Origin: Streptomyces daqingensis | Lineage (GTDB): Bacteria; Actinomycetota; Actinomycetes; Streptomycetales; Streptomycetaceae | Assembly: GCF_014645895.1 (NCBI RefSeq) | Contig: NZ_BMMP01000002.1 | Location: 434,001 to 498,000, forward strand | DNA length: 64,000 nt | Direction: 5' to 3' | Part shown: one piece after another, positions 1 to 64,000 of the stretch | Position numbering within the stretch: the first letter of the stretch is position 1 | Layout of the letters: every line of letters starts with the position of its first letter | The notes under the pieces: generated by a model | The model's database searches: none | Told to the model about the DNA's origin: nothing | Seen by the model: the letters and a program-made list of their open reading frames with translations, nothing else | Made by a program: the position numbers and the translations under genes

Positions 1-279
1 CGCCCCCTCCTTCTGCATCCGCTGTACGTGCGGCATGTACCGCACGAGGTTCCATGACAGGTCGTCGGTCTGCACATGCACGATGTTCGGCCTGCCGCTC
101 CCGCCCTCGCCGCCGTCGGCGGACGAGGACGTCGCCGCATCCTTCGCGTCCGTCCCCTGCACGGTCGAACACGACGTCAGCAGCGCGGCGGCGACGGCGA
201 GACACAGTCCCGCGACGGGCGTACGTCCGATGCGTCGGCGCCCTTGGCCCTTGCGGTGTAGACGCTTGCCGGTGGGCAT
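1..279 (-). CDS. Sulfatase-family lipoprotein, N-terminal part (cut by window edge)
   Basis: Only the first 93 residues are in the window. The start codon at 279 is preceded by a good ribosome site (GGAGAGGAGGG). The N-terminus is strongly basic, then hydrophobic, and ends in a lipobox LTSC with the modified cysteine at residue 37, so the protein should be exported and lipid-anchored. After a Ser/Gly-rich linker comes RPNIVHVQTDD, which fits the opening strand of type I sulfatases (N-x-[IV]...DD, calcium ligands). The formylglycine motif and the substrate-determining part lie outside the window, so the sulfated substrate cannot be named. A related alkaline-phosphatase-fold hydrolase is possible but less likely. 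Confidence 0.75.
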   Translation of the reverse strand, partial: MPTGKRLHRKGQGRRRIGRTPVAGLCLAVAAALLTSCSTVQGTDAKDAATSSSADGGEGGSGRPNIVHVQTDDLSWNLVRYMPHVQRMQKEGA

Positions 280-481
280 CCGGCCCTCCTCTCCGGTCCT
301 GAACTCTGGTGCGTGCCGCGCATGCTGGACATCGACCTTGTGAGTTCTCTGTGAACCGTCGGTGACATGGGCCGGGAACGGGAGAGCAGGGCGGTGACGG
401 AGACGAGGCGGAGGATGCGGTCGGGGGCGAGCGGGCCCCGCACGGTGGTGGTTCCGTACTGGCCCGCTCGTCCCCTGCTCT

Positions 482-508
482 GAACTCGCCGCACGGGGGC
501 GGGAGTTC
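482..508 (-). terminator. Possible terminator downstream of the polyol operon
   Basis: GAACTC (482-487) pairs with GAGTTC (503-508), and the stem is extended by GCC/GGC inside. It lies about 20 nt beyond the alcohol dehydrogenase stop codon on the minus strand. A second inverted repeat, CGAGCGGGCC (428-437) with GGCCCGCTCG (461-470), lies further on. Neither has a U-tract, which is usual in this kind of genome. Confidence 0.35.
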
Positions 509-528
509 ACAGGCATGACGCCGCAGCG

Positions 529-1518
529 TCAGGGCACGACGACGATCTTCCGCCCCTTGCCGGCCGCGAACTGCTCGATCGCCCGGGGGTATTCGTCCAG
601 GGGGAGCCGGTCGGAGATGAAGATCTCCGGGTCGAGCAGGCCGCCCGCGAAGAGCTCTGCGGCGCGCTCGTAGCTGTGGAGCACCGCCATGGAGCCGGTG
701 ATGGTGATCTCCTGGTTGTAGATCTTGTACGGCTCGATGGTCGCCGTCGTCGCGTAGTCGGAGACGCCGAACTGCAGGAACGTTCCCGCCTTCGCGACCC
801 GGCCGATGCCGTCCTGGATCGCGGCCGCGTTGCCCGTCGCGTCGACCACCAGGTCCCAGCCCTGGGGCCGGTCCAGCTCGTCGGCCGTCGCGGCCGCGGC
901 GGAGCAGCCCAGCCGCCGTGCCGTGGCGAGCCGTTCCTCGTTGAGGTCGAGGACGTCGACGCTGGCCGCGCCGGTGCGCTTGGCCAGTTCGAGCATCATC
1001 AGGCCCATGGTCCCGGAGCCGTAGACCAGGACGTGCGAGCCGAGCTGGCTCTTGAGGACGTCGTAGCCGCGCACCGCGCACGACAGCGGCTCGATGAGGG
1101 CGGCGTCCTGGGTGCGCACGTGCTCGGGCAGTTTCACGCAGTTGGCGACGGGAGCCACCGCGTACTCGGCGGCGCCGCCCGCCGTGGTCACCCCGATCGC
1201 GGCCCAGCGTTCGCAGAGGTTGTTGTGCCCCGTACGGCAGTAGCGGCACTCGTAGCAGTACAGCGACGGGTCGACGGCGACCCGGTCCCCCACGGCCACC
1301 TCGCTGACCTCGCTGCCCACGCCGACGACCTCGCCGGCGAACTCGTGACCGGGGACGACCGGCAGCGTCGGAGCGAACTCGCCCTCCAGGATGTGCAGAT
1401 CGGTGCCGCACAGCCCGCACGCCGCCACGTCCACGACCACCTGCCGGGGGCCGGGAGCCGGGTCGGGGACGGTGGTGAGCGAGACCCTGCCCGGGGACTC
1501 GACGAGTGCTGCCTTCAT
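529..1518 (-). CDS. Zinc-dependent alcohol/polyol dehydrogenase
   Basis: A 329-residue medium-chain dehydrogenase. Catalytic zinc ligands appear in GLCGTD (C37) and GHEF (H58, E59). A four-cysteine structural zinc lobe is complete (C88, C91, C94, C102). The Rossmann motif VYGSGTMG follows near residue 170. It is the last gene of an operon, and its ATG overlaps the TGA of the upstream permease by four bases. The operon position, next to a sugar/polyol importer, suggests NAD(P)-linked oxidation of an imported polyol such as sorbitol, mannitol, arabitol or xylitol. The substrate itself cannot be read from the sequence. Confidence 0.85.
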   Translation of the reverse strand: MKAALVESPGRVSLTTVPDPAPGPRQVVVDVAACGLCGTDLHILEGEFAPTLPVVPGHEFAGEVVGVGSEVSEVAVGDRVAVDPSLYCYECRYCRTGHNNLCERWAAIGVTTAGGAAEYAVAPVANCVKLPEHVRTQDAALIEPLSCAVRGYDVLKSQLGSHVLVYGSGTMGLMMLELAKRTGAASVDVLDLNEERLATARRLGCSAAAATADELDRPQGWDLVVDATGNAAAIQDGIGRVAKAGTFLQFGVSDYATTATIEPYKIYNQEITITGSMAVLHSYERAAELFAGGLLDPEIFISDRLPLDEYPRAIEQFAAGKGRKIVVVP

Positions 1519-2441
1519 TTCACTGCTCCTAGGGAAAGGCCCTGGACGAGCTTGTCCTGGGCGGCGAAACCTGCCGCGAGCACCGGCAGGGAGATCACGA
1601 CCGACGCCGCGCACACCTTCGCCAGGAACAGGCCCTGGCTGGTGATGAAACCGGTCAGGAAGACCGGAGCCGTCTGGGCGACGACGCCCGTGAGGACCCG
1701 GGCGAAGAGCATCTCGTTCCAGCTGAAGATGAAGCAGATGAGCGAGGTGGCGGCGATGCCCGGCATGGCGATGGGGGCGACGACGCGGGTGAGGATGGCC
1801 GGCAGTCTCGCCCCGTCGATCTGCGCCGCCTCGATCAGCGCGGGCGGCACCTCCGCGAGGAAGGACTGCATCATCCAGACCGCGATCGGCAGGTTCATCG
1901 ACGTGTAGAGGATGACGAGCAGCCAGACGTTGTCCAGCAGGCCGGTGTTCTTCGCGAAGAGGTAGATCGGAAGCAGCCCGGCGACGACCGGCAGCATCTT
2001 CGTGGAGAGGAAGAAGAACAGGACGTCGGTCCACTTGCGCACGGGGCGGATCGACAGCGCGTACGCGGCGGGCAGCGCGAGCAGCAGCACGAGGAGGGTG
2101 GAAACGACCGACGCCGTCAGCGAGTTGGCGAGCGAGAACCAGGGGCTCGGGCCCCCTCCGGCGCCGAAGAACTCGCGGTAGCCGTCGAGCGTGAGGGGCG
2201 CCGCCAGGGCGGGCGGGTTCTTGGCCGCGTCGGTCTCCGAGTGCAGCGACGTCAGCACCATCCACAGCACCGGCAGCACGAAGACGACGCCCACGAACCA
2301 GGCGACGAGACCCAGTGAGGCGTTCCTGCGGCGGACGCTCTTCGGCGCGGTGTCCGGGGCGGCGCCCCTCCCCGCGGGCTTCGCGGCGGACGTCCCCGCC
2401 GGGGCGGCGGCGGACCGGCCGGTGCTCGTTGCGGCGCTCAT
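1515..2441 (-). CDS. Carbohydrate ABC transporter permease (MalG type)
   Basis: 308 residues with about six membrane segments after an Ala/Pro-rich cytoplasmic N-terminus of roughly 40 residues. The EAA loop that docks the ATPase is present as EAAQIDGA, followed by the conserved Pro in APIAMPG. It pairs with the MalF-type permease just upstream, whose stop overlaps its ATG. No ATP-binding gene is in this operon, so it probably relies on a shared MsiK-type ATPase encoded elsewhere, as is known for Streptomyces sugar importers (inference). Confidence 0.9.
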   Translation of the reverse strand: MSAATSTGRSAAAPAGTSAAKPAGRGAAPDTAPKSVRRRNASLGLVAWFVGVVFVLPVLWMVLTSLHSETDAAKNPPALAAPLTLDGYREFFGAGGGPSPWFSLANSLTASVVSTLLVLLLALPAAYALSIRPVRKWTDVLFFFLSTKMLPVVAGLLPIYLFAKNTGLLDNVWLLVILYTSMNLPIAVWMMQSFLAEVPPALIEAAQIDGARLPAILTRVVAPIAMPGIAATSLICFIFSWNEMLFARVLTGVVAQTAPVFLTGFITSQGLFLAKVCAASVVISLPVLAAGFAAQDKLVQGLSLGAVK

Positions 2442-3418
2442 GAACGGGCCTCCTCGTTGAAGAGGGACGAGACCACCCGCAGCGCGAGGGTGGCGATGAC
2501 GATGGAGCCGATCACGACGAGCACACCGGCGGCGGACGCCAGTCCGTACTCGTGGCCCTGGTAGAAGGTCTGGTAGATCGTGTACGGCAGGTTGGCGGTG
2601 CCGAGCCCGCCCGAGGTGATGGTGAAGACCGCGTCGAAGTTCTGCACGATGTAGACGGTCCCCAGCAGCGCCCCCAGCTCCAGGTAGCGCCGCAAGTGGG
2701 GCAGCGTGATGTAGCGGAAGACCTGCCAGGCGCTCGCACCGTCGATCCACGCGGCCTCGACGGCGTCGGAGGGGCGGCTCTGCAGCCCGGCGAGCAGGAT
2801 CAGCATCATGAACGGCGTCCACTGCCACACCAGCGAGGCCTCGACGGCGCCGAGCGGCATCTCCGCGACCCAGTCGGGCTGCGGGGCGCCGTCGCCGGAG
2901 ATCCAGTGCAGCACGCCGTTGAACAGCCCGTACTCCGGGTTGTAGAGCACGTGCTTCCACAGCAGCGCCGCCGCGACGGGCACCAGCAGGAACGGCGCGA
3001 TGAGCATCGTGCGGACGGCGCCGCGGCCCTTGAACCGGCGGTCCAGCAGCAGTGCGAGCAGCATCCCCAGCACGAGGCTGGCGAGCACCACGGTGACGGT
3101 CAGCAGGATCGTCGTCAGGACGGACTTGCGCAGCTCCGGATCGCCCAGCACCTCCGCGTAGTTGGCCAGTCCGGCGAAGCTGCGGGCCTCCGGATAGAGG
3201 GCGTTCCAGTCGAATACGGAGATGACCAGCGTCGCCACCATGGGCAGCTGCGTGACGATGATCAGGAAGACGAGAGCGGGGAGCAGCGGTGCCCGGGTGA
3301 CCCAGGCGCGCAGCCGGGGGGACGGGGCGGTACGCGCCGGATGTCCGGAGTCCCGTGCGCCTGGCGCCCGTCCGCCGGGCGGGGTCGTGGTGGTCGTCGT
3401 GGCCGGTGTGCTGCTCAT
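2438..3418 (-). CDS. Carbohydrate ABC transporter permease (MalF type)
   Basis: 326 residues. A Thr/Pro-rich N-terminal tail of about 40 residues precedes six predicted membrane helices. The EAA motif EAAWIDGA and the downstream LPHL mark the coupling loop. The ATG overlaps the stop of the substrate-binding gene (ATGA), and its own stop overlaps the next permease, so the three transport genes are translationally coupled. It should form the membrane heterodimer with the 1515-2441 product. Confidence 0.9.
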   Translation of the reverse strand: MSSTPATTTTTTPPGGRAPGARDSGHPARTAPSPRLRAWVTRAPLLPALVFLIIVTQLPMVATLVISVFDWNALYPEARSFAGLANYAEVLGDPELRKSVLTTILLTVTVVLASLVLGMLLALLLDRRFKGRGAVRTMLIAPFLLVPVAAALLWKHVLYNPEYGLFNGVLHWISGDGAPQPDWVAEMPLGAVEASLVWQWTPFMMLILLAGLQSRPSDAVEAAWIDGASAWQVFRYITLPHLRRYLELGALLGTVYIVQNFDAVFTITSGGLGTANLPYTIYQTFYQGHEYGLASAAGVLVVIGSIVIATLALRVVSSLFNEEARS

Positions 3419-4776
3419 CGTCCTCGCCCCTCGTACTCCTCGGAGACCTCTAGGGCCAGCTGCTGTGACTTCTTCAGGGCCGTCGCGACGGACTGGCGTC
3501 CCGCGATGGCCGCGCTGATCTCCTGGGAGACCTTGGTGCCCAGGTCGGAGAACTCGGGGATGTCGACGAACTGGATCCCGATGGTGGGACGCCGTTGGAC
3601 GCCCGGGTCACGCGGATCCGCCTCGGTGATGGCCTTGCGGGTGGTCTCGCCGAAGGCTCCGGCCGTCTTCTCGTACTCGGGGATGTCGTAGGTGGAGGCC
3701 CGCTTCCCCGCCGGGACGTTCGCCCAGCCGAACTCCTCGCCCACGAGGTGCTCGTACTCCTTGCTGGACGCCCAGGAAATGAACTCGTACGCCTTGTCCT
3801 GATTGCGTGACGCCTTCTGCAGGCCCCAGGCCCAGCTGTAGAGCCACCCGGAGGAGGAGGTCTTCACAGTCGGCGCGGGCGCGTAGCCGATCTTGCCCTT
3901 GACGGGGGACTTCTCGGCCTCCAGCGAGCCCGCGCCCGACGTCGCGTCGTACCACATGGCCGACTTGCCCTGCGTCATGTTGTTCAGGCATTCGGCGAAC
4001 CCCGACTGGGTGGCGCCGGACTGGCCGTGCTCGCGGATGAGCCGGACGTAGAACTCGGTCGCCTTCACGAAGGCGGGGTCGGTGAGCCTGGCCTTGTAGT
4101 TCTCGTCGAACCACGTGCCCCCGAAGGTGTTGACCACGGTGGTCAGCGGGGCGATCACCTCGCCCCATCCGGGCAGCCCGCGCAGGCAGATGCCGCTCAT
4201 GCCCTTCTCGGCGCCGTCCGCCTTCGCGGCGAGCTTCGCGACCTGCGGCCAGGTCGGCTCGGCCGGCATCTTCAGGCCCTTCTTCTCGAAGACGTCCTTG
4301 CGGTACATCAGGAAGGAGGACTCGCCGTAGAAGGGTTCGGCGTAGGTCTTGCCGTCCTCGCCCTTCAGCGACTCGCGGATGGGCGGAAGGATGTCCTTCT
4401 GGTCGAAGTCCGGGTCCTTCTTCAGGTAGCCGTCGAGCGGCTGGAGCCATTCGTTCTTGGCGTAGATCGGCGCCTCGTAGTTGCTGATCGTGGCGACGTC
4501 GTACTGCCCGGCCTGGTTGGCGAAGTCCTGGCCGATCTTGTCGCGTACGTCGTTCTCCGGCAGCGTCGTGAAGTTGACCTTGATGCCGGTCTTCTTGGTG
4601 AAGTGCTCGGCGGTGAGCTTCTGGAGCTCGACCATCTGCGGGTTGTTCACCATCAGGACGTTGATCGTGTCGCCGCCTGTGGCGAGGCTGCCCGCGCCGG
4701 CGCACGCTGCCATCAGCACGTTGGCGGTTGCCACACCGATGACTGCGCGCGTCCTGCGGCGGCTCTGACTGCGCAT
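3415..4776 (-). CDS. Extracellular solute-binding lipoprotein (polyol/sugar ABC importer)
   Basis: 453 residues. I chose the ATG at 4776 because AGGAG sits seven bases upstream; the ATG at 4794 lacks a ribosome site. The basic N-terminus and hydrophobic core end in MAAC, a somewhat atypical lipobox. The body has the family 1 solute-binding layout: an NNPQM start strand, GQYDVATISNYE in lobe 1, and PFYGESSFLMYRKD in the hinge region. It resembles binding proteins of sorbitol/mannitol-type importers (from memory), which agrees with the dehydrogenase and DeoR regulator in the operon. The exact ligand is unresolved. Confidence 0.88.
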   Translation of the reverse strand: MRSQSRRRTRAVIGVATANVLMAACAGAGSLATGGDTINVLMVNNPQMVELQKLTAEHFTKKTGIKVNFTTLPENDVRDKIGQDFANQAGQYDVATISNYEAPIYAKNEWLQPLDGYLKKDPDFDQKDILPPIRESLKGEDGKTYAEPFYGESSFLMYRKDVFEKKGLKMPAEPTWPQVAKLAAKADGAEKGMSGICLRGLPGWGEVIAPLTTVVNTFGGTWFDENYKARLTDPAFVKATEFYVRLIREHGQSGATQSGFAECLNNMTQGKSAMWYDATSGAGSLEAEKSPVKGKIGYAPAPTVKTSSSGWLYSWAWGLQKASRNQDKAYEFISWASSKEYEHLVGEEFGWANVPAGKRASTYDIPEYEKTAGAFGETTRKAITEADPRDPGVQRRPTIGIQFVDIPEFSDLGTKVSQEISAAIAGRQSVATALKKSQQLALEVSEEYEGRGR

Positions 4777-4912
4777 GAACGATCTCCTGGTCATATCGGG
4801 GCGAAGCGGGCGGACTTCGGGCGGGAGAGTCGAGGGGAGGAGCCGGGAGGGCGCCGAGCCGCCGGTAGCGGGGACGGGGTGGAGGGCGGGCGGTGGAGGT
4901 GCCCCCTGGCGG

Positions 4913-5674
4913 TCAGACGCGGATCACCTGGGGTCCGCGGAGGGAGTAGCGGTGGGCTTCGGACGCGGGCACTCCGGTCGAGGTGATGATCGTCTCGAAG
5001 TCGCCGACCTCGGCGAAGCGGCAGAAGCTCACCGCCCCGAACTTCGTGTGCATGCCCGCGAAGATCCGCCGCCGGGAGGCTCTGACGGCTTGCGCCTTCA
5101 CCTCGCTGACGGCCGGGTCGGGGGTGGTCAGACCGTGTTCCCGCGAGATGCCGTTGGCGCCGATGAAGGCCAGGTCGATGACGAACCCGGCGAGCATCTT
5201 CGTCGTCCAGTGGTCGACGGTGGCCAGCGTCCCGCCGCGTACGCGCCCGCCGAGCAGCAGCACGGTGATCTCCTCCGACGAGGCGAGCGCTCCGGCGGCG
5301 GCCAGGGACGCGGTGACCACGGTCAGCGGACGGTCGCGGGGCAGCGCCTCGGCGATGAGCTGCGGCGTGAACCCCTCGTCGATGAAGACCGTCTCCGCCT
5401 CCCCGAGGTGTTCGGCAGCGGCGGCGGCGATGCGGCGCTTCTCCGGCACGTGCATGGTGGTGCGGAAGGCCAGGGTCGTCTCGAAGCCCGCGCTCTCCAC
5501 CGGATAGGCCCCGCCGTGCGTGCGGCGCAGCAGTCCGTGCGCCTCCAGGACGCGCAGATCGCGGCGGACCGTCTCCTTCGCGACGCCCAGTGTGCCGGCG
5601 AGTTCCGCGACGTCGACCGAGCCGCCGCGGCGGGCCGCCACGACGATCTCGCGCTGTCGTTCCTCCGCGCTCAT
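4913..5674 (-). CDS. DeoR-family transcriptional regulator
   Basis: 253 residues. Residues 1-57 form the DeoR winged helix, with the recognition segment VAKETVRRDLRVLE and the signature RRTHGGA. The rest is the sugar-phosphate-isomerase-like sensor domain, including FIDEGFTPQLIA and LTVVTASLAAA, which should bind a phosphorylated sugar or polyol. The ATG at 5674 follows a GAGGGGAG ribosome site. The gene leads the transport operon, with 136 bases to the binding-protein start, and its upstream region carries three direct-repeat pairs that may be its own operators. It probably represses the locus in the absence of substrate. Confidence 0.88.
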   Translation of the reverse strand: MSAEERQREIVVAARRGGSVDVAELAGTLGVAKETVRRDLRVLEAHGLLRRTHGGAYPVESAGFETTLAFRTTMHVPEKRRIAAAAAEHLGEAETVFIDEGFTPQLIAEALPRDRPLTVVTASLAAAGALASSEEITVLLLGGRVRGGTLATVDHWTTKMLAGFVIDLAFIGANGISREHGLTTPDPAVSEVKAQAVRASRRRIFAGMHTKFGAVSFCRFAEVGDFETIITSTGVPASEAHRYSLRGPQVIRV

Positions 5675-5708
5675 GGGCGGCACTCCCCTCTCCGTACGGT
5701 CACGGCCG

Positions 5709-5910
5709 TGCCCGTTCGGGCCCGTGTGGAGAGTTGTACAGCTCCTCGAACACGGGGACCAGGCCAGGCGCTGGCGGGATCGTGCCCGTTTCTGCCCGTT
5801 CCACGGACCCCGTTGCGGCGCCGTGACGTGCGCGGACGGGCCCCCAGCGGTCATGGGCGACGCCTGGTGCCGCCGTGGGTGCGCCCGCCGGGTGCCCGTT
5901 CCGGCCCGGC
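5709..5910 (-). promoter_or_regulatory. Three direct-repeat operator candidates upstream of the DeoR gene
   Basis: TGCCCGTT occurs at 5709, 5783 and 5893, and each copy is followed exactly 10 bases later by a second half-site: GGCCCGTG at 5719, TGCCCGTT at 5793 and GGCCCGGC at 5903. Read on the coding (minus) strand the unit is AACGGGCA repeated with one-helical-turn spacing. DeoR-family proteins commonly bind direct repeats, so these are plausible autoregulatory and operon operators. The rest of the 404-base gap (5675-6078) holds no recognisable gene. Confidence 0.5.
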
Positions 5911-6078
5911 GGGACGGTGGCACGGGTCACTGCCCGCCCGCGGCCCGGGTCCGAACGGTCATCCGGAGCGGTCCGAGGAGACGGGCGCGCGCAGTCCTGA
6001 CGGACGCGAACAGCCCGGGCGGACCGCGCCGTCCGAGGCTGCGCCGTGCCGGGCGGAGTTCCCGGAAGGCCCGCTCCG

Positions 6079-8130
6079 TCAGGCGGGGCGCATGCGGAAG
6101 TCGTACCGCTCCGGCAGCGGTTCGTCGGTGAGGGCGGCCCACGTCTCGCCGAGCACCTCGTCGCCCTCGCGCAGGTCGTCGACCTCGAAGCCCGCGTCGA
6201 ACACCTCGCGTGCCGCGCCCGGCTCGCCCTCGGCGGCCAGCACCTGCGCGAGCAGCAGCCGGTAGCGTCCCCGCTTCCGCGTCTCCGCGGGGAGCCGCTC
6301 CAGGACGTCTCGCGCCTCGGCGGACCGCCCCGCCGAGAGCAGCACGGGCACCGCCTCGCGCACGAGCGCCTCCAGCAGCACCGCCGGCGCGGACCGGGAG
6401 GCGGCAGTCTCGACGGCGGTCAGCCAGCGGTCGGCTGCCCGCGGCAGCCCCCCGCGCGGGTGCGGATCCTGCGCGTCCGCGACCGCCAGGCACCGCAGGG
6501 CCCACGGCGTCGCCTCGGCTGCGACGGACCGCTCCCAGCTCCTCACGGCCTGCGCCCTGTCTCCCGCGTGCCACTGCGCGACGCCGAGGTGGTAGTCGGT
6601 CGACGGCCCGGAGGGAGCGCACTCCAGCAGGTCGCGCCATTCCCGGGAGACCAGCGAGGGGGCCGGGACGCGGGCGGCAGCGCCGCCGGACTCCCTGGCA
6701 CCGGACGCCGCGGAGCCCGTCGCCGCGGAGCCGGTCGCCGGGGCTTCGGGGAAGCGGCCCTTCGTCAGCAGCTCCAGCCAGGGGCGCTGCTCCTCGCCCG
6801 TCGTCTCCTCGGGGAAGGGCGTGCCCGGCAACGAGTAGCCGCCGCGGGCGACTTCGAGCGCGCCCCATCCGGAGCCGGCGGCCAGCAGCCCGCCTTCGGG
6901 CTCCGCGTCGGCGCACTCCCGCCACGCCTCGTAGGCGGCGTCCACCTCAGCGCGGGGCAGGGCCTCCTCCAGCCGGGACTCGGTGTGACGGCGGGCCGCC
7001 GCCCAGTCCGCGCCGTGCACGGCGGCAGGGTCGGCGTCGAGCGGACCGTACGCCTCCATCCAGGCGAACTCCTCCCCCGCGCCGAGCGGGACGTGCTCGA
7101 GCTGGGTGCGGGCGAGGCCCGCCTGGATCTCGGCGTAGCCGCCCGTGCCCGGCTCGGTCAGCCACTCCTGCCAGCGCCGCCCGCCCGGGCCGTGCCCCCA
7201 CACGAAGAGCTTGCGTCCGCGCAGGAGCGAGGTGGAGGTCTGCACGAGGCCGGTGCCCTGCGCGTCAAGGGAGGCGATCCACTTACGGGAGGAGGCGGGG
7301 ATCTCGTAGAAGTAGTCGGCGGGGAACTCGCTGGCCTGCGGATACGAGCGGTCCGCGCCGTCCCACTCCGGCACAGGGATGCGGCGCAGGCGGCGCTCGT
7401 AGGCGAAGTACCAGGTCTCGTCCGCCGGTACGAGGACGCGCGTGCCCTCGCCCTCCGGAACCGCGATGTTCGACCACCAGTAGACGGGCACCGTCCGGTC
7501 GTGCGGGTTGCGGATGCGGACGCCCACGTACAGGAAGTCGGAGTTCTCCGGTAGCCACAGATCGACCTGGAACGGGGTGTCGCGCAGGCGCTCCCACTCC
7601 CAGAGGCGCAGCATCTCTCCCCCGGCTGCCGCCGGGTGGGGCCCCGTGCCGCCGGGCGCGGGCACCCGTGCGGCGTGCAGCGGGGCGCAGGACAGCGTGG
7701 TGTGGCCGGTCGCCCCGATGTTCCACTCGACGCCACCGGAGTACCAGGCGCCGTTGAGGGCGAAGTCCGCGGGCTGCAGTACGGGGTTGGTGTACAGCAG
7801 GTTCCGTCCGGTCGGCTTGTGGTGGAGCGAGTGGATGCGGCCGCCGTACCCCGGCAGTACGGTCACGCGCAGCTTCTCGTTCTCCAGGACGAGCGCGTCG
7901 ATGGACGCCGGCGTGCGTTCGCGGGTGTAGCCGTCCAGCACCCGTTCGGGAAGCACCGAGCGCAGCGGCTCGTACCCCACCTGCCGTGCCATCTCGGCGG
8001 GGAGGGACGCCCGTTCGCTCTCGTCGAGCGTGTGCATCTCGTCCAGGGGCAGCAGCGGCGGCAGCGGATTCGCGGGGCCGACGGGAGCCGCCGGAAGGGT
8101 AAGGGTGGTGGAGCGCAGCGTCGTCGGCAC
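6079..8130 (-). CDS. DUF5107 domain protein with C-terminal TPR-like region
   Basis: 683 residues from a GTG at 8130, with GAGGA six bases upstream. The N-terminal two-thirds has the DUF5107 pattern (LPGYGGRIHSL, YSGGVEWN, VYWWSNIAVPE), a beta-rich fold reminiscent of aldose-epimerase and galactose-mutarotase-like domains. From about residue 430 the sequence becomes Ala/Glu-rich helices with TPR-like spacing (DYHLGVAQWHAGDRAQAVRSW). There is no signal peptide. Proteins of this family often sit beside sugar uptake genes, and this one is immediately upstream of a polyol operon, so a role in carbohydrate handling is likely. The reaction is unknown. Confidence 0.8.
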   Translation of the reverse strand: MPTTLRSTTLTLPAAPVGPANPLPPLLPLDEMHTLDESERASLPAEMARQVGYEPLRSVLPERVLDGYTRERTPASIDALVLENEKLRVTVLPGYGGRIHSLHHKPTGRNLLYTNPVLQPADFALNGAWYSGGVEWNIGATGHTTLSCAPLHAARVPAPGGTGPHPAAAGGEMLRLWEWERLRDTPFQVDLWLPENSDFLYVGVRIRNPHDRTVPVYWWSNIAVPEGEGTRVLVPADETWYFAYERRLRRIPVPEWDGADRSYPQASEFPADYFYEIPASSRKWIASLDAQGTGLVQTSTSLLRGRKLFVWGHGPGGRRWQEWLTEPGTGGYAEIQAGLARTQLEHVPLGAGEEFAWMEAYGPLDADPAAVHGADWAAARRHTESRLEEALPRAEVDAAYEAWRECADAEPEGGLLAAGSGWGALEVARGGYSLPGTPFPEETTGEEQRPWLELLTKGRFPEAPATGSAATGSAASGARESGGAAARVPAPSLVSREWRDLLECAPSGPSTDYHLGVAQWHAGDRAQAVRSWERSVAAEATPWALRCLAVADAQDPHPRGGLPRAADRWLTAVETAASRSAPAVLLEALVREAVPVLLSAGRSAEARDVLERLPAETRKRGRYRLLLAQVLAAEGEPGAAREVFDAGFEVDDLREGDEVLGETWAALTDEPLPERYDFRMRPA

Positions 8131-8344
8131 GGCATCCTCGTTCCTCTACGCGGCTGGGACGCCCGGCTCTCCCGGGCCCCGACGACCATGGAACACGGTG
8201 GGCGCCGCGATGACCAGGGCGCATGTGCCGGTCCGTACGGGACGCGTCCGGCCGCACGGGAGGTGTCGGGGTGCGGCACCGATCCCGGAACGCGGCGGCG
8301 GTGGCCCGTGTCGTCCGTGCTTGGCCGGTGTCTTGCGGCAGGTA

Positions 8345-8372
8345 TCGGCGGTCGGCGGTCGGCGGTCGGCGC
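8345..8372. repeat. Short tandem repeat, 7-bp unit TCGGCGG
   Basis: Three perfect copies of TCGGCGG (8345, 8352, 8359) plus a partial fourth end directly at the stop codon of the phosphopantetheinyl transferase gene. Such tracts are slippage-prone, but here they lie outside the coding sequence. Confidence 0.8.
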
Positions 8373-9101
8373 CTACGCCGAGGGCGGGGCGCCCGGGCCG
8401 TCCAGCAGCGCCCAGGCCGCGGCGTAACGGCCGGGGACGGCGACGTCGGCGATCCGCCAGCCCGCCGGAGGCACGGGCATCCGCGACGTGCCCACGTAGG
8501 AGACCGCGGGATCCTCGGCGAGTCCGGTGCCCTTGCCCTTGAGGTACGCCTCCTTCCGCGTCCAGCAGCGGGCGAAGGCGACGCCCCGCTCCGCCTCCGG
8601 AAGCGCGGCCAGCTCGATCTGCTCCCTGGGGTGAAGGGCGCGCGCGACCTCCGTGACGACCGACGGCTCCTGCTCCTGCTCGACGTCGACCCCGACCGCT
8701 GCGCCCGCGAAGGCGAGCACCACGAGGTCGCCCGCGTGGGAGAGGGAGAAGTGCAGGGGATCGCCGGGCACGGAGGGACGTCCGTGCGGGCCGCCGCAGA
8801 CCGGGCAGTCGGCCCGGGTCAGCGGCACCGCGGCGGGCGTCGTGCCGAGCCGCGCCGCGAGTTCGTGGCGCAGCGCCGTATGTGCGACGTGGTAGCGGTC
8901 GCGGTCCGCCCGCAGCCGGAACGCGGCCGCGCGGGCCCGCTCCTCGTCCGAGAGCAGCGACAGCTCCCCGGCGGCACGGTCGGCGTACTCGGAGACCCGC
9001 AGGACCCGGACGTCGACGTGGGTGTCCGGCGCGTCCTCGGATGACAGGCGGCGGCCCGGAACACGGTCGGCGTCCCACGCTGCTCCGGAAGTCGTCGGCA
9101 T
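8373..9101 (-). CDS. 4'-phosphopantetheinyl transferase, Sfp type
   Basis: 242 residues. Hallmarks are SLSHAGD (residues 119-125, CoA/His contact), GVDVE with magnesium ligands D139 and E141, and WTRKEAYLKGKG (180-191) with the catalytic Glu and Lys. A CPVC pair near residue 99 is common in actinobacterial members. It transfers phosphopantetheine from CoA to carrier proteins of polyketide, peptide or fatty-acid synthases. No synthase is nearby, so it may serve clusters elsewhere. The long upstream reading frame in the same phase was rejected because the family starts here and a -10-like TACTTT sits six bases upstream. Confidence 0.9.
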   Translation of the reverse strand: MPTTSGAAWDADRVPGRRLSSEDAPDTHVDVRVLRVSEYADRAAGELSLLSDEERARAAAFRLRADRDRYHVAHTALRHELAARLGTTPAAVPLTRADCPVCGGPHGRPSVPGDPLHFSLSHAGDLVVLAFAGAAVGVDVEQEQEPSVVTEVARALHPREQIELAALPEAERGVAFARCWTRKEAYLKGKGTGLAEDPAVSYVGTSRMPVPPAGWRIADVAVPGRYAAAWALLDGPGAPPSA

Positions 9102-9107
9102 CCCACG

Positions 9108-9113
9108 AAAGTA
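9108..9113 (-). promoter_or_regulatory. -10 element of a probable leaderless promoter
   Basis: TACTTT on the minus strand ends six bases before the ATG of the phosphopantetheinyl transferase gene. This is the spacing expected when transcription starts at the start codon. No clear ribosome site fits better. Confidence 0.45.
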
Positions 9114-9158
9114 CACTCCCCGACGTCGTCGCCCCATGCCGCCGGAGGGCTCCCCAGC

Positions 9159-10139
9159 ATGACCCCAGCCGATCTCTTCCCCGACTCGCTTCCCGTGACG
9201 ACCGCCATGCGGCGCACCGCGAGCGGACGGGACTGGCTGAGCCGACTCCCCTCTCTGGTCGAGGAGTTGAGGCAGCGCTGGAACCTGCGGCTCGGCTCCC
9301 CGTACGCCGGCGGCAGCTGCTCGTGGGTCGCCCCGGCAGAGCGCGCCGACGGGGCCCGCGCCGTACTGAAGGTGACCTGGCCGCACAGGGAGGCACGGCC
9401 GGAGGGCGAGGCACTGCGGCTGTGGGCGGGAGACGGCGCGGTGCGGGTGTACGAGCACGACCCGCGGCAGTACGCGCTGCTCCTGGAACGCTGCGAACCG
9501 GGCACGCAGCTCGGCGAAGCCCTGGAACTGCCGGCCGAGGAACGGCTCGTGACGGGTGCGGGCGTTCTGCGGGTGCTGTGGGACCGCGGCCGCGGGCGGC
9601 GGCCCGGGCCGGACTCCGCCATCGAGGACCTCGCCGGCGCCACAGGCCGGCTGGCGGACGTACTCGACGAACGGGCGGGCCGCCGCACATGGCCGTCCTC
9701 CGTGGACACCGGCCTCTTCCGGCAGGCGTCCTCGCTGCTGCGTGAACTGCCGCGCACCGCACCGCTGGAGACGGTGCTGCACGGCGACTTCAACCCCGGC
9801 AACGTGCTGGCGTCCGGCCGCCGTCCCTGGCTGGCGATCGACGCCAAACCCCTCTACGGGGACGCCGCGTTCGACCCCTGGCCCCTCATCCAGCAGGTGG
9901 ACGACCCGTTCGCGCATCCGTCGCCGGAGCACGTCCTCGCCCGGCGCACGGCGCTCGTCGCCGGCGAACTCGGCGCGGACGCGGCCCGTGTGCACGCCTG
10001 GGCCATGGCACGCCTCGTCGAGTTCGCGCTGTGGCAGCTCGACGTGGACGGTGGTGACACCGGGCACGAAGGGCGGCTGGACCGGACCGTGCAGCTCGTC
10101 CGGCAGGCCCGCGTCCTCGCCGAGCTGGCCGGCCTCTGA
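9159..10139 (+). CDS. Aminoglycoside/hydroxyurea phosphotransferase-like kinase
   Basis: 326 residues. The protein-kinase-like fold is shown by an N-lobe lysine (AVLKVTW, K71), the catalytic loop HGDFNPGNVL (H208, D210, N215) and the metal-binding segment AIDAKP (D228) followed by GDAAFDPWP. This pattern is characteristic of the APH(6)/hydroxyurea phosphotransferase family, which inactivates streptomycin-type drugs or hydroxyurea by phosphorylation. Many family members in actinomycetes have untested substrates, so resistance is not proven. It is divergent from the phosphopantetheinyl transferase gene, with 57 bases between the starts. Confidence 0.82.
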   Translation: MTPADLFPDSLPVTTAMRRTASGRDWLSRLPSLVEELRQRWNLRLGSPYAGGSCSWVAPAERADGARAVLKVTWPHREARPEGEALRLWAGDGAVRVYEHDPRQYALLLERCEPGTQLGEALELPAEERLVTGAGVLRVLWDRGRGRRPGPDSAIEDLAGATGRLADVLDERAGRRTWPSSVDTGLFRQASSLLRELPRTAPLETVLHGDFNPGNVLASGRRPWLAIDAKPLYGDAAFDPWPLIQQVDDPFAHPSPEHVLARRTALVAGELGADAARVHAWAMARLVEFALWQLDVDGGDTGHEGRLDRTVQLVRQARVLAELAGL

Positions 10140-10488
10140 GATTCTCCCGGGCCGCCGGAATTCGAGGGCTGCGGGACCGGAATACGGGGGCCATGGCGCG
10201 GAGGCGGTATTCGCGACGGCGGCGTGCTTTTCTGCCGCAATCCCGGGCTCCTCAGAGCACCCCCAAAGCGCGGCCGCACCGTGCCCGTTCACGTTCAGCT
10301 CCGCCCACCTGGCAGCGACAAATGGAACGGCCGGAGCACGCTTTTCGTATGACTTTCCTCTTGCGTGAAGACTTGGAGAACAAGTCATTCCGGCGGCACA
10401 TCTTGGACATCTGACACCTATCGCATTCCTCAGCCACCGCGGACAGTGCACGATCAGAGTGATCACCGAGTTCTACCGGGGGAATCAC
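10140..10488 (+). other. Intergenic region with a low-GC patch and a small palindrome
   Basis: No gene is supported here. The stretch 10330-10440 is distinctly lower in GC than its surroundings and probably holds the promoter of the downstream secreted protein. GACTTG-GAGAA-CAAGTC (10370-10386) is a perfect six-base inverted repeat that could bind a regulator. I could not assign a convincing -35/-10 pair. Confidence 0.4.
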
Positions 10489-11034
10489 ATGAGCAAATCT
10501 GTAACTCGTCGTGCCGTCACGGCCGTTGCGGCCGCAAGTGCCGTGCTGCTCTTGGGCGGCACGAACATCGCCTCCGCCCAAAGTGCCGCGCAGGCACCCG
10601 GATCGGAGTCCGGGACTGTGACGAGCAGCGTCCGCGCCGGCGGCGCCGACGGGGACGTGAGCACGAAGCGCACCAGGTGGGCCAAGTGCACGGGGACCGT
10701 CAACAATCCGCACTGGTCGAAGGGGGGCAAGAGCGTCATCTTCAAGACCCGGCTCAGCTGCAAGGGGAACATCCCCAGGGTCCATGTGCGGGTGCGCGGT
10801 CAGTTGCTGAAGTGCCCCGGCCTCTGCCCGCCCTCGACCGTCGCCACGTCGAATGAGACGAAGTCGGTCGCCGTCAACGGCGGGAGCGTGACCTACTACA
10901 CGCCCAAGCCGAAGGGGAAGAAGATCAGGGGCGACGGCTCCTACCAGGGCAAGGTGACCATGCAGATCACCTCTCCCTTCCCGGGCACGAAGGGCAGCGC
11001 CAGCAGCAAGATGGTGAAGGTCAACACGCCGTAG
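10489..11034 (+). CDS. Small secreted protein with four cysteines, unknown function
   Basis: 181 residues from the ATG at 10489, with a GGGGGA ribosome site; an in-frame upstream ATG lacks one. A classical signal peptide spans residues 1-30, with likely cleavage after ASA. The mature part is basic and rich in Lys, Ser and Gly, and has exactly four cysteines (67, 91, 109, 113; the last two in KCPGLC), suggesting two disulfides. I recognise no catalytic motif. The later VTYYTPKPKGKK and GSYQGKVTMQI segments look like beta strands of a small secreted beta-sandwich. The next gene starts 26 bases later and may be co-transcribed. Confidence 0.75.
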   Translation: MSKSVTRRAVTAVAAASAVLLLGGTNIASAQSAAQAPGSESGTVTSSVRAGGADGDVSTKRTRWAKCTGTVNNPHWSKGGKSVIFKTRLSCKGNIPRVHVRVRGQLLKCPGLCPPSTVATSNETKSVAVNGGSVTYYTPKPKGKKIRGDGSYQGKVTMQITSPFPGTKGSASSKMVKVNTP

Positions 11035-11060
11035 CGGACGCCGCGTCGAGGAGAGACCCC

Positions 11061-11396
11061 GTGAAGTGGGAAGTGCACGCGGAGCTGGTCGTCATGGAGG
11101 ACGGGCTTGATTCCGTAGCCCTGACGGACCGGCTCGCGGCGTGGCTTTCCGCTCACGGGGCCGACGCCTTGCCCCAGCTGACCATGGCCGACGGGGGAAC
11201 GGCCGAGACGCTGGGTGCCGTCTTCGGGATGCCGGCCGAAACGCCCGGTCAGGCTGCTGACGCCGCGCTCACCCAGCTGCGACGCGCCGCGAGCGACCTC
11301 GGGGTCCCCGTGGGGCCCGTCGACGAAGTCCTCGTGCGGCGCGCGCACATCGACCCTCGCGCCCCCCTCGCTGAGCGCAGGGCTGAAGGAACCTGA
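11061..11396 (+). CDS. Hypothetical small cytosolic protein
   Basis: 111 residues from a GTG at 11061 with GAGGAGAGA upstream. It begins with an alternating pattern (MKWEVHAELVVMEDGLDSV) like a ferredoxin-fold strand-helix and continues with amphipathic Ala-rich helices. There is no signal peptide, membrane segment or known motif. Good codon bias and the short distance to the secreted-protein gene support a real gene, probably in the same transcript. I do not recognise its function. Confidence 0.6.
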   Translation: MKWEVHAELVVMEDGLDSVALTDRLAAWLSAHGADALPQLTMADGGTAETLGAVFGMPAETPGQAADAALTQLRRAASDLGVPVGPVDEVLVRRAHIDPRAPLAERRAEGT

Positions 11397-11410
11397 CGTC
11401 GGTTCGGCAG

Positions 11411-11456
11411 CCGTGACGTCGACTGCACGTGACGCCGGCTGCACGTGACGTCGGCA
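11411..11456. repeat. Short direct repeats containing CACGTG
   Basis: CTGCACGTGACG occurs at 11423 and 11439, a 16-bp period, and a related GTGACGTCG precedes it. Each copy contains the palindrome CACGTG. The repeats sit between two convergent genes, so they may be terminator remnants rather than operators. Confidence 0.45.
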
Positions 11457-11493
11457 GCTCGACCGTGCCAGTGATGCGACGGCGCTGCTCGCC

Positions 11494-12033
11494 CTACTCC
11501 CCCGTCGCTCCGTCGGCCAGTTCCCGTGCGACATCGAGGTGCCCGACGTGCCGCGCGTACTCCTGCAGCAGGTGGAAGAGGATCCATGCCAGCGAGGGCG
11601 CCTCCTCCTCGGTGGGGAAGCGGCCACCGAGCCGGGCGTGTGCGTCCAGCCGGGCCTCGCGGACGATCTCCCGCGAGCGGTCGCACTGGGCCCGGAAGGC
11701 GGCGACGATATCGGCCACCGGCACCCCGTCCGGGACGCGCCACTTGCCGTCCCCGCCCCTGTCGCCCCACGGGTCAGGTACCTTCTCGGCCTCGAACCCC
11801 CAGCACAGCCAGCGGCGTTCGACGTACGTCAGGTGCCGGACGAGTTGGAGCGGCGTCCAGCCCGACGGCAGACGGCTGCCCCGCAGCTCCTCCTCGGAGA
11901 GGCCGTCGATCTTCCGCAGCAGCGTGTCCCGGTAGTAGTCGAGATAGCCGCGCAGCAGCACGTGCGGATCGGCCGTCGACGGATCGGGCTCGCCCGGCGG
12001 CAGCGGCGGGATGGAGGCTTCGGTGGCGGTCAC
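11494..12033 (-). CDS. DinB/DUF664 family protein (mycothiol-transferase-like)
   Basis: 179 residues from a GTG that overlaps the LD-carboxypeptidase stop (GTGA). It is a four-helix-bundle DinB fold with metal ligands H67 (VRHLTYVE) and the pair H162/H165 in RHVGHLD, the pattern of metal-dependent mycothiol S-transferases. Start-side features LLRGYLDYYRDTLL and SGWTPLQLVRHL are typical of the DUF664 subgroup. It may conjugate mycothiol to an electrophile. Its role at the end of a peptidase operon is unclear. The family assignment is firm; the chemistry is inferred. Confidence 0.85.
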   Translation of the reverse strand: MTATEASIPPLPPGEPDPSTADPHVLLRGYLDYYRDTLLRKIDGLSEEELRGSRLPSGWTPLQLVRHLTYVERRWLCWGFEAEKVPDPWGDRGGDGKWRVPDGVPVADIVAAFRAQCDRSREIVREARLDAHARLGGRFPTEEEAPSLAWILFHLLQEYARHVGHLDVARELADGATGE

Positions 12034-13070
12034 GTGAGTCCTGGTTCGTCGTAGGTGAGCGTGCGGGCGTCCGCGTCGAGTACGGCCGGAACGCCCAGGG
12101 GAAGAGTCGGGGTGGAGGTGCCGTGGCCGAAGCCCATGTCCTCCACGATCGGGACGCCGAGCGGGGCGAGTCGTTCTCGCAGCACTACCCGGACGTCTTC
12201 GCGTTCCCCGCAGTCCGTGAACGAACCGAGCGCGATACCCGCGACCCCCTCGAACCAGCCGGAGCGCAGGAGCTGGGTGAGGAGCCGGTCGAGGCTGTAG
12301 GGCTGCTGCGCGATGTCCTCCAGCAGCACGATGCCGCCCGCCGCGGAGGGACGCGCGTGGCTGGTGCCGCGCTCCGCCGCAAGCAGCGACAGGTTGCCGC
12401 CGAGGGTGACACCCCGCGCCTGGCCGGGAACGAGGGTGCGGGTGACCTTCGCCGGCGTCGTCGTCAGGACGCTCTCCGGAGCGAAGAGGGAGCTGCGCAG
12501 ATGCTCACGCGTCGCGCTGTCGGCGAGGAACGAGGCGGTGGCGATCATCGGCCCGTGCAGCGTGGCGAGACCGAGCCGCTGGGCCAACGCCTCGTGCATG
12601 ACGGTGAGATCGCTGTAGCCGACGAACACCTTGGCCGGCGCGCGGCGCAGTGCGTCCCAGTCGAGCAGGTCGAGGACGCGCTGGGTCCCGTAGCCGCCGC
12701 GGGCGGCGATGACTGCCGAGAGCGAAGGGTCGCACCAGGCTTCCTGGAAGTCGCGGGCCCGGAGTTCGTCCGCACTCGCCAAGTGGTCCATGGAGGGGTG
12801 GGGTTCGAGGACGTGCGGCCCGAGGACGGGCTCGAGGCCCCAGTCGCGGAGGACGTCCACCCCCGTCGCGAGATTCTCACGCCCCACAGGCCCGCTCGGC
12901 GCCACGATGCCCACCCGGTCGCCCGGGCGCAGCCGCCGCGGCCGGGTCAGGGGGCGCACGCTCACCTCCCCGCCCGCAGAGGGAGACGCGGCGTGCGTCG
13001 TATCGGCGGCCGCGGGGAACGCGGCCCCCGGTTGTTCCGCGCCCCGGTGCGGTGTCTGCGTCTCATCCAT
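12030..13070 (-). CDS. LD-carboxypeptidase (peptidase family S66)
   Basis: 346 residues. The S66 triad is visible: nucleophile S153 in GYSDLT, E251 in VLLEDI, and H316 in GFGHGTSTP. About 45 extra residues precede the first strand (GDRVGIVAPSGP) and look disordered. Members are cytosolic and cut the L-to-D bond in muropeptides (LdcA) or release microcin-type peptidyl adenylates (MccF). The operon with a D-aminopeptidase and two other peptidases favours recycling of cell-wall peptides, but MccF-like detoxification cannot be excluded. Its ATG shares one base with the stop of the S9 peptidase gene. Confidence 0.88.
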   Translation of the reverse strand: MDETQTPHRGAEQPGAAFPAAADTTHAASPSAGGEVSVRPLTRPRRLRPGDRVGIVAPSGPVGRENLATGVDVLRDWGLEPVLGPHVLEPHPSMDHLASADELRARDFQEAWCDPSLSAVIAARGGYGTQRVLDLLDWDALRRAPAKVFVGYSDLTVMHEALAQRLGLATLHGPMIATASFLADSATREHLRSSLFAPESVLTTTPAKVTRTLVPGQARGVTLGGNLSLLAAERGTSHARPSAAGGIVLLEDIAQQPYSLDRLLTQLLRSGWFEGVAGIALGSFTDCGEREDVRVVLRERLAPLGVPIVEDMGFGHGTSTPTLPLGVPAVLDADARTLTYDEPGLT

Positions 13071-15103
13071 CACGGCTTCAGCTCCAGTGTGGGTACGTCG
13101 CCCCGCTCGGTCCCGAACGTCTGGGCGTACAGCGACAGTTCCGCCTCGACCGCCCTGATGATGGTCTCCGCGCGGCGGAAGCCGTGCCCCTCCCCCTCGA
13201 AGGTGAGGTAGGCGTGCGGCACCCCCCGGCCGTCGAGTTGCTCCAGGAAGCGGTCGCACTGGACAGATGGGCAGATGACGTCGTCGAGTCCCTGGAGCAG
13301 CAGGAAGGGTGCCTCGATGCGGTCGGCGTGCTGCATGGGCGAGCGGTCGCGGTAGCGGTCGGGCACTTCCCGCAACGGGCCCACCAGGGACTCCAGATAC
13401 TGCGATTCGAAGTCGTGCGTCTCACCCGTGGCCCATCCGGTGAGGTCGAGGATGGGGTAGCTGATCGTCCCGCATGCGTACAGGCCCGCGGTGTCCGGTG
13501 ACGTGAGGGACGCGGCCGTCGTCCAGCCGCCCGCGCTGCCGCCGCGCAGTGCCAGGCGATTCGGGTCGGCGCTGCCTTCGGCCGCCAGCTGGCGGGCCGC
13601 CGCCGCGCAGTCCTCGACGTCGACGACGCCCCACTGCTCGCGGAGCCGGTTGCGGTAGGACCGCCCGTACCCGGTGGAGCCTCCGTAGTTGACCTCGACG
13701 ACGCCGATGCCGCGGGAGGTGAAGTAGGCGATCTCCAGGTCGAGTACGAGTGGGGCGCGGCTGGTGGGGCCGCCGTGTGCCCAGACCACGTACGGGGGCA
13801 GCTCGCCTTCCGGGGCCGCGTAGCCGGGATGGTGCGGCGGGTACACGTGGGCGTGGATGTCCCTGCCACCGGGTCCGGTGAAGGTGCGCACGAGCGGCTG
13901 CGGGTAGTGGGCCGGATCGACCGGGTCCTCGTGTGCCGCGGCGACGACGACCGCGTGACCGGTGCCCGTGTTCAGCTCGACCACCTCGTAGGAGCTGTGC
14001 GGGGAGGCGGCCACACCGACGACGCGGGTGTCCGTCACCGCCAGGGCGGCCCACTCCGTCCAGGGACCGGCGGCGTCGGCGATCTCGCCTGTCCGCGGGT
14101 CGAGGATGCCCAGCCGCATGGCGCCGCGGCCGTGGAGGGTGGCGATGAGGCCGTCGGCCATCGGCGCGAACCACCTCTGCCCGATGCGCCACAGCCCGCC
14201 GGCGAACTCCTCCTCGCGCGGGCAGAGGGCGACCCTTTCGCCAAAGCCGCCGGGCGCCGCCGCGTCCAGGTCGAGGCGCTGCAGGTTCCACCAACCGGTC
14301 TCGTCCGAGGCCAGCAGCAGCGTGCCGTCGGGCGCCCATTCGACCTGGGCGACCGACTCCTCCGGGCCTCCCGCCACGGTCCGTACGTCCTTTAGTTCGC
14401 CCCCGCCTGTGACCCGGGCGGCCTTCACGAGCGTCCCGTCCCAGGGCATCGCGGGGTGGTCCCAGGCGAGCCAGGCCACACGCCGGCCGTCGGGCGACGG
14501 CCGCGGGCCCGTCACGAACCGGCTGGCGTCACCGGTCAGTTCACGCACACGGCCCCTGTCCTCGGCGGCGGAGCCGTCCAGGGGGACGGCCGCGAGCAGG
14601 CGCCGCACATCGGTCGGCCCCTCACCGGTGAACTCCTCCATGACGCACCAGACTTCGGGCCGGGAACCCTCGGGCTCCACCACGACGGGGTCGCACCAGC
14701 GCAGCCCTCCGTCGCACACCTCGGAGAGCGGCGTCAGCGGCCTGGGAACGGAGCCGGGGACGTCCGGCTCGTACGCGTAGAGCCGCTGGTCGGCGAAGTG
14801 GGTGAAGACCAGCAGCGGTCCGCCCTCGCTCCGGACCGCCCCCGTCCAGGGCTGCCCGCCGTACTCGATCACACGGTTGCGCACGTTCCACGGCGCGGGC
14901 AGCACGGACTCCGCCGCGCCGTCCCCGCCGTCGGCGGGCAGGCGCATCAGCGCGCGGCGTCCGCCCTCGGCCGGCCGCGGTTCCGTCCACCAGATCTCCT
15001 CGCCCACTGCGCCGGGGTATTCGGGCCGGCCGTCGTGCGAGGCGACGAGAGAGGCGTCGATCGGGGACGTCCAGGTGCCGTAGGGGGCCGTGATGGTCGG
15101 CAT
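13070..15103 (-). CDS. S9-family prolyl oligopeptidase-type peptidase
   Basis: 677 residues. The N-terminal 400 residues form a beta-propeller-like region (SPDGRRVAWLAWDHP, WAPDGTLLLASDE), followed by an alpha/beta-hydrolase domain. The triad is S523 in GGSAGGW, an Asp in LQGLDDVICP, and H640 in GEGHGF. VWAHGGPTSR gives the oxyanion region. There is no signal peptide, so it should act on oligopeptides in the cytoplasm as an acylaminoacyl or dipeptidyl peptidase. It is the third gene of a five-gene peptidase operon, starting 50 bases after the M20 gene. Confidence 0.9.
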   Translation of the reverse strand: MPTITAPYGTWTSPIDASLVASHDGRPEYPGAVGEEIWWTEPRPAEGGRRALMRLPADGGDGAAESVLPAPWNVRNRVIEYGGQPWTGAVRSEGGPLLVFTHFADQRLYAYEPDVPGSVPRPLTPLSEVCDGGLRWCDPVVVEPEGSRPEVWCVMEEFTGEGPTDVRRLLAAVPLDGSAAEDRGRVRELTGDASRFVTGPRPSPDGRRVAWLAWDHPAMPWDGTLVKAARVTGGGELKDVRTVAGGPEESVAQVEWAPDGTLLLASDETGWWNLQRLDLDAAAPGGFGERVALCPREEEFAGGLWRIGQRWFAPMADGLIATLHGRGAMRLGILDPRTGEIADAAGPWTEWAALAVTDTRVVGVAASPHSSYEVVELNTGTGHAVVVAAAHEDPVDPAHYPQPLVRTFTGPGGRDIHAHVYPPHHPGYAAPEGELPPYVVWAHGGPTSRAPLVLDLEIAYFTSRGIGVVEVNYGGSTGYGRSYRNRLREQWGVVDVEDCAAAARQLAAEGSADPNRLALRGGSAGGWTTAASLTSPDTAGLYACGTISYPILDLTGWATGETHDFESQYLESLVGPLREVPDRYRDRSPMQHADRIEAPFLLLQGLDDVICPSVQCDRFLEQLDGRGVPHAYLTFEGEGHGFRRAETIIRAVEAELSLYAQTFGTERGDVPTLELKP

Positions 15104-15153
15104 GCGTGAAGCCTCCGGGGACTGGGAGAAGCGGGGAGCGGGACGGGGGCGGC

Positions 15154-16482
15154 TCAGAGCGCGAGCAGCGTGCGGTCCAGGACGCGGACACCGAAGTGCA
15201 GGGCGTCCACGGGCACTCGTTCGTCCACGCCGTGGAAGAGCGCCTGGTAGTCGAAGCCCTCGGGCAGCTTCAGCGGTGAGAAGCCGTACCCCTCGATGCC
15301 GAGCCGCGAGAACTGCTTCGCGTCGGTGCCGCCCGACATGCAGTACGGCACGACGTGCGCTCCGGGGTCGTGGTGCTCCAGCGCCTCGCGCATCGCCGCG
15401 TACGTCGGTGAGTCCACGGGGGCCTGCAGCGCGACCTCGCGGTGGTGGAACTCCCACTCGACGTGCGGGCCGGTGAGGCGGTCGAGGGTCTCGGTGAACT
15501 CCGCCTCCCCGCCGGGCAGGATCCGCCCGTCGACGTACGCGGTGGCGGTGCCGGGGATGACGTTGACCTTGTAACCGGCGTTCAGCATCGTCGGGTTGGT
15601 GCTGTTGCGCACCGTCGGCTCCACGAGGGCGGCGGCAGGGCCGAGGTCGGCGAGGAGCTTGTCGGCGTCGAAGTCCGGGGCGTCCACGTCCGGTTCGGGC
15701 AGCCCCCGGACGGCGGCCAGGGTCTTCAGCGCGGCCTGCACGGTCGGCGTGAGCCGCTGCGGCCACTCGTGCTCACCGATGCGGGCGATCGCGGCGGCGA
15801 GCCGGCTGACCGCGTTGGCGCGGCTGATCTTCGAACCGTGCCCCGCCTTGCCGTGTGCGGTGAGCTTGAGCCAGGCCGTGCCCCGCTCACCCGCCGCCAC
15901 GGGGTACAGCCGCATCCCGTCGCCGGTGTGGAAGGTGAAGGCGCCTGATTCGCTGATGCCTTCCGTGCAGCCCTCGAAGAGGTCCGCGTGCTGCTCGGCG
16001 AGGTATTCGGAGCCGTACTCCGCGCTGTCCTCCTCGTCGGCGGTGAAGGCCAGGACGACGTCACGGCGCGGGCGGACACCGGCCCGGGACCAGGCACGCA
16101 CGGCGGCGAGCACCATGGCGTCCGCGTTCTTCATGTCGATGGCGCCGCGTCCCCAGACCACGCCGTCCCGGATCTCCCCGGAGAAGGGGTGCACGCTCCA
16201 GTCGGCGGGCTCCGCCGGCACCACGTCGAGATGGCCGTGGACGAGCAGGGCGTCCGCGGAGGGGTCGCTGCCCGGGATCCTGGCCACCACGTTGGTCCGC
16301 CCGGGGGCCTTCTCGAGCAAGCGGGGCTCGATGCCCGCGTCGGAGAGCCGTTCGGCCACGTACTCGGCGGCCGGGCGCTCCGAGCCCTCGCCGCCGCCGC
16401 GGTTCGTGGTGTCGATGCGGATCAGCTCGGAGGTGAAGGTCACCGCCTCGTCCAGGGCCCGCTGGTCGATGTGCTCAGCCAT
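15154..16482 (-). CDS. M20-family metallopeptidase
   Basis: 442 residues with a GGAGGAG ribosome site. Dinuclear zinc ligands and catalytic residues are clear: HGHLD (H84, catalytic D86), GAIDMKN (D116) and TADEEDS (catalytic E150, ligand E151). The central dimerisation domain lies around residues 200-310 (AHGKAGHGSK) and the last ligand His is near the C-terminus. It belongs to the M20A/dipeptidase-like set that removes residues from small peptides or N-acyl amino acids. Its start overlaps the end of the D-aminopeptidase gene by eight bases, so the two are coupled. Confidence 0.9.
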   Translation of the reverse strand: MAEHIDQRALDEAVTFTSELIRIDTTNRGGGEGSERPAAEYVAERLSDAGIEPRLLEKAPGRTNVVARIPGSDPSADALLVHGHLDVVPAEPADWSVHPFSGEIRDGVVWGRGAIDMKNADAMVLAAVRAWSRAGVRPRRDVVLAFTADEEDSAEYGSEYLAEQHADLFEGCTEGISESGAFTFHTGDGMRLYPVAAGERGTAWLKLTAHGKAGHGSKISRANAVSRLAAAIARIGEHEWPQRLTPTVQAALKTLAAVRGLPEPDVDAPDFDADKLLADLGPAAALVEPTVRNSTNPTMLNAGYKVNVIPGTATAYVDGRILPGGEAEFTETLDRLTGPHVEWEFHHREVALQAPVDSPTYAAMREALEHHDPGAHVVPYCMSGGTDAKQFSRLGIEGYGFSPLKLPEGFDYQALFHGVDERVPVDALHFGVRVLDRTLLAL

Positions 16483-17308
16483 ACTGCTCCTCCACCGCTG
16501 ACGAGACGACCGTCGTCACTGCTTTGAAAGTCCGGATTCCTTCGTACATGTCGGGTGACGTGTAGGTCACGCGGCGCTCCCCCGTCACCTCCACGCCGGG
16601 GACCACGCTCGCGGCTCCGGCCAGGTGCTCGGCGTCGAACTCCAGCTCCACGGTGTGCGCCTGGGGCTCCGCCGGCCTCGTGCGCACCGCCAGCCGCGCC
16701 GCGCTCGCCGCGGCCTCTCTGATGTCGGCCGCCGTGCGCTTCGGGGTGCGGCACACCGCCGCGTACCGCGAGACGTAGTCCTTCACGGCGACGCCGAAGG
16801 CGTCCGGCGCGTAGCCCTTCGCATCCTCCAAGGTGCGGTCGTCTCCCGTCACGAGGACCACGGGGACGCCGAACTCCTCGACGACCAGGGCGTTGAGGAG
16901 CCCTTCACTCGCCCGCGCGCCGTCGACCCAGACCCCGGTGACCGAGTTGGGCAGGTAGGTGTGGGCGAGCACCCCTTCGGTCCCCGCCCCCGTGTGGTAG
17001 CCGATGAACGCGATGCCGTCCACGTCGCCGTGCTGGACGCCCTCGACCATGCTGAGGGACTTGTGGCGCCCGGTGAGCATCTGCGCCCGGTCGTCGAGCT
17101 GTTCGAGCAGGAGGTTGCGCATCGACCAGTGCGCCTCGTTGATGAGCACCTCGTCGGCGCCGCCGTCGAAGAAGCCCTTCACCGCCGCGTCGACGTCCGA
17201 GGTGAACATGGGGCGGCAGCGCTCCCACTGGGGCGTGCCCGGCAGGACGTCCGCAGGCCAGGTGACACCGGTGGCGCCTTCCATGTCGGCGCTGATGAGG
17301 ATCTTCAT
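16475..17308 (-). CDS. M55-family D-aminopeptidase (DppA-like)
   Basis: 277 residues. It matches the DppA metal site closely: D8 and E10 in ISADMEG, H60 in EAHW, H105 in GYHTG, and an acidic residue near 135. DppA is a zinc D-aminopeptidase, active on D-Ala-D-Ala and D-Ala-Gly-Gly in Bacillus (known for the family). It is the first gene of an operon with M20, S9 and S66 peptidases and would start the breakdown of D-amino-acid-containing cell-wall peptides. No ribosome site precedes the ATG. Instead TAACGT ends seven bases upstream, suggesting leaderless translation. Confidence 0.9.
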   Translation of the reverse strand: MKILISADMEGATGVTWPADVLPGTPQWERCRPMFTSDVDAAVKGFFDGGADEVLINEAHWSMRNLLLEQLDDRAQMLTGRHKSLSMVEGVQHGDVDGIAFIGYHTGAGTEGVLAHTYLPNSVTGVWVDGARASEGLLNALVVEEFGVPVVLVTGDDRTLEDAKGYAPDAFGVAVKDYVSRYAAVCRTPKRTAADIREAAASAARLAVRTRPAEPQAHTVELEFDAEHLAGAASVVPGVEVTGERRVTYTSPDMYEGIRTFKAVTTVVSSAVEEQYG

Positions 17309-17315
17309 GCCGGGA

Positions 17316-17321
17316 ACGTTA
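17316..17321 (-). promoter_or_regulatory. -10 element of the peptidase operon (leaderless type)
   Basis: TAACGT on the minus strand is followed by TCCCGGC and the ATG at 17308. The same layout (TAACGT then seven bases) precedes the TetR gene at 26838. No good -35 was found at the usual distance. Confidence 0.45.
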
Positions 17322-17517
17322 CGCGGTGCGCAAACCCCAGGACACCCCTGTGGATAACTCCTGTGGTCTCTACCACTGACAGGCTCGACTTCTCCCCTCT
17401 GACCTGCCCTTTTACAGGACGACACGCCTGGGGCCGGCACCGCGCGACACGCCAGCAGGCGGGTTTCGCAGCCCGCGCGGACAAGGGGCAACCCCTGGCG
17501 CGCCCGCCCGAGTTGCG

Positions 17518-17536
17518 GGCACGGAGGTTCCGTGCC
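17518..17536 (-). terminator. Hairpin after the MFS transporter gene
   Basis: GGCACGGA (17518-17525), a three-base loop, and TCCGTGCC (17529-17536) form an eight-bp perfect stem, starting 13 bases beyond the transporter stop codon on the minus strand. Confidence 0.4.
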
Positions 17537-17548
17537 GCCCGCCTCCGG

Positions 17549-20215
17549 TCAGTCCTCGTGACCCAGCAGCACGTCCCGCTCCGCGCTCTCCCCGCCGGCC
17601 ACCTTGAGGACCGTCGCGACGGGCGGATAGCCGGACGCGATGACGGTGTACTCGCCCGGCGTGAGGCCCACGAAGCGGAAGGTCCCGTCGATTCCCGTCG
17701 TGACGGTCTCGACGACGTGGCCCGACCCGTCCAGGAGCGTCACCCTGGCGTCCTCCACCGGCCTTCCGCCGCCTGCCCGGACAGTTCCCCGCAGCACGGC
17801 GCCGCCCGCGAGTTCGATGTCCTGGCGGGTCTCGCGTCCCGCCTGGACGGAGACGGGGAGCGCGGCCGGGCGGCAGGCCGGTGAACTCGCGGCCAGGGTG
17901 TACTCGCCCGCGACGAGCTCGTCGACGACATAGCCGCCTTCCCGCCCGCTGCGGACGGCGGCGACGACCTCGCCGCGCACGTCCGTCAGCGTCACGGCGG
18001 CGTCCGGAACCGGCAGCCCGTCGGCGGTGAGCACACTGCCCGTCAGGCGCCCGGCGCCGCCCAGCACGATGTCGAGCTCCACCGGCCGATCCCCCACGGT
18101 GACGCCGACCGCCTGCGGCTGGTGCCCTCCCGCGGCCGCGATCAGTACGTAGGAGCCGTTTCCCCGGGTGCTCAGCACGTACCGTCCGTCCTCTCCTGTG
18201 ACGCCCCTGCCGACCTGCTTGCCGCCGGTGTCGATGAGGGTGAGCGCCGCGCGCGGCACGCCGGTGCCGTCGTGGTGCCGGACGCTGCCGCACACCGCGA
18301 CGGCTCCGGTGACACCCGCCTGTGCCTCGGCGGCGCCCGCGCGGTGGATCCCGTCGCGGCCGAAGGCCGGGTCCGTGCTGAGAGGGGCGGGGCCGAGGGG
18401 GTCCGCGCCGAGGGGGGCGGTCTGGCCGAAGGCCGTGCTCCCGGCGTGGGTGCTGCCTGCTTCGTTGCGCGCCTCGGGCACGGGGGCGTTCTCGGACACC
18501 AGCGGTTTCTCCTTGAGGAAGAAGGTCAGGATCAGCCCGAGGACGAGCACCGGGACGAGGTAGAGGAAGATCCGCGGCATGGCGTCGGCGTAAGCCTGCA
18601 CGTACGCGTCCCGCAGAGGGGCGGGCATCGCGTGCACCGCCTGCGGAGTGAGGGACTCCGCGTCGGGCGCGACATGGGCGCCGCCCCGCGGCACGTCTCT
18701 GGCCAGGGAGTCCGTGAGCCGCTCGATGAACAGGGTGCCGAAGACGGCCGCTCCGACGCTCCCGCCGATCTGCCGGAAGTAGTTGCTGGCGCTCGTCGCG
18801 GCGCCGAGGTCCCGCGCCGGGACGGAGTTCTGGACGGCCAGGACGAGCACCGGCAGCACCAGCCCGATCCCCAGTCCGAGTACGGCCATCCAGATGCTGT
18901 ACGACAGCCGGTCCGTGCCGGTCTCCAGCAGGGAAAGCAGCCACATCCCCACGGCGGACAGCGCGCATCCCAGGACCGGGAAGACCTTGTAGCGGCCCGT
19001 TCGGGAGATGAGCTGGCCCGAGACCGTCGAGGAGAGCACGAGGCCGCCCATCATGGGCAGCATCAGCAGACCCGACTCCGTCGCGGTCACGCCGTCGACC
19101 ATCTGCAGGAAGCCGGGCAGGTAGCTCGCGGCGCCGAACAGCGCGATGCCCACGGCCACCCCGACGAGGCCCGTGACGTTGAAGACCGAGTCCCTGAACA
19201 GCCGCAGCGGCAGCACGGGTTCGGGGACCAGCCGTTCGACGACGAGGAAGAGTGCGGCGCTGAGCACCGCCCCGGCGCCCAGCGCGAGGATCACGCGGTC
19301 GTCCCAGGCGTACTCCGTGCCGCCCCAGCTCGTCAGCAGTACGAGGCAGGTGGAGAACGCACCGAGCAGCACGGTCCCCACCACGTCCAGGCGGGGCCGG
19401 GCGGCGGGGCGCGGCAGCTTCAGCACGAACGCCGTGACGAGCAGCGTGAGCAGGCCGAAGGGGACGTTGATGTAGAAGCACCAGCGCCACGACAGCTCGT
19501 CGGTGAACCAGCCCCCGAGCAGCGGACCGGCCACGGAGGCGAGTCCGAAGGCGGCGCCGATGAGACCCATGTACCGGCCCCGCTCACGGGGCGCCACGAC
19601 GTCCGCGATGATCGCCTGCACGCCGATCATGAGGCCGCCCGCGCCGACGCCCTGGAGGGCGCGGTACGCGATGAGTTCGGTCATCGTCCGCGACCATCCC
19701 GCGAGCGCGGAGCCGGCGACGAAGACCACGATGGCGAAGAGGAAGACGCTCTTGCGGCCGAAGAGGTCCCCGAGTTTGCCGTAGACGGGCAGGCCGACCG
19801 TGGAGGCCAGCAGGTAGGACGTCACCGCCCACGACATGCGGTCCAGCCCGTTCAGGTCCCCGACGATCTCGGGCAACGCCGTTGCCACGATGGTCTGTTC
19901 GAGCGCCGCCATCAGCAGAGCGAGCATGAGGGCGACGAAGACGAGCCGCACGCGGCGGGGGCTGAGCGGGACGGCACCGCCCGCACCGGGCCCTTCCTCC
20001 GCCGGCGTCGTCCCGGCGTAACCGCCCCCGCCGGACCCCGTCCCGGAGGGGCCGGGGTCCGATGCGCTCGCCGTGGAAGGCGTACGGGCCTCGGCCGGGG
20101 CGCCGCAGGAAGCAGCACCCCGGCCGGGAGGACGGCCGTACTCCGGCAGCTCCAGGCTGACTTCGACGACGGCGGGGCTCTGCTCATCTCTGTGACCCAG
20201 AGCCATACCGCCCAT
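17549..20215 (-). CDS. DHA2-type MFS exporter fused to three transthyretin-like repeats
   Basis: 888 residues. Residues 1-85 are a Pro/Gly/Ser-rich cytoplasmic tail. A 14-helix DHA2/EmrB-type transporter follows: [17 protein letters not shown] in helix 1, [11 protein letters not shown] in loop 2-3, and ALQGVGAGG in helix 4 (motif C region GPLLGGWF). From about residue 640 there are three consecutive carboxypeptidase-regulatory-like repeats, each with a GxV...G.P...A.V.L...G strand pattern ending in GEYT/VIA. DHA2 transporters export drugs or metabolites by proton antiport. With an even helix number the repeats would be cytosolic, which is odd for this domain. The ATG at 20215 has an AGGGGAG ribosome site. 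Confidence 0.88.
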
Positions 20216-20501
20216 TGCGCTCCCCTGTCGTGCTCACTGTCCTCGGGGAGTATTTCTCGCATTACGCGACAAGAGCGAGCAAGCCGGACAGAGAGCCCCG
20301 AACACTGCGGCCGGGGCGCCAACTCCGTTGCCCAGGGCGCCGGTCGGCGCGCTCAACTGCGGCTTTGACGCGGGGGCGCACACGGATCCCGACGCTCCGC
20401 ACTACCGGGGAAACCACCCGAACCGGTGAGCACGACAGCACGTCCCGCACCCCACCGGGGGGCGGGAGCGCGCCGCCCCCACCCCCGTCCGCGCCTCCGC
20501 T

Positions 20502-20948
20502 CTACTTCTCCAGCTCGGCGGCGAGCTTCGCGAGCATCTCGTCGTAGATGCGCGCCAGCCCCTTCGGGGCGAACGTCCGCTCGAAGAAGCCCCCGATGCC
20601 ACCGGCCCCCTGCCACTCGGTGCGCACGGACACGCGCGCGGCACTGCCGCCGCCGGCCGGGGCGACGCTCCAGGTGGTGACCATCGTGGAGTTGCGGTCG
20701 CGCTCCACGAGTTCGCTCTCGGACGGCTCACTCACGTCCATCAGGCAGTCGCGCACCCGCTTGCTCGTCGCCTGCAGCTTCCAGTGCACGAGGGTGCCCT
20801 CGCCGTCACCGCCCTCCCGCACCTCGTATTCGCTGAAGTGGGCGGGGAGCAGCTTCGGCCGGGTTGCGCTGTAGTCGGCGAGCGCGTCGAAGACCGCGTC
20901 GGGCTTCGCCGCGATCTCCCGCTCGGTGGTCGAGACGACCTGCGCCAT
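20502..20948 (-). CDS. SRPBCC-family (polyketide cyclase-like) lipid/ligand-binding protein
   Basis: 148 residues with an ideal AGGAGGA ribosome site. The helix-grip fold is suggested by the opening (VSTTEREIAAKPDAVFDALADY), the central beta strands (TLVHWKLQATSKRVRDCLMDV) and the long C-terminal helix (MLAKLAAELEK). Small START-like proteins of this type bind hydrophobic ligands or act as cyclases or dehydratases. There are no conserved catalytic residues I can point to. It is divergent from the radical SAM gene and about 290 bases upstream of the transporter gene, with no obvious operon. Confidence 0.8.
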   Translation of the reverse strand: MAQVVSTTEREIAAKPDAVFDALADYSATRPKLLPAHFSEYEVREGGDGEGTLVHWKLQATSKRVRDCLMDVSEPSESELVERDRNSTMVTTWSVAPAGGGSAARVSVRTEWQGAGGIGGFFERTFAPKGLARIYDEMLAKLAAELEK

Positions 20949-21069
20949 GAACTCCTCCTGCTGTCGGCATCCGGATGCGGCGGGGCGGCGCCTTCCTGCT
21001 GCGTCCGCCTCCTGCCGCGGCATCCCCCGGCGTCAGCCAACCACCCGGCCGCCCCGCGCCCAAATCGGC

Positions 21070-21100
21070 TTGACAGAGCGATGGGGAACAGATGTTCTAT
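21070..21100 (+). promoter_or_regulatory. Promoter with LexA-type SOS box
   Basis: TTGACA (21070-21075) is a perfect -35. The downstream GAAC-AGAT-GTTC (21086-21097) matches the GAAC-N4-GTTC core of LexA boxes in Gram-positive and actinobacterial genomes. It overlaps the spacer and the AT-rich -10 region (TTCTATTCT), where LexA would block polymerase. The flanking bases deviate from the extended TCGAAC...GTTCGA consensus. Confidence 0.6.
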
Positions 21101-21139
21101 TCTAAGTACGAACGGCAGGGCGGCACGCGAGGAGGGTCC

Positions 21140-22177
21140 ATGCGCTGGGAGAACCTGAGCGGCGACGGGTCGGCGGCGGAGTCTCCCGCCCTCTTCGGCA
21201 CCGACGTGGTCACGAGGCAGTTCGACACCCCGGAGTTCCGGGGCATCACCTTCCACGAGGTGCGCGCCCGCTCGATCGTCAACCGGGTGCCGGGGGCGTC
21301 CCGCATGCCGTTCGAATGGACCGTCAACCCGTACCGGGGCTGTTCGCACGCATGCGTGTACTGCTTCGCACGCGGAACCCACCGATACCTCGACCTCGAC
21401 ACCGGAGCCGGCTTCGACTCGCAGATCGTCGTGAAGGTCAACGCCCCCGACCTGCTCCGCCGCGAACTGGGCGCGCCCCGCTGGCAGGGCGAGCACATCG
21501 CGATGGGCACCAACGTCGACTGCTACCAGCGCGCCGAGGGCCGCTACCGCCTGATGCCGGGGATCATCACCGCGCTGCGCGACTACGCCAACCCCTTCTC
21601 CATCCTCACCAAGGGCACGCTCATCCTCCGCGACCTCGACCTGCTGCGCTCGGCCGCCGCCGTCACGGACGTGGGGATCTCGGTCTCCGTCGGCTTCACC
21701 GACGAGGAGCTGTGGCGCACCGTCGAACCCGGAACCCCCGCCCCGGACCGCCGTCTCGACGTCGTGCGCACGCTCAGCGGGCAGGGCATCCCGTGCGGCG
21801 TCCTGATGGCCCCCGTCATCCCGTTCCTCGGGGACTCCCCGGCACAGCTCCGCACCACCGTCCGGGCGATAGCCGCCGCGGGCGCCACCTCCGTGACCCC
21901 GCTCGCCCTGCATCTGCGCCCGGGCGCGCGGGAGTGGTACATGAGCTGGCTCGCCCGGCACCACCCGCACCTCGTCCGCCACTACGAGGCGCTGTACGAG
22001 AACAGCGCCTACGCGCCGAAGTGGTACCAGCGGCGCATCACCCGCCAGGTGCACGAACTGGCCGCGGAGTACGGCATCGGCCCCAGCGCACCCGGCAGGC
22101 ACCGCCGCGTCGAGGTCCACCCCGACCGGGAGCCGGAGCCCGAGCCGCCGGAGTGCACCCAGTTGACGCTGCTGTGA
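21140..22177 (+). CDS. Rv2578c-family radical SAM protein, probable SOS gene
   Basis: 345 residues from the ATG at 21140 with GGAGGG upstream; the earlier ATG at 21092 lies inside the promoter. The radical SAM cluster motif is GCSHACVYCFA (C68, C72, C75), preceded by NPYRG and followed by TNVDCYQRAEG, SILTKGTLILRD and MAPVIPFL. This pattern is the SPL-like/Rv2578c family, distantly related to spore photoproduct lyase. The Mycobacterium homologue is, from memory, in the LexA regulon. With the SOS box upstream, a DNA-damage role is likely; the substrate is unknown. Confidence 0.88.
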   Translation: MRWENLSGDGSAAESPALFGTDVVTRQFDTPEFRGITFHEVRARSIVNRVPGASRMPFEWTVNPYRGCSHACVYCFARGTHRYLDLDTGAGFDSQIVVKVNAPDLLRRELGAPRWQGEHIAMGTNVDCYQRAEGRYRLMPGIITALRDYANPFSILTKGTLILRDLDLLRSAAAVTDVGISVSVGFTDEELWRTVEPGTPAPDRRLDVVRTLSGQGIPCGVLMAPVIPFLGDSPAQLRTTVRAIAAAGATSVTPLALHLRPGAREWYMSWLARHHPHLVRHYEALYENSAYAPKWYQRRITRQVHELAAEYGIGPSAPGRHRRVEVHPDREPEPEPPECTQLTLL

Positions 22178-22243
22178 AAACCGGACCACAGGAACTTCAC
22201 AAAGCGGTGGCGCCGACGATCTCTATGAACCAGCATCCGCGTC

Positions 22244-22651
22244 ATGCCCGAACTCACGCACATCAAGACCCCGGCCGGCATCGCCCCCGCGTACGGCTAC
22301 AGCCACGTCGTCTGGGGGGAGGGCCGCTTCGTCGCCGTCTCCGGACAGCTCTCGCTCGATGAGAACGGCGACGTCGTCGGTCTCAACGACCCGATGGCAC
22401 AGGCCCGGCAGGTCTTCGCGAACGTACGCCGCTGCCTCAACGAGGCCGGCGCCACCTTCGACGACGTCGTGAAGTTCACCTTCTTCGTCACCGACATGCG
22501 CGTCATGCCCGCCGTGCGGGAGGCGCGCGACGCCTGCATCAACCCCGACAGGCCGCCCGCCTGCACCGCCGTGCAGGTCTACTCGCTCGTGCACCCCGAG
22601 CTCTACCTGGAGGTCGAGGCGTTCGCGATCACGCCGACGTGGCGGCTGTGA
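22244..22651 (+). CDS. RidA-like (YjgF/YER057c/UK114) family protein lacking the catalytic Arg
   Basis: 135 residues, typical RidA length. VAVSGQLSLDENGDVVG and ARQVFANVRRCLNEAGATFDD are family strands and helix. In classical RidA, an Arg in the P-A-R-[ST]-C-V stretch binds the substrate carboxylate; here the aligned stretch reads PACTAVQV, with Cys instead. It may therefore not deaminate 2-aminoacrylate and could belong to a different Rid subgroup. There is no good ribosome site. A TATGAA element lies 14 bases upstream, so the leader would be very short. Confidence 0.82.
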   Translation: MPELTHIKTPAGIAPAYGYSHVVWGEGRFVAVSGQLSLDENGDVVGLNDPMAQARQVFANVRRCLNEAGATFDDVVKFTFFVTDMRVMPAVREARDACINPDRPPACTAVQVYSLVHPELYLEVEAFAITPTWRL

Positions 22652-22688
22652 CCGGACACCCCGCCCGGTCACAGCCGCCACGTGCAGC

Positions 22689-23198
22689 TCATACGTCCTC
22701 GTGAAGCGTGCTGTCCTCGTCCTTCCGCCGGACCGTGCGCAGACGCTTCCCCGGGTGCCAGACCTCGAAGACGATGTACGGGTCCTCCACATGGACGCGC
22801 ACGGCCTCCGTCAGCTCCGCGCGGAAGAGGTGGAAGCGCCCGGGTGTGCTGCCCTCGGGCGCTCCGGCCGCGTAACGTGCCAGCGCGCCCGGGTCCGTGA
22901 CCTCCGCGGCGCGGCCGGAGACCCGCACGTCGCCGCCCGCCATGTCGTCGCCCGGGCCGGGGTTGGCGTGCAGGGAGAAGCGCGGATCGCGGCGCAGATC
23001 CCGCGCCTTGCGGGAGCCGTACATCATCCCCAGCCACAGTTCACCGGCGCGGAAGTCCCCCTCCAGGCCCGTCAGCCTCGGCGATCCGTCGGCACGGAGC
23101 GTCGCGAGGACGTGGTGGCGGAAACGCCCGAAGCGTGCCCGGACGGCGTCGGCGAATTCGGGTTCGGCGGCGTGGAAGTCCGCCCAGCTGAGAGTCAT
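22689..23198 (-). CDS. PNPOx-like (pyridoxamine 5'-phosphate oxidase family) flavin/F420-binding protein
   Basis: 169 residues from the ATG at 23198; a GTG at 23222 with AGAAGG upstream is an alternative that would add eight residues. The split-barrel signature is present: HVLATLRADGSPRLTGLEGD, LWLGMMYGSRKARDL, then RVSGRAAEV. Such small proteins bind FMN, F420 or heme and are rarely assignable from sequence alone. The gene is convergent with the RidA-like gene and stands alone. Confidence 0.8.
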   Translation of the reverse strand: MTLSWADFHAAEPEFADAVRARFGRFRHHVLATLRADGSPRLTGLEGDFRAGELWLGMMYGSRKARDLRRDPRFSLHANPGPGDDMAGGDVRVSGRAAEVTDPGALARYAAGAPEGSTPGRFHLFRAELTEAVRVHVEDPYIVFEVWHPGKRLRTVRRKDEDSTLHEDV

Positions 23199-23356
23199 AT
23201 GCGCATCGTCGCCTGGAAACACGACACCTTCTGTCCGGGTTCCGCCACCAGGCCCACCGGGCCGCCCACCGCGGCGGCCGGCAGGGGGCGCAGCCCCGAG
23301 GAGAGCCGGCGGGAAATCCGGGTGAGGTACGGCCCGGGTACTGCCGGCATCAGGGC

Positions 23357-23908
23357 ATGAAGGTGAGGGAGATGACCGCCGCGGACATCGAAGCCGTGGC
23401 CGAACTACGGGTGCGCGCCTGGCAGTCCGCGTACGCCGGGCTGCTGCCCGCCGCGTACCTGTCGTCGATGTCCGTCGAGGAGGACGCCGCGGCGAGGCGG
23501 CGCATGTTCGCCGCCTCGGACGGCACCATCGTGAATCTCGTCGCGGAGGCGGAGGACGGCGGCATCGCCGGCTGGGCGGCCCTCGGCCCGTACCGCATCG
23601 AGGGGCCGCACGGGCGGGGCGGACCGGCGGGCGGCGCCGAGCTCTACGCGCTCTACGTCCGACCCGACGTCCTCGGCACCGGGGTGGGCCGGCTACTGGC
23701 GGGCGCCTGTCTTGCGAGGGCCGCCGCCTCGGGCGCTTCCCGGATCGCGCTGTGGGTGATCGGCGGCAACGCCAGGGCGCGCCGCTTCTACGAACGGGCG
23801 GGCTTCACCCTCGACACCTTGGAGGACGCGGAGAGTCTGGACGACGTGGCGGGGACGCCCGTCACCGTGGTGCGCTACACGCGGCCGCTCCTCACGGGTG
23901 CGGTCTGA
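23357..23908 (+). CDS. GNAT-family N-acetyltransferase
   Basis: 183 residues. It starts with MKVREMTAADIEAVAEL, typical of GNAT beta1-alpha1. The acetyl-CoA pyrophosphate loop is VRPDVLGTGVGRLL (motif A), and motif B is NARARRFYERAGF. The acceptor substrate is unknown. The last 17 bases overlap the 3' end of the convergent HEAT-repeat gene. Confidence 0.88.
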   Translation: MKVREMTAADIEAVAELRVRAWQSAYAGLLPAAYLSSMSVEEDAAARRRMFAASDGTIVNLVAEAEDGGIAGWAALGPYRIEGPHGRGGPAGGAELYALYVRPDVLGTGVGRLLAGACLARAAASGASRIALWVIGGNARARRFYERAGFTLDTLEDAESLDDVAGTPVTVVRYTRPLLTGAV

Positions 23909-24569
23909 CCGAGCGTTTGCGGGCCCGACGGGGTGTCGCGGGTATCCGGGCCAGGGCCGCTTTCGCCGAGGGGGAGAGGCGGTGGTGTTCGGCGGCGGCG
24001 CCCAGGACGGCCACCGCGCGCCGGTCGCCGAGCGCACCCAGCCCCTGGACGCACGCCTCGGCGATCGGCCAGTAGTGCACCGGCCCCATCAGCAGGCGCT
24101 GCAGGACGGAGATCAGCGTGGGGACCGACTCGGGGGCCCGTAACGCGGTGAGCAGCCGTACGGCGTGCAGGGCGTACCCGGTGCGCAGTTCGTTCGTGGC
24201 GAGCGCTGCCGCGGCGCGGGCTGTCCGGGGGTCACGCAGGCGTGCCAGGGCGTGGGCGGCGGTGGCGCAGCGCACGGGGTCGCGGTAGTTCAGCATGAAG
24301 ATCAGCGTCTCGAAGGCACGCCGGTCCCCGGCCGTGCCGAGGGCGAACGCCGCCACCTCCCGCGCCCACAGCGGACGTTGGCTCTCCGCGAGGACGGCTG
24401 CGAGTTCGTCCCGCGCCGCCGGTGTGCCCTCCCTCGCGAGCCGTACGAGTCGCTCGTACTCCGCCGGGTCCGCCTCGGCCCGTACGCGATCGGTCAACGA
24501 ACGGAATGCGTCGCCCACTTCCGCGCTCCCTCCCCCACGTGGTCCGTCCCACAGCCCTGGAAGTGCCAT
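23892..24569 (-). CDS. HEAT-repeat protein with a TTA (bldA-dependent) codon
   Basis: 225 residues from the ATG at 24569; a GTG at 24593 without a ribosome site is the alternative. The sequence is a run of HEAT/PBS-lyase-like helices (REVAAFALGTAGDRRAFETL, CATAAHALARLRDPRTARAA, EACVQGLGALGDRRAVAVL), a protein-interaction scaffold. Leu143 is encoded by TTA (24141-24143 on the complement), the only in-frame TTA I found among the genes called here. In Streptomyces TTA is read by the developmentally limited bldA tRNA, so expression may be tied to late growth. A TTAACT element at 24595-24600 may be its -10. Confidence 0.78.
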   Translation of the reverse strand: MALPGLWDGPRGGGSAEVGDAFRSLTDRVRAEADPAEYERLVRLAREGTPAARDELAAVLAESQRPLWAREVAAFALGTAGDRRAFETLIFMLNYRDPVRCATAAHALARLRDPRTARAAAALATNELRTGYALHAVRLLTALRAPESVPTLISVLQRLLMGPVHYWPIAEACVQGLGALGDRRAVAVLGAAAEHHRLSPSAKAALARIPATPRRARKRSVRPHP

Positions 24570-24925
24570 ACCCCTGGCGCGTTGGTTACCCACGAGTTAA
24601 GCTGCTCGTCAGAGCGGCACCCCCGCTCAGGCGGCCTGGTGACGCAGCCGCCGGAGTTCGAGTCGGTTCGGCGGGGGTCCGGGTCCGCGGTGTACGCCGC
24701 GGCACTGCCCGGGCAGCACCGCTGAGTACGGAACAGCCCCTGGGACCGGGCTGGTTCCGCCTTCCACTCATCCTCTCATCGCAGCTCTTCCAGCGCGTGC
24801 GCCGATGCCGTGCACCGAGCTGAACCGGCCATCAGCCGAACCGGCCGTGCCCGCCGAGGAGTTCATTCGTTCCGGCGCGGAGCCGGCCCACCCTCACCGT
24901 CAGTCGTCACCCCTGGAGTCCCGTG
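24570..24925. other. Divergent intergenic region between HEAT gene and dehydrogenase gene
   Basis: No coding sequence is supported. TTAACT on the minus strand (24595-24600) may serve the HEAT gene. GAACCGGCC is repeated at 24822 and 24838, 16 bases apart, upstream of the hydroxyacyl-CoA dehydrogenase gene. I could not find a convincing promoter for that gene. Confidence 0.35.
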
Positions 24926-26710
24926 ATGGACCGTCCGCCTCTGCACACCATCGCCGTCGTCGGCCTCGGCACCATGGGCACCGGCATAGCCGACGTGCTC
25001 GCCCGTTCCGGCCGTGAGGTCGTCGGCATCGACATCAGCGACGCCGCCGCCCGGCACGCCGTCGCCTCCTTCGAAGCCTCCACCGCCCGCGCCGTGCAGC
25101 GCGAGCGCATGACGGAGGACGAACGGCGGGACGCGCTCGCCCGGTTCCGCACCTTCTCCGACCTGCGTGCCGCCGCCGAGGCGGACCTGGTCATCGAGGT
25201 CGTGCCCGAGGACTACGACACCAAGTGCCAGGTCTTCGCCGCCCTCGACACCGTCGTGAAGCCCGGCACGATCCTCGCGACCGGCACCAACGCCCTGTCC
25301 GTCACGCGGCTCGCGGCCGACTCCGACCGGCCCGAGCGGGTGCTGGGCCTGCACTTCTTCCACCCCGCCAAGAAGATGAAGCTCGTCGAGGTCGTCTCGT
25401 CGGTGCTCACCTCGCCGGAGGCCGTCACCGCCGTGACCGAGCTGGCCCGCGATCTGGGCAAGGAGCCCGTCGCGGTGGGCGACCGTCCCGGATTCGTGGC
25501 CGACGGCCTGCTGTTCGGCTACCTCAACCAGGCGGCCGCGATGTACGAGTCCCGCTACGCGAGCCGGGAGGACATCGACGACGCCATGCGCCTCGGCTGC
25601 GGCCTCCCCATGGGCCCGCTCGCGCTGCTCGACCTCATCGGCATCGACACGGCGCGCACCGTCCTGGACGCGATGTACGCCGACTCCCACGACCGCCTGC
25701 ACGCCCCCGCCCCCATCCTGCGCCAGCTCAGCGACGCGGGCCTGACCGGCCAGAAGGCGGGCCGCGGCTTCTACACCTACGAGGCGCCGGGCTCGTCGGT
25801 CACCCTCGCCGACGCCGAGACGCCGGACGGCGACGCCGGGCTGGAGCAAGGGCGCCCCGTCTCGTCGGTGGGCGTCGCGGGCTCCGGCACCATGGCCAGC
25901 GGCATCGCCGAGGTGTTCGCCAAGGCCGGGTACGAGACGGTGCTCGCGGCGCGCGGCGAGGAGAAGGCGCAGAGCGCGAAGGCCCGCATCGCGGCCTCCT
26001 TCGACCGCGCGGTGAAGAAGGGCCGGATGACGGAGGAGGCGCGGGACGCCGCTCTCGCCCGTATCACTCCGGCCGGCTCTCTGAACGCGCTGTCCGGCGT
26101 CGACCTGGCGGTTGAGGCGGTGGCCGAGGACCTCGAGGTCAAGCGGCAGCTCTTCGCCTCCCTGGACGGCGTCTGCAAGCCGGGCGCCGTGCTGGCGACG
26201 ACCACCTCCTCCCTGCCCGTGGTGGCCTGCGCACGCGCCACCTCGCGTCCCGAGGACGTCATCGGCATGCACTTCTTCAATCCCGCACCCGCGATGAAGC
26301 TCGTCGAGGTCGTCCGCACCGTCCTCACCGGGGACGAGGCGCACGCCACCGTGCGCGTGGTGGCCCGTGCAGTGCGCAAGCACCCCGTGGACTGCGGCGA
26401 CCGCGCCGGATTCATCGTCAACGCCCTGCTCTTCCCGTACCTGAACAACGCGGTGAAGATGGTCGAGCAGCACTACGCCTCGCTCGATGACATCGACGCC
26501 GCGATGCGCCTGGGCGGCGGGTACCCCATGGGGCCCTTCGAACTGCTCGACGTGGTCGGGCTCGACGTCTCCCTCGCCATCGAGCAGGTGCTGCACCGCG
26601 AGTTCCGCGATCCGGGCCTGGCTCCGGCGCCGCTGCTGGAGCACCTGGTGGCCGCGGGGTGCCTGGGCCGCAAGACGGGACGTGGCTTCCGCGAATACGC
26701 GCGGCGGTGA
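24926..26710 (+). CDS. Double-domain 3-hydroxyacyl-CoA (3-hydroxybutyryl-CoA) dehydrogenase
   Basis: 594 residues from the ATG at 24926 (GGAG eight bases upstream; a GTG at 24923 is possible). Two complete dehydrogenase modules lie in tandem. Module 1 (about 8-290) has VVGLGTMGTGIAD for NAD; module 2 (about 310-594) has GVAGSGTMASGIAE. Module 2 keeps the usual active-site stretches TTSSLPV, MHFFNPAPAMKLVEV and GFIVNALL. Module 1 reads GTNALSV, LHFFHPAKKMKLVEV and GFVADGLL, so the conserved Ser and the IVN Asn are replaced. The enzyme probably interconverts acetoacetyl-CoA and 3-hydroxybutyryl-CoA, supplying crotonyl-CoA to the pathway encoded downstream. Confidence 0.88.
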   Translation: MDRPPLHTIAVVGLGTMGTGIADVLARSGREVVGIDISDAAARHAVASFEASTARAVQRERMTEDERRDALARFRTFSDLRAAAEADLVIEVVPEDYDTKCQVFAALDTVVKPGTILATGTNALSVTRLAADSDRPERVLGLHFFHPAKKMKLVEVVSSVLTSPEAVTAVTELARDLGKEPVAVGDRPGFVADGLLFGYLNQAAAMYESRYASREDIDDAMRLGCGLPMGPLALLDLIGIDTARTVLDAMYADSHDRLHAPAPILRQLSDAGLTGQKAGRGFYTYEAPGSSVTLADAETPDGDAGLEQGRPVSSVGVAGSGTMASGIAEVFAKAGYETVLAARGEEKAQSAKARIAASFDRAVKKGRMTEEARDAALARITPAGSLNALSGVDLAVEAVAEDLEVKRQLFASLDGVCKPGAVLATTTSSLPVVACARATSRPEDVIGMHFFNPAPAMKLVEVVRTVLTGDEAHATVRVVARAVRKHPVDCGDRAGFIVNALLFPYLNNAVKMVEQHYASLDDIDAAMRLGGGYPMGPFELLDVVGLDVSLAIEQVLHREFRDPGLAPAPLLEHLVAAGCLGRKTGRGFREYARR

Positions 26711-26814
26711 GAACCCCCGCGGGCAGGGCGCCGGTGAAGCGGAAGCGCCGGTGAGGCAGAACGACGGGTGGGGCGGGCTGCTGGAGCCTTCCGGCAGCCC
26801 GCCCCCCGAGTCCG

Positions 26815-26830
26815 TCACGGCGTGTAACGT
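26815..26830 (+). promoter_or_regulatory. -10 of the TetR gene with overlapping CAC-N3-GTG half-palindrome
   Basis: TAACGT (26825-26830) ends seven bases before the ATG, a leaderless arrangement. CAC-GGC-GTG (26816-26824) directly abuts it and shares its core with the two palindromes upstream of the crotonyl-CoA reductase gene, so autoregulation is possible. The core is short enough to occur by chance. Confidence 0.4.
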
Positions 26831-26837
26831 TCCCCAC

Positions 26838-27647
26838 ATGTCAGACTCGGCCAAGCCTTCCCGTTCGCACACCGCGTCCTCCCAGCGCCTCAGGATGCGG
26901 CGCGAGTTGGCGGCGGCGGCGATGGAACTCTTCGCGACGAAGGGGTACGAGGCCACCACGGTCGACGAGATCGCCGCCACAGCGGGCGTCGCGAGGCGCA
27001 CCTTCTTCCGGCACTTCCGGGCCAAGGAGGAGGCGATCTTCCCCGACCACGACGACACCCTCGTCCGGGCCCAGGCCGTGCTGGAGGCAGCGCCGGCGCA
27101 CGAGAACCCGCTGGACACCGTCTGCCGGGGCATCAAAGAGGTCATGCGCATGTACGCGGCCTCGCCCAAGGGCAGCGTCGAGCGGTACAAGCTCACCCGC
27201 GAGGTCCCCGCGCTGCGCGAGCGCGAGATCGCGTCCGTCGCGCGGTACGAGCGCCTCTTCACCCGCTACCTCCTCGGCCACTTCGACGAGGCGGCGCACC
27301 GCGACGGCGTGAGCGACTTCGACGAGCCGCTGCTCGCGGAGGTCGCCGCGTCCGCGGTCGTCACGGCGCACAACCACGTGCTGCGGCGCTGGCTGCGCAA
27401 CGGCGGGGTGGGGGACGTCGAGGCGCAGCTGGACCACGCGTTCGCGATCGTGCGGAAGACCTTCGGCACGGGGTTCGGCGCCAACAGGCTGTCCACGCCA
27501 GAGACTTCGGGTCCGGGCGGCCCGGGCTCCGGGAGCGGGGCGGGAGCCGAAACGGTCCGGCATGACGAGGTCCTGGTCACGGTCGCGCGTACGGACGCCC
27601 CTCTCGGCGAGATCATGGACACGATCGAGCGGGCGCTGCGTTCCTGA
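26838..27647 (+). CDS. TetR-family regulator, probable controller of the ethylmalonyl-CoA pathway
   Basis: 269 residues. The N-terminal helix-turn-helix is clear (AAMELFATKGYEATTVDEIA, GVARRTFFRHFRAKEEAI). The ligand domain follows, and a Gly/Ser-rich loop near residue 225 leads to a short C-terminal helix pair. It lies between the hydroxyacyl-CoA dehydrogenase gene and the crotonyl-CoA carboxylase operon, all on the same strand. A TetR regulator (CcrR) controls the same gene in Methylobacterium (known), so a matching role is plausible here. The protein appears to be translated from a leaderless message. Confidence 0.85.
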   Translation: MSDSAKPSRSHTASSQRLRMRRELAAAAMELFATKGYEATTVDEIAATAGVARRTFFRHFRAKEEAIFPDHDDTLVRAQAVLEAAPAHENPLDTVCRGIKEVMRMYAASPKGSVERYKLTREVPALREREIASVARYERLFTRYLLGHFDEAAHRDGVSDFDEPLLAEVAASAVVTAHNHVLRRWLRNGGVGDVEAQLDHAFAIVRKTFGTGFGANRLSTPETSGPGGPGSGSGAGAETVRHDEVLVTVARTDAPLGEIMDTIERALRS

Positions 27648-27935
27648 CTCTCCGGAGCCGCCCCCGGCACCGGGCGGTGTTCTGCGGCACTCCTCTCAGA
27701 TTGGCCTGTTCGCACCGGTCCGCGCCTTCCGCCCAGTGCGTCCTGCCCGCCGGCACGGCGGCCGGCACCTGAGCGCGTACGCCACGCCTCCGTCCGGCGT
27801 GCCCGACTCCCCCCGCGCCGCGGGGAGTTGACCCGGTAGACGTCCCTCACTCACCGCTGCCCGCACTCCCTCCGGTGGGCGGGCAGCGCCGCGCGCTCAT
27901 GCGTGCGAGCCCCGGTGACAGATGAGAGAAATTTT

Positions 27936-27978
27936 TGGCACGCAGTGTCTTGTGTGCTGGCACTGGGTGTCATACCTT
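27936..27978 (+). promoter_or_regulatory. Promoter and two-site operator of the ethylmalonyl-CoA operon
   Basis: TTGTGT (27950-27955), a 17-base spacer and TACCTT (27973-27978) form a promoter candidate. Two palindromes of the type TGGCAC-N3-GTGTC[AT] lie at 27936-27950 and 27958-27972, 22 bases apart (two helical turns). The second fills the promoter spacer and the first abuts the -35, ideal for a repressor. The TetR product of 26838 is the natural candidate. The rest of the 512-base gap (27648-28159) has no gene. Confidence 0.5.
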
Positions 27979-28039
27979 GGTGCGAGTCCGGGCGCTGTCC
28001 CGACGGCACCACAGCCGTGTTCCCGGACGCCTGCGTCAC
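27979..28039 (+). ncRNA. Cobalamin-riboswitch-like leader motif (weak)
   Basis: GGTGCGAGTCCGGG (27979-27992) followed by GCTGTCCCG resembles the P4/P5 core of cobalamin riboswitches, and GGACGCCTGC (28025-28034) resembles the B12 box GGA-N2-CCTGC. GTCAC right after it could pair with GTGAC at 27915-27919 as P1. Against it, the conserved GGGAA before GGTG and the GCAACTGT segment are missing, and a promoter candidate overlaps the 5' half. The downstream operon does encode a B12-dependent mutase. Confidence 0.3.
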
Positions 28040-28159
28040 AGGCGACCCCGCGCTCACCAGCGCTGCCGACAGCAACAAACCCGCCGAACCGACGGCTCTG
28101 CCTCAAACCCGACGACCCTCAAAGCGTCTCCTTCCTCGCGCTTCGCCGGAGGCAATACC

Positions 28160-29536
28160 GTGAACAAGATCCTCGACGCGATCCTCGCGTCAGACACAAA
28201 GCCCGAAGACTTCGCCGAGCTGCCCCTCCCCGAGTCGTATCGCGGGGTGACCGTCCACAAGGACGAGGCCGGGATGTTCGACGGCCTCCCCTCCCGGGAG
28301 AAGGACCCGCGCAAGTCGCTCCACCTCGACGAGGTGCCCGTGCCCGAACTGGGGCCCGGTGAGGCCCTGGTGGCGGTGATGGCGTCCTCGGTGAACTACA
28401 ACTCGGTGTGGACCTCGCTGTTCGAGCCGATGTCCACCTTCGGGTTCCTGGAGCGCTACGGCCGCCTCTCGCCGCTGACGAAGCGCCACGACCTGCCCTA
28501 CCACGTCATCGGCTCGGACCTCTCCGGAGTCGTGCTGCGCACCGGCGCCGGCGTCAACTCCTGGAAGCCCGGCGACGAGGTCGTCGCCCACTGCCTGTCC
28601 GTCGAGCTCGAATCAGCCGACGGACACGACGACACCATGCTCGACCCCGAGCAGCGCATCTGGGGCTTCGAGACCAACTTCGGCGGCCTCGCGGAGATCG
28701 CGCTGGTCAAGTCCAACCAGCTCATGCCCAAGCCCGACCACCTCAGCTGGGAGGAGGCCGCAGCCCCCGGCCTGGTCAACTCCACCGCCTACCGGCAGCT
28801 CGTCTCCCGCAACGGCGCCGGCATGAAGCAGGGCGACAACGTCCTCATCTGGGGCGCGAGCGGCGGACTGGGCTCCTACGCAACCCAGTTCGCGCTCGCG
28901 GGAGGCGCCAACCCCATCTGCGTCGTCTCCAGCGACGCCAAGGCCGACATCTGCCGCCGCATGGGCGCCGAAGCGATCATCGACCGCAACGCCGAGGACT
29001 ACCGCTTCTGGAAGGACGAGCACCACCAGGACCCGCGGGAATGGAAGCGCTTCGGCAAGCGCATCCGCGAACTCACCGGCGGCGAGGACGTCGACATCGT
29101 CTTCGAACACCCCGGCCGCGAGACCTTCGGCGCCAGCGTCTACGTCACCCGCAAGGGCGGCACCATCGTCACCTGCGCCTCCACCTCCGGCTACGAGCAC
29201 AGCTACGACAACCGCTACCTGTGGATGTCGCTCAAGCGCATCGTCGGCTCGCACTTCGCCAACTACCGCGAAGCCTGGGAGGCCAACCGCCTCATCGCCA
29301 AGGGCAAGATCCACCCCACCCTGTCGAAGACGTACAGCCTGGAGGAGACCGGCCAGGCCGCCTACGACGTCCACCGCAACCTCCATCAGGGCAAGGTCGG
29401 CGTCCTCGCACTGTCCCCCGAAGAAGGACTCGGCGTCCGTAACGAGGCGAAGCGCGCCAAGCACCTCGACGCCATCAACCTCTTCCGGGACGCCGATGCG
29501 GGGCAGGGCCACCGCGCCACCGGCAAGGCGGCGTGA
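28160..29536 (+). CDS. ccr: Crotonyl-CoA carboxylase/reductase
   Basis: 458 residues from the GTG at 28160 with GGAGG seven bases upstream; the open frame runs further 5' but without family similarity. The protein closely follows Streptomyces Ccr: ALVAVMASSVNYNSVWTS, YHVIGSDLSGVVLRTG, the NADPH motif LIWGASGGLGSYATQFA, and VFEHPGRETFGASV. The enzyme reductively carboxylates crotonyl-CoA to (2S)-ethylmalonyl-CoA with NADPH and CO2, the committed step of the ethylmalonyl-CoA pathway and a source of polyketide extender units. It is the first gene of a five-gene operon; the mutase gene starts seven bases after its stop. Confidence 0.95.
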   Translation: MNKILDAILASDTKPEDFAELPLPESYRGVTVHKDEAGMFDGLPSREKDPRKSLHLDEVPVPELGPGEALVAVMASSVNYNSVWTSLFEPMSTFGFLERYGRLSPLTKRHDLPYHVIGSDLSGVVLRTGAGVNSWKPGDEVVAHCLSVELESADGHDDTMLDPEQRIWGFETNFGGLAEIALVKSNQLMPKPDHLSWEEAAAPGLVNSTAYRQLVSRNGAGMKQGDNVLIWGASGGLGSYATQFALAGGANPICVVSSDAKADICRRMGAEAIIDRNAEDYRFWKDEHHQDPREWKRFGKRIRELTGGEDVDIVFEHPGRETFGASVYVTRKGGTIVTCASTSGYEHSYDNRYLWMSLKRIVGSHFANYREAWEANRLIAKGKIHPTLSKTYSLEETGQAAYDVHRNLHQGKVGVLALSPEEGLGVRNEAKRAKHLDAINLFRDADAGQGHRATGKAA

Positions 29537-29542
29537 CCCGTC

Positions 29543-31621
29543 ATGACGAACCGAGGGGAACGCGCTGCACCCGCCGCGCCCGCGGGGCGCGGCGGGCCCG
29601 GCAGGAAGGACCGGCCGTGGCTCATGCGCACGTACGCCGGCCACTCCACCGCTGAGGCGTCCAACGAGCTGTACCGGCGCAACCTCGCGAAGGGCCAGAC
29701 GGGCCTGTCCGTCGCCTTCGACCTGCCGACGCAGACCGGCTACGACCCCGACCACGTGCTGGCGCGCGGCGAGGTCGGCCGCGTCGGCGTACCGGTCTCC
29801 CATGTCGGCGACATGCGGCGGCTGTTCGAGGACATCCCGCTGGAGCAGATGAACACGTCCATGACGATCAACGCCACGGCCATGTGGCTGCTGGCGCTCT
29901 ACCAGGTCGTTGCGGAGGAGCACGGCGCGGACGTCTCCAGGCTCCAGGGGACGACGCAGAACGACATCGTCAAGGAGTACCTCTCGCGGGGGACGCACGT
30001 CTTCCCGCCGGGGCCCTCGCTCCGGCTCACGACCGATATGATCGCCTACACGGTCGGCCGGATCCCCAAGTGGAACCCGATCAACATCTGCAGCTACCAC
30101 CTGCAGGAGGCCGGTGCCACGCCCGTCCAGGAGATCGCGTACGCCATGAGCACGGCCGTGGCCGTGCTGGACGCCGTGCGCGACTCCGGGCAGGTGCCGC
30201 CCGAGCGCATGGGCGACGTCGTCGGGCGCATCTCGTTCTTCGTCAACGCGGGCGTCCGCTTCGTCGAGGAGATGTGCAAGATGCGCGCCTTCACGCGCAT
30301 CTGGGACCGCGTCACCCGGGAGCGGTACGGGATCGAGGACCCCCGGCAGCGCCGGTTCCGCTACGGCGTCCAGGTCAACTCCCTCGGCCTGACCGAGGCC
30401 CAGCCGGAGAACAACGTCCAGCGCATCGTGCTGGAGATGCTCGCGGTGACCCTCTCCAAGGACGCCCGGGCCCGTGCCGTGCAACTGCCCGCCTGGAACG
30501 AGGCGCTGGGCCTGCCCCGGCCGTGGGACCAGCAGTGGTCGCTGCGCATCCAGCAGGTACTGGCCCTGGAGAGCGACCTGCTGGAGTACGACGACATCTT
30601 CGCGGGCTCGTCGGTCGTCGAGGGGAAGGTCACGGAGCTGGTCGAGGCGTCCCTCGCCGAGATGGAGAACATCGAGCGGCTGGGCGGCGCGATGGCCGCG
30701 GTCGAGTCGGGCTACCTGAAGTCGCAGCTTGTCTCCTCGCACGCCGAGCGCCGCGGGCGCATCGAGTCCGGCGAGGAGAAGATCGTCGGCGTCAACTGCT
30801 ACGAGTCGACCGAGCCGAACCCCCTCACCGCCGACCTGGACACCGCCGTCCAGACGGTCGACCCGGCCACGGAGGCCCAGGTCGCCGAAGCCGTCAGGCA
30901 CTGGCGCAAGGTCCGCGACGCGCGGCAGTGCCCGCCCGGCGAGTCGGCCGCCGACGCGCTGCGGCGGCTCAAGGACGCCGCTGCCGGCGACGCCAACCTC
31001 ATGGAGGCCACGCTGGAGTGCGCCCGCGCCGGTGTCACCACCGGCGAATGGGCGGGAGCGCTCCGCGAGGTCTTCGGCGAGTTCCGTGCGCCGACGGGCG
31101 TGAGCAGCGCCCCCGTGGCGGTGCCGTCCGAGGAGGGCTCCGCCCTCGCGGACGTGCGGCGCCGCGTGGAGCACACGGCTCGCGAACTGGGCGCCGGGAA
31201 GCTCCGGTTGCTGGTCGGCAAGCCCGGCCTGGACGGGCACAGCAACGGTGCCGAGCAGATCGCCGTACGGGCCCGCGACGCGGGCTTCGAGGTGATCTAC
31301 CAGGGCATCAGGCTCACTCCGCAGCAGATCTCGGCGGCGGCCGTCGCCGAGGACGTCCACTGCGTCGGCCTGTCCATCCTCTCCGGCTCGCACGCCGAAC
31401 TCGTACCGGACGTGCTGGAGCGCCTGCGCGACGCGGGCGCGCACGACGTACCCGTCGTCGTCGGCGGCATCATCCCCTCAGCCGACGCGGCCGAACTGCG
31501 CGCGGCCGGAGTCGCCGCGGTCTTCACCCCGAAGGACTTCGGGATCACGGAGATCATCGGCCGTATCGTCAACGAAATCCGCACAGCGAACAAGCTCGAC
31601 CCTCTGGAGGTCCCCGCATGA
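29543..31621 (+). CDS. meaA: Ethylmalonyl-CoA mutase (coenzyme B12-dependent)
   Basis: 692 residues. The large TIM-barrel acyl-CoA mutase domain has PWLMRTYAGHSTAEASN, LSVAFDLPTQTGYD and QGTTQNDIVKEYLSRGT. A C-terminal cobalamin-binding domain follows, with LDGHSNGAEQ (lower-axial His near 566), GLSILSGSHAEL and VVGGIIP. The single-chain layout and the substrate-pocket sequence follow the MeaA subfamily rather than methylmalonyl-CoA mutase, and its place right after ccr agrees. It converts (2R)-ethylmalonyl-CoA to methylsuccinyl-CoA. Its stop overlaps the start of the next gene (ATGA). Confidence 0.93.
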   Translation: MTNRGERAAPAAPAGRGGPGRKDRPWLMRTYAGHSTAEASNELYRRNLAKGQTGLSVAFDLPTQTGYDPDHVLARGEVGRVGVPVSHVGDMRRLFEDIPLEQMNTSMTINATAMWLLALYQVVAEEHGADVSRLQGTTQNDIVKEYLSRGTHVFPPGPSLRLTTDMIAYTVGRIPKWNPINICSYHLQEAGATPVQEIAYAMSTAVAVLDAVRDSGQVPPERMGDVVGRISFFVNAGVRFVEEMCKMRAFTRIWDRVTRERYGIEDPRQRRFRYGVQVNSLGLTEAQPENNVQRIVLEMLAVTLSKDARARAVQLPAWNEALGLPRPWDQQWSLRIQQVLALESDLLEYDDIFAGSSVVEGKVTELVEASLAEMENIERLGGAMAAVESGYLKSQLVSSHAERRGRIESGEEKIVGVNCYESTEPNPLTADLDTAVQTVDPATEAQVAEAVRHWRKVRDARQCPPGESAADALRRLKDAAAGDANLMEATLECARAGVTTGEWAGALREVFGEFRAPTGVSSAPVAVPSEEGSALADVRRRVEHTARELGAGKLRLLVGKPGLDGHSNGAEQIAVRARDAGFEVIYQGIRLTPQQISAAAVAEDVHCVGLSILSGSHAELVPDVLERLRDAGAHDVPVVVGGIIPSADAAELRAAGVAAVFTPKDFGITEIIGRIVNEIRTANKLDPLEVPA

Positions 31622-32601
31622 CAGCCCCGTCGCCGGCCGCCACCCCGGCTTCCCGCCTCCGCCCGCGGCGATCCTGTCTCGCCGTGCCCGGGAGCAACCC
31701 CCGCTTCCTGGAGAAGGCGCAGGGCCTTCCGGCGGACCAGGTCTTCCTCGACCTGGAGGACGCCTGCGCCCCGCTGGCCAAGGAGGGGGCGCGGCACACG
31801 ATCGTGAAGTTCCTCAACGAGGGCGACTGGAGCGGCAAGACCCGCGTGGTGCGCGTCAACGACTGGACGACGCACTGGACCTACCGCGACGTCATCACGG
31901 TCGTGGAGGGCGCCGGGCACAACCTCGACTGCATCATGCTGCCGAAGGTCCAGGACGCGCAGCAGGTGCACGCGCTGGACATGCTGCTCACGCAGATCGA
32001 GACGACGATGGGCCTCGAGGTCGGCCGCATCGGCATCGAGGCGCAGATCGAGAACGCCAAGGGCCTCGTGAACGTCGACGACATCGCGGCGGCCTCGCCG
32101 CGCATGGAGACGATCGTCTTCGGCCCGGCCGACTTCATGGCCTCGATCAACATGAAGTCCCTCGTCGTGGGCGAGCAGCCGCCCGGCTACCCCGCCGACG
32201 CGTACCACTACATCCTCATGCGCATCCTGATGGCCGCCCGCACCCACGACCTCCAGGCGATCGACGGCCCCTACCTGATGATCAAGAACCTGGACGGCTT
32301 CCGCGAGGTGGCCGGCCGTTCCGCGGCGATCGGCTTCGACGGCAAGTGGGTGCTGCACCCGAGCCAGGTCGAGGCGTCCAACGAGATCTTCTCCCCCTCG
32401 CAGGACGACTACGACCACGCCGAGATGATCCTCGACGCCTACGAGTACTTCACGTCCGAGAAGGGCGGCAAGAAGGGCTCCGCCATGCTCGGCGACGAGA
32501 TGATCGACGAGGCGAGCCGGAAGATGGCCCTCGTCATCGCGGGCAAGGGGCGTGCCGCGGGCATGGCGCGCACGAAGTCCTTCGAAGCACCGGAGGCGTG
32601 A
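31618..32601 (+). CDS. mcl: HpcH/HpaI-family L-malyl-CoA/beta-methylmalyl-CoA lyase
   Basis: 327 residues, with GGAGG ahead of the ATG inside the end of meaA. CitE-like beta-barrel motifs are RSCLAVPGSNPRFLEKA, DQVFLDLEDACAP, the metal-binding Glu/Asp in IGIEAQIENAKGL and VFGPADFMASI, and FDGKWVLHPSQV. In the ethylmalonyl-CoA pathway this enzyme splits beta-methylmalyl-CoA into glyoxylate and propionyl-CoA, and may also act on malyl-CoA. The pathway operon makes this assignment much stronger than the fold alone, which also includes citrate-lyase subunits. Confidence 0.88.
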   Translation: MTAPSPAATPASRLRPRRSCLAVPGSNPRFLEKAQGLPADQVFLDLEDACAPLAKEGARHTIVKFLNEGDWSGKTRVVRVNDWTTHWTYRDVITVVEGAGHNLDCIMLPKVQDAQQVHALDMLLTQIETTMGLEVGRIGIEAQIENAKGLVNVDDIAAASPRMETIVFGPADFMASINMKSLVVGEQPPGYPADAYHYILMRILMAARTHDLQAIDGPYLMIKNLDGFREVAGRSAAIGFDGKWVLHPSQVEASNEIFSPSQDDYDHAEMILDAYEYFTSEKGGKKGSAMLGDEMIDEASRKMALVIAGKGRAAGMARTKSFEAPEA

Positions 32602-32606
32602 GCGGG

Positions 32607-33140
32607 ATGCAGTTCGGCCGCACCTACGAAGAGTTCACCGTCGGGGACGTCTACAAGCACTGGCCGGGCAAGACGGTCACCGAGTACGACGACCACCTGT
32701 TCTGCCTGCTCACCATGAACCACCACCCGCTCCACATGGACTCCAACTACGCGGAGAGCACGACCGACTTCGGCCGGAACGTGGTGGTCGGCAACTACGT
32801 CTACTCGCTGCTCCTGGGCATGTCGGTGCCGGACGTCTCCGGGAAGGCCATCGCCAACCTGGAGGTCTCGTCGCTCAAGCACGTCGCGCCGACCTTCCAC
32901 GGCGACACGGTCTACGGCGAGACGACCGTCCTCGACAAGACCCCCTCGAAGTCCAAGAGCGACCGCGGAGTCGTCCACGTCGAGACCAAGGGCTACAAGC
33001 AGGACGGCACGCTCGTGTGCGTCTTCCGCCGCAAGGTGATGGTCCCCACGCGGACGTACGTAGAGGAGCGCGGCGGGGAGCAGCCGGGGCGGCCCGTTCT
33101 GCGCGAGCCCGCCGGCGGCGCGGAGAAGGGAGGGAAGTGA
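32607..33140 (+). CDS. mch: MaoC-family mesaconyl-C1-CoA hydratase
   Basis: 177 residues from the ATG at 32607; GGAGG is 10 bases upstream. A GTG at 32598 overlapping the previous stop is the alternative. It has a hot-dog fold with the hydratase-type segment MNHHPLHMDSNYA carrying the catalytic Asp/His pair. It is shorter than the roughly 340-residue double-hot-dog hydratase described in alphaproteobacteria, so it should work as a homodimer. By operon position it hydrates mesaconyl-C1-CoA to beta-methylmalyl-CoA. The Pro/Gly/Glu-rich tail (about residue 155 on) looks disordered. Confidence 0.82.
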   Translation: MQFGRTYEEFTVGDVYKHWPGKTVTEYDDHLFCLLTMNHHPLHMDSNYAESTTDFGRNVVVGNYVYSLLLGMSVPDVSGKAIANLEVSSLKHVAPTFHGDTVYGETTVLDKTPSKSKSDRGVVHVETKGYKQDGTLVCVFRRKVMVPTRTYVEERGGEQPGRPVLREPAGGAEKGGK

Positions 33141-33141
33141 G

Positions 33142-34389
33142 ATGGGACGCCTCGCTCAGACCGAAGGTCTCACCGAGATCCAGCAGGAGATACTCGCCAC
33201 CGTCCGCAGCTTCGTCGACAAGGAGATCATCCCGGTCGCCACCGAGCTGGAGCACCGGGACGAGTACCCCACAGAGATCGTCGAAGGGCTCAAGGAGCTC
33301 GGCCTCTTCGGGCTGATGATCCCCGAGGAGTACGGCGGGCTCGGTGAGTCCCTTCTCACATACGCGCTGTGCGTCGAGGAGATCGCGCGGGGGTGGATGA
33401 GCGTCTCGGGCATCATCAACACCCACTTCATCGTCGCGTACATGCTCAAGCAGCACGGCACCCAGGAGCAGAAGGACCACTTCCTGCCCAGGATGGCCAC
33501 CGGCGAGGTCAGGGGCGCGTTCTCGATGTCGGAGCCGGGACTCGGCTCCGACGTGGCGGCCATCACCTCCAAGGGCGTGCGCGACGGGGACTCCGCCGAC
33601 GGCGACTTCCTCCTCAACGGCCAGAAGATGTGGCTGACGAACGGCGGTTCCTCCACGCTCGTCGCCGTGCTGTGCCGTACGGACGAGGGCGTCCCCGAGG
33701 GTCCCCCTGAGCCTGGCGGCCAGGGAGGTGCCCCCAAGCCCCACAAGTCGATGACGACGTTCCTGGTGGAGAAGGAGCCCGGATTCGGCGAGGTCAGGCC
33801 CGGTCTCACGATCCCCGGCAAGATCGAGAAGATGGGCTACAAGGGCGTCGACACGACCGAACTCGTCATGCAGGACCTGAGGATCCCCGCGGACCGGGTC
33901 CTCGGCGGGACCACCGGCCGCGGCTTCTACCAGATGATGGACGGCGTCGAGGTCGGCCGCGTCAACGTCGCGGCGCGTGGCTGCGGAGTGGCGCAGCGTG
34001 CGTTCGAGCTGGGCATCGGTTACGCACAGCAACGGCACACTTTCGGAAAGCCCATCGCGCAGCACCAGGCAATCCAGTTCCGGCTGGCCGAGATGGCCAC
34101 CAAGGTGGAGGCGGCACACGCCCTGATGGTCGGCGCGGCCCGCAAGAAGGACGCCGGTGAGCGCAACGACCTCGAGGCCGGAATGGCCAAATACCTCGCC
34201 TCGGAGTACTGCAAGGAGGTCGTGGAGGACGCATTTCGCATCCACGGCGGGTACGGTTTCTCAAAGGAGTACGAGATCGAGCGCCTCTACCGCGAGGCGC
34301 CGATGCTCTTGATCGGTGAAGGAACTGCCGAGATCCAGAAAATGATCGTAGGCCGCCGCCTGCTGGAGGAGTACCGCTTCCAGGGCTGA
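33142..34389 (+). CDS. mcd: Acyl-CoA dehydrogenase, probable methylsuccinyl-CoA dehydrogenase
   Basis: 415 residues with a GGAGGGAAGTGAG leader just after the hydratase stop. Acyl-CoA dehydrogenase signatures: GLMIPEEYGGLG, AFSMSEPGLGSDVA (FAD/substrate), RQRHTFGKPIA-like QQRHTFGKPIA, and near the C-terminus IHGGYGFSKEYEIERLYREA and LIGEGTAEIQ. In this operon it should oxidise (2S)-methylsuccinyl-CoA to mesaconyl-C1-CoA. Between residues about 185 and 199 there is an extra Pro/Gly-rich loop encoded by a GC-rich palindromic stretch, which looks like an in-frame insertion. It is the last pathway gene. Confidence 0.88.
   Translation: MGRLAQTEGLTEIQQEILATVRSFVDKEIIPVATELEHRDEYPTEIVEGLKELGLFGLMIPEEYGGLGESLLTYALCVEEIARGWMSVSGIINTHFIVAYMLKQHGTQEQKDHFLPRMATGEVRGAFSMSEPGLGSDVAAITSKGVRDGDSADGDFLLNGQKMWLTNGGSSTLVAVLCRTDEGVPEGPPEPGGQGGAPKPHKSMTTFLVEKEPGFGEVRPGLTIPGKIEKMGYKGVDTTELVMQDLRIPADRVLGGTTGRGFYQMMDGVEVGRVNVAARGCGVAQRAFELGIGYAQQRHTFGKPIAQHQAIQFRLAEMATKVEAAHALMVGAARKKDAGERNDLEAGMAKYLASEYCKEVVEDAFRIHGGYGFSKEYEIERLYREAPMLLIGEGTAEIQKMIVGRRLLEEYRFQG
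33696..33737 (+). repeat. GC-rich palindromic insert inside the acyl-CoA dehydrogenase gene
   Basis: The segment contains CCTGG-CGG-CCAGG and ends in GGGAGGTGCCCCC, a motif also found in inverted form inside the MITE (GGGGGCACCTCCC near 49257) and as GGAGGTGCCCCCT near 4895. It adds a Pro/Gly-rich loop in frame. Confidence 0.45.
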
Positions 34390-34400
34390 ATGTCCCTTTA

Positions 34401-34435
34401 CGGGATGCCTTCCTGACGCACGGGACGGCATCCCG
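34401..34435 (+). terminator. Terminator hairpin after the ethylmalonyl-CoA operon
   Basis: CGGGATGCC (34401-34409) and GGCATCCCG (34427-34435) form a nine-bp perfect stem around a 17-base loop, 12 bases after the acyl-CoA dehydrogenase stop codon. There is no T-tract. Confidence 0.6.
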
Positions 34436-34469
34436 CACAGGGAATTCGGAGACGGACTGGCGTACTGGC

Positions 34470-34498
34470 TTGGCCAGTTGCCACCGGTAACCGATACC
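34470..34498 (+). promoter_or_regulatory. Possible promoter of the psd-pssA operon
   Basis: TTGGCC (34470-34475) and GATACC (34493-34498) with a 17-base spacer lie about 60 bases before the phosphatidylserine decarboxylase start and after the terminator of the preceding operon. Confidence 0.4.
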
Positions 34499-34559
34499 AT
34501 CCCGGAAAGCCGCCGTCCCCCTTCTGCAGCCGCGGCTCCCTCCGCTACGAAGGTCATAC

Positions 34560-35207
34560 ATGCCCCACAGCCCATCCTCTGCACCCAGCGGCCGAGTCCG
34601 CATCGCGCGCGGAGCGTCGCCGTGGCTTCTGCCGACAGTCGCGACCGCTGCCGTCAGCCTTCTGCGCTCGCGCCGCTCCAAGAGAGCGGCCGCGGTCGCC
34701 GTGCCCGCAACCGCACTCGCGGCGGGCATGCTGTGGTTCTTCCGCGACCCGGAGCGTGAGATCGCCGAGGGCCGTGTGATCTCCCCCGCGGACGGTGTGG
34801 TGCAGAGCATCATGCCGTGGCACGACGGCCGTACCCGCGTCGCCGTCTTCATGAGCCCTTTGAACGTGCACGTCAACCGCGCCCCGCTCGCGGGCACCAT
34901 CTCGTCCGTGGAGCACATCCCCGGCGGATACGTCCCCGCTTTCAACAAGGAGAGCGAGAACAACGAGCGCGTGGTGTGGCACTTCGACACCGAGATCGGC
35001 GACGTGGAGATGGTGCAGATCGCCGGTGCCGTGGCCCGCCGGATCGTTCCGTACGTGCCGCAGGGCTGCAAGGTCGAGCAGGGCGACCGGATCGGACTCA
35101 TCCGCTTCGGCTCCCGAGTCGACGTCTACCTGCCCGAAGGGGTCGAGGCCGGCGTCGAGGTCGGCCAGACCACTACCGCGGGGGTGACTCGTCTTGACCG
35201 TGATTGA
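34560..35207 (+). CDS. psd: Phosphatidylserine decarboxylase
   Basis: 215 residues, the short form of the family. A membrane-associated N-terminus (WLLPTVATAAVSLL, VAVPATALAAGMLWFF) is followed by RDPEREI, ISPADGVV, FMSPLNVHVNR and the C-terminal RFGSRVDVYLPEG. The Gly-Ser bond in FGSR is the self-cleavage site that creates the pyruvoyl cofactor on the alpha chain. The enzyme makes phosphatidylethanolamine at the inner membrane. Its 3' end overlaps the phosphatidylserine synthase start by 14 bases, giving a psd-pssA pair. Confidence 0.93.
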   Translation: MPHSPSSAPSGRVRIARGASPWLLPTVATAAVSLLRSRRSKRAAAVAVPATALAAGMLWFFRDPEREIAEGRVISPADGVVQSIMPWHDGRTRVAVFMSPLNVHVNRAPLAGTISSVEHIPGGYVPAFNKESENNERVVWHFDTEIGDVEMVQIAGAVARRIVPYVPQGCKVEQGDRIGLIRFGSRVDVYLPEGVEAGVEVGQTTTAGVTRLDRD

Positions 35208-36042
35208 TCCCGATACCCAGGCGGCCGCCTGGGTCGCCGAGGCCGAAGAGGACGACGAGATGCCGCTGTCGACGCGGCTGTCGATAGCGGACACCCTCAC
35301 CCTCGGCAACGCCACCTGCGGCTTCATGGCCGTGTACTTCACGACCACCGGCGTCCTCATCCCGCACCTGACGGGCAGCGAGGACGGCGGCATGGCCCGG
35401 CACAGCGCGGCGACAGCCGTGATGCTGATGCTGCTGGCCTCGGTCTTCGACCTCTTCGACGGGCTCGTCGCGCGGAAGCTGCGCAGCTCGGCCATGGGCG
35501 CGGAGCTGGACAACCTCTCCGACCTCATCAGCTTCGGGCTGGCGCCCGCCTACTTCGTCGCCACGTGGGGCATGGTCGCCAACGACGCGAACCAGCACGT
35601 GTCCGTGGTCGCCGCCGTCGTGGTGCTGCTGGCGGTGGTGCTGCGGCTTGCCCGGTTCTCGTGCGTGCCCATGCGGGACGGGATGTTCCAGGGCATGCCG
35701 GGGCCGTTCGGCGCCCTGACGGTCGTGTCGATCGTCCTGCTGGAGCTGCCGTTCGTGCCGACGCTGCTGGCCATCATGGGCGTCGCCTGGCTGATGGTGA
35801 GCCGCGTCGAGTACCCCAAGCCGCGCGGCCGGCTCGCTGTGGCGATGCTCGCCTGGATCATGGCGAGCATGGGCCTGCTGGCGGCCTGGGCGTTCGACGC
35901 GCCGGGCGGCGAACTGCTCATGCAGACCGGCTGCGCGCTCCAGGTCGTACTGGGCGCCGTCATCCCGCTGTTCGCTACGGCGCGCCGCGTGCACACCTTC
36001 CGCGACAACCGCCGCGAGGCGCGCACAGCAGCGCAGGGCTGA
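35194..36042 (+). CDS. pssA: CDP-diacylglycerol-serine O-phosphatidyltransferase
   Basis: 282 residues from a TTG at 35194 (GTG at 35200 is an alternative), inside the end of psd. The CDP-alcohol phosphatidyltransferase signature DG-x2-AR-x8-G-x3-D-x3-D is complete: FDGLVARKLRSSAMGAELDN then LSD. About seven membrane helices follow an acidic 25-residue N-terminal tail. It makes phosphatidylserine, the substrate of the upstream-encoded decarboxylase, so the two genes form the phosphatidylethanolamine branch. Confidence 0.93.
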   Translation: MTVIDPDTQAAAWVAEAEEDDEMPLSTRLSIADTLTLGNATCGFMAVYFTTTGVLIPHLTGSEDGGMARHSAATAVMLMLLASVFDLFDGLVARKLRSSAMGAELDNLSDLISFGLAPAYFVATWGMVANDANQHVSVVAAVVVLLAVVLRLARFSCVPMRDGMFQGMPGPFGALTVVSIVLLELPFVPTLLAIMGVAWLMVSRVEYPKPRGRLAVAMLAWIMASMGLLAAWAFDAPGGELLMQTGCALQVVLGAVIPLFATARRVHTFRDNRREARTAAQG

Positions 36043-36057
36043 CGCGGAGCAGAAACG

Positions 36058-36100
36058 CGCAGAAGGGCCCGGCCGCATTCCGCGGCCGGGCCCTTCTGCG
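36058..36100. terminator. Strong bidirectional terminator, perfect 19-bp stem
   Basis: The left arm 36058-36076 and right arm 36082-36100 are perfect reverse complements (CGCAGAAGGGCCCGGCCGC) around the loop ATTCC. It lies between the convergent pssA and glycerate kinase genes, 15 bases after the first stop. Confidence 0.85.
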
Positions 36101-36182
36101 ATGTACGGGGTGCCGTCTCCCGCGCGCACGGCGCAGGACAGCGGGACGGCCGGGCGGCCGGACCGAACCGCCCGGCCCGCAG

Positions 36183-37319
36183 TCAGAGGCGCTCCTCCGC
36201 CAGGCGCTCGGCGAGCTTCTCCAGCAGGGGGCCCGCCTGGGACATGCAGCGCTGCGGGTCGCTCTCCACGTCCGTCAGGGCGTAGACGCGCTCGAACCCG
36301 GCGCCCTTGAGGGCCTTGCCGTCCAGCTTCAGCTGCCCGCACACGCCCAGCACGGGCTTGCCCTGCTTGCGCGCCGCCGCGGCGACCCCGGCCGGGGCCT
36401 TTCCGTGCAGGGTCTGGGCGTCCAGCGCCCCCTCCCCCGTGACGACGAGGTCGGCACGCTCCAGCGCCGAGGCGAAGCCGAGCACCTCCAGGAGCACGTC
36501 GATGCCGGGACGGAACGTCGCGTTGAGGCCGACGAGCGCGCCGTAGCCGATGCCGCCGGCCGCGCCGGCGCCGGGAGCCTCGGCCGTCTCGGCCGCTCTG
36601 GGGCCGACCGACTCGCCCATCACCTTCACGAAGTGCGTGAGTGCCGCGTCGAGGACGTTCACGTCCTGCTCTCCGGCGCCCTTCTGCGGGCCGTAGACGG
36701 AGGCGGCGCCCTTCGGCCCCGTCAGGGGGTTGTCGACGTCGCTGGCGAGGACGACCTCGATGTCCGCGAACCGTTCGTCGACGCCGGACAGGTCCGCCGA
36801 GACCATCTCCACCAGCGGCCCTCCCCCGTGGGGGATCTGGTCACCGTCCTCGTCGAGGAAGCGGGCGCCGAGCGCTTCGAGCATGCCGGCTCCGCCGTCC
36901 GTCGTGGCGGAGCCGCCGACGCCGAGGACGACGGTACGGGCTCCCGCGTCGACGGCGGCGAGCAGCAGTTCGCCGGTGCCGCGCGTGGTGGCCGTCAGCG
37001 GCGCGTACACGGTGGGCGGCATGAGCTGGAGGCCGGAGGCCTCTGCCATCTCGACCACGGCGGTGTCGCCGCGCAGTGCGAAGGCGGCGGTGACCGGTGC
37101 GCCGAGCGGGCCGGTGACCTCCGCCTCGTGCCGCTCGAAGCCGGCCGCGACCGCCGCGGCCACGGTGCCGTCGCCGCCGTCGGCGACGGGCAGCGACTCC
37201 ACGCTCGTCTCGGGGCGGACCCTCCTGATCCCGGCTGTGATGTGCTCAGCGACCTCGACGGCCGTCAGTGAGCCCTTGAACTTGTCCGCGGCGATCAGTA
37301 CGCGCGCCGTCGTCGTCAT
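36183..37319 (-). CDS. Glycerate kinase
   Basis: 378 residues. It is the GarK/GlxK-type glycerate kinase fold: VLIAADKFKGSLTAVEVAEH at the start, PVADGGDGTV, GTGELLLAAVDAGA, LGVGGSATTDGGAGML and VVTGEGALDAQTLHGK. It phosphorylates D-glycerate with ATP, giving 2-phosphoglycerate (GarK class). It could help assimilate glyoxylate released by the ethylmalonyl-CoA pathway nearby, but no glyoxylate carboligase or tartronate-semialdehyde reductase is present in the window, so that link is only suggestive. The ribosome site AGGGG lies a few bases before the ATG. Confidence 0.92.
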   Translation of the reverse strand: MTTTARVLIAADKFKGSLTAVEVAEHITAGIRRVRPETSVESLPVADGGDGTVAAAVAAGFERHEAEVTGPLGAPVTAAFALRGDTAVVEMAEASGLQLMPPTVYAPLTATTRGTGELLLAAVDAGARTVVLGVGGSATTDGGAGMLEALGARFLDEDGDQIPHGGGPLVEMVSADLSGVDERFADIEVVLASDVDNPLTGPKGAASVYGPQKGAGEQDVNVLDAALTHFVKVMGESVGPRAAETAEAPGAGAAGGIGYGALVGLNATFRPGIDVLLEVLGFASALERADLVVTGEGALDAQTLHGKAPAGVAAAARKQGKPVLGVCGQLKLDGKALKGAGFERVYALTDVESDPQRCMSQAGPLLEKLAERLAEERL

Positions 37320-37498
37320 TTTCTGCCCCTGGGTCTCTTTCGCTTTCGAACAGGCAGTCGCGCCGAGGCGACCCTATCCGGCTGTGACCCCTGCCCACCA
37401 TGGGCCGTGCAAACGTCAACTGCCGCGAATCCGCGTACCGGCGCGCGCCGGTGCGCGGCTCCTGCCGGGGGCGGGCCGGGCCCCCGGGGGCGGGCCCG

Positions 37499-38926
37499 TC
37501 AGTCCTGCCGGCGCAGCCGCCGCCAGACGGCGCGCGCCGCGTGGTGGCCGGACATGCCGTGCACTCCCGGGCCGGGCGGCGTGGAGGACGAGCAGATGAA
37601 CACCGCGGGGTGCGCCGTGCCGTACGGGAGTGCCGTCAGCTTCGGGCGGATCAGGAACTGCAGACCGTCGACGGCGCCCGCGGCGAAGTCGCCGCCGACG
37701 TAGTTGGCGTTGCGGGCGGCGAGCTGAGGCGGGCCGGCCGTGGCGCGCGCCAGCACCAGGTCCCGGAATCCCGGTGCGAACCGCTCCAGTTGGCGCTCCA
37801 CCGCGTCCGTCGCATCGCCTTCCCAGCCGTTCGGGACGTGGCCGTACGCCCAGAAGACGTGCTTGCCGTCAGGAGCACGGCCAGGGTCGACGAGGGTGGG
37901 CTGCGCGGTGATCAGGAACGGCCGCTCGGGCGCCCGCCCGGAGACGGCGTCCTTGAGGGCCGTGCCCATCGCCCCGGCCGTCGGCCCGATGTGCACGGCG
38001 CCCGCGCGGCGGGCCTCCGGTGACGTCCAGGGAACGGGGCCGTCCAGCGCGTAGTCGATCTTGAAGACGCTCGCGCCGTAGCGGAAACCGTCGTAGGCGT
38101 TGCCGAGGCCCGCGATCCGGGTCAGCGCCCTCGGCGAGGTGTCGAAGATGTAGGCCCTGGCGGGCGGCAGTTCGTCGAGGCGCTTGACCTCAGTGCCCGT
38201 GTGGATCACGCCGCCGTTCGCGCGCAGGTACCCGGCGAGCGCGTCGCTGACGGCCTGGGAGCCGCCGCGCGCGAGGGGCCAGCCCTGGCCGTGCGCGGAG
38301 AGCGCGAAGCACAGGGCCGCGCCGCTCACGCCCGGCGTGCTGAACGGCGCGATGACGTGCGCGCCCATTCCCGCCATCAGGGCCCGCGCCTTCTCGTCAC
38401 GGAACCGGCGGTTGAGCCAGCTGATCGGCTGGAGCGCCTGCAGCCCGAACCGCGCGAGCAGCACCGGGTTCTGGGGGAAGCGGCCGTTGAACCACGAGCC
38501 CATGCCCATGAAGTCCTCGGCCAGCTCCTCCCACTGTTCGAGGAAGGGCTCCACCATCCGGCGGTAGGTGCCGGCGTCCCGCGGCCCGAGCGACAGCGCC
38601 GTCTCGGTGACCGAGCGCGAGAGCACGGCCGACGTGCCGTCGGGGAAGGGGTTGGCCAGGCACAGCTCGGGGTGGAGCCACTCCAGCCCGTACTCGTGCA
38701 GCGGCATCCGGTTGAAGGCGGGCGAGTTGGCGCCGGTGGGGTGGACCGCCGAGCAGGGGTCGTGCCGGAAGCCGGGGAGAGTGAGCTCCTCGGTGCGCGC
38801 GCCGCCGCCGACGGTGTCCCTGGCCTCGAACACCTCGACGGAGAAGCCGCGGCGGGCGAGTTCGACCGCCGCGGTCAGTCCGTTGGGTCCGGCTCCGACG
38901 ACGACCGCGTCACGGATCGATGGCAC
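37499..38926 (-). CDS. FAD-dependent NAD(P)-type oxidoreductase (phytoene desaturase-like)
   Basis: 475 residues from a GTG at 38926 with GAGGGGAGA upstream. The FAD-binding Rossmann motif [19 protein letters not shown] starts at residue 8, then [19 protein letters not shown] (the second FAD contact). [21 protein letters not shown] and the C-terminal [12 protein letters not shown]-type segment are typical of the CrtI/amine-oxidase-like superfamily. It is a general phytoene-dehydrogenase-related subgroup found outside carotenoid clusters. No carotenoid genes are nearby, so the substrate is unknown. Confidence 0.85.
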
Positions 38927-38966
38927 TGGCGGCTCTCCCCTCGCCTTTGAGGTCGGTCGCCGACGG

Positions 38967-39785
38967 TCAGCTGCCGGCGCGCAGCAGCCCCACCATACGC
39001 CGCGCGGTGCCCGCGTCCCGCGCCGCGGTGAAGGGAAGGGCGTTGCCGCCGGCGAGCCGGAAGGGCTCTCCACCGAGCGTGGAGTTGGCGCCTCCGGCCT
39101 CGGAGACGAGCAGCAGACCCGCGGCGTGGTCCCACGCCGCCTCCCAGCTGAAGGCGACGGCGTCGAGCGTGCCGCGGGCGACGCTCAGGTACTCCACTCC
39201 CGCCGAGCCGCAGGGGCGCGGTGAGACGCCTTCGGTGCGCAGCCCGAGCAGCGCGTGCTTCTGGGCTTCGGTGGTGAAGTCCGGGTGGGAGGTGGCCACT
39301 TCGAGGACCTTGCCGTCCTCGGGACGCCCGGCGACGAGGGCCTCGCCGTTGAGCAGCGCGCCGCCCCGGTGCCGGGCGACGGCCATCTCGCCGGGCACCG
39401 GCACGTACGTCCACGAGGCGAGGATCTCGCCGTAGCGGGCGAGGGCGACGAGGGTGCAGAAGCCCTCGTTCCCGCGGACGAACTGCCGCGTCCCGTCGAT
39501 GGGGTCGACGATCCAGACGGGGGCCTCGCCGTGGAGTGCCTCGTAGACCGCCGGCTTGGCGTGCACGGCCTCCTCGCCGACGACGACGGAGCCGGGGAGC
39601 AGCGCCGTCAGCGTGCGGCTGAGGCGGTCCTCCGCGCGCTGGTCGGCGACGGTGACGAGGTCGTGCGGGCCGCTCTTCTGCACCACGTCGTCGTCGGAGA
39701 GCTGCCGCCACCGCGGCATCACCTCCTCGGCGACCGTCCGCCGGATGGCTCCTTCGACCGCTGCGGCCAGCTCATCGTCGATCAT
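38967..39785 (-). CDS. Inositol-monophosphatase-family phosphatase (possibly histidinol-phosphatase)
   Basis: 272 residues. Metal-binding motifs are [16 protein letters not shown] (Asp-Pro-Ile-Asp-Gly-Thr) and [10 protein letters not shown]. The family includes inositol-1-phosphatase, fructose-1,6-bisphosphatase and actinobacterial HisN. The segment [18 protein letters not shown] resembles the HisN-type more than SuhB-type members, and HisN is the histidinol-phosphatase in many actinomycetes. No other his gene is adjacent, so this remains a guess. The start lacks a clear ribosome site. Confidence 0.85.
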
Positions 39786-39873
39786 GCGCTCAATGGAAGC
39801 ACGTGCGGTGCCCCGGCCGTCGCGGTGGCCGGTGCGGTGGCCGTGGACGTGGACGTGGTGCCGGGCACGGGCG

Positions 39874-41748
39874 TCACCGGCCCACCGCGTAGCCCTGCAT
39901 GCCGCGCGGGTTCGCGGCGGCGCTCAGCACGCCCGTCTCCGGATCGCGCGCCACGGCGCACAGCCTGCCCTCCGACCATGCGGGTCCCTCCTCCACGTCG
40001 TGTCCGCGCGCCCTGAGCCCGTCGGTCATCCGGCGTCCGGCGCGGGACTCCACGGTGACGCTGCCCGGCCGCATCGCGCGCGGGAAGAACGAGCCGGGGA
40101 AGCTCTCGGTGTGCCAGTTGGGGGCGTCCACGGCTCCCTGAAGGTCGAGACCGCCGCGTACGCGGGGGCGCAGCGCGGCGGCGAGGAAGAAGTGCGTCTG
40201 CCACTGGTCCTGCTGGTCGCCTCCGGGGGTGCCGAAGGCGAGCACGGGGACGCCGCCGCGCAGAGCGAGGGAGGGCGTCAGCGTCGTGCGGGGGCGGCGG
40301 CCGGGGGTGAGGGAGTTGGGCAGGCCGGGCTCCAGCCAGGTCATCTGAAGCCGGGTGCCGAGCGGGAAGCCCAGTTCGGGGATGACGGGGTTGGAATGCA
40401 GCCAGCCGCCGCTGGGGGTGGCGCTGACCATGTTGCCCCACCGGTCGACGACGTCGAGGTGGCAGGTGTCGCCGCGGGTCGCGCCGTCCCTGGCGACCGT
40501 CGGCTCGCCCGCTCCCGCCGCGCCGGCACCGCCCGTCCCGCCCGCCATCCGGAAGGCGTCACGGCCCCGTGCGACCTCGGTGGCGTGGGCGGCGAGACGC
40601 GGGGTCCGTCCGCCGGGACTTCCGGGCCGCAGCTCACGGGACGCGGTGTCGCCCACGAGGGCGCGGCGGGCCTCGTTGTAGCCGTCCGAGAGCAGCGTCT
40701 CCACGGGGACGGAGCCGGCGCCTTCCGCGTCGCCGTACCACGCCTCCCGGTCTGCCATGGCGAGCTTCGTGCCCTCGATGAGGCGGTGGACGAACGCGGG
40801 GTCGCGGAAGCCGCCGCCGGCCGCGCCGTCCTCGCCGGAACCGTCGCCGAACTCGACGTCGTCGGCGGTCAGTCCGGGCAGCAGCGCGAGCTGCTGCAGC
40901 ATGCTCGGGCCCTGGGACCAGGCCCCGGCCTTGCAGACGGTCCAGCCGTTCCACTCGTAGGTGACGGGGTCCTCGTACGTGGCCTCCCAGCCCGCCAGGT
41001 CGTCTCCCGTGAGGGTCCCGGTGTGCCGCTCGCCCGAGGTGTCCATGGTGGGACGTGCGGAGGCGGCGAGCAGCGCCTCGGCGACGAAGCCCTCACGCCA
41101 CACGCGGCGGGCGGTCTCGATGCGCTGCTCGCGGCCGGGGCCGGCCGCCGCCGCTTCGGCGAGCAGTCGGCGCCAGGTGGCCGCGAGGGCGGGGTTCTTC
41201 AGCAGCTGCCCCGGAGCGGGCGGACGTCCGCCGGGCAGGTAGACGGCCGCCGACGTCGTCCATTCCGTCTCGAAGAGCTCCCGCACGGTCTCCACCGTCT
41301 CGCCGACGCGTTCGACGGCGGGGTGGCCGCGCTCCGCGTAGCCGATCGCGTAGTCCAGAACCCTCTCCAGGGAGAGTGTGCCGTGGTCGCGCAGCAGCGT
41401 CATCCAGGCGTCGAACGCGCCGGGGACCGCGGCGGCCAGCGGGCCCGTGCCGGGGACGAGTTCGAGGCCGAGAGACCTGTAGTGCTCGATGGTCGCGCCG
41501 CCCGGTGCGACGCCCTGCCCGCACAGCACCCGCACGGGCCCCTCGGCGGGAGCGACGATGAGCGGCACCTCACCGGCGGGACCGTTCAGATGCGGCTCGA
41601 CGACCTGCAGGACGAAGCCCGCGGCGACGGCGGCGTCGTAGGCGTTGCCGCCGTCCTCCAGCACGGACATCGCCGTCTGCGAGGCGATCCAGTGGGTGGA
41701 GGAGGCCATGCCGAAGGTGCCTTGGAGGGTGGGTCGGGTGGTGAACAC
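39874..41748 (-). CDS. Gamma-glutamyltransferase-family protein, cytosolic form
   Basis: 624 residues from a GTG five bases after the upstream ATPase stop. The Ntn-hydrolase architecture is complete: MASSTHWIASQTAMSVLEDG-type N-terminus, GNAYDAAVAAGFVLQVVEPH, and the autoprocessing site GDTCHLDVVDRWGN, where T428 would be the nucleophile after cleavage. Typical enzymes have Thr-Thr here; this has Thr-Cys. There is no signal peptide, unlike the second family member at 58186. It closes a dipeptide ABC operon and may process imported gamma-glutamyl or related peptides. Confidence 0.85.
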   Translation of the reverse strand: MFTTRPTLQGTFGMASSTHWIASQTAMSVLEDGGNAYDAAVAAGFVLQVVEPHLNGPAGEVPLIVAPAEGPVRVLCGQGVAPGGATIEHYRSLGLELVPGTGPLAAAVPGAFDAWMTLLRDHGTLSLERVLDYAIGYAERGHPAVERVGETVETVRELFETEWTTSAAVYLPGGRPPAPGQLLKNPALAATWRRLLAEAAAAGPGREQRIETARRVWREGFVAEALLAASARPTMDTSGERHTGTLTGDDLAGWEATYEDPVTYEWNGWTVCKAGAWSQGPSMLQQLALLPGLTADDVEFGDGSGEDGAAGGGFRDPAFVHRLIEGTKLAMADREAWYGDAEGAGSVPVETLLSDGYNEARRALVGDTASRELRPGSPGGRTPRLAAHATEVARGRDAFRMAGGTGGAGAAGAGEPTVARDGATRGDTCHLDVVDRWGNMVSATPSGGWLHSNPVIPELGFPLGTRLQMTWLEPGLPNSLTPGRRPRTTLTPSLALRGGVPVLAFGTPGGDQQDQWQTHFFLAAALRPRVRGGLDLQGAVDAPNWHTESFPGSFFPRAMRPGSVTVESRAGRRMTDGLRARGHDVEEGPAWSEGRLCAVARDPETGVLSAAANPRGMQGYAVGR

Positions 41749-41753
41749 GGGCG

Positions 41754-42880
41754 TTACGGCTTCCTGTCGACGTCGGTGGTGCTGTCAGCGGACTGTGCCG
41801 GGGCTTGCGGTTCCAGTGTGCGCGGGCGCGGCCGCGCGGCGTCGGGTGCGGTGCCGTCGTCCTCGACCAGGTGGCAGGCGACCTGCCGGCCGCCTGGAAG
41901 CGTGCGGTGCTCGGGGGCCTCCGTGCGGCAGCGTTCGACGGCGAGCGGGCAGCGGGTGTGGAAGCGGCAGTAGCCGACCGCCTGCCCCGTGGACGTCCTG
42001 GGGAAGACCGGGCTGGGCAGGTCGCCGTGGAGCACGATCCTCCCCCTGCCTTCCGCGGGGGAACCCCCGCGCGCTCGCTGCACCGCGGGGTCGGGGACGG
42101 GGACGGCAGAGAGCAGGGCCTGGGTGTAGGGGTGCTTGGGAGCGGTGAACAGCTCGGCGGCGGGGGCCTGTTCGACGATCTCGCCCAGGTACATCACGGC
42201 GATCCTGTCGGCGAGGAACTCCACGGCCGCCAGGTCGTGGGTGATGAACAGGCAGCCGAAGCCGCGGTCCCGCTGGAGGTCCGCGAGCAGGTTCAGCACG
42301 GACGCCTGCACCGAGACGTCCAGGGCGGAGGTCGGTTCGTCCGCCACGAGCAGCAGCGGATCGACGGCGAGCGCGCGGGCGATGGAGACCCGCTGCCGCT
42401 GGCCGCCGGAGAGTTCGTGCGGGCGACGTTCCGCCAGCTCGGGCCGGAGCCCCACCTGCTCCAGCAGCTCCGCCACCCTGCTGCGCAGCGCGTCGCCTCT
42501 CGCCAGGCGGTGCAGCACCAGCGGCTCGGCGACGATGCGGGCGACGCTCATCCTCGGGTCCAGCGAGGCGGAAGGGTCCTGGTAGACGAGGTGGAAGTCC
42601 TTGCGCAGGGGACGCAGCCGGCGCCGGGAGAGCCGTGTGACGTCCACTCCCCCGATGCGGACCGTCCCCCCGGTGGGTTCGTCGAGGCGGACGACGCACT
42701 GTCCGACGGTCGACTTGCCGGAGCCCGACTCCCCCACGAGCCCGACGACTTCGCCACGTCCGACGGTGAGGGAGACCCCGTCGACGGCGCGCACGGTGCT
42801 TCGGCCGGGGCCGGGGAAGTGGCGTACGAGGCCGCGTACTTCGAGAGCGGGAGGCGTGCCGCCCGCGGTCGGCTGGGAGG

Positions 42881-42884
<4 letters not shown>
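41754..42884 (-). CDS. Dipeptide/oligopeptide ABC transporter ATP-binding protein (OppF/DppF type)
   Basis: 376 residues from a GTG overlapping the partner ATPase stop (GTGA). Walker A is GESGSGKST, the signature is HELSGGQRQRV, Walker B LLLVADEPTSALD, and the H-loop LFITHDL. The C-terminal peptide-transporter extension has the CRFHTRCPLAVERC iron-sulfur-like cysteine cluster. An in-frame GC palindrome (42054-42071) inserts Gly/Ser/Pro residues before the extension. It pairs with the 42881-43960 ATPase to power peptide import. Confidence 0.93.
42054..42071. repeat. 18-bp palindrome within the OppF-type gene
   Basis: CGCGGGGG-AA-CCCCCGCG is a perfect inverted repeat inside the coding sequence, in a part encoding RARGGSPAEGRGR that is not conserved in the family. 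It resembles small GC-rich mobile repeats of Streptomyces. Confidence 0.5.
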
Positions 42885-43956
<1,072 letters not shown>

Positions 43957-43960
<4 letters not shown>

Positions 43961-44883
43961 CGTGTCGCCCCTCTCGGGTCGAGTACGTCGCGCAGCCCGT
44001 CGCCGAAGAGGTTGAAGGCCAGCGTCGCCACGACGATGGCGAGGCCGGGGAAGACGGCCGTCCAGGGTGCGGCGGCGATGTAGGGCTGGGCGCTGGAGAG
44101 CATGACCCCGAGCGAGGGGTCGGGCGGCTGGACCCCCAGCCCGAGGAAGCTCAGCAGCGCCTCGCCGATGATGGCCGTGGGGACGCCGACCGTGGCCTGC
44201 ACGAGCAGTGCGGAGGCGGCGTTGGGGAGGATGTGGCGGACGAGGACGACGCCGTCGCCGCCGCCGCTGGCGACCGCGGCTCCCACGTAGTCGAGGTGTT
44301 TCAGGCGCAGCGTCTCGGCACGCGTGACACGTATGACCTGCGGGACCAGGGAGACGCCGATGGCGACGGTGGCGTTGAGCAGCGACGGGCCGAGCACGGC
44401 GGCGAGCCCGACGGCCAGCACCAGGAACGGGAAGGCCAGCAGGGTGTCGGTGATGCGGGAGACCAGCGGGTCGGCGAACCGCTCGTAGTAGCCCGCGATC
44501 AGGCCGAGCGGCACGCCCGCCAGGAAGGCCAGCGCCACCGCCAGCACGCCGACCTGCATCGAGGCGCGGGCGCCGTGGATGACGCGGGAGAGCTGGTCGC
44601 GGCCGAGGTCGTCGGTGCCCAGCCAGTGGCTCCAGCCGGGCGGGGCGAGGGCGGAGCCGAAGTCGGCTCGCGCGGGGTCGTACGGCGAGATGAGCGGCGC
44701 TGCCAGCGCGGCCAGGACGAAGAGGGCCGCGATCACGGCGCCGGTGAACGCGAGCCTGTTGCGCCGCAGCCGGCGCAGGAGGCCGGGACGGCGGCGCCCG
44801 GGTGCCGTGCCCGGGATGTCCTCGGGGCCGCCCGGTCCGGCGGGCCCTCGGGCCGTTCCGCTGTGGACGGCGTCCGTGCTCAC
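43957..44883 (-). CDS. Dipeptide ABC transporter permease (DppC type)
   Basis: 308 residues from a GTG overlapping the DppB-type stop. A 35-residue Gly/Arg-rich tail precedes LAFTGAVIAALFVLAALAAP. HWLGTDDLGRDQLSRVIHGA is the hallmark of DppC/OppC proteins. The coupling loop is present (LRLKHLDYVGAAVASGGGD). Six membrane helices are predicted. It forms the membrane channel with the 44880-45833 product. Confidence 0.92.
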
Positions 44884-45833
44884 TGGGCACCTCCGAGCCG
44901 GATCCGCGGATCGATGACGGAGTAGAGGAGGTCGACGGCGAGGTTGACCAGGATGTATCCGGTGGCCGTGAAGAGGACGACGCCCTGGACCATGGCGTAG
45001 TCGCGGGTGAAGACGGCGTCGATCATCAGCTTGCCGAAGCCGGGGAGGACGAAGATCTGCTCCGTGACGACGGCCCCCGAGATGAGGTGGCCGAGCTGGA
45101 GGCCGAGGACGGTGACGACGGTGACGAGCGAGTTCCGCAGTGCGTGCCCTCCGACGACCTGGTGCGGCAGGAGGCCCTTGGCGCGGGCGGTGCGCACGTA
45201 GTCCGCGGAAAGCGACTCCAGCATCGCGGCCCGCGTCTGGCGCATCACGACGGCCGCCAGGCCGCTGCCGAGGACGACGACGGGGAGCACCATCCGGCGG
45301 AGGTTCTCCAGCGGGTCGTCGCCGAAGGGAACGAAGCCGGACGCGGCGAAGACGGGTACGGCGATGGCGAAGGCGAGGATGAGCAGGATGCCGAGCCAGA
45401 AGTTGGGCACCGAAAGTCCCAGCAGCGCGACGGTGTTGGCGATCCACTCCGCGGGCCGCCCCCTGCGGACGGCCGCGATGACCCCCGCGCCGATGCCGAC
45501 GACGACGGCCAGCAGCAAGGAGAGGAAGGCCAGTTCGAGCGTGACGGGGAGGGCGTCGAAGATGCCGTCGGTGACGGGGAGCCCGGTGCGGGCGGAGGTG
45601 CCGAGGTCGCCGCTGACGGCGTTCTCGACGTAACGGGCGTACTGCACGGCGATGTTCTGGTCCAGGCCGTACTGGCGGCGGATCGCGTCGAGCGCCTCGG
45701 GTGTCGTCTCCTCCCCTGCCAGGGCCCTCGCGGTGTCGCCGGGCATGGCCCGCACGCCCGCGAAGACGACGATGCTCACCATGACCAGCGTCAGCGCCGA
45801 CTGGCCGAGGCGGCGGAGCAGATACCGGGTCAT
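44880..45833 (-). CDS. Dipeptide ABC transporter permease (DppB type)
   Basis: 317 residues. The DppB pattern is evident: MTRYLLRRLGQSALTLVMVS at the start, AMPGDTARALAG, RRQYGLDQNIAVQYARYV, VPNFWLGILLILAFA and the loop SADYVRTARAKGL. Its stop overlaps the DppC-type GTG, and its ATG overlaps the stop of the binding-protein gene, so all transport genes are coupled. Confidence 0.92.
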   Translation of the reverse strand: MTRYLLRRLGQSALTLVMVSIVVFAGVRAMPGDTARALAGEETTPEALDAIRRQYGLDQNIAVQYARYVENAVSGDLGTSARTGLPVTDGIFDALPVTLELAFLSLLLAVVVGIGAGVIAAVRRGRPAEWIANTVALLGLSVPNFWLGILLILAFAIAVPVFAASGFVPFGDDPLENLRRMVLPVVVLGSGLAAVVMRQTRAAMLESLSADYVRTARAKGLLPHQVVGGHALRNSLVTVVTVLGLQLGHLISGAVVTEQIFVLPGFGKLMIDAVFTRDYAMVQGVVLFTATGYILVNLAVDLLYSVIDPRIRLGGAQ

Positions 45834-47464
45834 CGGTCCCCCGCCTCCGTCCCGCCGCCGTAGCCGGCGGTCTCGACACGTATGAGCCCGTCGCCGTAGA
45901 CGCGCAGACCGGCCACGTCCTCGTTGGCGACGACGTAGTTGCGCTGCCGGTAGAGGTAGATCAGCCCGTACTGCCCGTTCACGGCTTCGGTGAGGTCCCG
46001 GTAGATCTTCTTGCGCTCGGCGGGGTCGGAGGTGCGCCGTCCGTCCTCGATGAGCCCGTCGATGCGCTCGTCGGAGATGCCGGAGCGGTTCTCGGAGCCG
46101 AGGGTGCCGGCGAAGGCGTCGATGTTGCCCGCCGGGTCGAGCCGTCCGGACCAGCCGACGGAGACGGCCTCGAAGTCGCCCTTGTCGGCGTGTTCGAGAA
46201 GCGTCGTGAACTCGGTGGGCCGCAGGCGGACCTGGAAGCCCGCGTCCTTCGCCATGGCCTGTACGACCTGGCCGAGGCGCATGTCCTCCACCGTGTTGGA
46301 GATGGTCAGTTCGACGGGGACCCTGCCCTTCTCCCCCGCCTCTTTCAGTAGCCGGCGGGCGCGTTCGAGGTCGCGTCCCGGGCAGCGCGTTTCCGTGCCC
46401 AGTTCGCTGGAGGGCGCCACGGGGCCGCAGGCGGTGTCGTACATGCCCTGGAAGACGATCTTGTTGATGAGCCGCCTGTCCAGGGAGAGGGCGAAGGCCT
46501 CGCGGACGCGCTTGTCGCGGGCCAGGGCGCTGTCCACCTTGCCGGGCGGCTTTCCCAGGCCGCGGGAGTTGCCGATGTTCACCGTGAGCCCCTGGTAGCC
46601 GAGGGTCGGCGAGTTGAAGAGCTGCAGGGTGTCGTCCGTGAGCGCGCTCTGCACCTCCAGCGGCGCGGTCTGGTCGCTGACCTGCGCGTCGCCCGAACGC
46701 AGGTTGGCGAGGCGGACGTTGCCGTCGACGATGGTGCGGTAGACGACCTTCTCCAGGTGGACGTCCTCCGCCGCGTAGTAGTGCGGGTCCTTCTCCAGCA
46801 CGATCCGGTCGCCCGTCACGCGGTCCTTGAAGCGGAACGGCCCGACGCACGACGGGCGGGTCGCGAAGTCCTCCCCGTACTTCTTCAGCGCCCTGGGGGA
46901 CATGACCATCCCCGACCGGTCGGCGAGCGCTCCGAGCAGCGGCTCGTACGGCTCTTTCAGGCGCAGTTCGACGCGGTTGCCGTCCAGCGTCCTGACGCTC
47001 TCGACGGGTTCGAGTTCGCTGGCGCGCGCGGAGGCGGGCAGGTCGCGGTGGCGCAGCAGCGAGGTGCGCACGGCGTCGGCGTCCAGCGGGGTGCCGTCGC
47101 TGAAACGCGCCCCGCTGCGGACCCTCAGCACGACGCGCTTCCCGCCGTCGCTCACCTCCGGCATCCCGGCGGCGAGTTGGGGCCTGATGCGGTTGTCCGC
47201 GTCGGTGTCGTAGAGCTTCTGGCACATCGCGGCGAAGACGGTGCGTCCGACGAGGGTGCTGCCGAGGCTCGGATCGAGCTTGTCCGGGTCGGACTTGAGG
47301 GCGACGGTGAGCGTGCCGCCGTCACGGACGGGGCGCTCGTCGCTCATGCGGACCCCGCCGACCTCGGTCGCCGCCGTCGTCAGCGAAGCGCACCCCGTGG
47401 CGCCGAGTGCCACGGCGGCAAGGAGGGCCGCGGCACGCGTGGGGAGCGGTACGCGACGGCGCAT
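45830..47464 (-). CDS. Peptide-binding lipoprotein (SBP family 5)
   Basis: 544 residues with a GAGAGG ribosome site. The basic signal region leads to GATGC, a lipobox, near residue 25. Family 5 motifs: GGTLTVALKSDPDKLDPSLG, FAAMCQKLYDTDAD, LRSGARFSDGTPLDADAV-like VRSGARFSDGTPLDADAV, DPHYY, and VREAFALSLDRRLINKIVF. It should capture di- or oligopeptides outside the membrane for the permeases encoded downstream. The promoter candidate is at 47504-47532. The ligand may be related to the gamma-glutamyltransferase at the operon end. Confidence 0.92.
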   Translation of the reverse strand: MRRRVPLPTRAAALLAAVALGATGCASLTTAATEVGGVRMSDERPVRDGGTLTVALKSDPDKLDPSLGSTLVGRTVFAAMCQKLYDTDADNRIRPQLAAGMPEVSDGGKRVVLRVRSGARFSDGTPLDADAVRTSLLRHRDLPASARASELEPVESVRTLDGNRVELRLKEPYEPLLGALADRSGMVMSPRALKKYGEDFATRPSCVGPFRFKDRVTGDRIVLEKDPHYYAAEDVHLEKVVYRTIVDGNVRLANLRSGDAQVSDQTAPLEVQSALTDDTLQLFNSPTLGYQGLTVNIGNSRGLGKPPGKVDSALARDKRVREAFALSLDRRLINKIVFQGMYDTACGPVAPSSELGTETRCPGRDLERARRLLKEAGEKGRVPVELTISNTVEDMRLGQVVQAMAKDAGFQVRLRPTEFTTLLEHADKGDFEAVSVGWSGRLDPAGNIDAFAGTLGSENRSGISDERIDGLIEDGRRTSDPAERKKIYRDLTEAVNGQYGLIYLYRQRNYVVANEDVAGLRVYGDGLIRVETAGYGGGTEAGDR

Positions 47465-47503
47465 GACGGCCCACCTCTCAGCGGAAACGGCAGGACGCGG
47501 GCG

Positions 47504-47532
47504 ACAGTATGTCGTATACACCGACCTGGCAA
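47504..47532 (-). promoter_or_regulatory. Promoter of the peptide ABC operon
   Basis: On the minus strand TTGCCA (47527-47532), a 17-base spacer, and TACTGT (47504-47509) form a good vegetative-type promoter about 40 bases before the binding-protein start. Confidence 0.55.
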
Positions 47533-47620
47533 GGGCTTGCCTGAACACCGGACGACCACCCGGATCGGCGCCGCGACCAGCGCAACGACCCGGTGCGACC
47601 TGCGTTCCGCCGCGTCTGAC

Positions 47621-47626
47621 TACGCT
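47621..47626 (+). promoter_or_regulatory. -10 of a probable leaderless promoter (sirtuin gene)
   Basis: TACGCT is followed by eight bases and the ATG at 47635. The same hexamer and spacing precede the gene at 60164. No ribosome site is present. Confidence 0.45.
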
Positions 47627-47634
47627 TGGCGGGC

Positions 47635-48435
47635 ATGGCGACCTCCCCCGAACCCACACCGGACCGGCACTCCCCCGACCACCGGCGCGAGGACGGCCAC
47701 CGCTCGCGGAGCGGCCCCCTCGTGGCGATCCTCAGCGGCGCGGGGATCTCCACCGATTCCGGAATCCCCGACTACCGCGGCCCGCAGGGGCTGTGGCGCA
47801 AGGACCCGGACGCCGAGAAGCTGGTCACGTACGACTACTACATGACCGATCCGGACATCCGGCGGCGCTCCTGGCTGATGCGGCGCGACAGCCCGGCCTG
47901 GAAGGCCCGCCCGAACGCCGCGCACGAGGCGGTGGCGCGGTTCGAGCAGTCGGGCGGGCCCGTGCGCGTCATCACCCAGAACGTGGACGGACTGCACCAG
48001 CTCGCCGGTCTCCCCGACCGCAAGGTGCTGGAACTGCACGGCAGTTCGCGCACCGTGGTCTGCACGCAGTGCGGGGCCTCCTCCCCCATGGAGGAGGCGC
48101 TGCGGCGGGTGGAGGCGGGCGAGGACGACCCCGCATGCACCGAGTGCTCCGGCATCCTCAAGTCGGCGACCGTCATGTTCGGGCAGGCCCTCGACCCCGA
48201 AGTCCTCGGCCAGGCGGTGGGCGTGGCCAAGGCGTGCGACGTGTTCCTGGCCGTCGGCACGTCGCTCCAGGTGCAGCCGGCCGCGTCGCTGGCGGAGATC
48301 GCCGTCGAGCACGGGGCGCGCCTCGTCATCGTCAACGCGGAGCCCACGCCGTACGACGGGATGGCGGACGAGGTCGTGCGCGAGCCGATCGGCGAGGCCC
48401 TGCCGCAGCTCCTGGAGGAGCTGCGCGCCGCCTGA
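47635..48435 (+). CDS. NAD-dependent protein deacylase (sirtuin)
   Basis: 266 residues. Sirtuin signatures: ILSGAGISTDSGIPDYRGP (NAD binding), ITQNVDGLHQLAG, ELHGS with the catalytic His, and a zinc module formed by CTQC and CTEC separated by about 25 residues. The closing FLAVGTSLQVQPAA and IVNAEPTPYD are the last NAD contacts. It removes acyl groups from lysines using NAD; in Streptomyces sirtuins act on acetyl-CoA synthetase among others. A TTG nine bases upstream could add three residues, but ATG is preferred. Confidence 0.92.
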   Translation: MATSPEPTPDRHSPDHRREDGHRSRSGPLVAILSGAGISTDSGIPDYRGPQGLWRKDPDAEKLVTYDYYMTDPDIRRRSWLMRRDSPAWKARPNAAHEAVARFEQSGGPVRVITQNVDGLHQLAGLPDRKVLELHGSSRTVVCTQCGASSPMEEALRRVEAGEDDPACTECSGILKSATVMFGQALDPEVLGQAVGVAKACDVFLAVGTSLQVQPAASLAEIAVEHGARLVIVNAEPTPYDGMADEVVREPIGEALPQLLEELRAA

Positions 48436-48451
48436 CCGGCCCGGCGCCGGC

Positions 48452-49072
48452 TCAGCGGCCGAAGCGCCTCCGGAGGCAGCCGAGTTCGAGGTAGCGGACG
48501 CGGCTGCCCCAGGAGGCGAGGTCGGGGGCGTCGGCCAGGACGTCGTACCAGGGCTCGGCACCTGAGACCGCCGCACTGCCGGAAGCCGTTCCCCGGGAGA
48601 GGGCACGGCGGGAACGCGCGGACGCCGCGACGCGGGGATGTCCGGCCCAGAGCCGGACCCCCGAGCGCGCCGCGGACGGGCGGACCGGCTCCCGGTAGCC
48701 CGGCGAGAACACGCTCGCGAGCTCGTTCAGAGCGATGAGGCCGAGCACGCCCTCCTCGGGGTCCGTACGGTCGGAGGGCTCGGTGAGCGCGTACCAGAGG
48801 ATGGGCGGGTTCGGCAGCCGCGCAGCGGGCCGGAAGCGGAACACCGATTGCTCGATCTTGATCGAGCCGACGCTCGGCAACCCGAGCTTGCCGAGCGCGA
48901 CGACCTCCGGTTTTCCTCCGGTCCACGTCAGGTGCCGGACGCTGCCCCTGTAGCCGGGCTCGCTGAAGACAGTGGCGAGGAGGTGCTCCCCGCGCCCGGA
49001 CCAGCTGTGCAGCAGGCCCGCGCCGATCGCGGAGGCCACACCCGTCAGGAGGAATCTCGTCTTGCGGTTCAT
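48452..49072 (-). CDS. Hypothetical protein with N-terminal membrane/signal segment
   Basis: 206 residues, GAGGCGAGG upstream of the ATG. A short basic start and FLLTGVASAIGAGLLHSW suggest a membrane anchor or uncleaved signal. The middle has FSEPGYRGSVRHLTWTGGKPE, LGLPSVGSIKI and PPILWYALTEPSD, which look like beta strands and recall secreted beta/gamma-crystallin-like or calycin proteins only loosely. The C-terminus is Arg/Ser-rich and ends in a helix. I do not recognise the family. It is convergent with the sirtuin gene. Confidence 0.65.
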   Translation of the reverse strand: MNRKTRFLLTGVASAIGAGLLHSWSGRGEHLLATVFSEPGYRGSVRHLTWTGGKPEVVALGKLGLPSVGSIKIEQSVFRFRPAARLPNPPILWYALTEPSDRTDPEEGVLGLIALNELASVFSPGYREPVRPSAARSGVRLWAGHPRVAASARSRRALSRGTASGSAAVSGAEPWYDVLADAPDLASWGSRVRYLELGCLRRRFGR

Positions 49073-49176
49073 CGGGTACGACACCTCGCCTCGGTGGGAC
49101 GGGCGCCCCTCGTGCGCCCTGACGCCTCTCATCTGACGACCAGGCAGTTCTACTGCGGACTTCCCCCGGCGCCTAG

Positions 49177-49380
49177 GTTCTGTCTGACAAATAGCGTCGT
49201 ACGTCCGTCAGGACGTGGTTGGCGGTGTCCGGTGCGTGTGATCGCAAGGCGGAGGGTGGGGGCACCTCCCAGGCCGCGAGGCCGAGGGGGAGAGAGCGCA
49301 GCGGGCTGCGCCGACGATCGACAACGCAGTGAGGACGCGTGCCGGGCACCGCCAACCAGGCGGGATTTGTCAGACAGAAC
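49177..49380. mobile_element. MITE-like element, 204 bp, 16-bp terminal inverted repeats, CTAG target duplication
   Basis: Perfect terminal repeats GTTCTGTCTGACAAAT (49177-49192) and its reverse complement (49365-49380) are flanked by CTAG on both sides (49173-49176 and 49381-49384), a four-base target duplication typical of IS5-group insertions. Inner inverted repeats GGTTGGCGGTG (49217-49227) and CACCGCCAACC (49347-49357) extend the symmetry. There is no transposase, so mobility would need a full-length relative elsewhere. It sits in the 474-base gap (49073-49546) upstream of the MurJ gene. The rest of that gap shows nothing further apart from the -10 at 49535. Confidence 0.85.
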
Positions 49381-49534
49381 CTAGGTCTTGACCCCGCCCT
49401 TGACACCGCCCCGGGTGTCGGGTTCCTCAGCGGGGCAGCACGGCGGACGAGACGCGGCAGCGCGGCGGACCGGGGAGGGACGGCCGGCGGAGTGCCTGTA
49501 CGGAGCCGCGCCCGGCGATCGTCCCGCCCTGTTC

Positions 49535-49540
49535 TAGATT
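49535..49540 (+). promoter_or_regulatory. -10 of a probable leaderless promoter (MurJ-type gene)
   Basis: TAGATT ends six bases before the ATG at 49547. No ribosome site fits. The element is 155 bases downstream of the MITE. Confidence 0.45.
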
Positions 49541-49546
49541 GGCCCG

Positions 49547-51241
49547 ATGGCTGAAGGGGCGGGGACGACACCGGCGGACACCGGAACGGCCGAGGGAGAG
49601 CGCGAAGACGAGCGCCCCAGGACCGGCGAGGGACACGCGAGCGGCAGAAGCCTGGCCCGCTCCTCTCTGCTGATGGCCGTGGGCACCGTGGCCTCGCGTG
49701 CCACGGGCCTGTTCCGTCAGCTGCTCCAGGCCGCGGCCCTGGGCAACGGGCTGCTGGCGAGTACGTACAACACGGCGAACACGATCCCGACGAGCCTGTA
49801 CATGCTGCTCGTCGGCGGAACCCTCAACGCGGTGCTGGTGCCGCAGCTCGTGCGGGCGCGGACGCACGACCCCGACGGAGGGCGCGCCTTCGAGCAGCGG
49901 CTCGTGACGTTCGTGCTGTGCGTGCTCGCCGCGGGGACGGCGCTGGCCGTGTGGGCGGCGCCGTACATCGTCGGCCTGTACATGCGCGACACCCCGGCCG
50001 CACACGAGGCGTTCGAGCTGACCGTGGTCTTCGCACGCTTCCTGCTGCCGCAGATCTTCTTCTACGGACTGTTCGGCATACTCGGCCAAGTCCTCAACGC
50101 ACGCGAGAAGTTCGGCGCGATGATGTGGACGCCGGTCCTCAACAACCTCGTGCTCATCGGCATGTTCGGCGCCTACCTGACTCTGATGACGCTTCCCGCT
50201 CAGGTGGAGGACGTCACCGCCGCGCAAGTGCGGCTGCTGGGCCTCGGCACCACGAGTGGCATCGCGCTGCAGGCGCTGTCGCTGCTGCCGTTCCTGCGCG
50301 CCGCGGGTTTCCGCTTCCGACCGCGCTTCGGGTGGCGGAACACCGGACTGGGCAAGAGCTTCCACGCAGCCAAGTGGACCCTGCTGTTCGTCCTGGTGAA
50401 CCAGGTGGCCCTGGCCGTGGTGACCAACTACGCCAACGCCGCCGACCAGGCGCTCCCGGAGGCGGGCGTCGGATACTCCGCGTACACCTACGCGCAGACG
50501 ATCTGGATACTGCCGCAGTCGATCGTCACCGTCTCGCTGGTCACCGCGCTGCTGCCGCGGATGAGCCGCGCGGCGGCGGAGAACCGCGTCAGTGACCTGC
50601 GCGGGGACCTCTCCAGGGCACTGCAGGTCACCGGTGCCTTCATCGTGCCCGCGGGATGCCTGTTCCTCGTACTGGGGCCGCACATCGCGGAGTTGCTGTT
50701 CGCCCACGGAGCCGCCGACGCCGCGTCTGCCCGGCCGCTGGGGCACATGCTGCAGGCGTTCGGCCCGGGCCTCGTCCCGTTCGCCGCCCAGTACCTGCTG
50801 CTGCGCGGGTTCTACGCCTTCGAGGACACCCGTACGCCGTTCGCCGTCGCCACCTGGACCGCGGCGGTGAACATCGCGCTTGCCACCGCGTGCCATCTGC
50901 TGCTGCCCGCACGCTGGGCGGTGACGGGAATGGCCGCCTCGTACACGCTCGCGTACGCGGCGGGCCTCGTCCTCGCCTCCCGGCTGCTCCGGCGCAGGCT
51001 CGGCGGCCCTCTCGACGGCGGCCAGGTGCGCCGTGCCTACACCAAGCTGGTGATCGCCGGGACCGTGGCCGGCGGGCTCGGCTGGGCGGCCGCGCGGGGC
51101 TGCGCGTACCTGCCGGTCAGCGGTGTTGCGGCCTCCGCCGCGGAGGTGGCCGCGGGAGTCGCCGTGCTGGCGGGGACGTACCTGGGCGCGGTCCGCCTGC
51201 TGCGGCTGGGCGAGCTGCGGAGCATGTTCCGGCTGAGGTGA
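49547..51241 (+). CDS. murJ: MurJ/MviN-type lipid II flippase
   Basis: 564 residues. A hydrophilic N-terminal tail of about 35 residues is followed by around 14 membrane helices of the MOP superfamily. MurJ hallmarks are SSLLMAVGTVASRATGLFRQ in helix 1, NTANTIPTSLYMLLVGGTLN in helix 2, and ILGQVLNAREKFGAMMWTP. It should export lipid II for peptidoglycan synthesis. It is compact and lacks the pseudokinase tail of mycobacterial MurJ. Streptomyces carry several MviN-like paralogues, so this may not be the main flippase. Confidence 0.88.
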   Translation: MAEGAGTTPADTGTAEGEREDERPRTGEGHASGRSLARSSLLMAVGTVASRATGLFRQLLQAAALGNGLLASTYNTANTIPTSLYMLLVGGTLNAVLVPQLVRARTHDPDGGRAFEQRLVTFVLCVLAAGTALAVWAAPYIVGLYMRDTPAAHEAFELTVVFARFLLPQIFFYGLFGILGQVLNAREKFGAMMWTPVLNNLVLIGMFGAYLTLMTLPAQVEDVTAAQVRLLGLGTTSGIALQALSLLPFLRAAGFRFRPRFGWRNTGLGKSFHAAKWTLLFVLVNQVALAVVTNYANAADQALPEAGVGYSAYTYAQTIWILPQSIVTVSLVTALLPRMSRAAAENRVSDLRGDLSRALQVTGAFIVPAGCLFLVLGPHIAELLFAHGAADAASARPLGHMLQAFGPGLVPFAAQYLLLRGFYAFEDTRTPFAVATWTAAVNIALATACHLLLPARWAVTGMAASYTLAYAAGLVLASRLLRRRLGGPLDGGQVRRAYTKLVIAGTVAGGLGWAAARGCAYLPVSGVAASAAEVAAGVAVLAGTYLGAVRLLRLGELRSMFRLR

Positions 51242-51310
51242 CACCTGGTGGCGACGCGCGTCCGACCGGCCCGCCCGGCGGGCGAGTTCCGGCACGCGGT
51301 GGGCGCGGCA

Positions 51311-51359
51311 CGGTTCACGCCGGGGAGGTACTCGACGAGTACCTCCCCGGCGTGAACCG
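51311..51359. terminator. 49-bp perfect palindrome between convergent genes
   Basis: Arms 51311-51334 and 51336-51359 are perfect reverse complements, 24 bases each, around a single A. As RNA it forms a stem of about 23 bp with a minimal loop. It lies 70 bases after the MurJ-type stop and 47 before the NCS1 stop, so it can terminate both transcripts. The exceptional length makes it unusual. Confidence 0.75.
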
Positions 51360-51405
51360 GCCGCTCCTCGACGCGGAGCTGTGAAGCGCCGCGGCGGCGT
51401 CCGTC

Positions 51406-53100
51406 CTACCGCTCGCCCGCCGCGCCCTCACCGGCCGCGGGTTGCTGCGGCTCCGCCACGGAGCCGTCCGAAGGTTCCGCGGCGGATCCCTGCTGCGGCA
51501 CGGCCTGCGGCTCCGCCACGGAGCCGTCCGGCGGTTCGGTCGCGGGGCTCTCCGGCGGTACGGCCCGCGTCAGCGCCACGTACAACAGCAGCGAACTGGC
51601 CATGCCCACGGCCCAGCCGTAGTCGGCGAGCGGCTTCAGGAAGGGGATCAGACCGTCGGCGGGGAAAGGCCCCTTGCCGGGCGCCGACCACGAGCCGCCG
51701 ACCGCCAGCAGCCCGCCCCCGGCGAACGCCGCCAGCGCCCGCCAGTTCCAGCCGGAGCCGTACCAGTAGGCGCCGCCCTCCCGGTAGAGGTCCGCGACCA
51801 GCAGACGGGTCCGCCGCAGCAGCCAGTAGTCGGCGATGAGGATGCCCGCGACGGTGCCGAGCAGCCCGCCGACGGTGCCCAGCCACGTGTAGATGTACAG
51901 CTCGGGCGTCTCGGTCAGCTTCCACGGCATGATGACGACGCCCACGACGCCCGTGACGAGCGCGCCCGTACGGAAGTTGATGAACCTCGGGGCGAGGTTC
52001 GCCAGGTCGTAGGCGGGTGAGACGACGTTCGCGGCGATGTTCACCGAGATCGTCGCCACGAGCACGGTGATCAGGGCGAACAGCAGGCCGAAGACGTTGT
52101 CCGTCTTGGCGGCGAGCTCGACCGGGTCCCAGATCGTCGCCCCGTATACGGCCTGCGAGCCGGCGGTGACGAACACCGACAGCAGCGCGAAGAGCGTCAT
52201 GGTCGTCGGCAGCCCCAGCGACTGGCCCCACACCTGGGCGCGCTGGCCGGCGCCGAAGCGGGTGAAGTCGGGGATGTTGAGCGACAGGGTGGACCAGAAG
52301 GCGATCATGCCCATGAGGGCCGGGAAGAAGACCGGCCAGAACTCGACGCCCCAGCCCAGCTCGGAGGGCTGGTCGAGCAGCGGCCCGAAGCCTCCCGCCT
52401 TCACCGCCATCCAGATCAGCAGGACGAACGCGCCGACGATGACGAAGGGCGCCGCCCAGTTCTCGAAGCGGCGCAGCGCCTCCATCCCCCGGTAGATGAT
52501 GGCCAGTTCGAGGGCCCAGAACAGCAGGAAGCAGACCCACAGCGTCCAGGGCTGCCCGCCGATCTGCGACGCGTCCTTCCATCCTCCGAACAGCTTCCCC
52601 AGCAGGATGAAGATGCCCTGCCCGCCGATCCACGTCTGGATGCCGAACCAGCAGCAGGCCACTGCGGCGCGGATCATCGCCGGCAGGTTGGCTCCGCGCA
52701 CGCCGAAGGAGGCGCGGGCGAACACGGGGAAGGGAATGCCGTACTTGGGCCCGGCGTGACCGGTCAGCAGCATCGGCAGCAGCACGATCACGTTCGCCAG
52801 GGCGATCGTGAACACGGCCTGCTTCCAGTCCATGCCGAGCGCAACCAGCCCCGAAGCGAGCAGCCAGGACGGGATGTTGTGCGCCATGCCGATCCACACG
52901 GCGGCGAAGTTGTAGGTGGTCCAGCGCCGTTGGGCGAGCGGCACCGGTCTGAGGTCGTCGTTGGTGTACCGGCCTCCGTCGGGTATGGCGCCCTCGGCGA
53001 GCTCCACCCGGCCGTCGGCGTGGGTGATCTGGTCGCCCGCCGGGCCGTCACCGGGAGCGCTCTGCGGTCCCGGTGCGGCGGCTGGAGCGGTCCCGGTCAT
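51406..53100 (-). CDS. NCS1-family nucleobase/hydantoin:cation symporter
   Basis: 564 residues from the ATG at 53100 (AGAGG upstream); a longer reading frame was rejected. About 12 membrane helices follow a 55-residue N-terminus. NCS1 motifs: PVPLAQRRWTTYNFAAVWIG at helix 1, HAGPKYGIPFPVFARASFGV and FGIQTWIGGQ, and NIPDFTRF. The C-terminal tail has a duplicated DGSVAEPQ segment from a DNA repeat. Such carriers import uracil, allantoin or hydantoins. Its position after dihydropyrimidinase genes points to a pyrimidine or hydantoin substrate. Confidence 0.9.
   Translation of the reverse strand: MTGTAPAAAPGPQSAPGDGPAGDQITHADGRVELAEGAIPDGGRYTNDDLRPVPLAQRRWTTYNFAAVWIGMAHNIPSWLLASGLVALGMDWKQAVFTIALANVIVLLPMLLTGHAGPKYGIPFPVFARASFGVRGANLPAMIRAAVACCWFGIQTWIGGQGIFILLGKLFGGWKDASQIGGQPWTLWVCFLLFWALELAIIYRGMEALRRFENWAAPFVIVGAFVLLIWMAVKAGGFGPLLDQPSELGWGVEFWPVFFPALMGMIAFWSTLSLNIPDFTRFGAGQRAQVWGQSLGLPTTMTLFALLSVFVTAGSQAVYGATIWDPVELAAKTDNVFGLLFALITVLVATISVNIAANVVSPAYDLANLAPRFINFRTGALVTGVVGVVIMPWKLTETPELYIYTWLGTVGGLLGTVAGILIADYWLLRRTRLLVADLYREGGAYWYGSGWNWRALAAFAGGGLLAVGGSWSAPGKGPFPADGLIPFLKPLADYGWAVGMASSLLLYVALTRAVPPESPATEPPDGSVAEPQAVPQQGSAAEPSDGSVAEPQQPAAGEGAAGER
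51445..51530. repeat. 60-bp-period direct repeat in the NCS1 gene tail
   Basis: Identical 26-base blocks start at 51445 and 51505 (CTGCGGCTCCGCCACGGAGC and onward). They encode DGSVAEPQ twice in the cytoplasmic C-terminal tail, where copy number could vary without harm. Confidence 0.7.
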
Positions 53101-53157
53101 GTGCACACACCTCTTCTGCTGGGTCGGTCCAGTGGGTGTCGCGTGTCGTGCAGCGCT

Positions 53158-53176
53158 CCCGGTGCCCGGCACCGGG
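53158..53176 (-). terminator. Short hairpin after the LLM oxidoreductase gene
   Basis: CCCGGTGC-CCG-GCACCGGG forms an eight-bp perfect stem 18 bases beyond the oxidoreductase stop and upstream of the NCS1 start, so it may partly separate the permease gene from the operon. Confidence 0.45.
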
Positions 53177-53193
53177 ACCGGGTCCGGGTCCGG

Positions 53194-54201
53194 TCAGGAA
53201 CCGGCGCCGAGTGCGGGGATGATCTCGCTCCCGTAGGCGTCGATGGTCGACTCCGTGGCATCGTGCATGGCGTACACCGCGAACTGGTCGACACCCAGTT
53301 CGCGGAGCTCCTTCAGCCGCTGCACGTGTGCCTCCGCCGGGCCCAGCAGGCAGAAGCGGTCGACGACCTCGTCGGGCACGAAGGCGGTGTCCGGGTTCCC
53401 GGCGCGGCCGTGGTGCGAGTAGTCGTAGCCCTGCCGGGCCTTGATGTAGTCGGTCAGCGCGGTGGGGACGAGGTCGGAGTTCTCTCCGTAGCGTTCGACG
53501 AGGTCGGCCACGTGGTTGCCGACCATGCCGCCGAACCAGCGGCACTGCTCCCGGGCGTGCGCGAGGTCGTCGCCGACGTAGGCGGGGGCGGCGACGCAGA
53601 TCGTGACCTCGTCGGGGTCGCGTCCGGCCTCGACGGCGGCGACGCGCACCGCCTTGACCATGTACTCCGTCAGATACGGGTCGGCGAGCTGCAGGATGAA
53701 GCCGTCCGCCTCGCGGCCGGCCATGGCCAGCGCCTTCGGCCCGTAAGCCCCCATCCACACCGGCAGCTTGCTGTCGCGCACCCACGGCAGCTTCACGGGC
53801 GTGCCGTCGAGGACGGCCTCGCGCCCCTCGGCCAGGTCGCGGATGACGGACATCGCCTCGCTGAGGCGGGCTAGGGTGTTCGGCTTCCGCCCGGCCACGC
53901 GCATCGCCGAGTCGCCGCGTCCGATGCCGCAGACGGTGCGGTTGCCGTACATCTCGTTGAGCGTGGCGAACGTCGAGGCGGTGACCTCCCACGAGCGGGT
54001 GCCCGGGTTGGTCACCATGGGACCGACGATCAGCTTCTCGGTGTTCTCCAGCACGCGGCTGTGGATGACGTACGGCTCCTGCCAGAGCACCGCCGAGTCG
54101 AACGTCCACCCGTAGCGGAAGCCGTTGCGTTCGGCGCGGCGCATGAGGCCGACGGTCCGGGAGCCGGGCGGGTCAGTCTGCAGTACGAGTCCGAAGTCCA
54201 T
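53194..54201 (-). CDS. LLM-class F420-dependent oxidoreductase (TIGR03842-like)
   Basis: 335 residues with an AAAGGA ribosome site. Luciferase-like TIM barrel: MDFGLVLQTDPPGSRTVGLM at the start, YGWTFDSAVLWQEPYV, IVGPMVTNPGTRSWEVTAS, VCGIGRGDSAMR, and GPKALAMAGREADGFILQLA. It fits a subgroup repeatedly found with dihydropyrimidinase genes (from memory, TIGR03842). It is fourth in the operon and starts 40 bases after the dihydropyrimidinase stop. The operon lacks a classical dihydropyrimidine dehydrogenase, so this enzyme could do the reductive first step with reduced F420 or FMN. That is a hypothesis. Confidence 0.85.
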   Translation of the reverse strand: MDFGLVLQTDPPGSRTVGLMRRAERNGFRYGWTFDSAVLWQEPYVIHSRVLENTEKLIVGPMVTNPGTRSWEVTASTFATLNEMYGNRTVCGIGRGDSAMRVAGRKPNTLARLSEAMSVIRDLAEGREAVLDGTPVKLPWVRDSKLPVWMGAYGPKALAMAGREADGFILQLADPYLTEYMVKAVRVAAVEAGRDPDEVTICVAAPAYVGDDLAHAREQCRWFGGMVGNHVADLVERYGENSDLVPTALTDYIKARQGYDYSHHGRAGNPDTAFVPDEVVDRFCLLGPAEAHVQRLKELRELGVDQFAVYAMHDATESTIDAYGSEIIPALGAGS

Positions 54202-54241
54202 GCCAGAGTCCTTTCGGTGTTTTGTTGTCCGGCTGCCGTGC

Positions 54242-55648
54242 TCAGTCCAGGAGTTGGCACAGACCGCGGGGGGTGTACTGGCCGTGCCCGGCCCGTCCCG
54301 CGTACGTACGGCGGTCGATGACGGTCTCGCCGCGCGAGAGCACCGTCTCCACCTGCCCGGTGATCTGCTTGCCCTCGTACGCCGAGTAGTCGACGTTCAT
54401 GTGGTGCGTCTCGGCGGACAGGGTCTGCCGGGCCTGCGGGTCGTAGATGACGACGTCGGCGTCCGAACCGGGCTGCAGGGTCCCCTTCTTGGGGTAGAGC
54501 CCGAACATGCGGGCCGGCGTGGCGCAGGCCAGCTCGATCCAGCGGCGCCGCGAGATGTGGCCGTCGAGGACCGCCTGGTGCAGCAGGTCCATGCGGTGCT
54601 CCACACCGGGCATGCCGTTTGGGATCTTCGAGAAGTCGCCCCGGCCCAGCTCCTTCTGGCCGACGAAGCAGAACGGGCAGTGGTCGGTCGAGACCACCTG
54701 CAGGTCGTCGGTGCGCAGGCCCCGCCACAGCGCCGCCTGGTGCTCCTTGGGCCGCAGCGGCGTGGAGCAGACGTACTTGGCGCCGCCGAAGTCCGGCTCC
54801 GCGAGGTTGTCCGTGGAGAGGAAGAGGTACTGCGGGCAGGTCTCCCCGAAGACGGGAAGGCCCTTGTCGCGCGCGGTCGCGAGCTCGGCGACGGCCTCCT
54901 CCGCGGACACGTGCACGACGTAGAGCGGCGAACCCGCCACGCGGGCCAGCTGGATGGCGCGGTGCGTGGCCTCGGCCTCCAGCAGCGCCTTGCGCACCTC
55001 GCCGTGGTAGCGGGGGTCGGTCCGGCCCGCGGCCAGGGCCTGTTCGACGAGGACGTCGATGGCGATGCCGTTCTCGGCGTGCATCATCGTCAGCGCCCCG
55101 TTGGAGGCGGTGCGCTGCATGGCGCGGAGGATCTGCCCGTCGTCGCTGTAGAAGACGCCCGGGTAGGCCATGAACATCTTGAAGGAGGTGATGCCCTCCT
55201 CCACCAGTATGTCCATCTCCTTGAGGGTGCCCTCGTTGACGTCGGAGAGGATCATGTGGAACGCGTAGTCGACGGAGCACTGGGCGTCGGCCTTCGCGTG
55301 CCAGCGGTCCAGCCCCTCGCGCAGGGCCTGGCCCTTGGTCTGCACGGCGAAGTCGACGATGGTGGTGGTGCCGCCCCAGGCCGCCGCCCGGGTGCCCGAC
55401 GCGAAGTCGTCGGAGGAGAAGGTGCCTCCGAAGGGGAAGTCCATGTGGGTGTGCGCGTCGACGCCGCCGGGGACGACGTACTTGCCGGAGGCGTCGATGG
55501 TGCGTTCCGCGTTCCAGCTCTCGGCGACGGTGCTGCCGCTCGCTGCGACCGCGACGACGCGGCCGTCCTCGATCAGGATGTCGGCGTGCGTCTCGTCGGC
55601 TGCCGTGATCACGAGACCGCCGCGAACTGCCGTACGGGTGTGCGTCAT
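54242..55648 (-). CDS. Dihydropyrimidinase / D-hydantoinase
   Basis: 468 residues. Binuclear metal site: VDAHTHMDFPFGG, the carboxylated Lys in ITSFKMFMAYPG, His in YVVHVSAEEA, and Asp in STDHCPF. It opens 5,6-dihydrouracil or hydantoins to N-carbamoyl-beta-amino acids. The ATG overlaps the aminotransferase stop (ATGA). It is followed by a beta-ureidopropionase-like step encoded at the operon head. The sequence does not settle whether dihydrouracil or a hydantoin is the true substrate. Confidence 0.92.
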   Translation of the reverse strand: MTHTRTAVRGGLVITAADETHADILIEDGRVVAVAASGSTVAESWNAERTIDASGKYVVPGGVDAHTHMDFPFGGTFSSDDFASGTRAAAWGGTTTIVDFAVQTKGQALREGLDRWHAKADAQCSVDYAFHMILSDVNEGTLKEMDILVEEGITSFKMFMAYPGVFYSDDGQILRAMQRTASNGALTMMHAENGIAIDVLVEQALAAGRTDPRYHGEVRKALLEAEATHRAIQLARVAGSPLYVVHVSAEEAVAELATARDKGLPVFGETCPQYLFLSTDNLAEPDFGGAKYVCSTPLRPKEHQAALWRGLRTDDLQVVSTDHCPFCFVGQKELGRGDFSKIPNGMPGVEHRMDLLHQAVLDGHISRRRWIELACATPARMFGLYPKKGTLQPGSDADVVIYDPQARQTLSAETHHMNVDYSAYEGKQITGQVETVLSRGETVIDRRTYAGRAGHGQYTPRGLCQLLD

Positions 55649-56994
55649 TGCGGGTTCTTCCCCTCCAGCTGAGTGTCTGCCGTGCGCAACGCGTGCTCCA
55701 GGATCTCGGCGCCCTCCTCCGCCTCCGCGACGGTCAGCGTCAGCGGCGGCGCCACCCGCAGGACGCTGCTGGTGGAGTGGCCGCCCCCCTTGCCGATGAG
55801 CAGCCCTCTCTCGCGGGCCAGTTCCTGCACCAGCGAGGCCGCCTCCGGCCACGGCTCGTCGGTGCCGTGACGTACGAGCTCGACACCGGCCATCAGGCCC
55901 CTGCCGCGCACCTCGCGAACGATGCCCAGCCCGGCCGCCGCCGCCCGCAGCCGCTCCAGCAGCAGCCCGCCGACCCGGCGCGCGTTGCCCTGGAGGTCGT
56001 GCTCCAGCAGGTAGTTGAGGTTGGCGTTGCCGGCGGCCATGGTCACGGGGCTGCCGCCGAAGGTGGAGATCGAGTTGGCCGGGAGGCAGTTCATGACCTC
56101 GGCGCGGGCGACGACGCCGCCGATCGACATGCCGTTGCCGATGCCCTTGGCGAAGGTGAGGATGTCGGGCGGTCCCGCCTGCGCGTGCGCCTGCCAGCCC
56201 CAGAAGTGCTCGCCGGTGCGGCCCCAGCCCGTCTGCACCTCGTCGCTGATCCACAACACGCCGCGCTCGCGCAGCACTTCGCGGAAGGCGGCGAGAAGCC
56301 CGTCGGGGCCGGAGGTGAACCCGCCCACGCCCTGCACGGGTTCGGCGATCAGAGCGGCCACGTCGCCCCCGGCCTGTCCGAGCATGTCGGCCAGGTCCTC
56401 GGTGCAGGCGTCGACGAACGCCGCGTCGTCGAGCTCGGCGAACGGTCCCCGGGTCCGCACGCCGCCGTGCACGTACAGCGTCTGGAGCGGCGAGAGGGAC
56501 GTCGGCGACCAGGACCGGTTCCCGGTGATGCCGATCGCCGAGAACGACCGCCCGTGGTAGCTGTTGCGCAGCGCCACGATCTGGTTCGAGCGGCGGTAGG
56601 TGGTGGCCAGCAGCAGGGCGGTGTCGTTGGCCTCCGTACCGGACGTGGTGAAGAAGACGCGGGCGTCCGGGATTCCGGACACCGCGGCGATGCGCTCCGC
56701 CAACTCCACCATGGGGCGGTCCAGATAGAGGCTGGAGGTGTGCAGGATGCGCTGCGCCTGCTCGCTGACGGCCTTGGTGACCTCGGGCAGCGCGTGCGCC
56801 GTCATGGTGGTGAGGATGCCGCCGAAGAAGTCGAGGTAGCGCTTGCCCTCGCTGTCCCAGACGTGCCGCCCCTCGCCGTGGGTGATCTCGATCGGCTCGT
56901 CGTAGTAGAGCGCGAGCCAGTCGGGCAGAACGGCGCGGTGGCGGTTGTGGAGCACCCTCGGCGAACCAGCCGGGTCGTGGTCCGCGGTGGTCAT
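55645..56994 (-). CDS. Class III aminotransferase (beta-alanine/omega-amino acid type)
   Basis: 449 residues from the ATG at 56994, which shares a base with the upstream stop. PLP motifs: TTSGTEANDTALLLAT, SYHGRSFSAIGITG, the Asp in LWISDEVQTGWGRTGEHF, and the Schiff-base Lys in TFAKGIGNGMSIGGVVA. In this operon it should convert beta-alanine or 3-aminoisobutyrate, the products of pyrimidine degradation, to the semialdehydes. The family also includes alanine-glyoxylate and GABA aminotransferases. Confidence 0.9.
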   Translation of the reverse strand: MTTADHDPAGSPRVLHNRHRAVLPDWLALYYDEPIEITHGEGRHVWDSEGKRYLDFFGGILTTMTAHALPEVTKAVSEQAQRILHTSSLYLDRPMVELAERIAAVSGIPDARVFFTTSGTEANDTALLLATTYRRSNQIVALRNSYHGRSFSAIGITGNRSWSPTSLSPLQTLYVHGGVRTRGPFAELDDAAFVDACTEDLADMLGQAGGDVAALIAEPVQGVGGFTSGPDGLLAAFREVLRERGVLWISDEVQTGWGRTGEHFWGWQAHAQAGPPDILTFAKGIGNGMSIGGVVARAEVMNCLPANSISTFGGSPVTMAAGNANLNYLLEHDLQGNARRVGGLLLERLRAAAAGLGIVREVRGRGLMAGVELVRHGTDEPWPEAASLVQELARERGLLIGKGGGHSTSSVLRVAPPLTLTVAEAEEGAEILEHALRTADTQLEGKNPQ

Positions 56995-57836
56995 CAGGGC
57001 TGCACCAGCCCGTCGTAGGCGTCGGGGCGGCGGTCGCGGTAGAAGGCCCACTGCTCACGGACCTCGTCGATCATGCCGAAGTCCAGGTCGCGTACGACGA
57101 GTTCCTCTTCCTTGTCGCTCGCGACGTCCCCGACGAACTGGCCGCGCGGGTCGACGAAGTAGCTGGTGCCGTAGAAGTCGTTGTCGCCGTACTCCTCCTG
57201 GCCGACACGGTTGATGGCCGCGACGAAGTACTCGTTCGCCACCGCCGCCGCGGGCTGTTCGAGCTGCCAGAGGTAGGAGGACAGGCCGCGGTGGGTGGCC
57301 GACGGGTTGTAGACGAGGTGAGCCCCGGCAAGGCCGAGGGCGCGCCAGCCCTCCGGGAAGTGCCGGTCGTAGCAGATGTAGACGCCGACCTTGCCGACCG
57401 CGGTGTCGAAGACCGGCCAGCCCAGGTTCCCCGGCTTGAAGTAGAACTTCTCCCAGAAGCCCTTGACCTGGGGGATGTGGTGCTTGCGGTACTTGCCGAG
57501 GTAAGAGCCGTCGGCGTCGATGACGGCGGCGGTGTTGAAGTAGAAGCCCGACTGCTCCTTCTCGAAGACGGGCACCACGATCACCATGCCGGTCTCCCGG
57601 GCGAGATCCTGCATCCGCCGCACCGTCGGCCCGTCCGGCACGGACTCCGCCCACTTGTAGTGCTCGGCGTCCTGGACCTGGCAGAAGTACGGGGCGTTGA
57701 AGACCTCCTGGAAGCCGATCACCTTGGCCCCCTGCCGGGCGGCCTCCCGCGCGTGCTGCTCGTGCTTCGCGATCATCGACTCGGTGTCGCCGGTCCACGT
57801 CGCCTGTACGAGTGCGGCGCGCACAACATCGGTCAT
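56994..57836 (-). CDS. Carbon-nitrogen hydrolase, probable beta-ureidopropionase
   Basis: 280 residues with an ideal AAAGGAG site. The nitrilase-superfamily triad is clear: E44 in FQEVFNAPY, K118 in KYRKHHIP, and C155 in YICYDRHFPEG. The product length and KHHIPQVKGFWEKFYF are close to N-carbamoylputrescine and beta-ureidopropionase amidases. In an operon with dihydropyrimidinase it most likely hydrolyses N-carbamoyl-beta-alanine to beta-alanine, ammonia and CO2. It is the first gene, driven by the promoter at 57900-57928. Confidence 0.88.
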   Translation of the reverse strand: MTDVVRAALVQATWTGDTESMIAKHEQHAREAARQGAKVIGFQEVFNAPYFCQVQDAEHYKWAESVPDGPTVRRMQDLARETGMVIVVPVFEKEQSGFYFNTAAVIDADGSYLGKYRKHHIPQVKGFWEKFYFKPGNLGWPVFDTAVGKVGVYICYDRHFPEGWRALGLAGAHLVYNPSATHRGLSSYLWQLEQPAAAVANEYFVAAINRVGQEEYGDNDFYGTSYFVDPRGQFVGDVASDKEEELVVRDLDFGMIDEVREQWAFYRDRRPDAYDGLVQP

Positions 57837-57899
57837 GAGCAGCTCCTTTGGGAGGGAGGTCAGGGCAATGCGACACGCGTAGATCCACGTGAGAATGTG

Positions 57900-57928
57900 A
57901 CCGTAGGTCCCGTCACGCACGGTGGCAA
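57900..57928 (-). promoter_or_regulatory. Promoter of the pyrimidine-type catabolic operon
   Basis: Minus-strand TTGCCA (57923-57928), a 17-base spacer, and TACGGT (57900-57905) lie about 65 bases before the amidohydrolase start. This -35 is identical to that of the peptide ABC operon. The rest of the 349-base gap (57837-58185) contains only the terminator at 58126-58159. Confidence 0.55.
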
Positions 57929-58125
57929 GGGCATCGACGTTAGGTCGCCCGATCGATCTTGTTTCCGGTCCGTGTCAAGACCGCGTGGCCTGCGCGGCCG
58001 GGCCCGACGGCCCTCCGACGCCGGGCCGGCCGGTACCGCGTCCCGTCGCGCCGCGGCCCGCGATGCAGGCGCCGGCGGACGGGGTGGGCTACCGGTGCGT
58101 CGCGGGAGACCGGCGCCACGTACAG

Positions 58126-58159
58126 CTGCGCCGCGGGCGGTGTCCCGCCCGCGGCGCAG
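58126..58159 (-). terminator. Terminator hairpin after the secreted gamma-glutamyltransferase gene
   Basis: CTGCGCCGCGGGCGG (58126-58140) and its reverse complement (58145-58159) form a perfect 15-bp stem with a four-base loop, 26 bases beyond the stop codon. Confidence 0.75.
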
Positions 58160-58185
58160 TCCAACTCTCGTCTCCAGACGCCCGG

Positions 58186-60012
58186 TTACTTCTTCGAGGG
58201 ACGTACCACCATCGCCGAGCCGCCGCCGCGGCGCTCCTTCTCGGCCGCCGCGAGCCAGCGTCCGTCCGGCAGAGGCCGCACGGCCGTGGCCGCGCCCAGC
58301 TCCGGGACCTTCGTGAACGCGTGGCCCAGCTCCTCGAGTTCGGGCCGCACGTCGCTCCCGTAGAGCTTCGGCTCGATCTCGGTCTTCGCCGCGTTGCGCT
58401 GGCTCGCGCGCGGCGCGTTCAGCGCCTTGTCCAGCGGCATGCCGCGGTCCACGTGGTTGATCATGGTCTGCAGCACCGTCGTGATGATGGTCGCGCCGCC
58501 CGGTGAACCGAGGGCGAAGGCGGGCTTGCCCTCGTCCAGCACGATCGTCGGCGACATGGACGAGCGCGGCCGCTTGCCCGGGCCGGGCAGGTTCGGGTCG
58601 TGGACGTCCGGGTCGACCGGCTCGAACGAGAAGTCCGTCAGCTCGTTGTTGAGGAGGAAGCCCCGGCCGGGCACGGTGATGCCGCTGCCGCCGGTCTGCT
58701 CGATCGTCAGCGTGTAGGCGACGACGTTGCCCCACTTGTCGGCCGTCGTCAGGTGCGTGGTGCTCTCCCCCTCGTAGGGGGTGCGGGTGGCCTTGTCGCC
58801 GCTGCCGCAGTCGGACGGATCACGCGGATCGCCGGGCGCGACGGGGCTCTTGAGCACCTCGTCGTCCTTGATGAGGCAGGCGCGGGAGTCGGCGAACCGC
58901 TGGGAGAGCAGCTCCTTCGTCGGCACGTCCTCGGCCGCCGGGTCGCCGACCCAGCGCCCGCGGTCGGCGAACGCGACGCGGCTCGCCTCGATGTAGCGGT
59001 GCAGCAGCTCCTTCTTGCTGAGCTTGCCGAGGTCGCCGCCTTCGAGGATGTTCAGCGCCTCGCCCACGGTCGTACCGCCCGACGAGGAGGGCGCCATGCC
59101 GAAGACGTCGAGGCCGCGGTACTCGGTGCGGGACGGGGCCTGCTTCTTGACCTTGTAGGCCTTCAGGTCCTCCGCCGTGAGGTCACCGCTGCGGATCTTC
59201 TTCTTCGCGTCCTCGCCGACCGGCGGCTTCCGGACGGTGTCGACGATGTCCTCGGCGACCGGCCCCTCGTAGAGCGCGTCCGCGCCCTCGCGGCCCATCG
59301 TCTTGTAGGTGCGCGCCAGGTCCGGGTTGCGCATCGTCGAACCCACCTCGGGCAGCTCGCCGCCCGGCATGAACAGGTCGACGGTGTCCGGGAAGTTGCG
59401 GAAGCGTTCCTCGTTGTCGGCGGTCTGCTGACGGAACGTCTCGTCCACCTCGAAGCCCTTGCGGGCGAGCCGCTCCGCGGGCGAGAGGACGTCGCGCATC
59501 GACTTCGAGCCCCACTTGTCGAGGGCCTTCTCCCAGGTGGCGGGTGTGCCGGGGGTGCCGACGCTCAGTCCGCTGGTGACGACCTCGTCGAACGGCAGCG
59601 CCTCGCCGTCCTCCTGGAAGAGCTTCTCGTCCGCGCTCGCGGGGGCGGTCTCACGGCCGTCCAGCGTGCGCACCTTGCCGCTCTTCGCGTCGTAGGACAC
59701 GAAGTAGCCGCCTCCGCCGACGCCCGCCGAGTACGGCTCGGTGACGCCGAGCGCCGCAGCGGTGGCGACGGCCGCGTCGACCGCGTTGCCGCCCTGCTTG
59801 AGCACCTTGATCCCGGCCGCCGAGGCGTCGGGGTCCACACTGGAGACGGCGCCGCCGTGGCCGACCGCAACGGACTCCTTCTTCGGTTGCGCCGAGCCGT
59901 CCTTCGTACCGGCTCCGGCGGGCGCGAGAACGGCACCCACTGTGCCGATGGCCGCCGTCGCGGTGATCAGGGCGAGCAGTCTGGCGGAACGGCGGTTGGT
60001 CATGCGCCGCAT
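58186..60012 (-). CDS. ggt: Gamma-glutamyltransferase, secreted
   Basis: 608 residues from the ATG at 60012 with AGGAGG five bases upstream. The signal peptide (ARLLALITATAAIGTVGAVL) ends near residue 34. The Ntn-hydrolase features are canonical: GGNAVDAAVATAAALGVTEP, LDGRETAPASA, and the processing site GESTTHLTTADKWGN, where T418 becomes the nucleophile of the small subunit. GSPGGATIITTVLQ is the oxyanion region. It hydrolyses glutathione-like and poly-gamma-glutamyl compounds outside the cell. Mycothiol organisms do not make glutathione, so scavenging is likely. Confidence 0.92.
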   Translation of the reverse strand: MRRMTNRRSARLLALITATAAIGTVGAVLAPAGAGTKDGSAQPKKESVAVGHGGAVSSVDPDASAAGIKVLKQGGNAVDAAVATAAALGVTEPYSAGVGGGGYFVSYDAKSGKVRTLDGRETAPASADEKLFQEDGEALPFDEVVTSGLSVGTPGTPATWEKALDKWGSKSMRDVLSPAERLARKGFEVDETFRQQTADNEERFRNFPDTVDLFMPGGELPEVGSTMRNPDLARTYKTMGREGADALYEGPVAEDIVDTVRKPPVGEDAKKKIRSGDLTAEDLKAYKVKKQAPSRTEYRGLDVFGMAPSSSGGTTVGEALNILEGGDLGKLSKKELLHRYIEASRVAFADRGRWVGDPAAEDVPTKELLSQRFADSRACLIKDDEVLKSPVAPGDPRDPSDCGSGDKATRTPYEGESTTHLTTADKWGNVVAYTLTIEQTGGSGITVPGRGFLLNNELTDFSFEPVDPDVHDPNLPGPGKRPRSSMSPTIVLDEGKPAFALGSPGGATIITTVLQTMINHVDRGMPLDKALNAPRASQRNAAKTEIEPKLYGSDVRPELEELGHAFTKVPELGAATAVRPLPDGRWLAAAEKERRGGGSAMVVRPSKK

Positions 60013-60149
60013 GGACACCTCCTGACGGGATTGGTCAGCGAAGAGTAGCCCCCGGACGTGTGCACGTCAGCATCGGTGCGGGCTTCGCCGCGACCCGTCC
60101 CTCCCCGGGGCCCTCGGGCATACCCGTACGACCGCGTAGCCGGCGGATG

Positions 60150-60155
60150 TACGCT
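60150..60155 (+). promoter_or_regulatory. -10 of a probable leaderless promoter
   Basis: TACGCT is followed by eight bases and the ATG at 60164, the same arrangement as upstream of the sirtuin gene. Confidence 0.45.
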
Positions 60156-60163
60156 GCCGCCCC

Positions 60164-60895
60164 ATGACGGACAACCTCCGTGACATCGTGCTCGGTGTGC
60201 TGGCGGCCGGCGCCGTGGCGGCTCTGGGCTGGTTCGCCCGTACCTGGCTGTGGAGGCGCGAGCTCCGCCGCACCCAGCGCTTCTTCGGCCTGCCGAGCCA
60301 CTCCGAGTGCGTGATGGTCGTCGACCGCGACCCGGCCGCGGGCGAATGGGCCGTCGGACGGAACGACGCCTTCGCCCTCCTGGAGCTGTCCGCCCTGATC
60401 AAGGAGTGCGGCGCGAGGGCCGACGTCGTACCGCACGACGCCACGCAGCAGGGCTTCGGGGAGCGCACGGAGTTCTGCGTCGGCGGGCCCACGTCGAACC
60501 GGCGCATGGCCGCGCATCTGCAGTCACTGCTGCCGGGCGCCGTCGTGGACGCGGAACGCGGCCCGGACCAGGCGGCCTTCACGATCGGCGGCGAGCGCCA
60601 CCTGGTGGAGCGCGGCGTCCGCGAGCACGTGCTGCTCGCACGTCTCACCGCCGGGCAGGACGCGGACATCCGCCCCGTCTTCCTCTTCTGCGGCCAGCGT
60701 TCGATAACCCACCAGGCCGCCGCCCGCTACCTCGCCCGGAACCACCGGCGGCTGATGCGCAAGTACGGGACGCGCGGGGACTTCTGCCTGCTGCTGCGGG
60801 TGGTCAACTCCCAGGCGTACGGCCCGGACGTGGTCGAACTCGTCGCCGACGTCACCCGCGCGGCCACCAGCGCTCCCCCGCCGGCGTCCGCCTGA
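60164..60895 (+). CDS. Hypothetical protein with one N-terminal membrane helix
   Basis: 243 residues. VLGVLAAGAVAALGWFA near the N-terminus is a single membrane segment, so the rest is probably cytoplasmic and anchored. The core (ECVMVVDRDPAAGEWAVGRN, LELSALIKECGARADVV, TEFCVGGPTSNRRMAAHL, VFLFCGQRSITHQAAARYL) has Rossmann-like strand-helix alternation, and GGPTSN could be a ligand loop. I do not recognise a named family. It ends four bases before the stop of the convergent neighbour. Confidence 0.75.
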   Translation: MTDNLRDIVLGVLAAGAVAALGWFARTWLWRRELRRTQRFFGLPSHSECVMVVDRDPAAGEWAVGRNDAFALLELSALIKECGARADVVPHDATQQGFGERTEFCVGGPTSNRRMAAHLQSLLPGAVVDAERGPDQAAFTIGGERHLVERGVREHVLLARLTAGQDADIRPVFLFCGQRSITHQAAARYLARNHRRLMRKYGTRGDFCLLLRVVNSQAYGPDVVELVADVTRAATSAPPPASA

Positions 60896-60898
60896 GAC

Positions 60899-61339
60899 TC
60901 ACCGCTCCGAGAACTCCGCGTAGAGCTGCGACAGCTCCGGCGTGCCCGTCTCCGCCCACGCGGCGCCCTCCTCCAGGACGTCCAGGCGGCGCCCCGAGGG
61001 CAGTTGCACGACCGGCTCACCGCCCGAGCCGAACCACCAGGCCGCGCCCGGCACCGTGCGGACGATGACGGTGCCCAGGTAGAGACCGGCGTCGCTGCCC
61101 AGCCACGGCGACACCTCCGGGTCCTCCCGCCAGCGGGGCAGCATCTGGTCCAGCTCCGCCAACGACTCGGCGGAGTCGTCGAGTTGCACTCCCTCGCGTC
61201 CCGCCAGTCCGCGCAGCAGCTCGCATTCCGAGAGCAGTTGCGCGACGCCCTCGGGGTCGCTGGACGCGGTGTCGGAGACGGGCGTGTCCGATGCCGCACC
61301 GTGCCTCTTACGCCAGTTGTCCAGGAAGGGGATGTTCAT
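60899..61339 (-). CDS. Hypothetical protein, DUF6278-like
   Basis: 146 residues. It starts MNIPFLDNWRKRHG and has a central acidic helix pair (LLSECELLRGLAGREGVQLD) followed by strands LGSDAGLYLGTVIVRT and GGEPVVQLPSGRRLDVL. I recall very similar Streptomyces proteins under DUF6278, but this is from memory. No catalytic motif, signal or membrane segment is visible. It may belong to the immunity-protein-like SMI1/SUKH or DUF6278 set; function unknown. Confidence 0.7.
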   Translation of the reverse strand: MNIPFLDNWRKRHGAASDTPVSDTASSDPEGVAQLLSECELLRGLAGREGVQLDDSAESLAELDQMLPRWREDPEVSPWLGSDAGLYLGTVIVRTVPGAAWWFGSGGEPVVQLPSGRRLDVLEEGAAWAETGTPELSQLYAEFSER

Positions 61340-61599
61340 ACGGATCAGGGTGGCATCCCCTGATGCGGGAGCACCACAGGCACGCTGTGCACGTGGAGGG
61401 GTACGGAAAAAACGCGGTGTGTCCGACTGGACACCTTGACGGCGCTTTGCCGTCTCTCTACCTTCACCGGGCCTGGGTCGAATCAAGGCGCGACGAAAGG
61501 GTGTTGAAGCCGGAAGCCACTGGGACGTGCCGTCAGGGTCGCCGCGGGTCCGCGGAGATCCGCGCGGCAGGGCCCGGACGCCAGAGAGGACCAGTCGGC

Positions 61600-63435
61600 G
61601 TGCGCAGACGTCTGTGGAGTGTCCCCCTCATGATCCTGACGAGCGTCGCGGGCCTCCCCGCGGTCGCCGTGGCAGAAGACCGCACCACGACCACCGAGCC
61701 GCTCCCCCTGGAGCGGCTCTTCGACAACCGGGCCGTCAGCGACGACGCGCACCCGGGTGAAGCCGACTTCGACGGAGCGGGCAACTCCCTCTCCGCGCAG
61801 GACCTGCACGCCGCCGGCTGGCAGCCGGGCCGCCGGCTCGACCTCGACTCCGCTTCGCTGCGGTGGCCCCGCACCTCTCCCGGCAGCCCCGACAACGTGC
61901 GCGCCGACGGGCAGCACGTACGGGTACGCGGATCGGGCAACGCCGTCTCCCTCCTGGTGGCGGGAACCTCGGCCGACGGGCGGCCGGGCGGTGGCGTGAA
62001 GGGCAGCGGCACCGTGCACTACTGGGACGGCACGAGCAGCCCGTACACCCTCACCGCCCCGGACTGGCGCGCGGGGCCGCTCGCCGAGAAGGCCGTCGCC
62101 CTGCCGCACGTCAACACCCGTGCAAGCGGGCAGCTCGCAGAGAAGGCCCGCCTCTACGCGGTGACGGTGCCCGCCGACCCCAGCCGGCAGATCCGCTCCG
62201 TGACGCTCCCCGACGACGCCGGCCCCCAGTCGGACCTGCACGTCTTCTCCGCTGCCGTGCGCCGCGAGGACTCCACGTGGACGGGGAGCTGGTCGGCGAG
62301 CAGCTCCGGCTACACCGCCCTCGGGCCGTGGCAGGACCAGACACTGCGGCTGGTGGTGCACAGCTCCGCCGGCGGGTCGCGGGCCCGCATCCGGCTGGCC
62401 AACACCTTCGCCTCGGCCCCGGTGGAGATCGGAAGCGCCTCCGTGGTCGTGCAGCGGGAGGGCGCCTCGGGACGCGGAAGGCCCGTGCCGCTGCGCTTCG
62501 ACGGACGGGACGGCGTCGTGATGCCCGCCGGCGCGCAGGCGGTCAGCGACCCCGTGGGCTTCCGCGTGCCGCCCGGCGCCAACCTGCTCGTGAGCATCCA
62601 CCTGCCCGGCCCCGTCGCCGCCGCGCCCGTGCACAGCGAGGCCATCCAGCGCTCGTACGTCAGCGGTGCGGGAAGCGGCGACCGTACGGGAGACGAGGAA
62701 GGCGCCGCGTTCACGGGGTCGTTGGAGGCGTGGCCGTTCCTGACGGGTGTGGACGTGCGGACGGGGTCTCCCCGCGCCGAAGGCGTAGGGGAAGGCCCCG
62801 GCTCCGTCGTGACCTTCGGCGACTCCATCACCGACGGTGTGCGCTCCACGCAGGACGCCAACCGGCGGTGGCCCGACGTCCTGTCGCAGCGGCTGCGCGC
62901 CCAGGACGACGTGCCCCGCTACGGCGTCCTCAACCAGGGCATCTCCGCCAACCGCGTCCTCTCCGACCGCTACCCGGGCGACGGGGTCAGCGACGACACC
63001 GGCGGTGTCAGCGCCCTGCACCGCCTGGAGCGCGACGTGCTGGCCCAGACGAACGCGCACACGGTGGTGGTCCTCGAAGGCATCAACGACGTGCGGTGGG
63101 GTGCCTCCGCCGAGGACGTCGTCGCCGGACTCAAGACGTTCGCGCAACGGGCACGCGAGCGCGGACTGCGCGTCGTCGGCGCGACACTGACGCCGTGTGA
63201 GGGCTACAAGGACTGCTCCCCGGAGGTCGAGGCCAGACGCAGCGCCGTCAACGAGTTCGTCCGCCACAACGGGGGCGTGTACGACGCCGTGCTGGACTTC
63301 GACGCCGTGGTGCGGGATCCGGCGCGGCCGCAGCGGATGCTGCCCGCGTACGACAGCGGCGACCATCTGCACCCGGGGGACGCCGGGTTGAAGGCGATGG
63401 CCGACTCGGTGGAGCTGAGGAAGCTGGTGCCGTAG
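61600..63435 (+). CDS. Secreted SGNH/GDSL hydrolase with N-terminal beta domain
   Basis: 611 residues from a GTG at 61600, chosen because it gives a compact signal peptide (RRRLWSVPLMILTSVAGLPA, cleaved after AVA) and AGAGAGG lies upstream; a GTG at 61501 would give an unlikely 37-residue basic extension. Residues about 30-380 are beta-rich. The catalytic domain follows: TFGDSITDG (nucleophile Ser), NQGISANR (Gly), LEGINDVRWG (Asn), and SGDHLHPGDAG (Asp/His). Such enzymes deacetylate or de-esterify polysaccharides or lipids outside the cell. A palindromic stretch (62770-62791) encodes a short Pro/Gly loop just before the catalytic Ser. Confidence 0.88.
   Translation: MRRRLWSVPLMILTSVAGLPAVAVAEDRTTTTEPLPLERLFDNRAVSDDAHPGEADFDGAGNSLSAQDLHAAGWQPGRRLDLDSASLRWPRTSPGSPDNVRADGQHVRVRGSGNAVSLLVAGTSADGRPGGGVKGSGTVHYWDGTSSPYTLTAPDWRAGPLAEKAVALPHVNTRASGQLAEKARLYAVTVPADPSRQIRSVTLPDDAGPQSDLHVFSAAVRREDSTWTGSWSASSSGYTALGPWQDQTLRLVVHSSAGGSRARIRLANTFASAPVEIGSASVVVQREGASGRGRPVPLRFDGRDGVVMPAGAQAVSDPVGFRVPPGANLLVSIHLPGPVAAAPVHSEAIQRSYVSGAGSGDRTGDEEGAAFTGSLEAWPFLTGVDVRTGSPRAEGVGEGPGSVVTFGDSITDGVRSTQDANRRWPDVLSQRLRAQDDVPRYGVLNQGISANRVLSDRYPGDGVSDDTGGVSALHRLERDVLAQTNAHTVVVLEGINDVRWGASAEDVVAGLKTFAQRARERGLRVVGATLTPCEGYKDCSPEVEARRSAVNEFVRHNGGVYDAVLDFDAVVRDPARPQRMLPAYDSGDHLHPGDAGLKAMADSVELRKLVP
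62770..62791. repeat. Imperfect palindrome inside the SGNH hydrolase gene
   Basis: CCCC-G-CGCC-GAA-GGCG-TA-GGGG forms a hairpin within the coding sequence and encodes part of a low-complexity linker (SPRAEGVGEGPGS) between the beta domain and the catalytic core. Confidence 0.5.
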
Positions 63436-63478
63436 CGCGCCCGGGGGGCGGTGGCCCGCCCCCGGGTCCGGCGAACAC

Positions 63479-63523
63479 GGAAGGGCGGCGGACAGGTCCT
63501 GCACACCTGCCCGCCGCCCTTCC
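63479..63523 (+). terminator. Terminator after the SGNH hydrolase gene
   Basis: GGAAGGGCGGCGGACAGGT (63479-63497) pairs with 63505-63523 over 19 positions with one G-U wobble and a seven-base loop. A second GC hairpin (about 63440-63467) precedes it. Confidence 0.75.
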
Positions 63524-63630
63524 GCCGGCACCGTACGGGACGGCCCGCAGGGCCGCGGTACCGCGCCGGGGCGCTCGGCAGTCGCTGGCTGCTCTCTACT
63601 CCTCAACGTCTCACCGTCAGGGAGCAGAGT

Positions 63631-63928
63631 GTGCGCGACGCCGTCGTGACGCCCGGGGGCGACTGGATGCGCTGGGCCGAACTGCCGGGACGGGAGCCGC
63701 CGCGTGTCTACGTGCACGGGCTGGGGCGCCACCTCGCCCGCCTACTTCGCGGAGGTCGCGTCCCATCCGCTGCTGGCCGGCCGCCGCTCCCTGCTGATCG
63801 ACCTGCTGGGTCTCGGCATCAGCGACCGTCCTGCCGGTTTCGACTACCGGCTGGAATCACACGCCGACGCCACCGCGACGCCCCTCACGGAGCGGGACAG
63901 CAACTGCACGGAGCAGGACCGGAGCTGA
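63631..63928 (+). pseudogene. Alpha/beta-hydrolase remnant, frameshifted and truncated
   Basis: A GTG at 63631 opens a hydrolase-like N-terminus (TPGGDWMRWAELPGREPPR, VYVHGLG). At 63719-63726 a run of four G, where three would keep the frame, shifts the reading frame. The other frame then continues the family sequence (ATSPAYFAEVASHPLLAGR, LIDLLGLGISDRPAGF, YRLESHADA). After about 63870 similarity ends, and the nucleophile elbow GxSxG never appears before the stop at 63928. It is most likely a decayed gene; a sequencing error could explain the shift but not the truncation. Confidence 0.7.
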
Positions 63929-64000
63929 CGGACGCGGCACGCACACCGCGTCCAGGCCGGGGTGCGCGCGGAGTCCGGCGTCGGCAGCGCAAGGCCGGCC

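Follow-up and report, generated by a model that had tools for sequence, protein, structure and literature searches.

A probable pyrimidine degradation operon of Streptomyces daqingensis in which a luciferase-like, putatively F420-dependent enzyme substitutes for the classical dehydrogenase

A five-gene operon on the minus strand

The window analyzed here, a stretch of 64,000 nucleotides from Streptomyces daqingensis, contains five genes that form one operon, all on the minus strand and running from position 57836 to position 51406 in window coordinates (Table 1). As transcribed, they encode an amidase, a class-III aminotransferase, a dihydropyrimidinase, a luciferase-like (LLM) oxidoreductase, and an NCS1 permease; an earlier note on this DNA had read the same five genes in this interval. 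The ATG of the aminotransferase gene and the stop codon of the amidase gene have one base in common, and the dihydropyrimidinase gene overlaps the preceding aminotransferase gene by 4 bp. The LLM gene starts 40 bp past the dihydropyrimidinase stop codon and is separated from the permease gene by a gap of 93 bp.

Table 1. Features of the operon in the order of transcription (window coordinates)
Feature	Position	Strand	Basis
Intergenic stretch upstream of the operon, presumed promoter region	57837..58185	-	sequence reading only
Carbon-nitrogen hydrolase (amidase), 280 aa, operon gene 1	56994..57836	-	PF00795
Class-III aminotransferase, 449 aa	55645..56994	-	PF00202
Dihydropyrimidinase/hydantoinase, 468 aa	54242..55648	-	TIGR02033
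Luciferase-like (LLM) oxidoreductase, 335 aa	53194..54201	-	TIGR03842
NCS1 nucleobase:cation symporter, 564 aa from ATG at 53100	51406..53100	-	TIGR00800, PF02133

The LLM enzyme is nearest to F420 enzymes

The LLM protein is a member of TIGR03842 (590 bits; curated cut-off of 295), a hypothetical equivalog family without an assigned function, and its Pfam content consists of PF00296 only, with no DHO_dh domain (PF01180). In a fold search, the top structure was the F420-dependent Mer (Z 36.6, rmsd 2.7, 318 aligned residues, 30 per cent identity). F420 enzymes occupied each of the first 15 ranks (Z 36.6 down to 29.4), followed mainly by FMN monooxygenases and luciferases (Z 27.7 or less), with two more F420 entries at the very end of the 50 listed (Z 24.0). 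A sequence search of the PDB also returned Mer as the best match (118 bits), and the ten best matches were all F420 enzymes. Within the superfamily, LLM has its closest relatives among F420 enzymes by fold and by sequence alike. It would have F420 hydride transfer in common with Mer, but it falls far below the cut-offs of the Mer models themselves (129 and 133 bits vs 349 and 276), has a conserved block of its own (WF...V.NHV.D, with W222, F223, and H230, and YDY..H, with Y259, D260, Y261, and H264), and, by contrast, is linked to a dihydropyrimidinase.

RutA, an oxygenase of the Rut pathway, uses FMN and opens the pyrimidine ring. Its luciferase-like fold is common to LLM (Z about 25 in our search), and a pyrimidine, its substrate, is also the one proposed for LLM. 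This likeness could be taken to mean that the cofactor of LLM is FMN rather than F420, whether the enzyme is a reductase or opens the ring as an oxygenase in the manner of RutA. However, the RutA family (TIGR03612) is absent among the 20 NCBIfam families that match LLM at E <= 0.001, the nearest relative by both sequence and fold is an F420 enzyme, and a dihydropyrimidinase would be redundant after the RutA reaction. We reject the identity of LLM as a RutA-like oxygenase on the family score and the fold ranking.

No classical first-step enzyme is found elsewhere in the genome

PydA-type enzymes, which belong to the DHO_dh family, are credited with the first step of the reductive pathway. No classical dihydropyrimidine dehydrogenase (PydA/PreA) was found in the 99.98 per cent complete genome of S. 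daqingensis: its single PF01180 gene encodes the quinone-dependent dihydroorotate dehydrogenase (PyrD), so the check for pydA elsewhere in the genome that the earlier note had called for came back empty. No rutA above the cut-off was detected in the genome either; the best-scoring place, which is not the LLM gene, reaches 78 bits against the TIGR03612 cut-off of 498. A search for the barbiturase of the oxidative pathway (PF09663) gave no match, yet control genomes gave no match either, so the result does not establish that the enzyme is lacking. Both cofD and npdG are encoded in the genome.

An unrecognized enzyme elsewhere might still reduce uracil, with LLM acting downstream as an F420-dependent semialdehyde reductase that converts malonate semialdehyde to 3-hydroxypropionate. 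The solved relatives of LLM include F420-dependent alcohol dehydrogenases such as 1rhc (Z 33.4), and a 2019 paper, cited in PMC12507026, has described an extended pathway leading on from β-alanine. Malonate semialdehyde is reportedly reduced in it. On the other hand, the genome has PyrD alone among PF01180 genes, and the fold of the reductase Mer ranks ahead of the alcohol dehydrogenase.

The remaining proteins are compatible with the reductive route

The dihydropyrimidinase belongs to TIGR02033 (565 bits; cut-off of 393), and its gene is the sole match to this model in the genome at E <= 1e-110. Its closest solved structures are D-hydantoinases (1yny at the top) and the dihydropyrimidinase 3sfw.

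Among solved structures, the amidase has relatives of two kinds, N-carbamoylputrescine amidase and β-ureidopropionase, and is marginally nearer to the former. Its closest match is the N-carbamoylputrescine amidohydrolase 5h8i (201 bits), with 2vhh (named CG3027-PA; 183 bits), which we take to be the fly β-ureidopropionase, in second place; the β-ureidopropionases 8pt4 and 6ftq score 174 and 173 bits. Against TIGR03381, the model of N-carbamoylputrescine amidase (AguB), it scores 263 bits, below the cut-off of 410. Its counterpart in S. coelicolor is presumably SCO6414. A published paper assigned SCO6414 to arginine catabolism by homology. As an inference from its family, the operon's amidase is likely a β-ureidopropionase (N-carbamoyl-β-amino acid amidase). 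Of the 69 NCBIfam matches of the aminotransferase, the top 25 all stayed under the respective cut-offs; the protein is likely a β-alanine/β-aminoisobutyrate transaminase.

The permease matches TIGR00800 (442 bits; cut-off of 353) as well as PF02133. At E <= 0.001, the hydantoin permease Mhp1 is the one protein of known structure related to it, a match that does not separate uracil from hydantoin transport; we infer pyrimidine uptake as its likely role. That the only structure-matched permease carries hydantoins and that D-hydantoinases fall within TIGR02033 would also suit an operon that does not serve uracil and thymine themselves, with LLM as an F420-dependent reductase of some other ring (hydantoin, imidazolone, or a modified uracil). 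The gene neighborhoods in other lineages, described below, bear on this possibility.

LLM and dihydropyrimidinase genes are linked across Actinomycetota

In a survey sample of 246 Actinomycetota genomes, a TIGR03842 LLM over the cut-off is present in 53 and a TIGR02033 dihydropyrimidinase in 75. The two occur together in 50 genomes (Fisher p = 1.5e-29, uncorrected for relatedness) and lie within 10 kb of each other in 40 of these. All but one of the 33 genera with LLM also have a dihydropyrimidinase, and three LLM genomes have none above the cut-off. PreA (E <= 1e-60) was detected in two genomes, adjoining a dihydropyrimidinase in one of them. Neither has LLM, and this lack of any overlap supports the view that LLM takes the place of PydA. 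Since another 24 genomes carry TIGR02033 with neither PreA nor LLM over the cut-off, TIGR02033 alone is no proof of the pathway.

The best 80 of 579 loci from one contig-level profile scan all belong to Streptomycetaceae. In this set, the dihydropyrimidinase gene is on the LLM strand in 76 loci, and in 73 the distance between the two genes is below 300 bp, so the operon arrangement is not due to chance; a dihydropyrimidinase near LLM is missing in four loci, an NCS1 gene was not found in 45, and methylmalonate-semialdehyde dehydrogenase (MMSDH) was found in none. Across 40 wider loci, MMSDH lies near LLM in 11, and a candidate β-ureidopropionase is present in 36, of the nitrilase type in 22 and of the unrelated M20 type in 14; a dihydropyrimidinase near LLM is missing in eight. 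MMSDH would compete for the semialdehyde, which speaks against LLM being a semialdehyde reductase. The LLM tree, rooted only at its midpoint, has three main groups (a plasmid/alphaproteobacterial group; families f46, f60, f15, and f20; and the remainder), each of which includes loci with a linked dihydropyrimidinase. The linkage of LLM to dihydropyrimidinase is strong across many families.

CofD (E <= 1e-20) is encoded in 50 of the 53 LLM genomes vs 91 of the 193 other genomes. None of cofD, cofE, and cofG was detected in the LLM genomes G119 and G160, which could point to the use of FMN, but both are drafts (96 and 81 per cent complete). In their congeners G087 and G106, cofD and cofG lie about 15 kb apart or less, and one missing contig could therefore account for the absence. 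No npdG adjoins LLM in the 80 best-scoring Streptomycetaceae loci or the 40 wider loci, so the F420 link in Actinomycetota rests on genome-wide co-occurrence.

Plasmid clusters tie LLM to F420 biosynthesis

Proteobacteria were surveyed via plasmid records only, and Leisingera chromosomes lay outside the preTA search. Plasmids of Leisingera caerulea and L. aquaemixtae carry a cofGHDCE–npdG–LLM–RutR-like TetR unit, divergent from pntAB (transhydrogenase)–ω-aminotransferase (AptA)–M20 carbamoylase–hydA (dihydropyrimidinase)–NCS1. A plasmid of Paracoccus alcaliphilus carries cofGHDCE–npdG–LLM, and no dihydropyrimidinase was found on it. The Leisingera and Paracoccus LLM homologs score 506 and 503 bits against TIGR03842. 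In Leisingera, LLM closes the operon for F420 biosynthesis and adjoins the rest of the pathway; together with a fold nearest to F420 enzymes, this supports the reading of F420 as the cofactor. The attachment of a full F420 biosynthesis operon and npdG to LLM in both genera argues against FMN as the cofactor, a reading to which we give hardly any credence.

In Qingshengfaniella and Roseinatronobacter (Rhodobacterales) and in Azospirillum, similar clusters contain not LLM but preA, together with the gene for a presumed PreT (an NAD(P)-dependent oxidoreductase); these adjoin a TetR regulator, an M20 hydrolase, and hydA. Their TetR proteins are 43 to 52 per cent identical to that of Leisingera. 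The Leisingera F420–LLM block thus occupies a cluster that carries preA in related bacteria, which speaks against LLM as a downstream semialdehyde reductase; we regard that role as highly improbable. Two of the eight alphaproteobacterial hydA clusters inspected have neither preA nor LLM, so the first step is sometimes detached.

The RutR family senses uracil and thymine, and its presence beside the Leisingera LLM counts against a different ring as the substrate. So do the neighboring MMSDH and AptA-type ω-aminotransferase, which suit β-amino-acid products, and three plasmid hydA clusters of the hydantoin type (with D-carbamoylase), in which neither preA nor LLM is annotated within the stretch inspected. 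A hydantoin pathway as the main reading is rejected on the MMSDH/AptA linkage and these D-carbamoylase clusters. The hydantoin-related and flavin-dependent alternatives that the earlier note had left standing are weakened by the same neighbors and by the F420 linkage. In favor of another ring, an LLM has been proposed as a yanthine reductase in uric acid clusters of Chloroflexota (PMC12507026). We consider another ring very unlikely overall.

Proposed pathway

We propose, with a probability of roughly 80 per cent, that the operon encodes reductive breakdown of uracil and thymine in which an F420H2-dependent LLM replaces PydA; catalysis, substrate, and cofactor are inferred from gene neighbors and genomics. 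The NCS1 permease would import uracil or thymine, and the TIGR03842 enzyme would reduce the 5,6-double bond by hydride transfer from F420H2, giving dihydrouracil or dihydrothymine and standing in for the non-homologous FMN/Fe-S/FAD enzyme PydA. F420H2 may be regenerated from NADPH via NpdG, whose gene is elsewhere in the genome. The dihydropyrimidinase, assigned by demonstrated family membership, would then open the ring. The amidase, to go by its family, would release CO2, NH3, and β-alanine or β-aminoisobutyrate, from which the aminotransferase is expected to form malonate or methylmalonate semialdehyde. Conversion of the semialdehyde to acetyl-CoA or propionyl-CoA could proceed via MMSDH, which is LLM-linked in other lineages.

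The operon has the same ring-opening family as the known reductive pathway (PydA/PreTA–PydB–PydC–aminotransferase), together with a carbamoyl-hydrolyzing amidase family and an aminotransferase, with the chemistry in the expected order, and a nucleobase transporter; a RutR-like regulator is present in the Leisingera form. It differs in its first enzyme, which is of the luciferase-like F420 type and not a DHO_dh/Fe-S flavoprotein, in a genome without PreA. The substitution of an LLM/F420 enzyme for the classical dehydrogenase, suggested by the earlier note, is supported by genomics through this absence and the dihydropyrimidinase linkage, apart from the contrary cases noted above.

Significance

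An F420-dependent first step would be a new form of the reductive pyrimidine pathway, the activity of LLM being inferred. A literature search that reached few subscription papers and no bioRxiv preprints found no report of an F420H2-dependent uracil/thymine reductase. The closest proposal is a putative F420-dependent yanthine reductase from uric acid breakdown clusters of Chloroflexota (2025 paper; PMC12507026). In the passages of that paper accessible to us, it is likewise a PF00296 enzyme proposed for a PydA-type step on a uracil-like ring, but it belongs to another phylum and another pathway (uric acid, with SsnA), and those passages contain no enzymology.

If our reading is true, it would explain how uracil and thymine could be degraded without PydA in Streptomyces and many other actinobacteria, and TIGR03842, a named family of unassigned role, would gain a function. 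The fate of pyrimidine analogs such as 5-fluorouracil in soil actinobacteria may, by inference, also be affected. Since many actinobacteria and Leisingera plasmids share the arrangement, it may represent a widespread unnamed use of F420. A Streptomyces venezuelae fbiC deletion strain had no detectable defect on rich medium (PMC12282290). For Alphaproteobacteria, a 2021 review of F420 thought the role of the cofactor ‘minor or niche-specific’ and in need of experiments (PMC8498797), and an F420 pyrimidine reductase would bear on this open role. We lean slightly toward the broader view that the main reductive route of Actinomycetota is F420H2-dependent (LLM in 53 vs PreA in 2 of the 246 genomes) and that the F420 operon of some Rhodobacterales chiefly serves the LLM reaction. 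If so, a dedicated cofactor supply would answer what F420 does in those Rhodobacterales.

The operon and its genomic setting

All five genes that the earlier note had assigned to a pyrimidine-degradation operon were found, closely packed and codirectional on the minus strand (see table). The amidase and aminotransferase genes overlap by 1 base and the aminotransferase and dihydropyrimidinase genes by 4 bases, whereas 40 bases separate the dihydropyrimidinase gene from that of the luciferase-like oxidoreductase (LLM), and 93 bases the latter from the NCS1 permease gene. At NCBI, TIGR03842 is classed as a 'hypoth_equivalog', i.e. without a known reaction. We take SCO6412–6417 of S. coelicolor to be the counterpart operon. 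In the available parts of two papers, SCO6415 is a 'probable dihydropyrimidinase' and SCO6414 a 'possible hydrolase' (transcriptome study), and SCO6414 is placed, by homology, under arginine catabolism (other study).

Genes of the operon, in window coordinates
Gene product	Position	Strand	Family matches
Amidase	57836–56994	minus	PF00795
Class-III aminotransferase	56994–55645	minus	PF00202
Dihydropyrimidinase	55648–54242	minus	TIGR02033, 565 bits (cut-off 393)
LLM oxidoreductase	54201–53194	minus	PF00296; TIGR03842, 590 bits (cut-off 295)
NCS1 permease	53100–51406	minus	TIGR00800; PF02133

The proposal that the LLM replaces the classical dihydropyrimidine dehydrogenase (PydA/PreA) withstood a search of the rest of the genome (6.5 Mb, 99.98 per cent complete) for pydA: the single PF01180 gene (E <= 0.001) encodes a quinone-dependent dihydroorotate dehydrogenase, and PreA (NF006183) has no match at E <= 1e-60. 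The best match to RutA, the oxygenase that opens the uracil ring, reaches 78 bits (cut-off 498); the barbiturase family has no match, but the control gave none either. The operon's own TIGR02033 gene is the only one in the genome at E <= 1e-110. The genome also carries cofD (C9, 416 bits) and npdG, the gene for NADPH-dependent F420 reductase (C35, 258 bits, cut-off 150).

Conservation and distribution

Among 80 Streptomycetaceae loci, the best 80 of 579 matches (tblastn; loci broken at contig ends included), the LLM has a dihydropyrimidinase nearby in 76, an amidase in 69, an aminotransferase in 67, and an NCS1 permease in 35; methylmalonate-semialdehyde dehydrogenase (MMSDH) was found in none of the 80. 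A wider set comprised 40 of the 55 survey genomes with an LLM match, read up to about 8 kb on each side of the LLM (four loci are from Streptomyces, and locus L158 scores under the family cut-off). Dihydropyrimidinase is present in 32 of these 40 loci. An amidase or carbamoylase is encoded in 36 (nitrilase-type in 22, M20-type in 14), and 24 have a class-III aminotransferase, though some of these are merely about 30 per cent identical. NCS1 occurs in 16 and MMSDH in 11; npdG is in none of the 40. Family scores confirmed three of the M20 and five of the MMSDH proteins. Because the unrelated nitrilase- and M20-type families replace one another at one step and MMSDH ends the route, we infer from known pathways that the products are β-amino acids, and hence that the substrates are dihydropyrimidines rather than hydantoins. 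In 13 of the 40 loci an NMT1/THI5-type ABC binding protein is encoded near the LLM (e.g. L134:10995-13783), and NCS1 was not found in any of the 13.

Across 246 evenly drawn Actinomycetota genomes, TIGR03842 exceeds its cut-off in 53 and TIGR02033 in 75; PreA (E <= 1e-60) is found in 2 and cofD (E <= 1e-20) in 141. Fifty genomes carry both LLM and dihydropyrimidinase, 3 carry LLM alone, 25 dihydropyrimidinase alone, and 168 neither (Fisher P-value = 1.5e-29, without correction for relatedness); 32 of the 33 genera with LLM have dihydropyrimidinase too, and the two genes lie within 10 kb of each other in 40 of the 50 genomes carrying both. LLM is absent from both PreA genomes. In one of the two (G208) the PreA and dihydropyrimidinase genes are about 1.3 kb apart, so a classical cluster would have been detected. 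Separately, 24 of the 246 genomes (e.g. G012, G088, G099) have a TIGR02033 dihydropyrimidinase/hydantoinase and neither PreA nor an LLM over the cut-off.

cofD is found in 50 of the 53 LLM genomes, compared to 91 of the 193 without LLM. Of the exceptions, G173 has cofG, and in G119 (96 per cent complete) and G160 (81 per cent complete) cofD, cofE, and cofG were not found. Since cofD and cofG share one contig in G087 and G106, which belong to the same genera, loss of a contig is possible in G119 and G160, but it is not shown.

Linkage to F420 synthesis and exchange with preA

A search of a plasmid collection with the LLM (E <= 1e-60) returned 12 records: 10 from Leisingera and one each from Paracoccus and Streptomyces. 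The island was read in two Leisingera plasmids, one of L. caerulea and one of L. aquaemixtae. In both, one arm is cofG-cofH-cofD-cofC-cofE-npdG-LLM-TetR, and the divergent arm encodes the transhydrogenase subunits (alpha, then beta), an aminotransferase, a Zn-dependent (M20) hydrolase, hydA (dihydropyrimidinase/hydantoinase), and NCS1. A third plasmid, read over a short stretch only, has cofC, npdG, LLM, and TetR in unchanged order. The aminotransferase is above the cut-off for the ω-aminotransferase AptA (750 bits vs 500), and the TetR protein is RutR-like (PF08362; TIGR03613 at 194 bits, under the cut-off of 368). A few genes from the L. caerulea island lie comD/comE, annotated as sulfopyruvate decarboxylase (L164:12301-13358).

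Paracoccus alcaliphilus plasmid p402633 (L159:4587-11002) has a complete cofGHDCE-npdG-LLM block; after it come genes for an ABC transporter whose binding protein is of the NMT1 type. No dihydropyrimidinase was found on the whole record, and the remaining pathway genes may be on another replicon. This protein shows distant relationship (25 to 27 per cent identity) to the NMT1/THI5-type protein at L134 and to those that adjoin hydA in four clusters of Alphaproteobacteria, of which two contain preA; this suggests that transporters of this ABC type take up pyrimidines.

From 48 plasmid records with a related hydA, eight clusters of Alphaproteobacteria were opened. In three (Qingshengfaniella, Roseinatronobacter, and Azospirillum), preA and an NAD(P)-dependent oxidoreductase, presumed to be PreT, accompany hydA, the M20 hydrolase, and a TetR regulator; three contain a D-carbamoylase and resemble clusters for hydantoins; and two (Thalassospira and Sinorhizobium) have neither preA nor LLM within the stretch examined. 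The TetR proteins of the three preA clusters are 43 to 52 per cent identical to that of Leisingera; for the M20 and hydA proteins of Qingshengfaniella, identity to the Leisingera counterparts is 74 per cent. Hence, on plasmids (chromosomes were not covered), preA and the F420–LLM block swap places in otherwise alike clusters. Plasmid pSBC2-6 of the betaproteobacterium Caballeronia sp. SBC2 carries a truncated TIGR03842-like piece (L177:9001-9384; 75 per cent identical to Leisingera over 128 residues) adjoining an M20 hydrolase, with alanine dehydrogenase and a transhydrogenase beta subunit near; it may be a relative of the Leisingera island that has decayed.

Structure and phylogeny of the LLM

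The six top structural matches of the AlphaFold2 model (30 sequences, mean pLDDT 92.2) are all entries for the F420-dependent reductase Mer (Z 36.6 to 35.6); an F420-dependent alcohol dehydrogenase (33.4) comes next, and then the F420-dependent FGD1, FGD2, and glucose-6-phosphate dehydrogenases (31.5 to 29.4). The first match without an F420 label has Z 27.7, and RutA about 25. Structural rank alone sorts cofactors imperfectly, as F420 entries 9g64 and 9gnc stand at the list's end (Z 24.0). The ten best PDB sequence matches are all F420 enzymes. Residues invariant in 31 family members include W32, D35, S36, W40, V63-T64-N65, R95-G96-D97-S98, W222, F223, N229, H230, D260, Y261, and H264. The family tree splits into three main groups, and members linked to dihydropyrimidinase occur in all of them.

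Proposed pathway

No paper on the LLM enzyme was found in the literature searched, which excluded most subscription papers and all bioRxiv preprints. From gene neighbourhood, an F420 LLM 'yanthine reductase' has been proposed for Chloroflexota uric acid clusters (PMC12507026). The available portions of the other sources ascribe to F420 a minor or niche-specific role in Alphaproteobacteria, with no words starting uracil, thymine, or hydantoin (PMC8498797); treat a ferredoxin-dependent PydA without mention of F420 (PMC7332683); contain none of the terms sought (PMC7142369); report that S. venezuelae made F420-minus showed no detectable defect on rich medium (PMC12282290); and cover the evolution of Mer and FGD (PMC6279831).

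Gene order, protein families, the lack of PydA and RutA candidates in the named searches, co-occurrence, the preA exchange, and, for Leisingera and Paracoccus, the physical link to F420 synthesis genes are observed; the chemistry is inferred. NpdG would supply F420H2; in the LLM barrel, C6 of the bound uracil or thymine would accept a hydride from it, and C5 would be protonated. Dihydropyrimidinase, amidase, and aminotransferase would carry the route onward and MMSDH would end it. The net reaction would be an NADPH-dependent reduction with F420 as carrier, for which the Leisingera transhydrogenases could provide NADPH. Although there is no biochemical proof, we conclude that the operon represents a real and widespread form of the reductive pyrimidine pathway in which the first enzyme is non-homologous and very probably F420-dependent.
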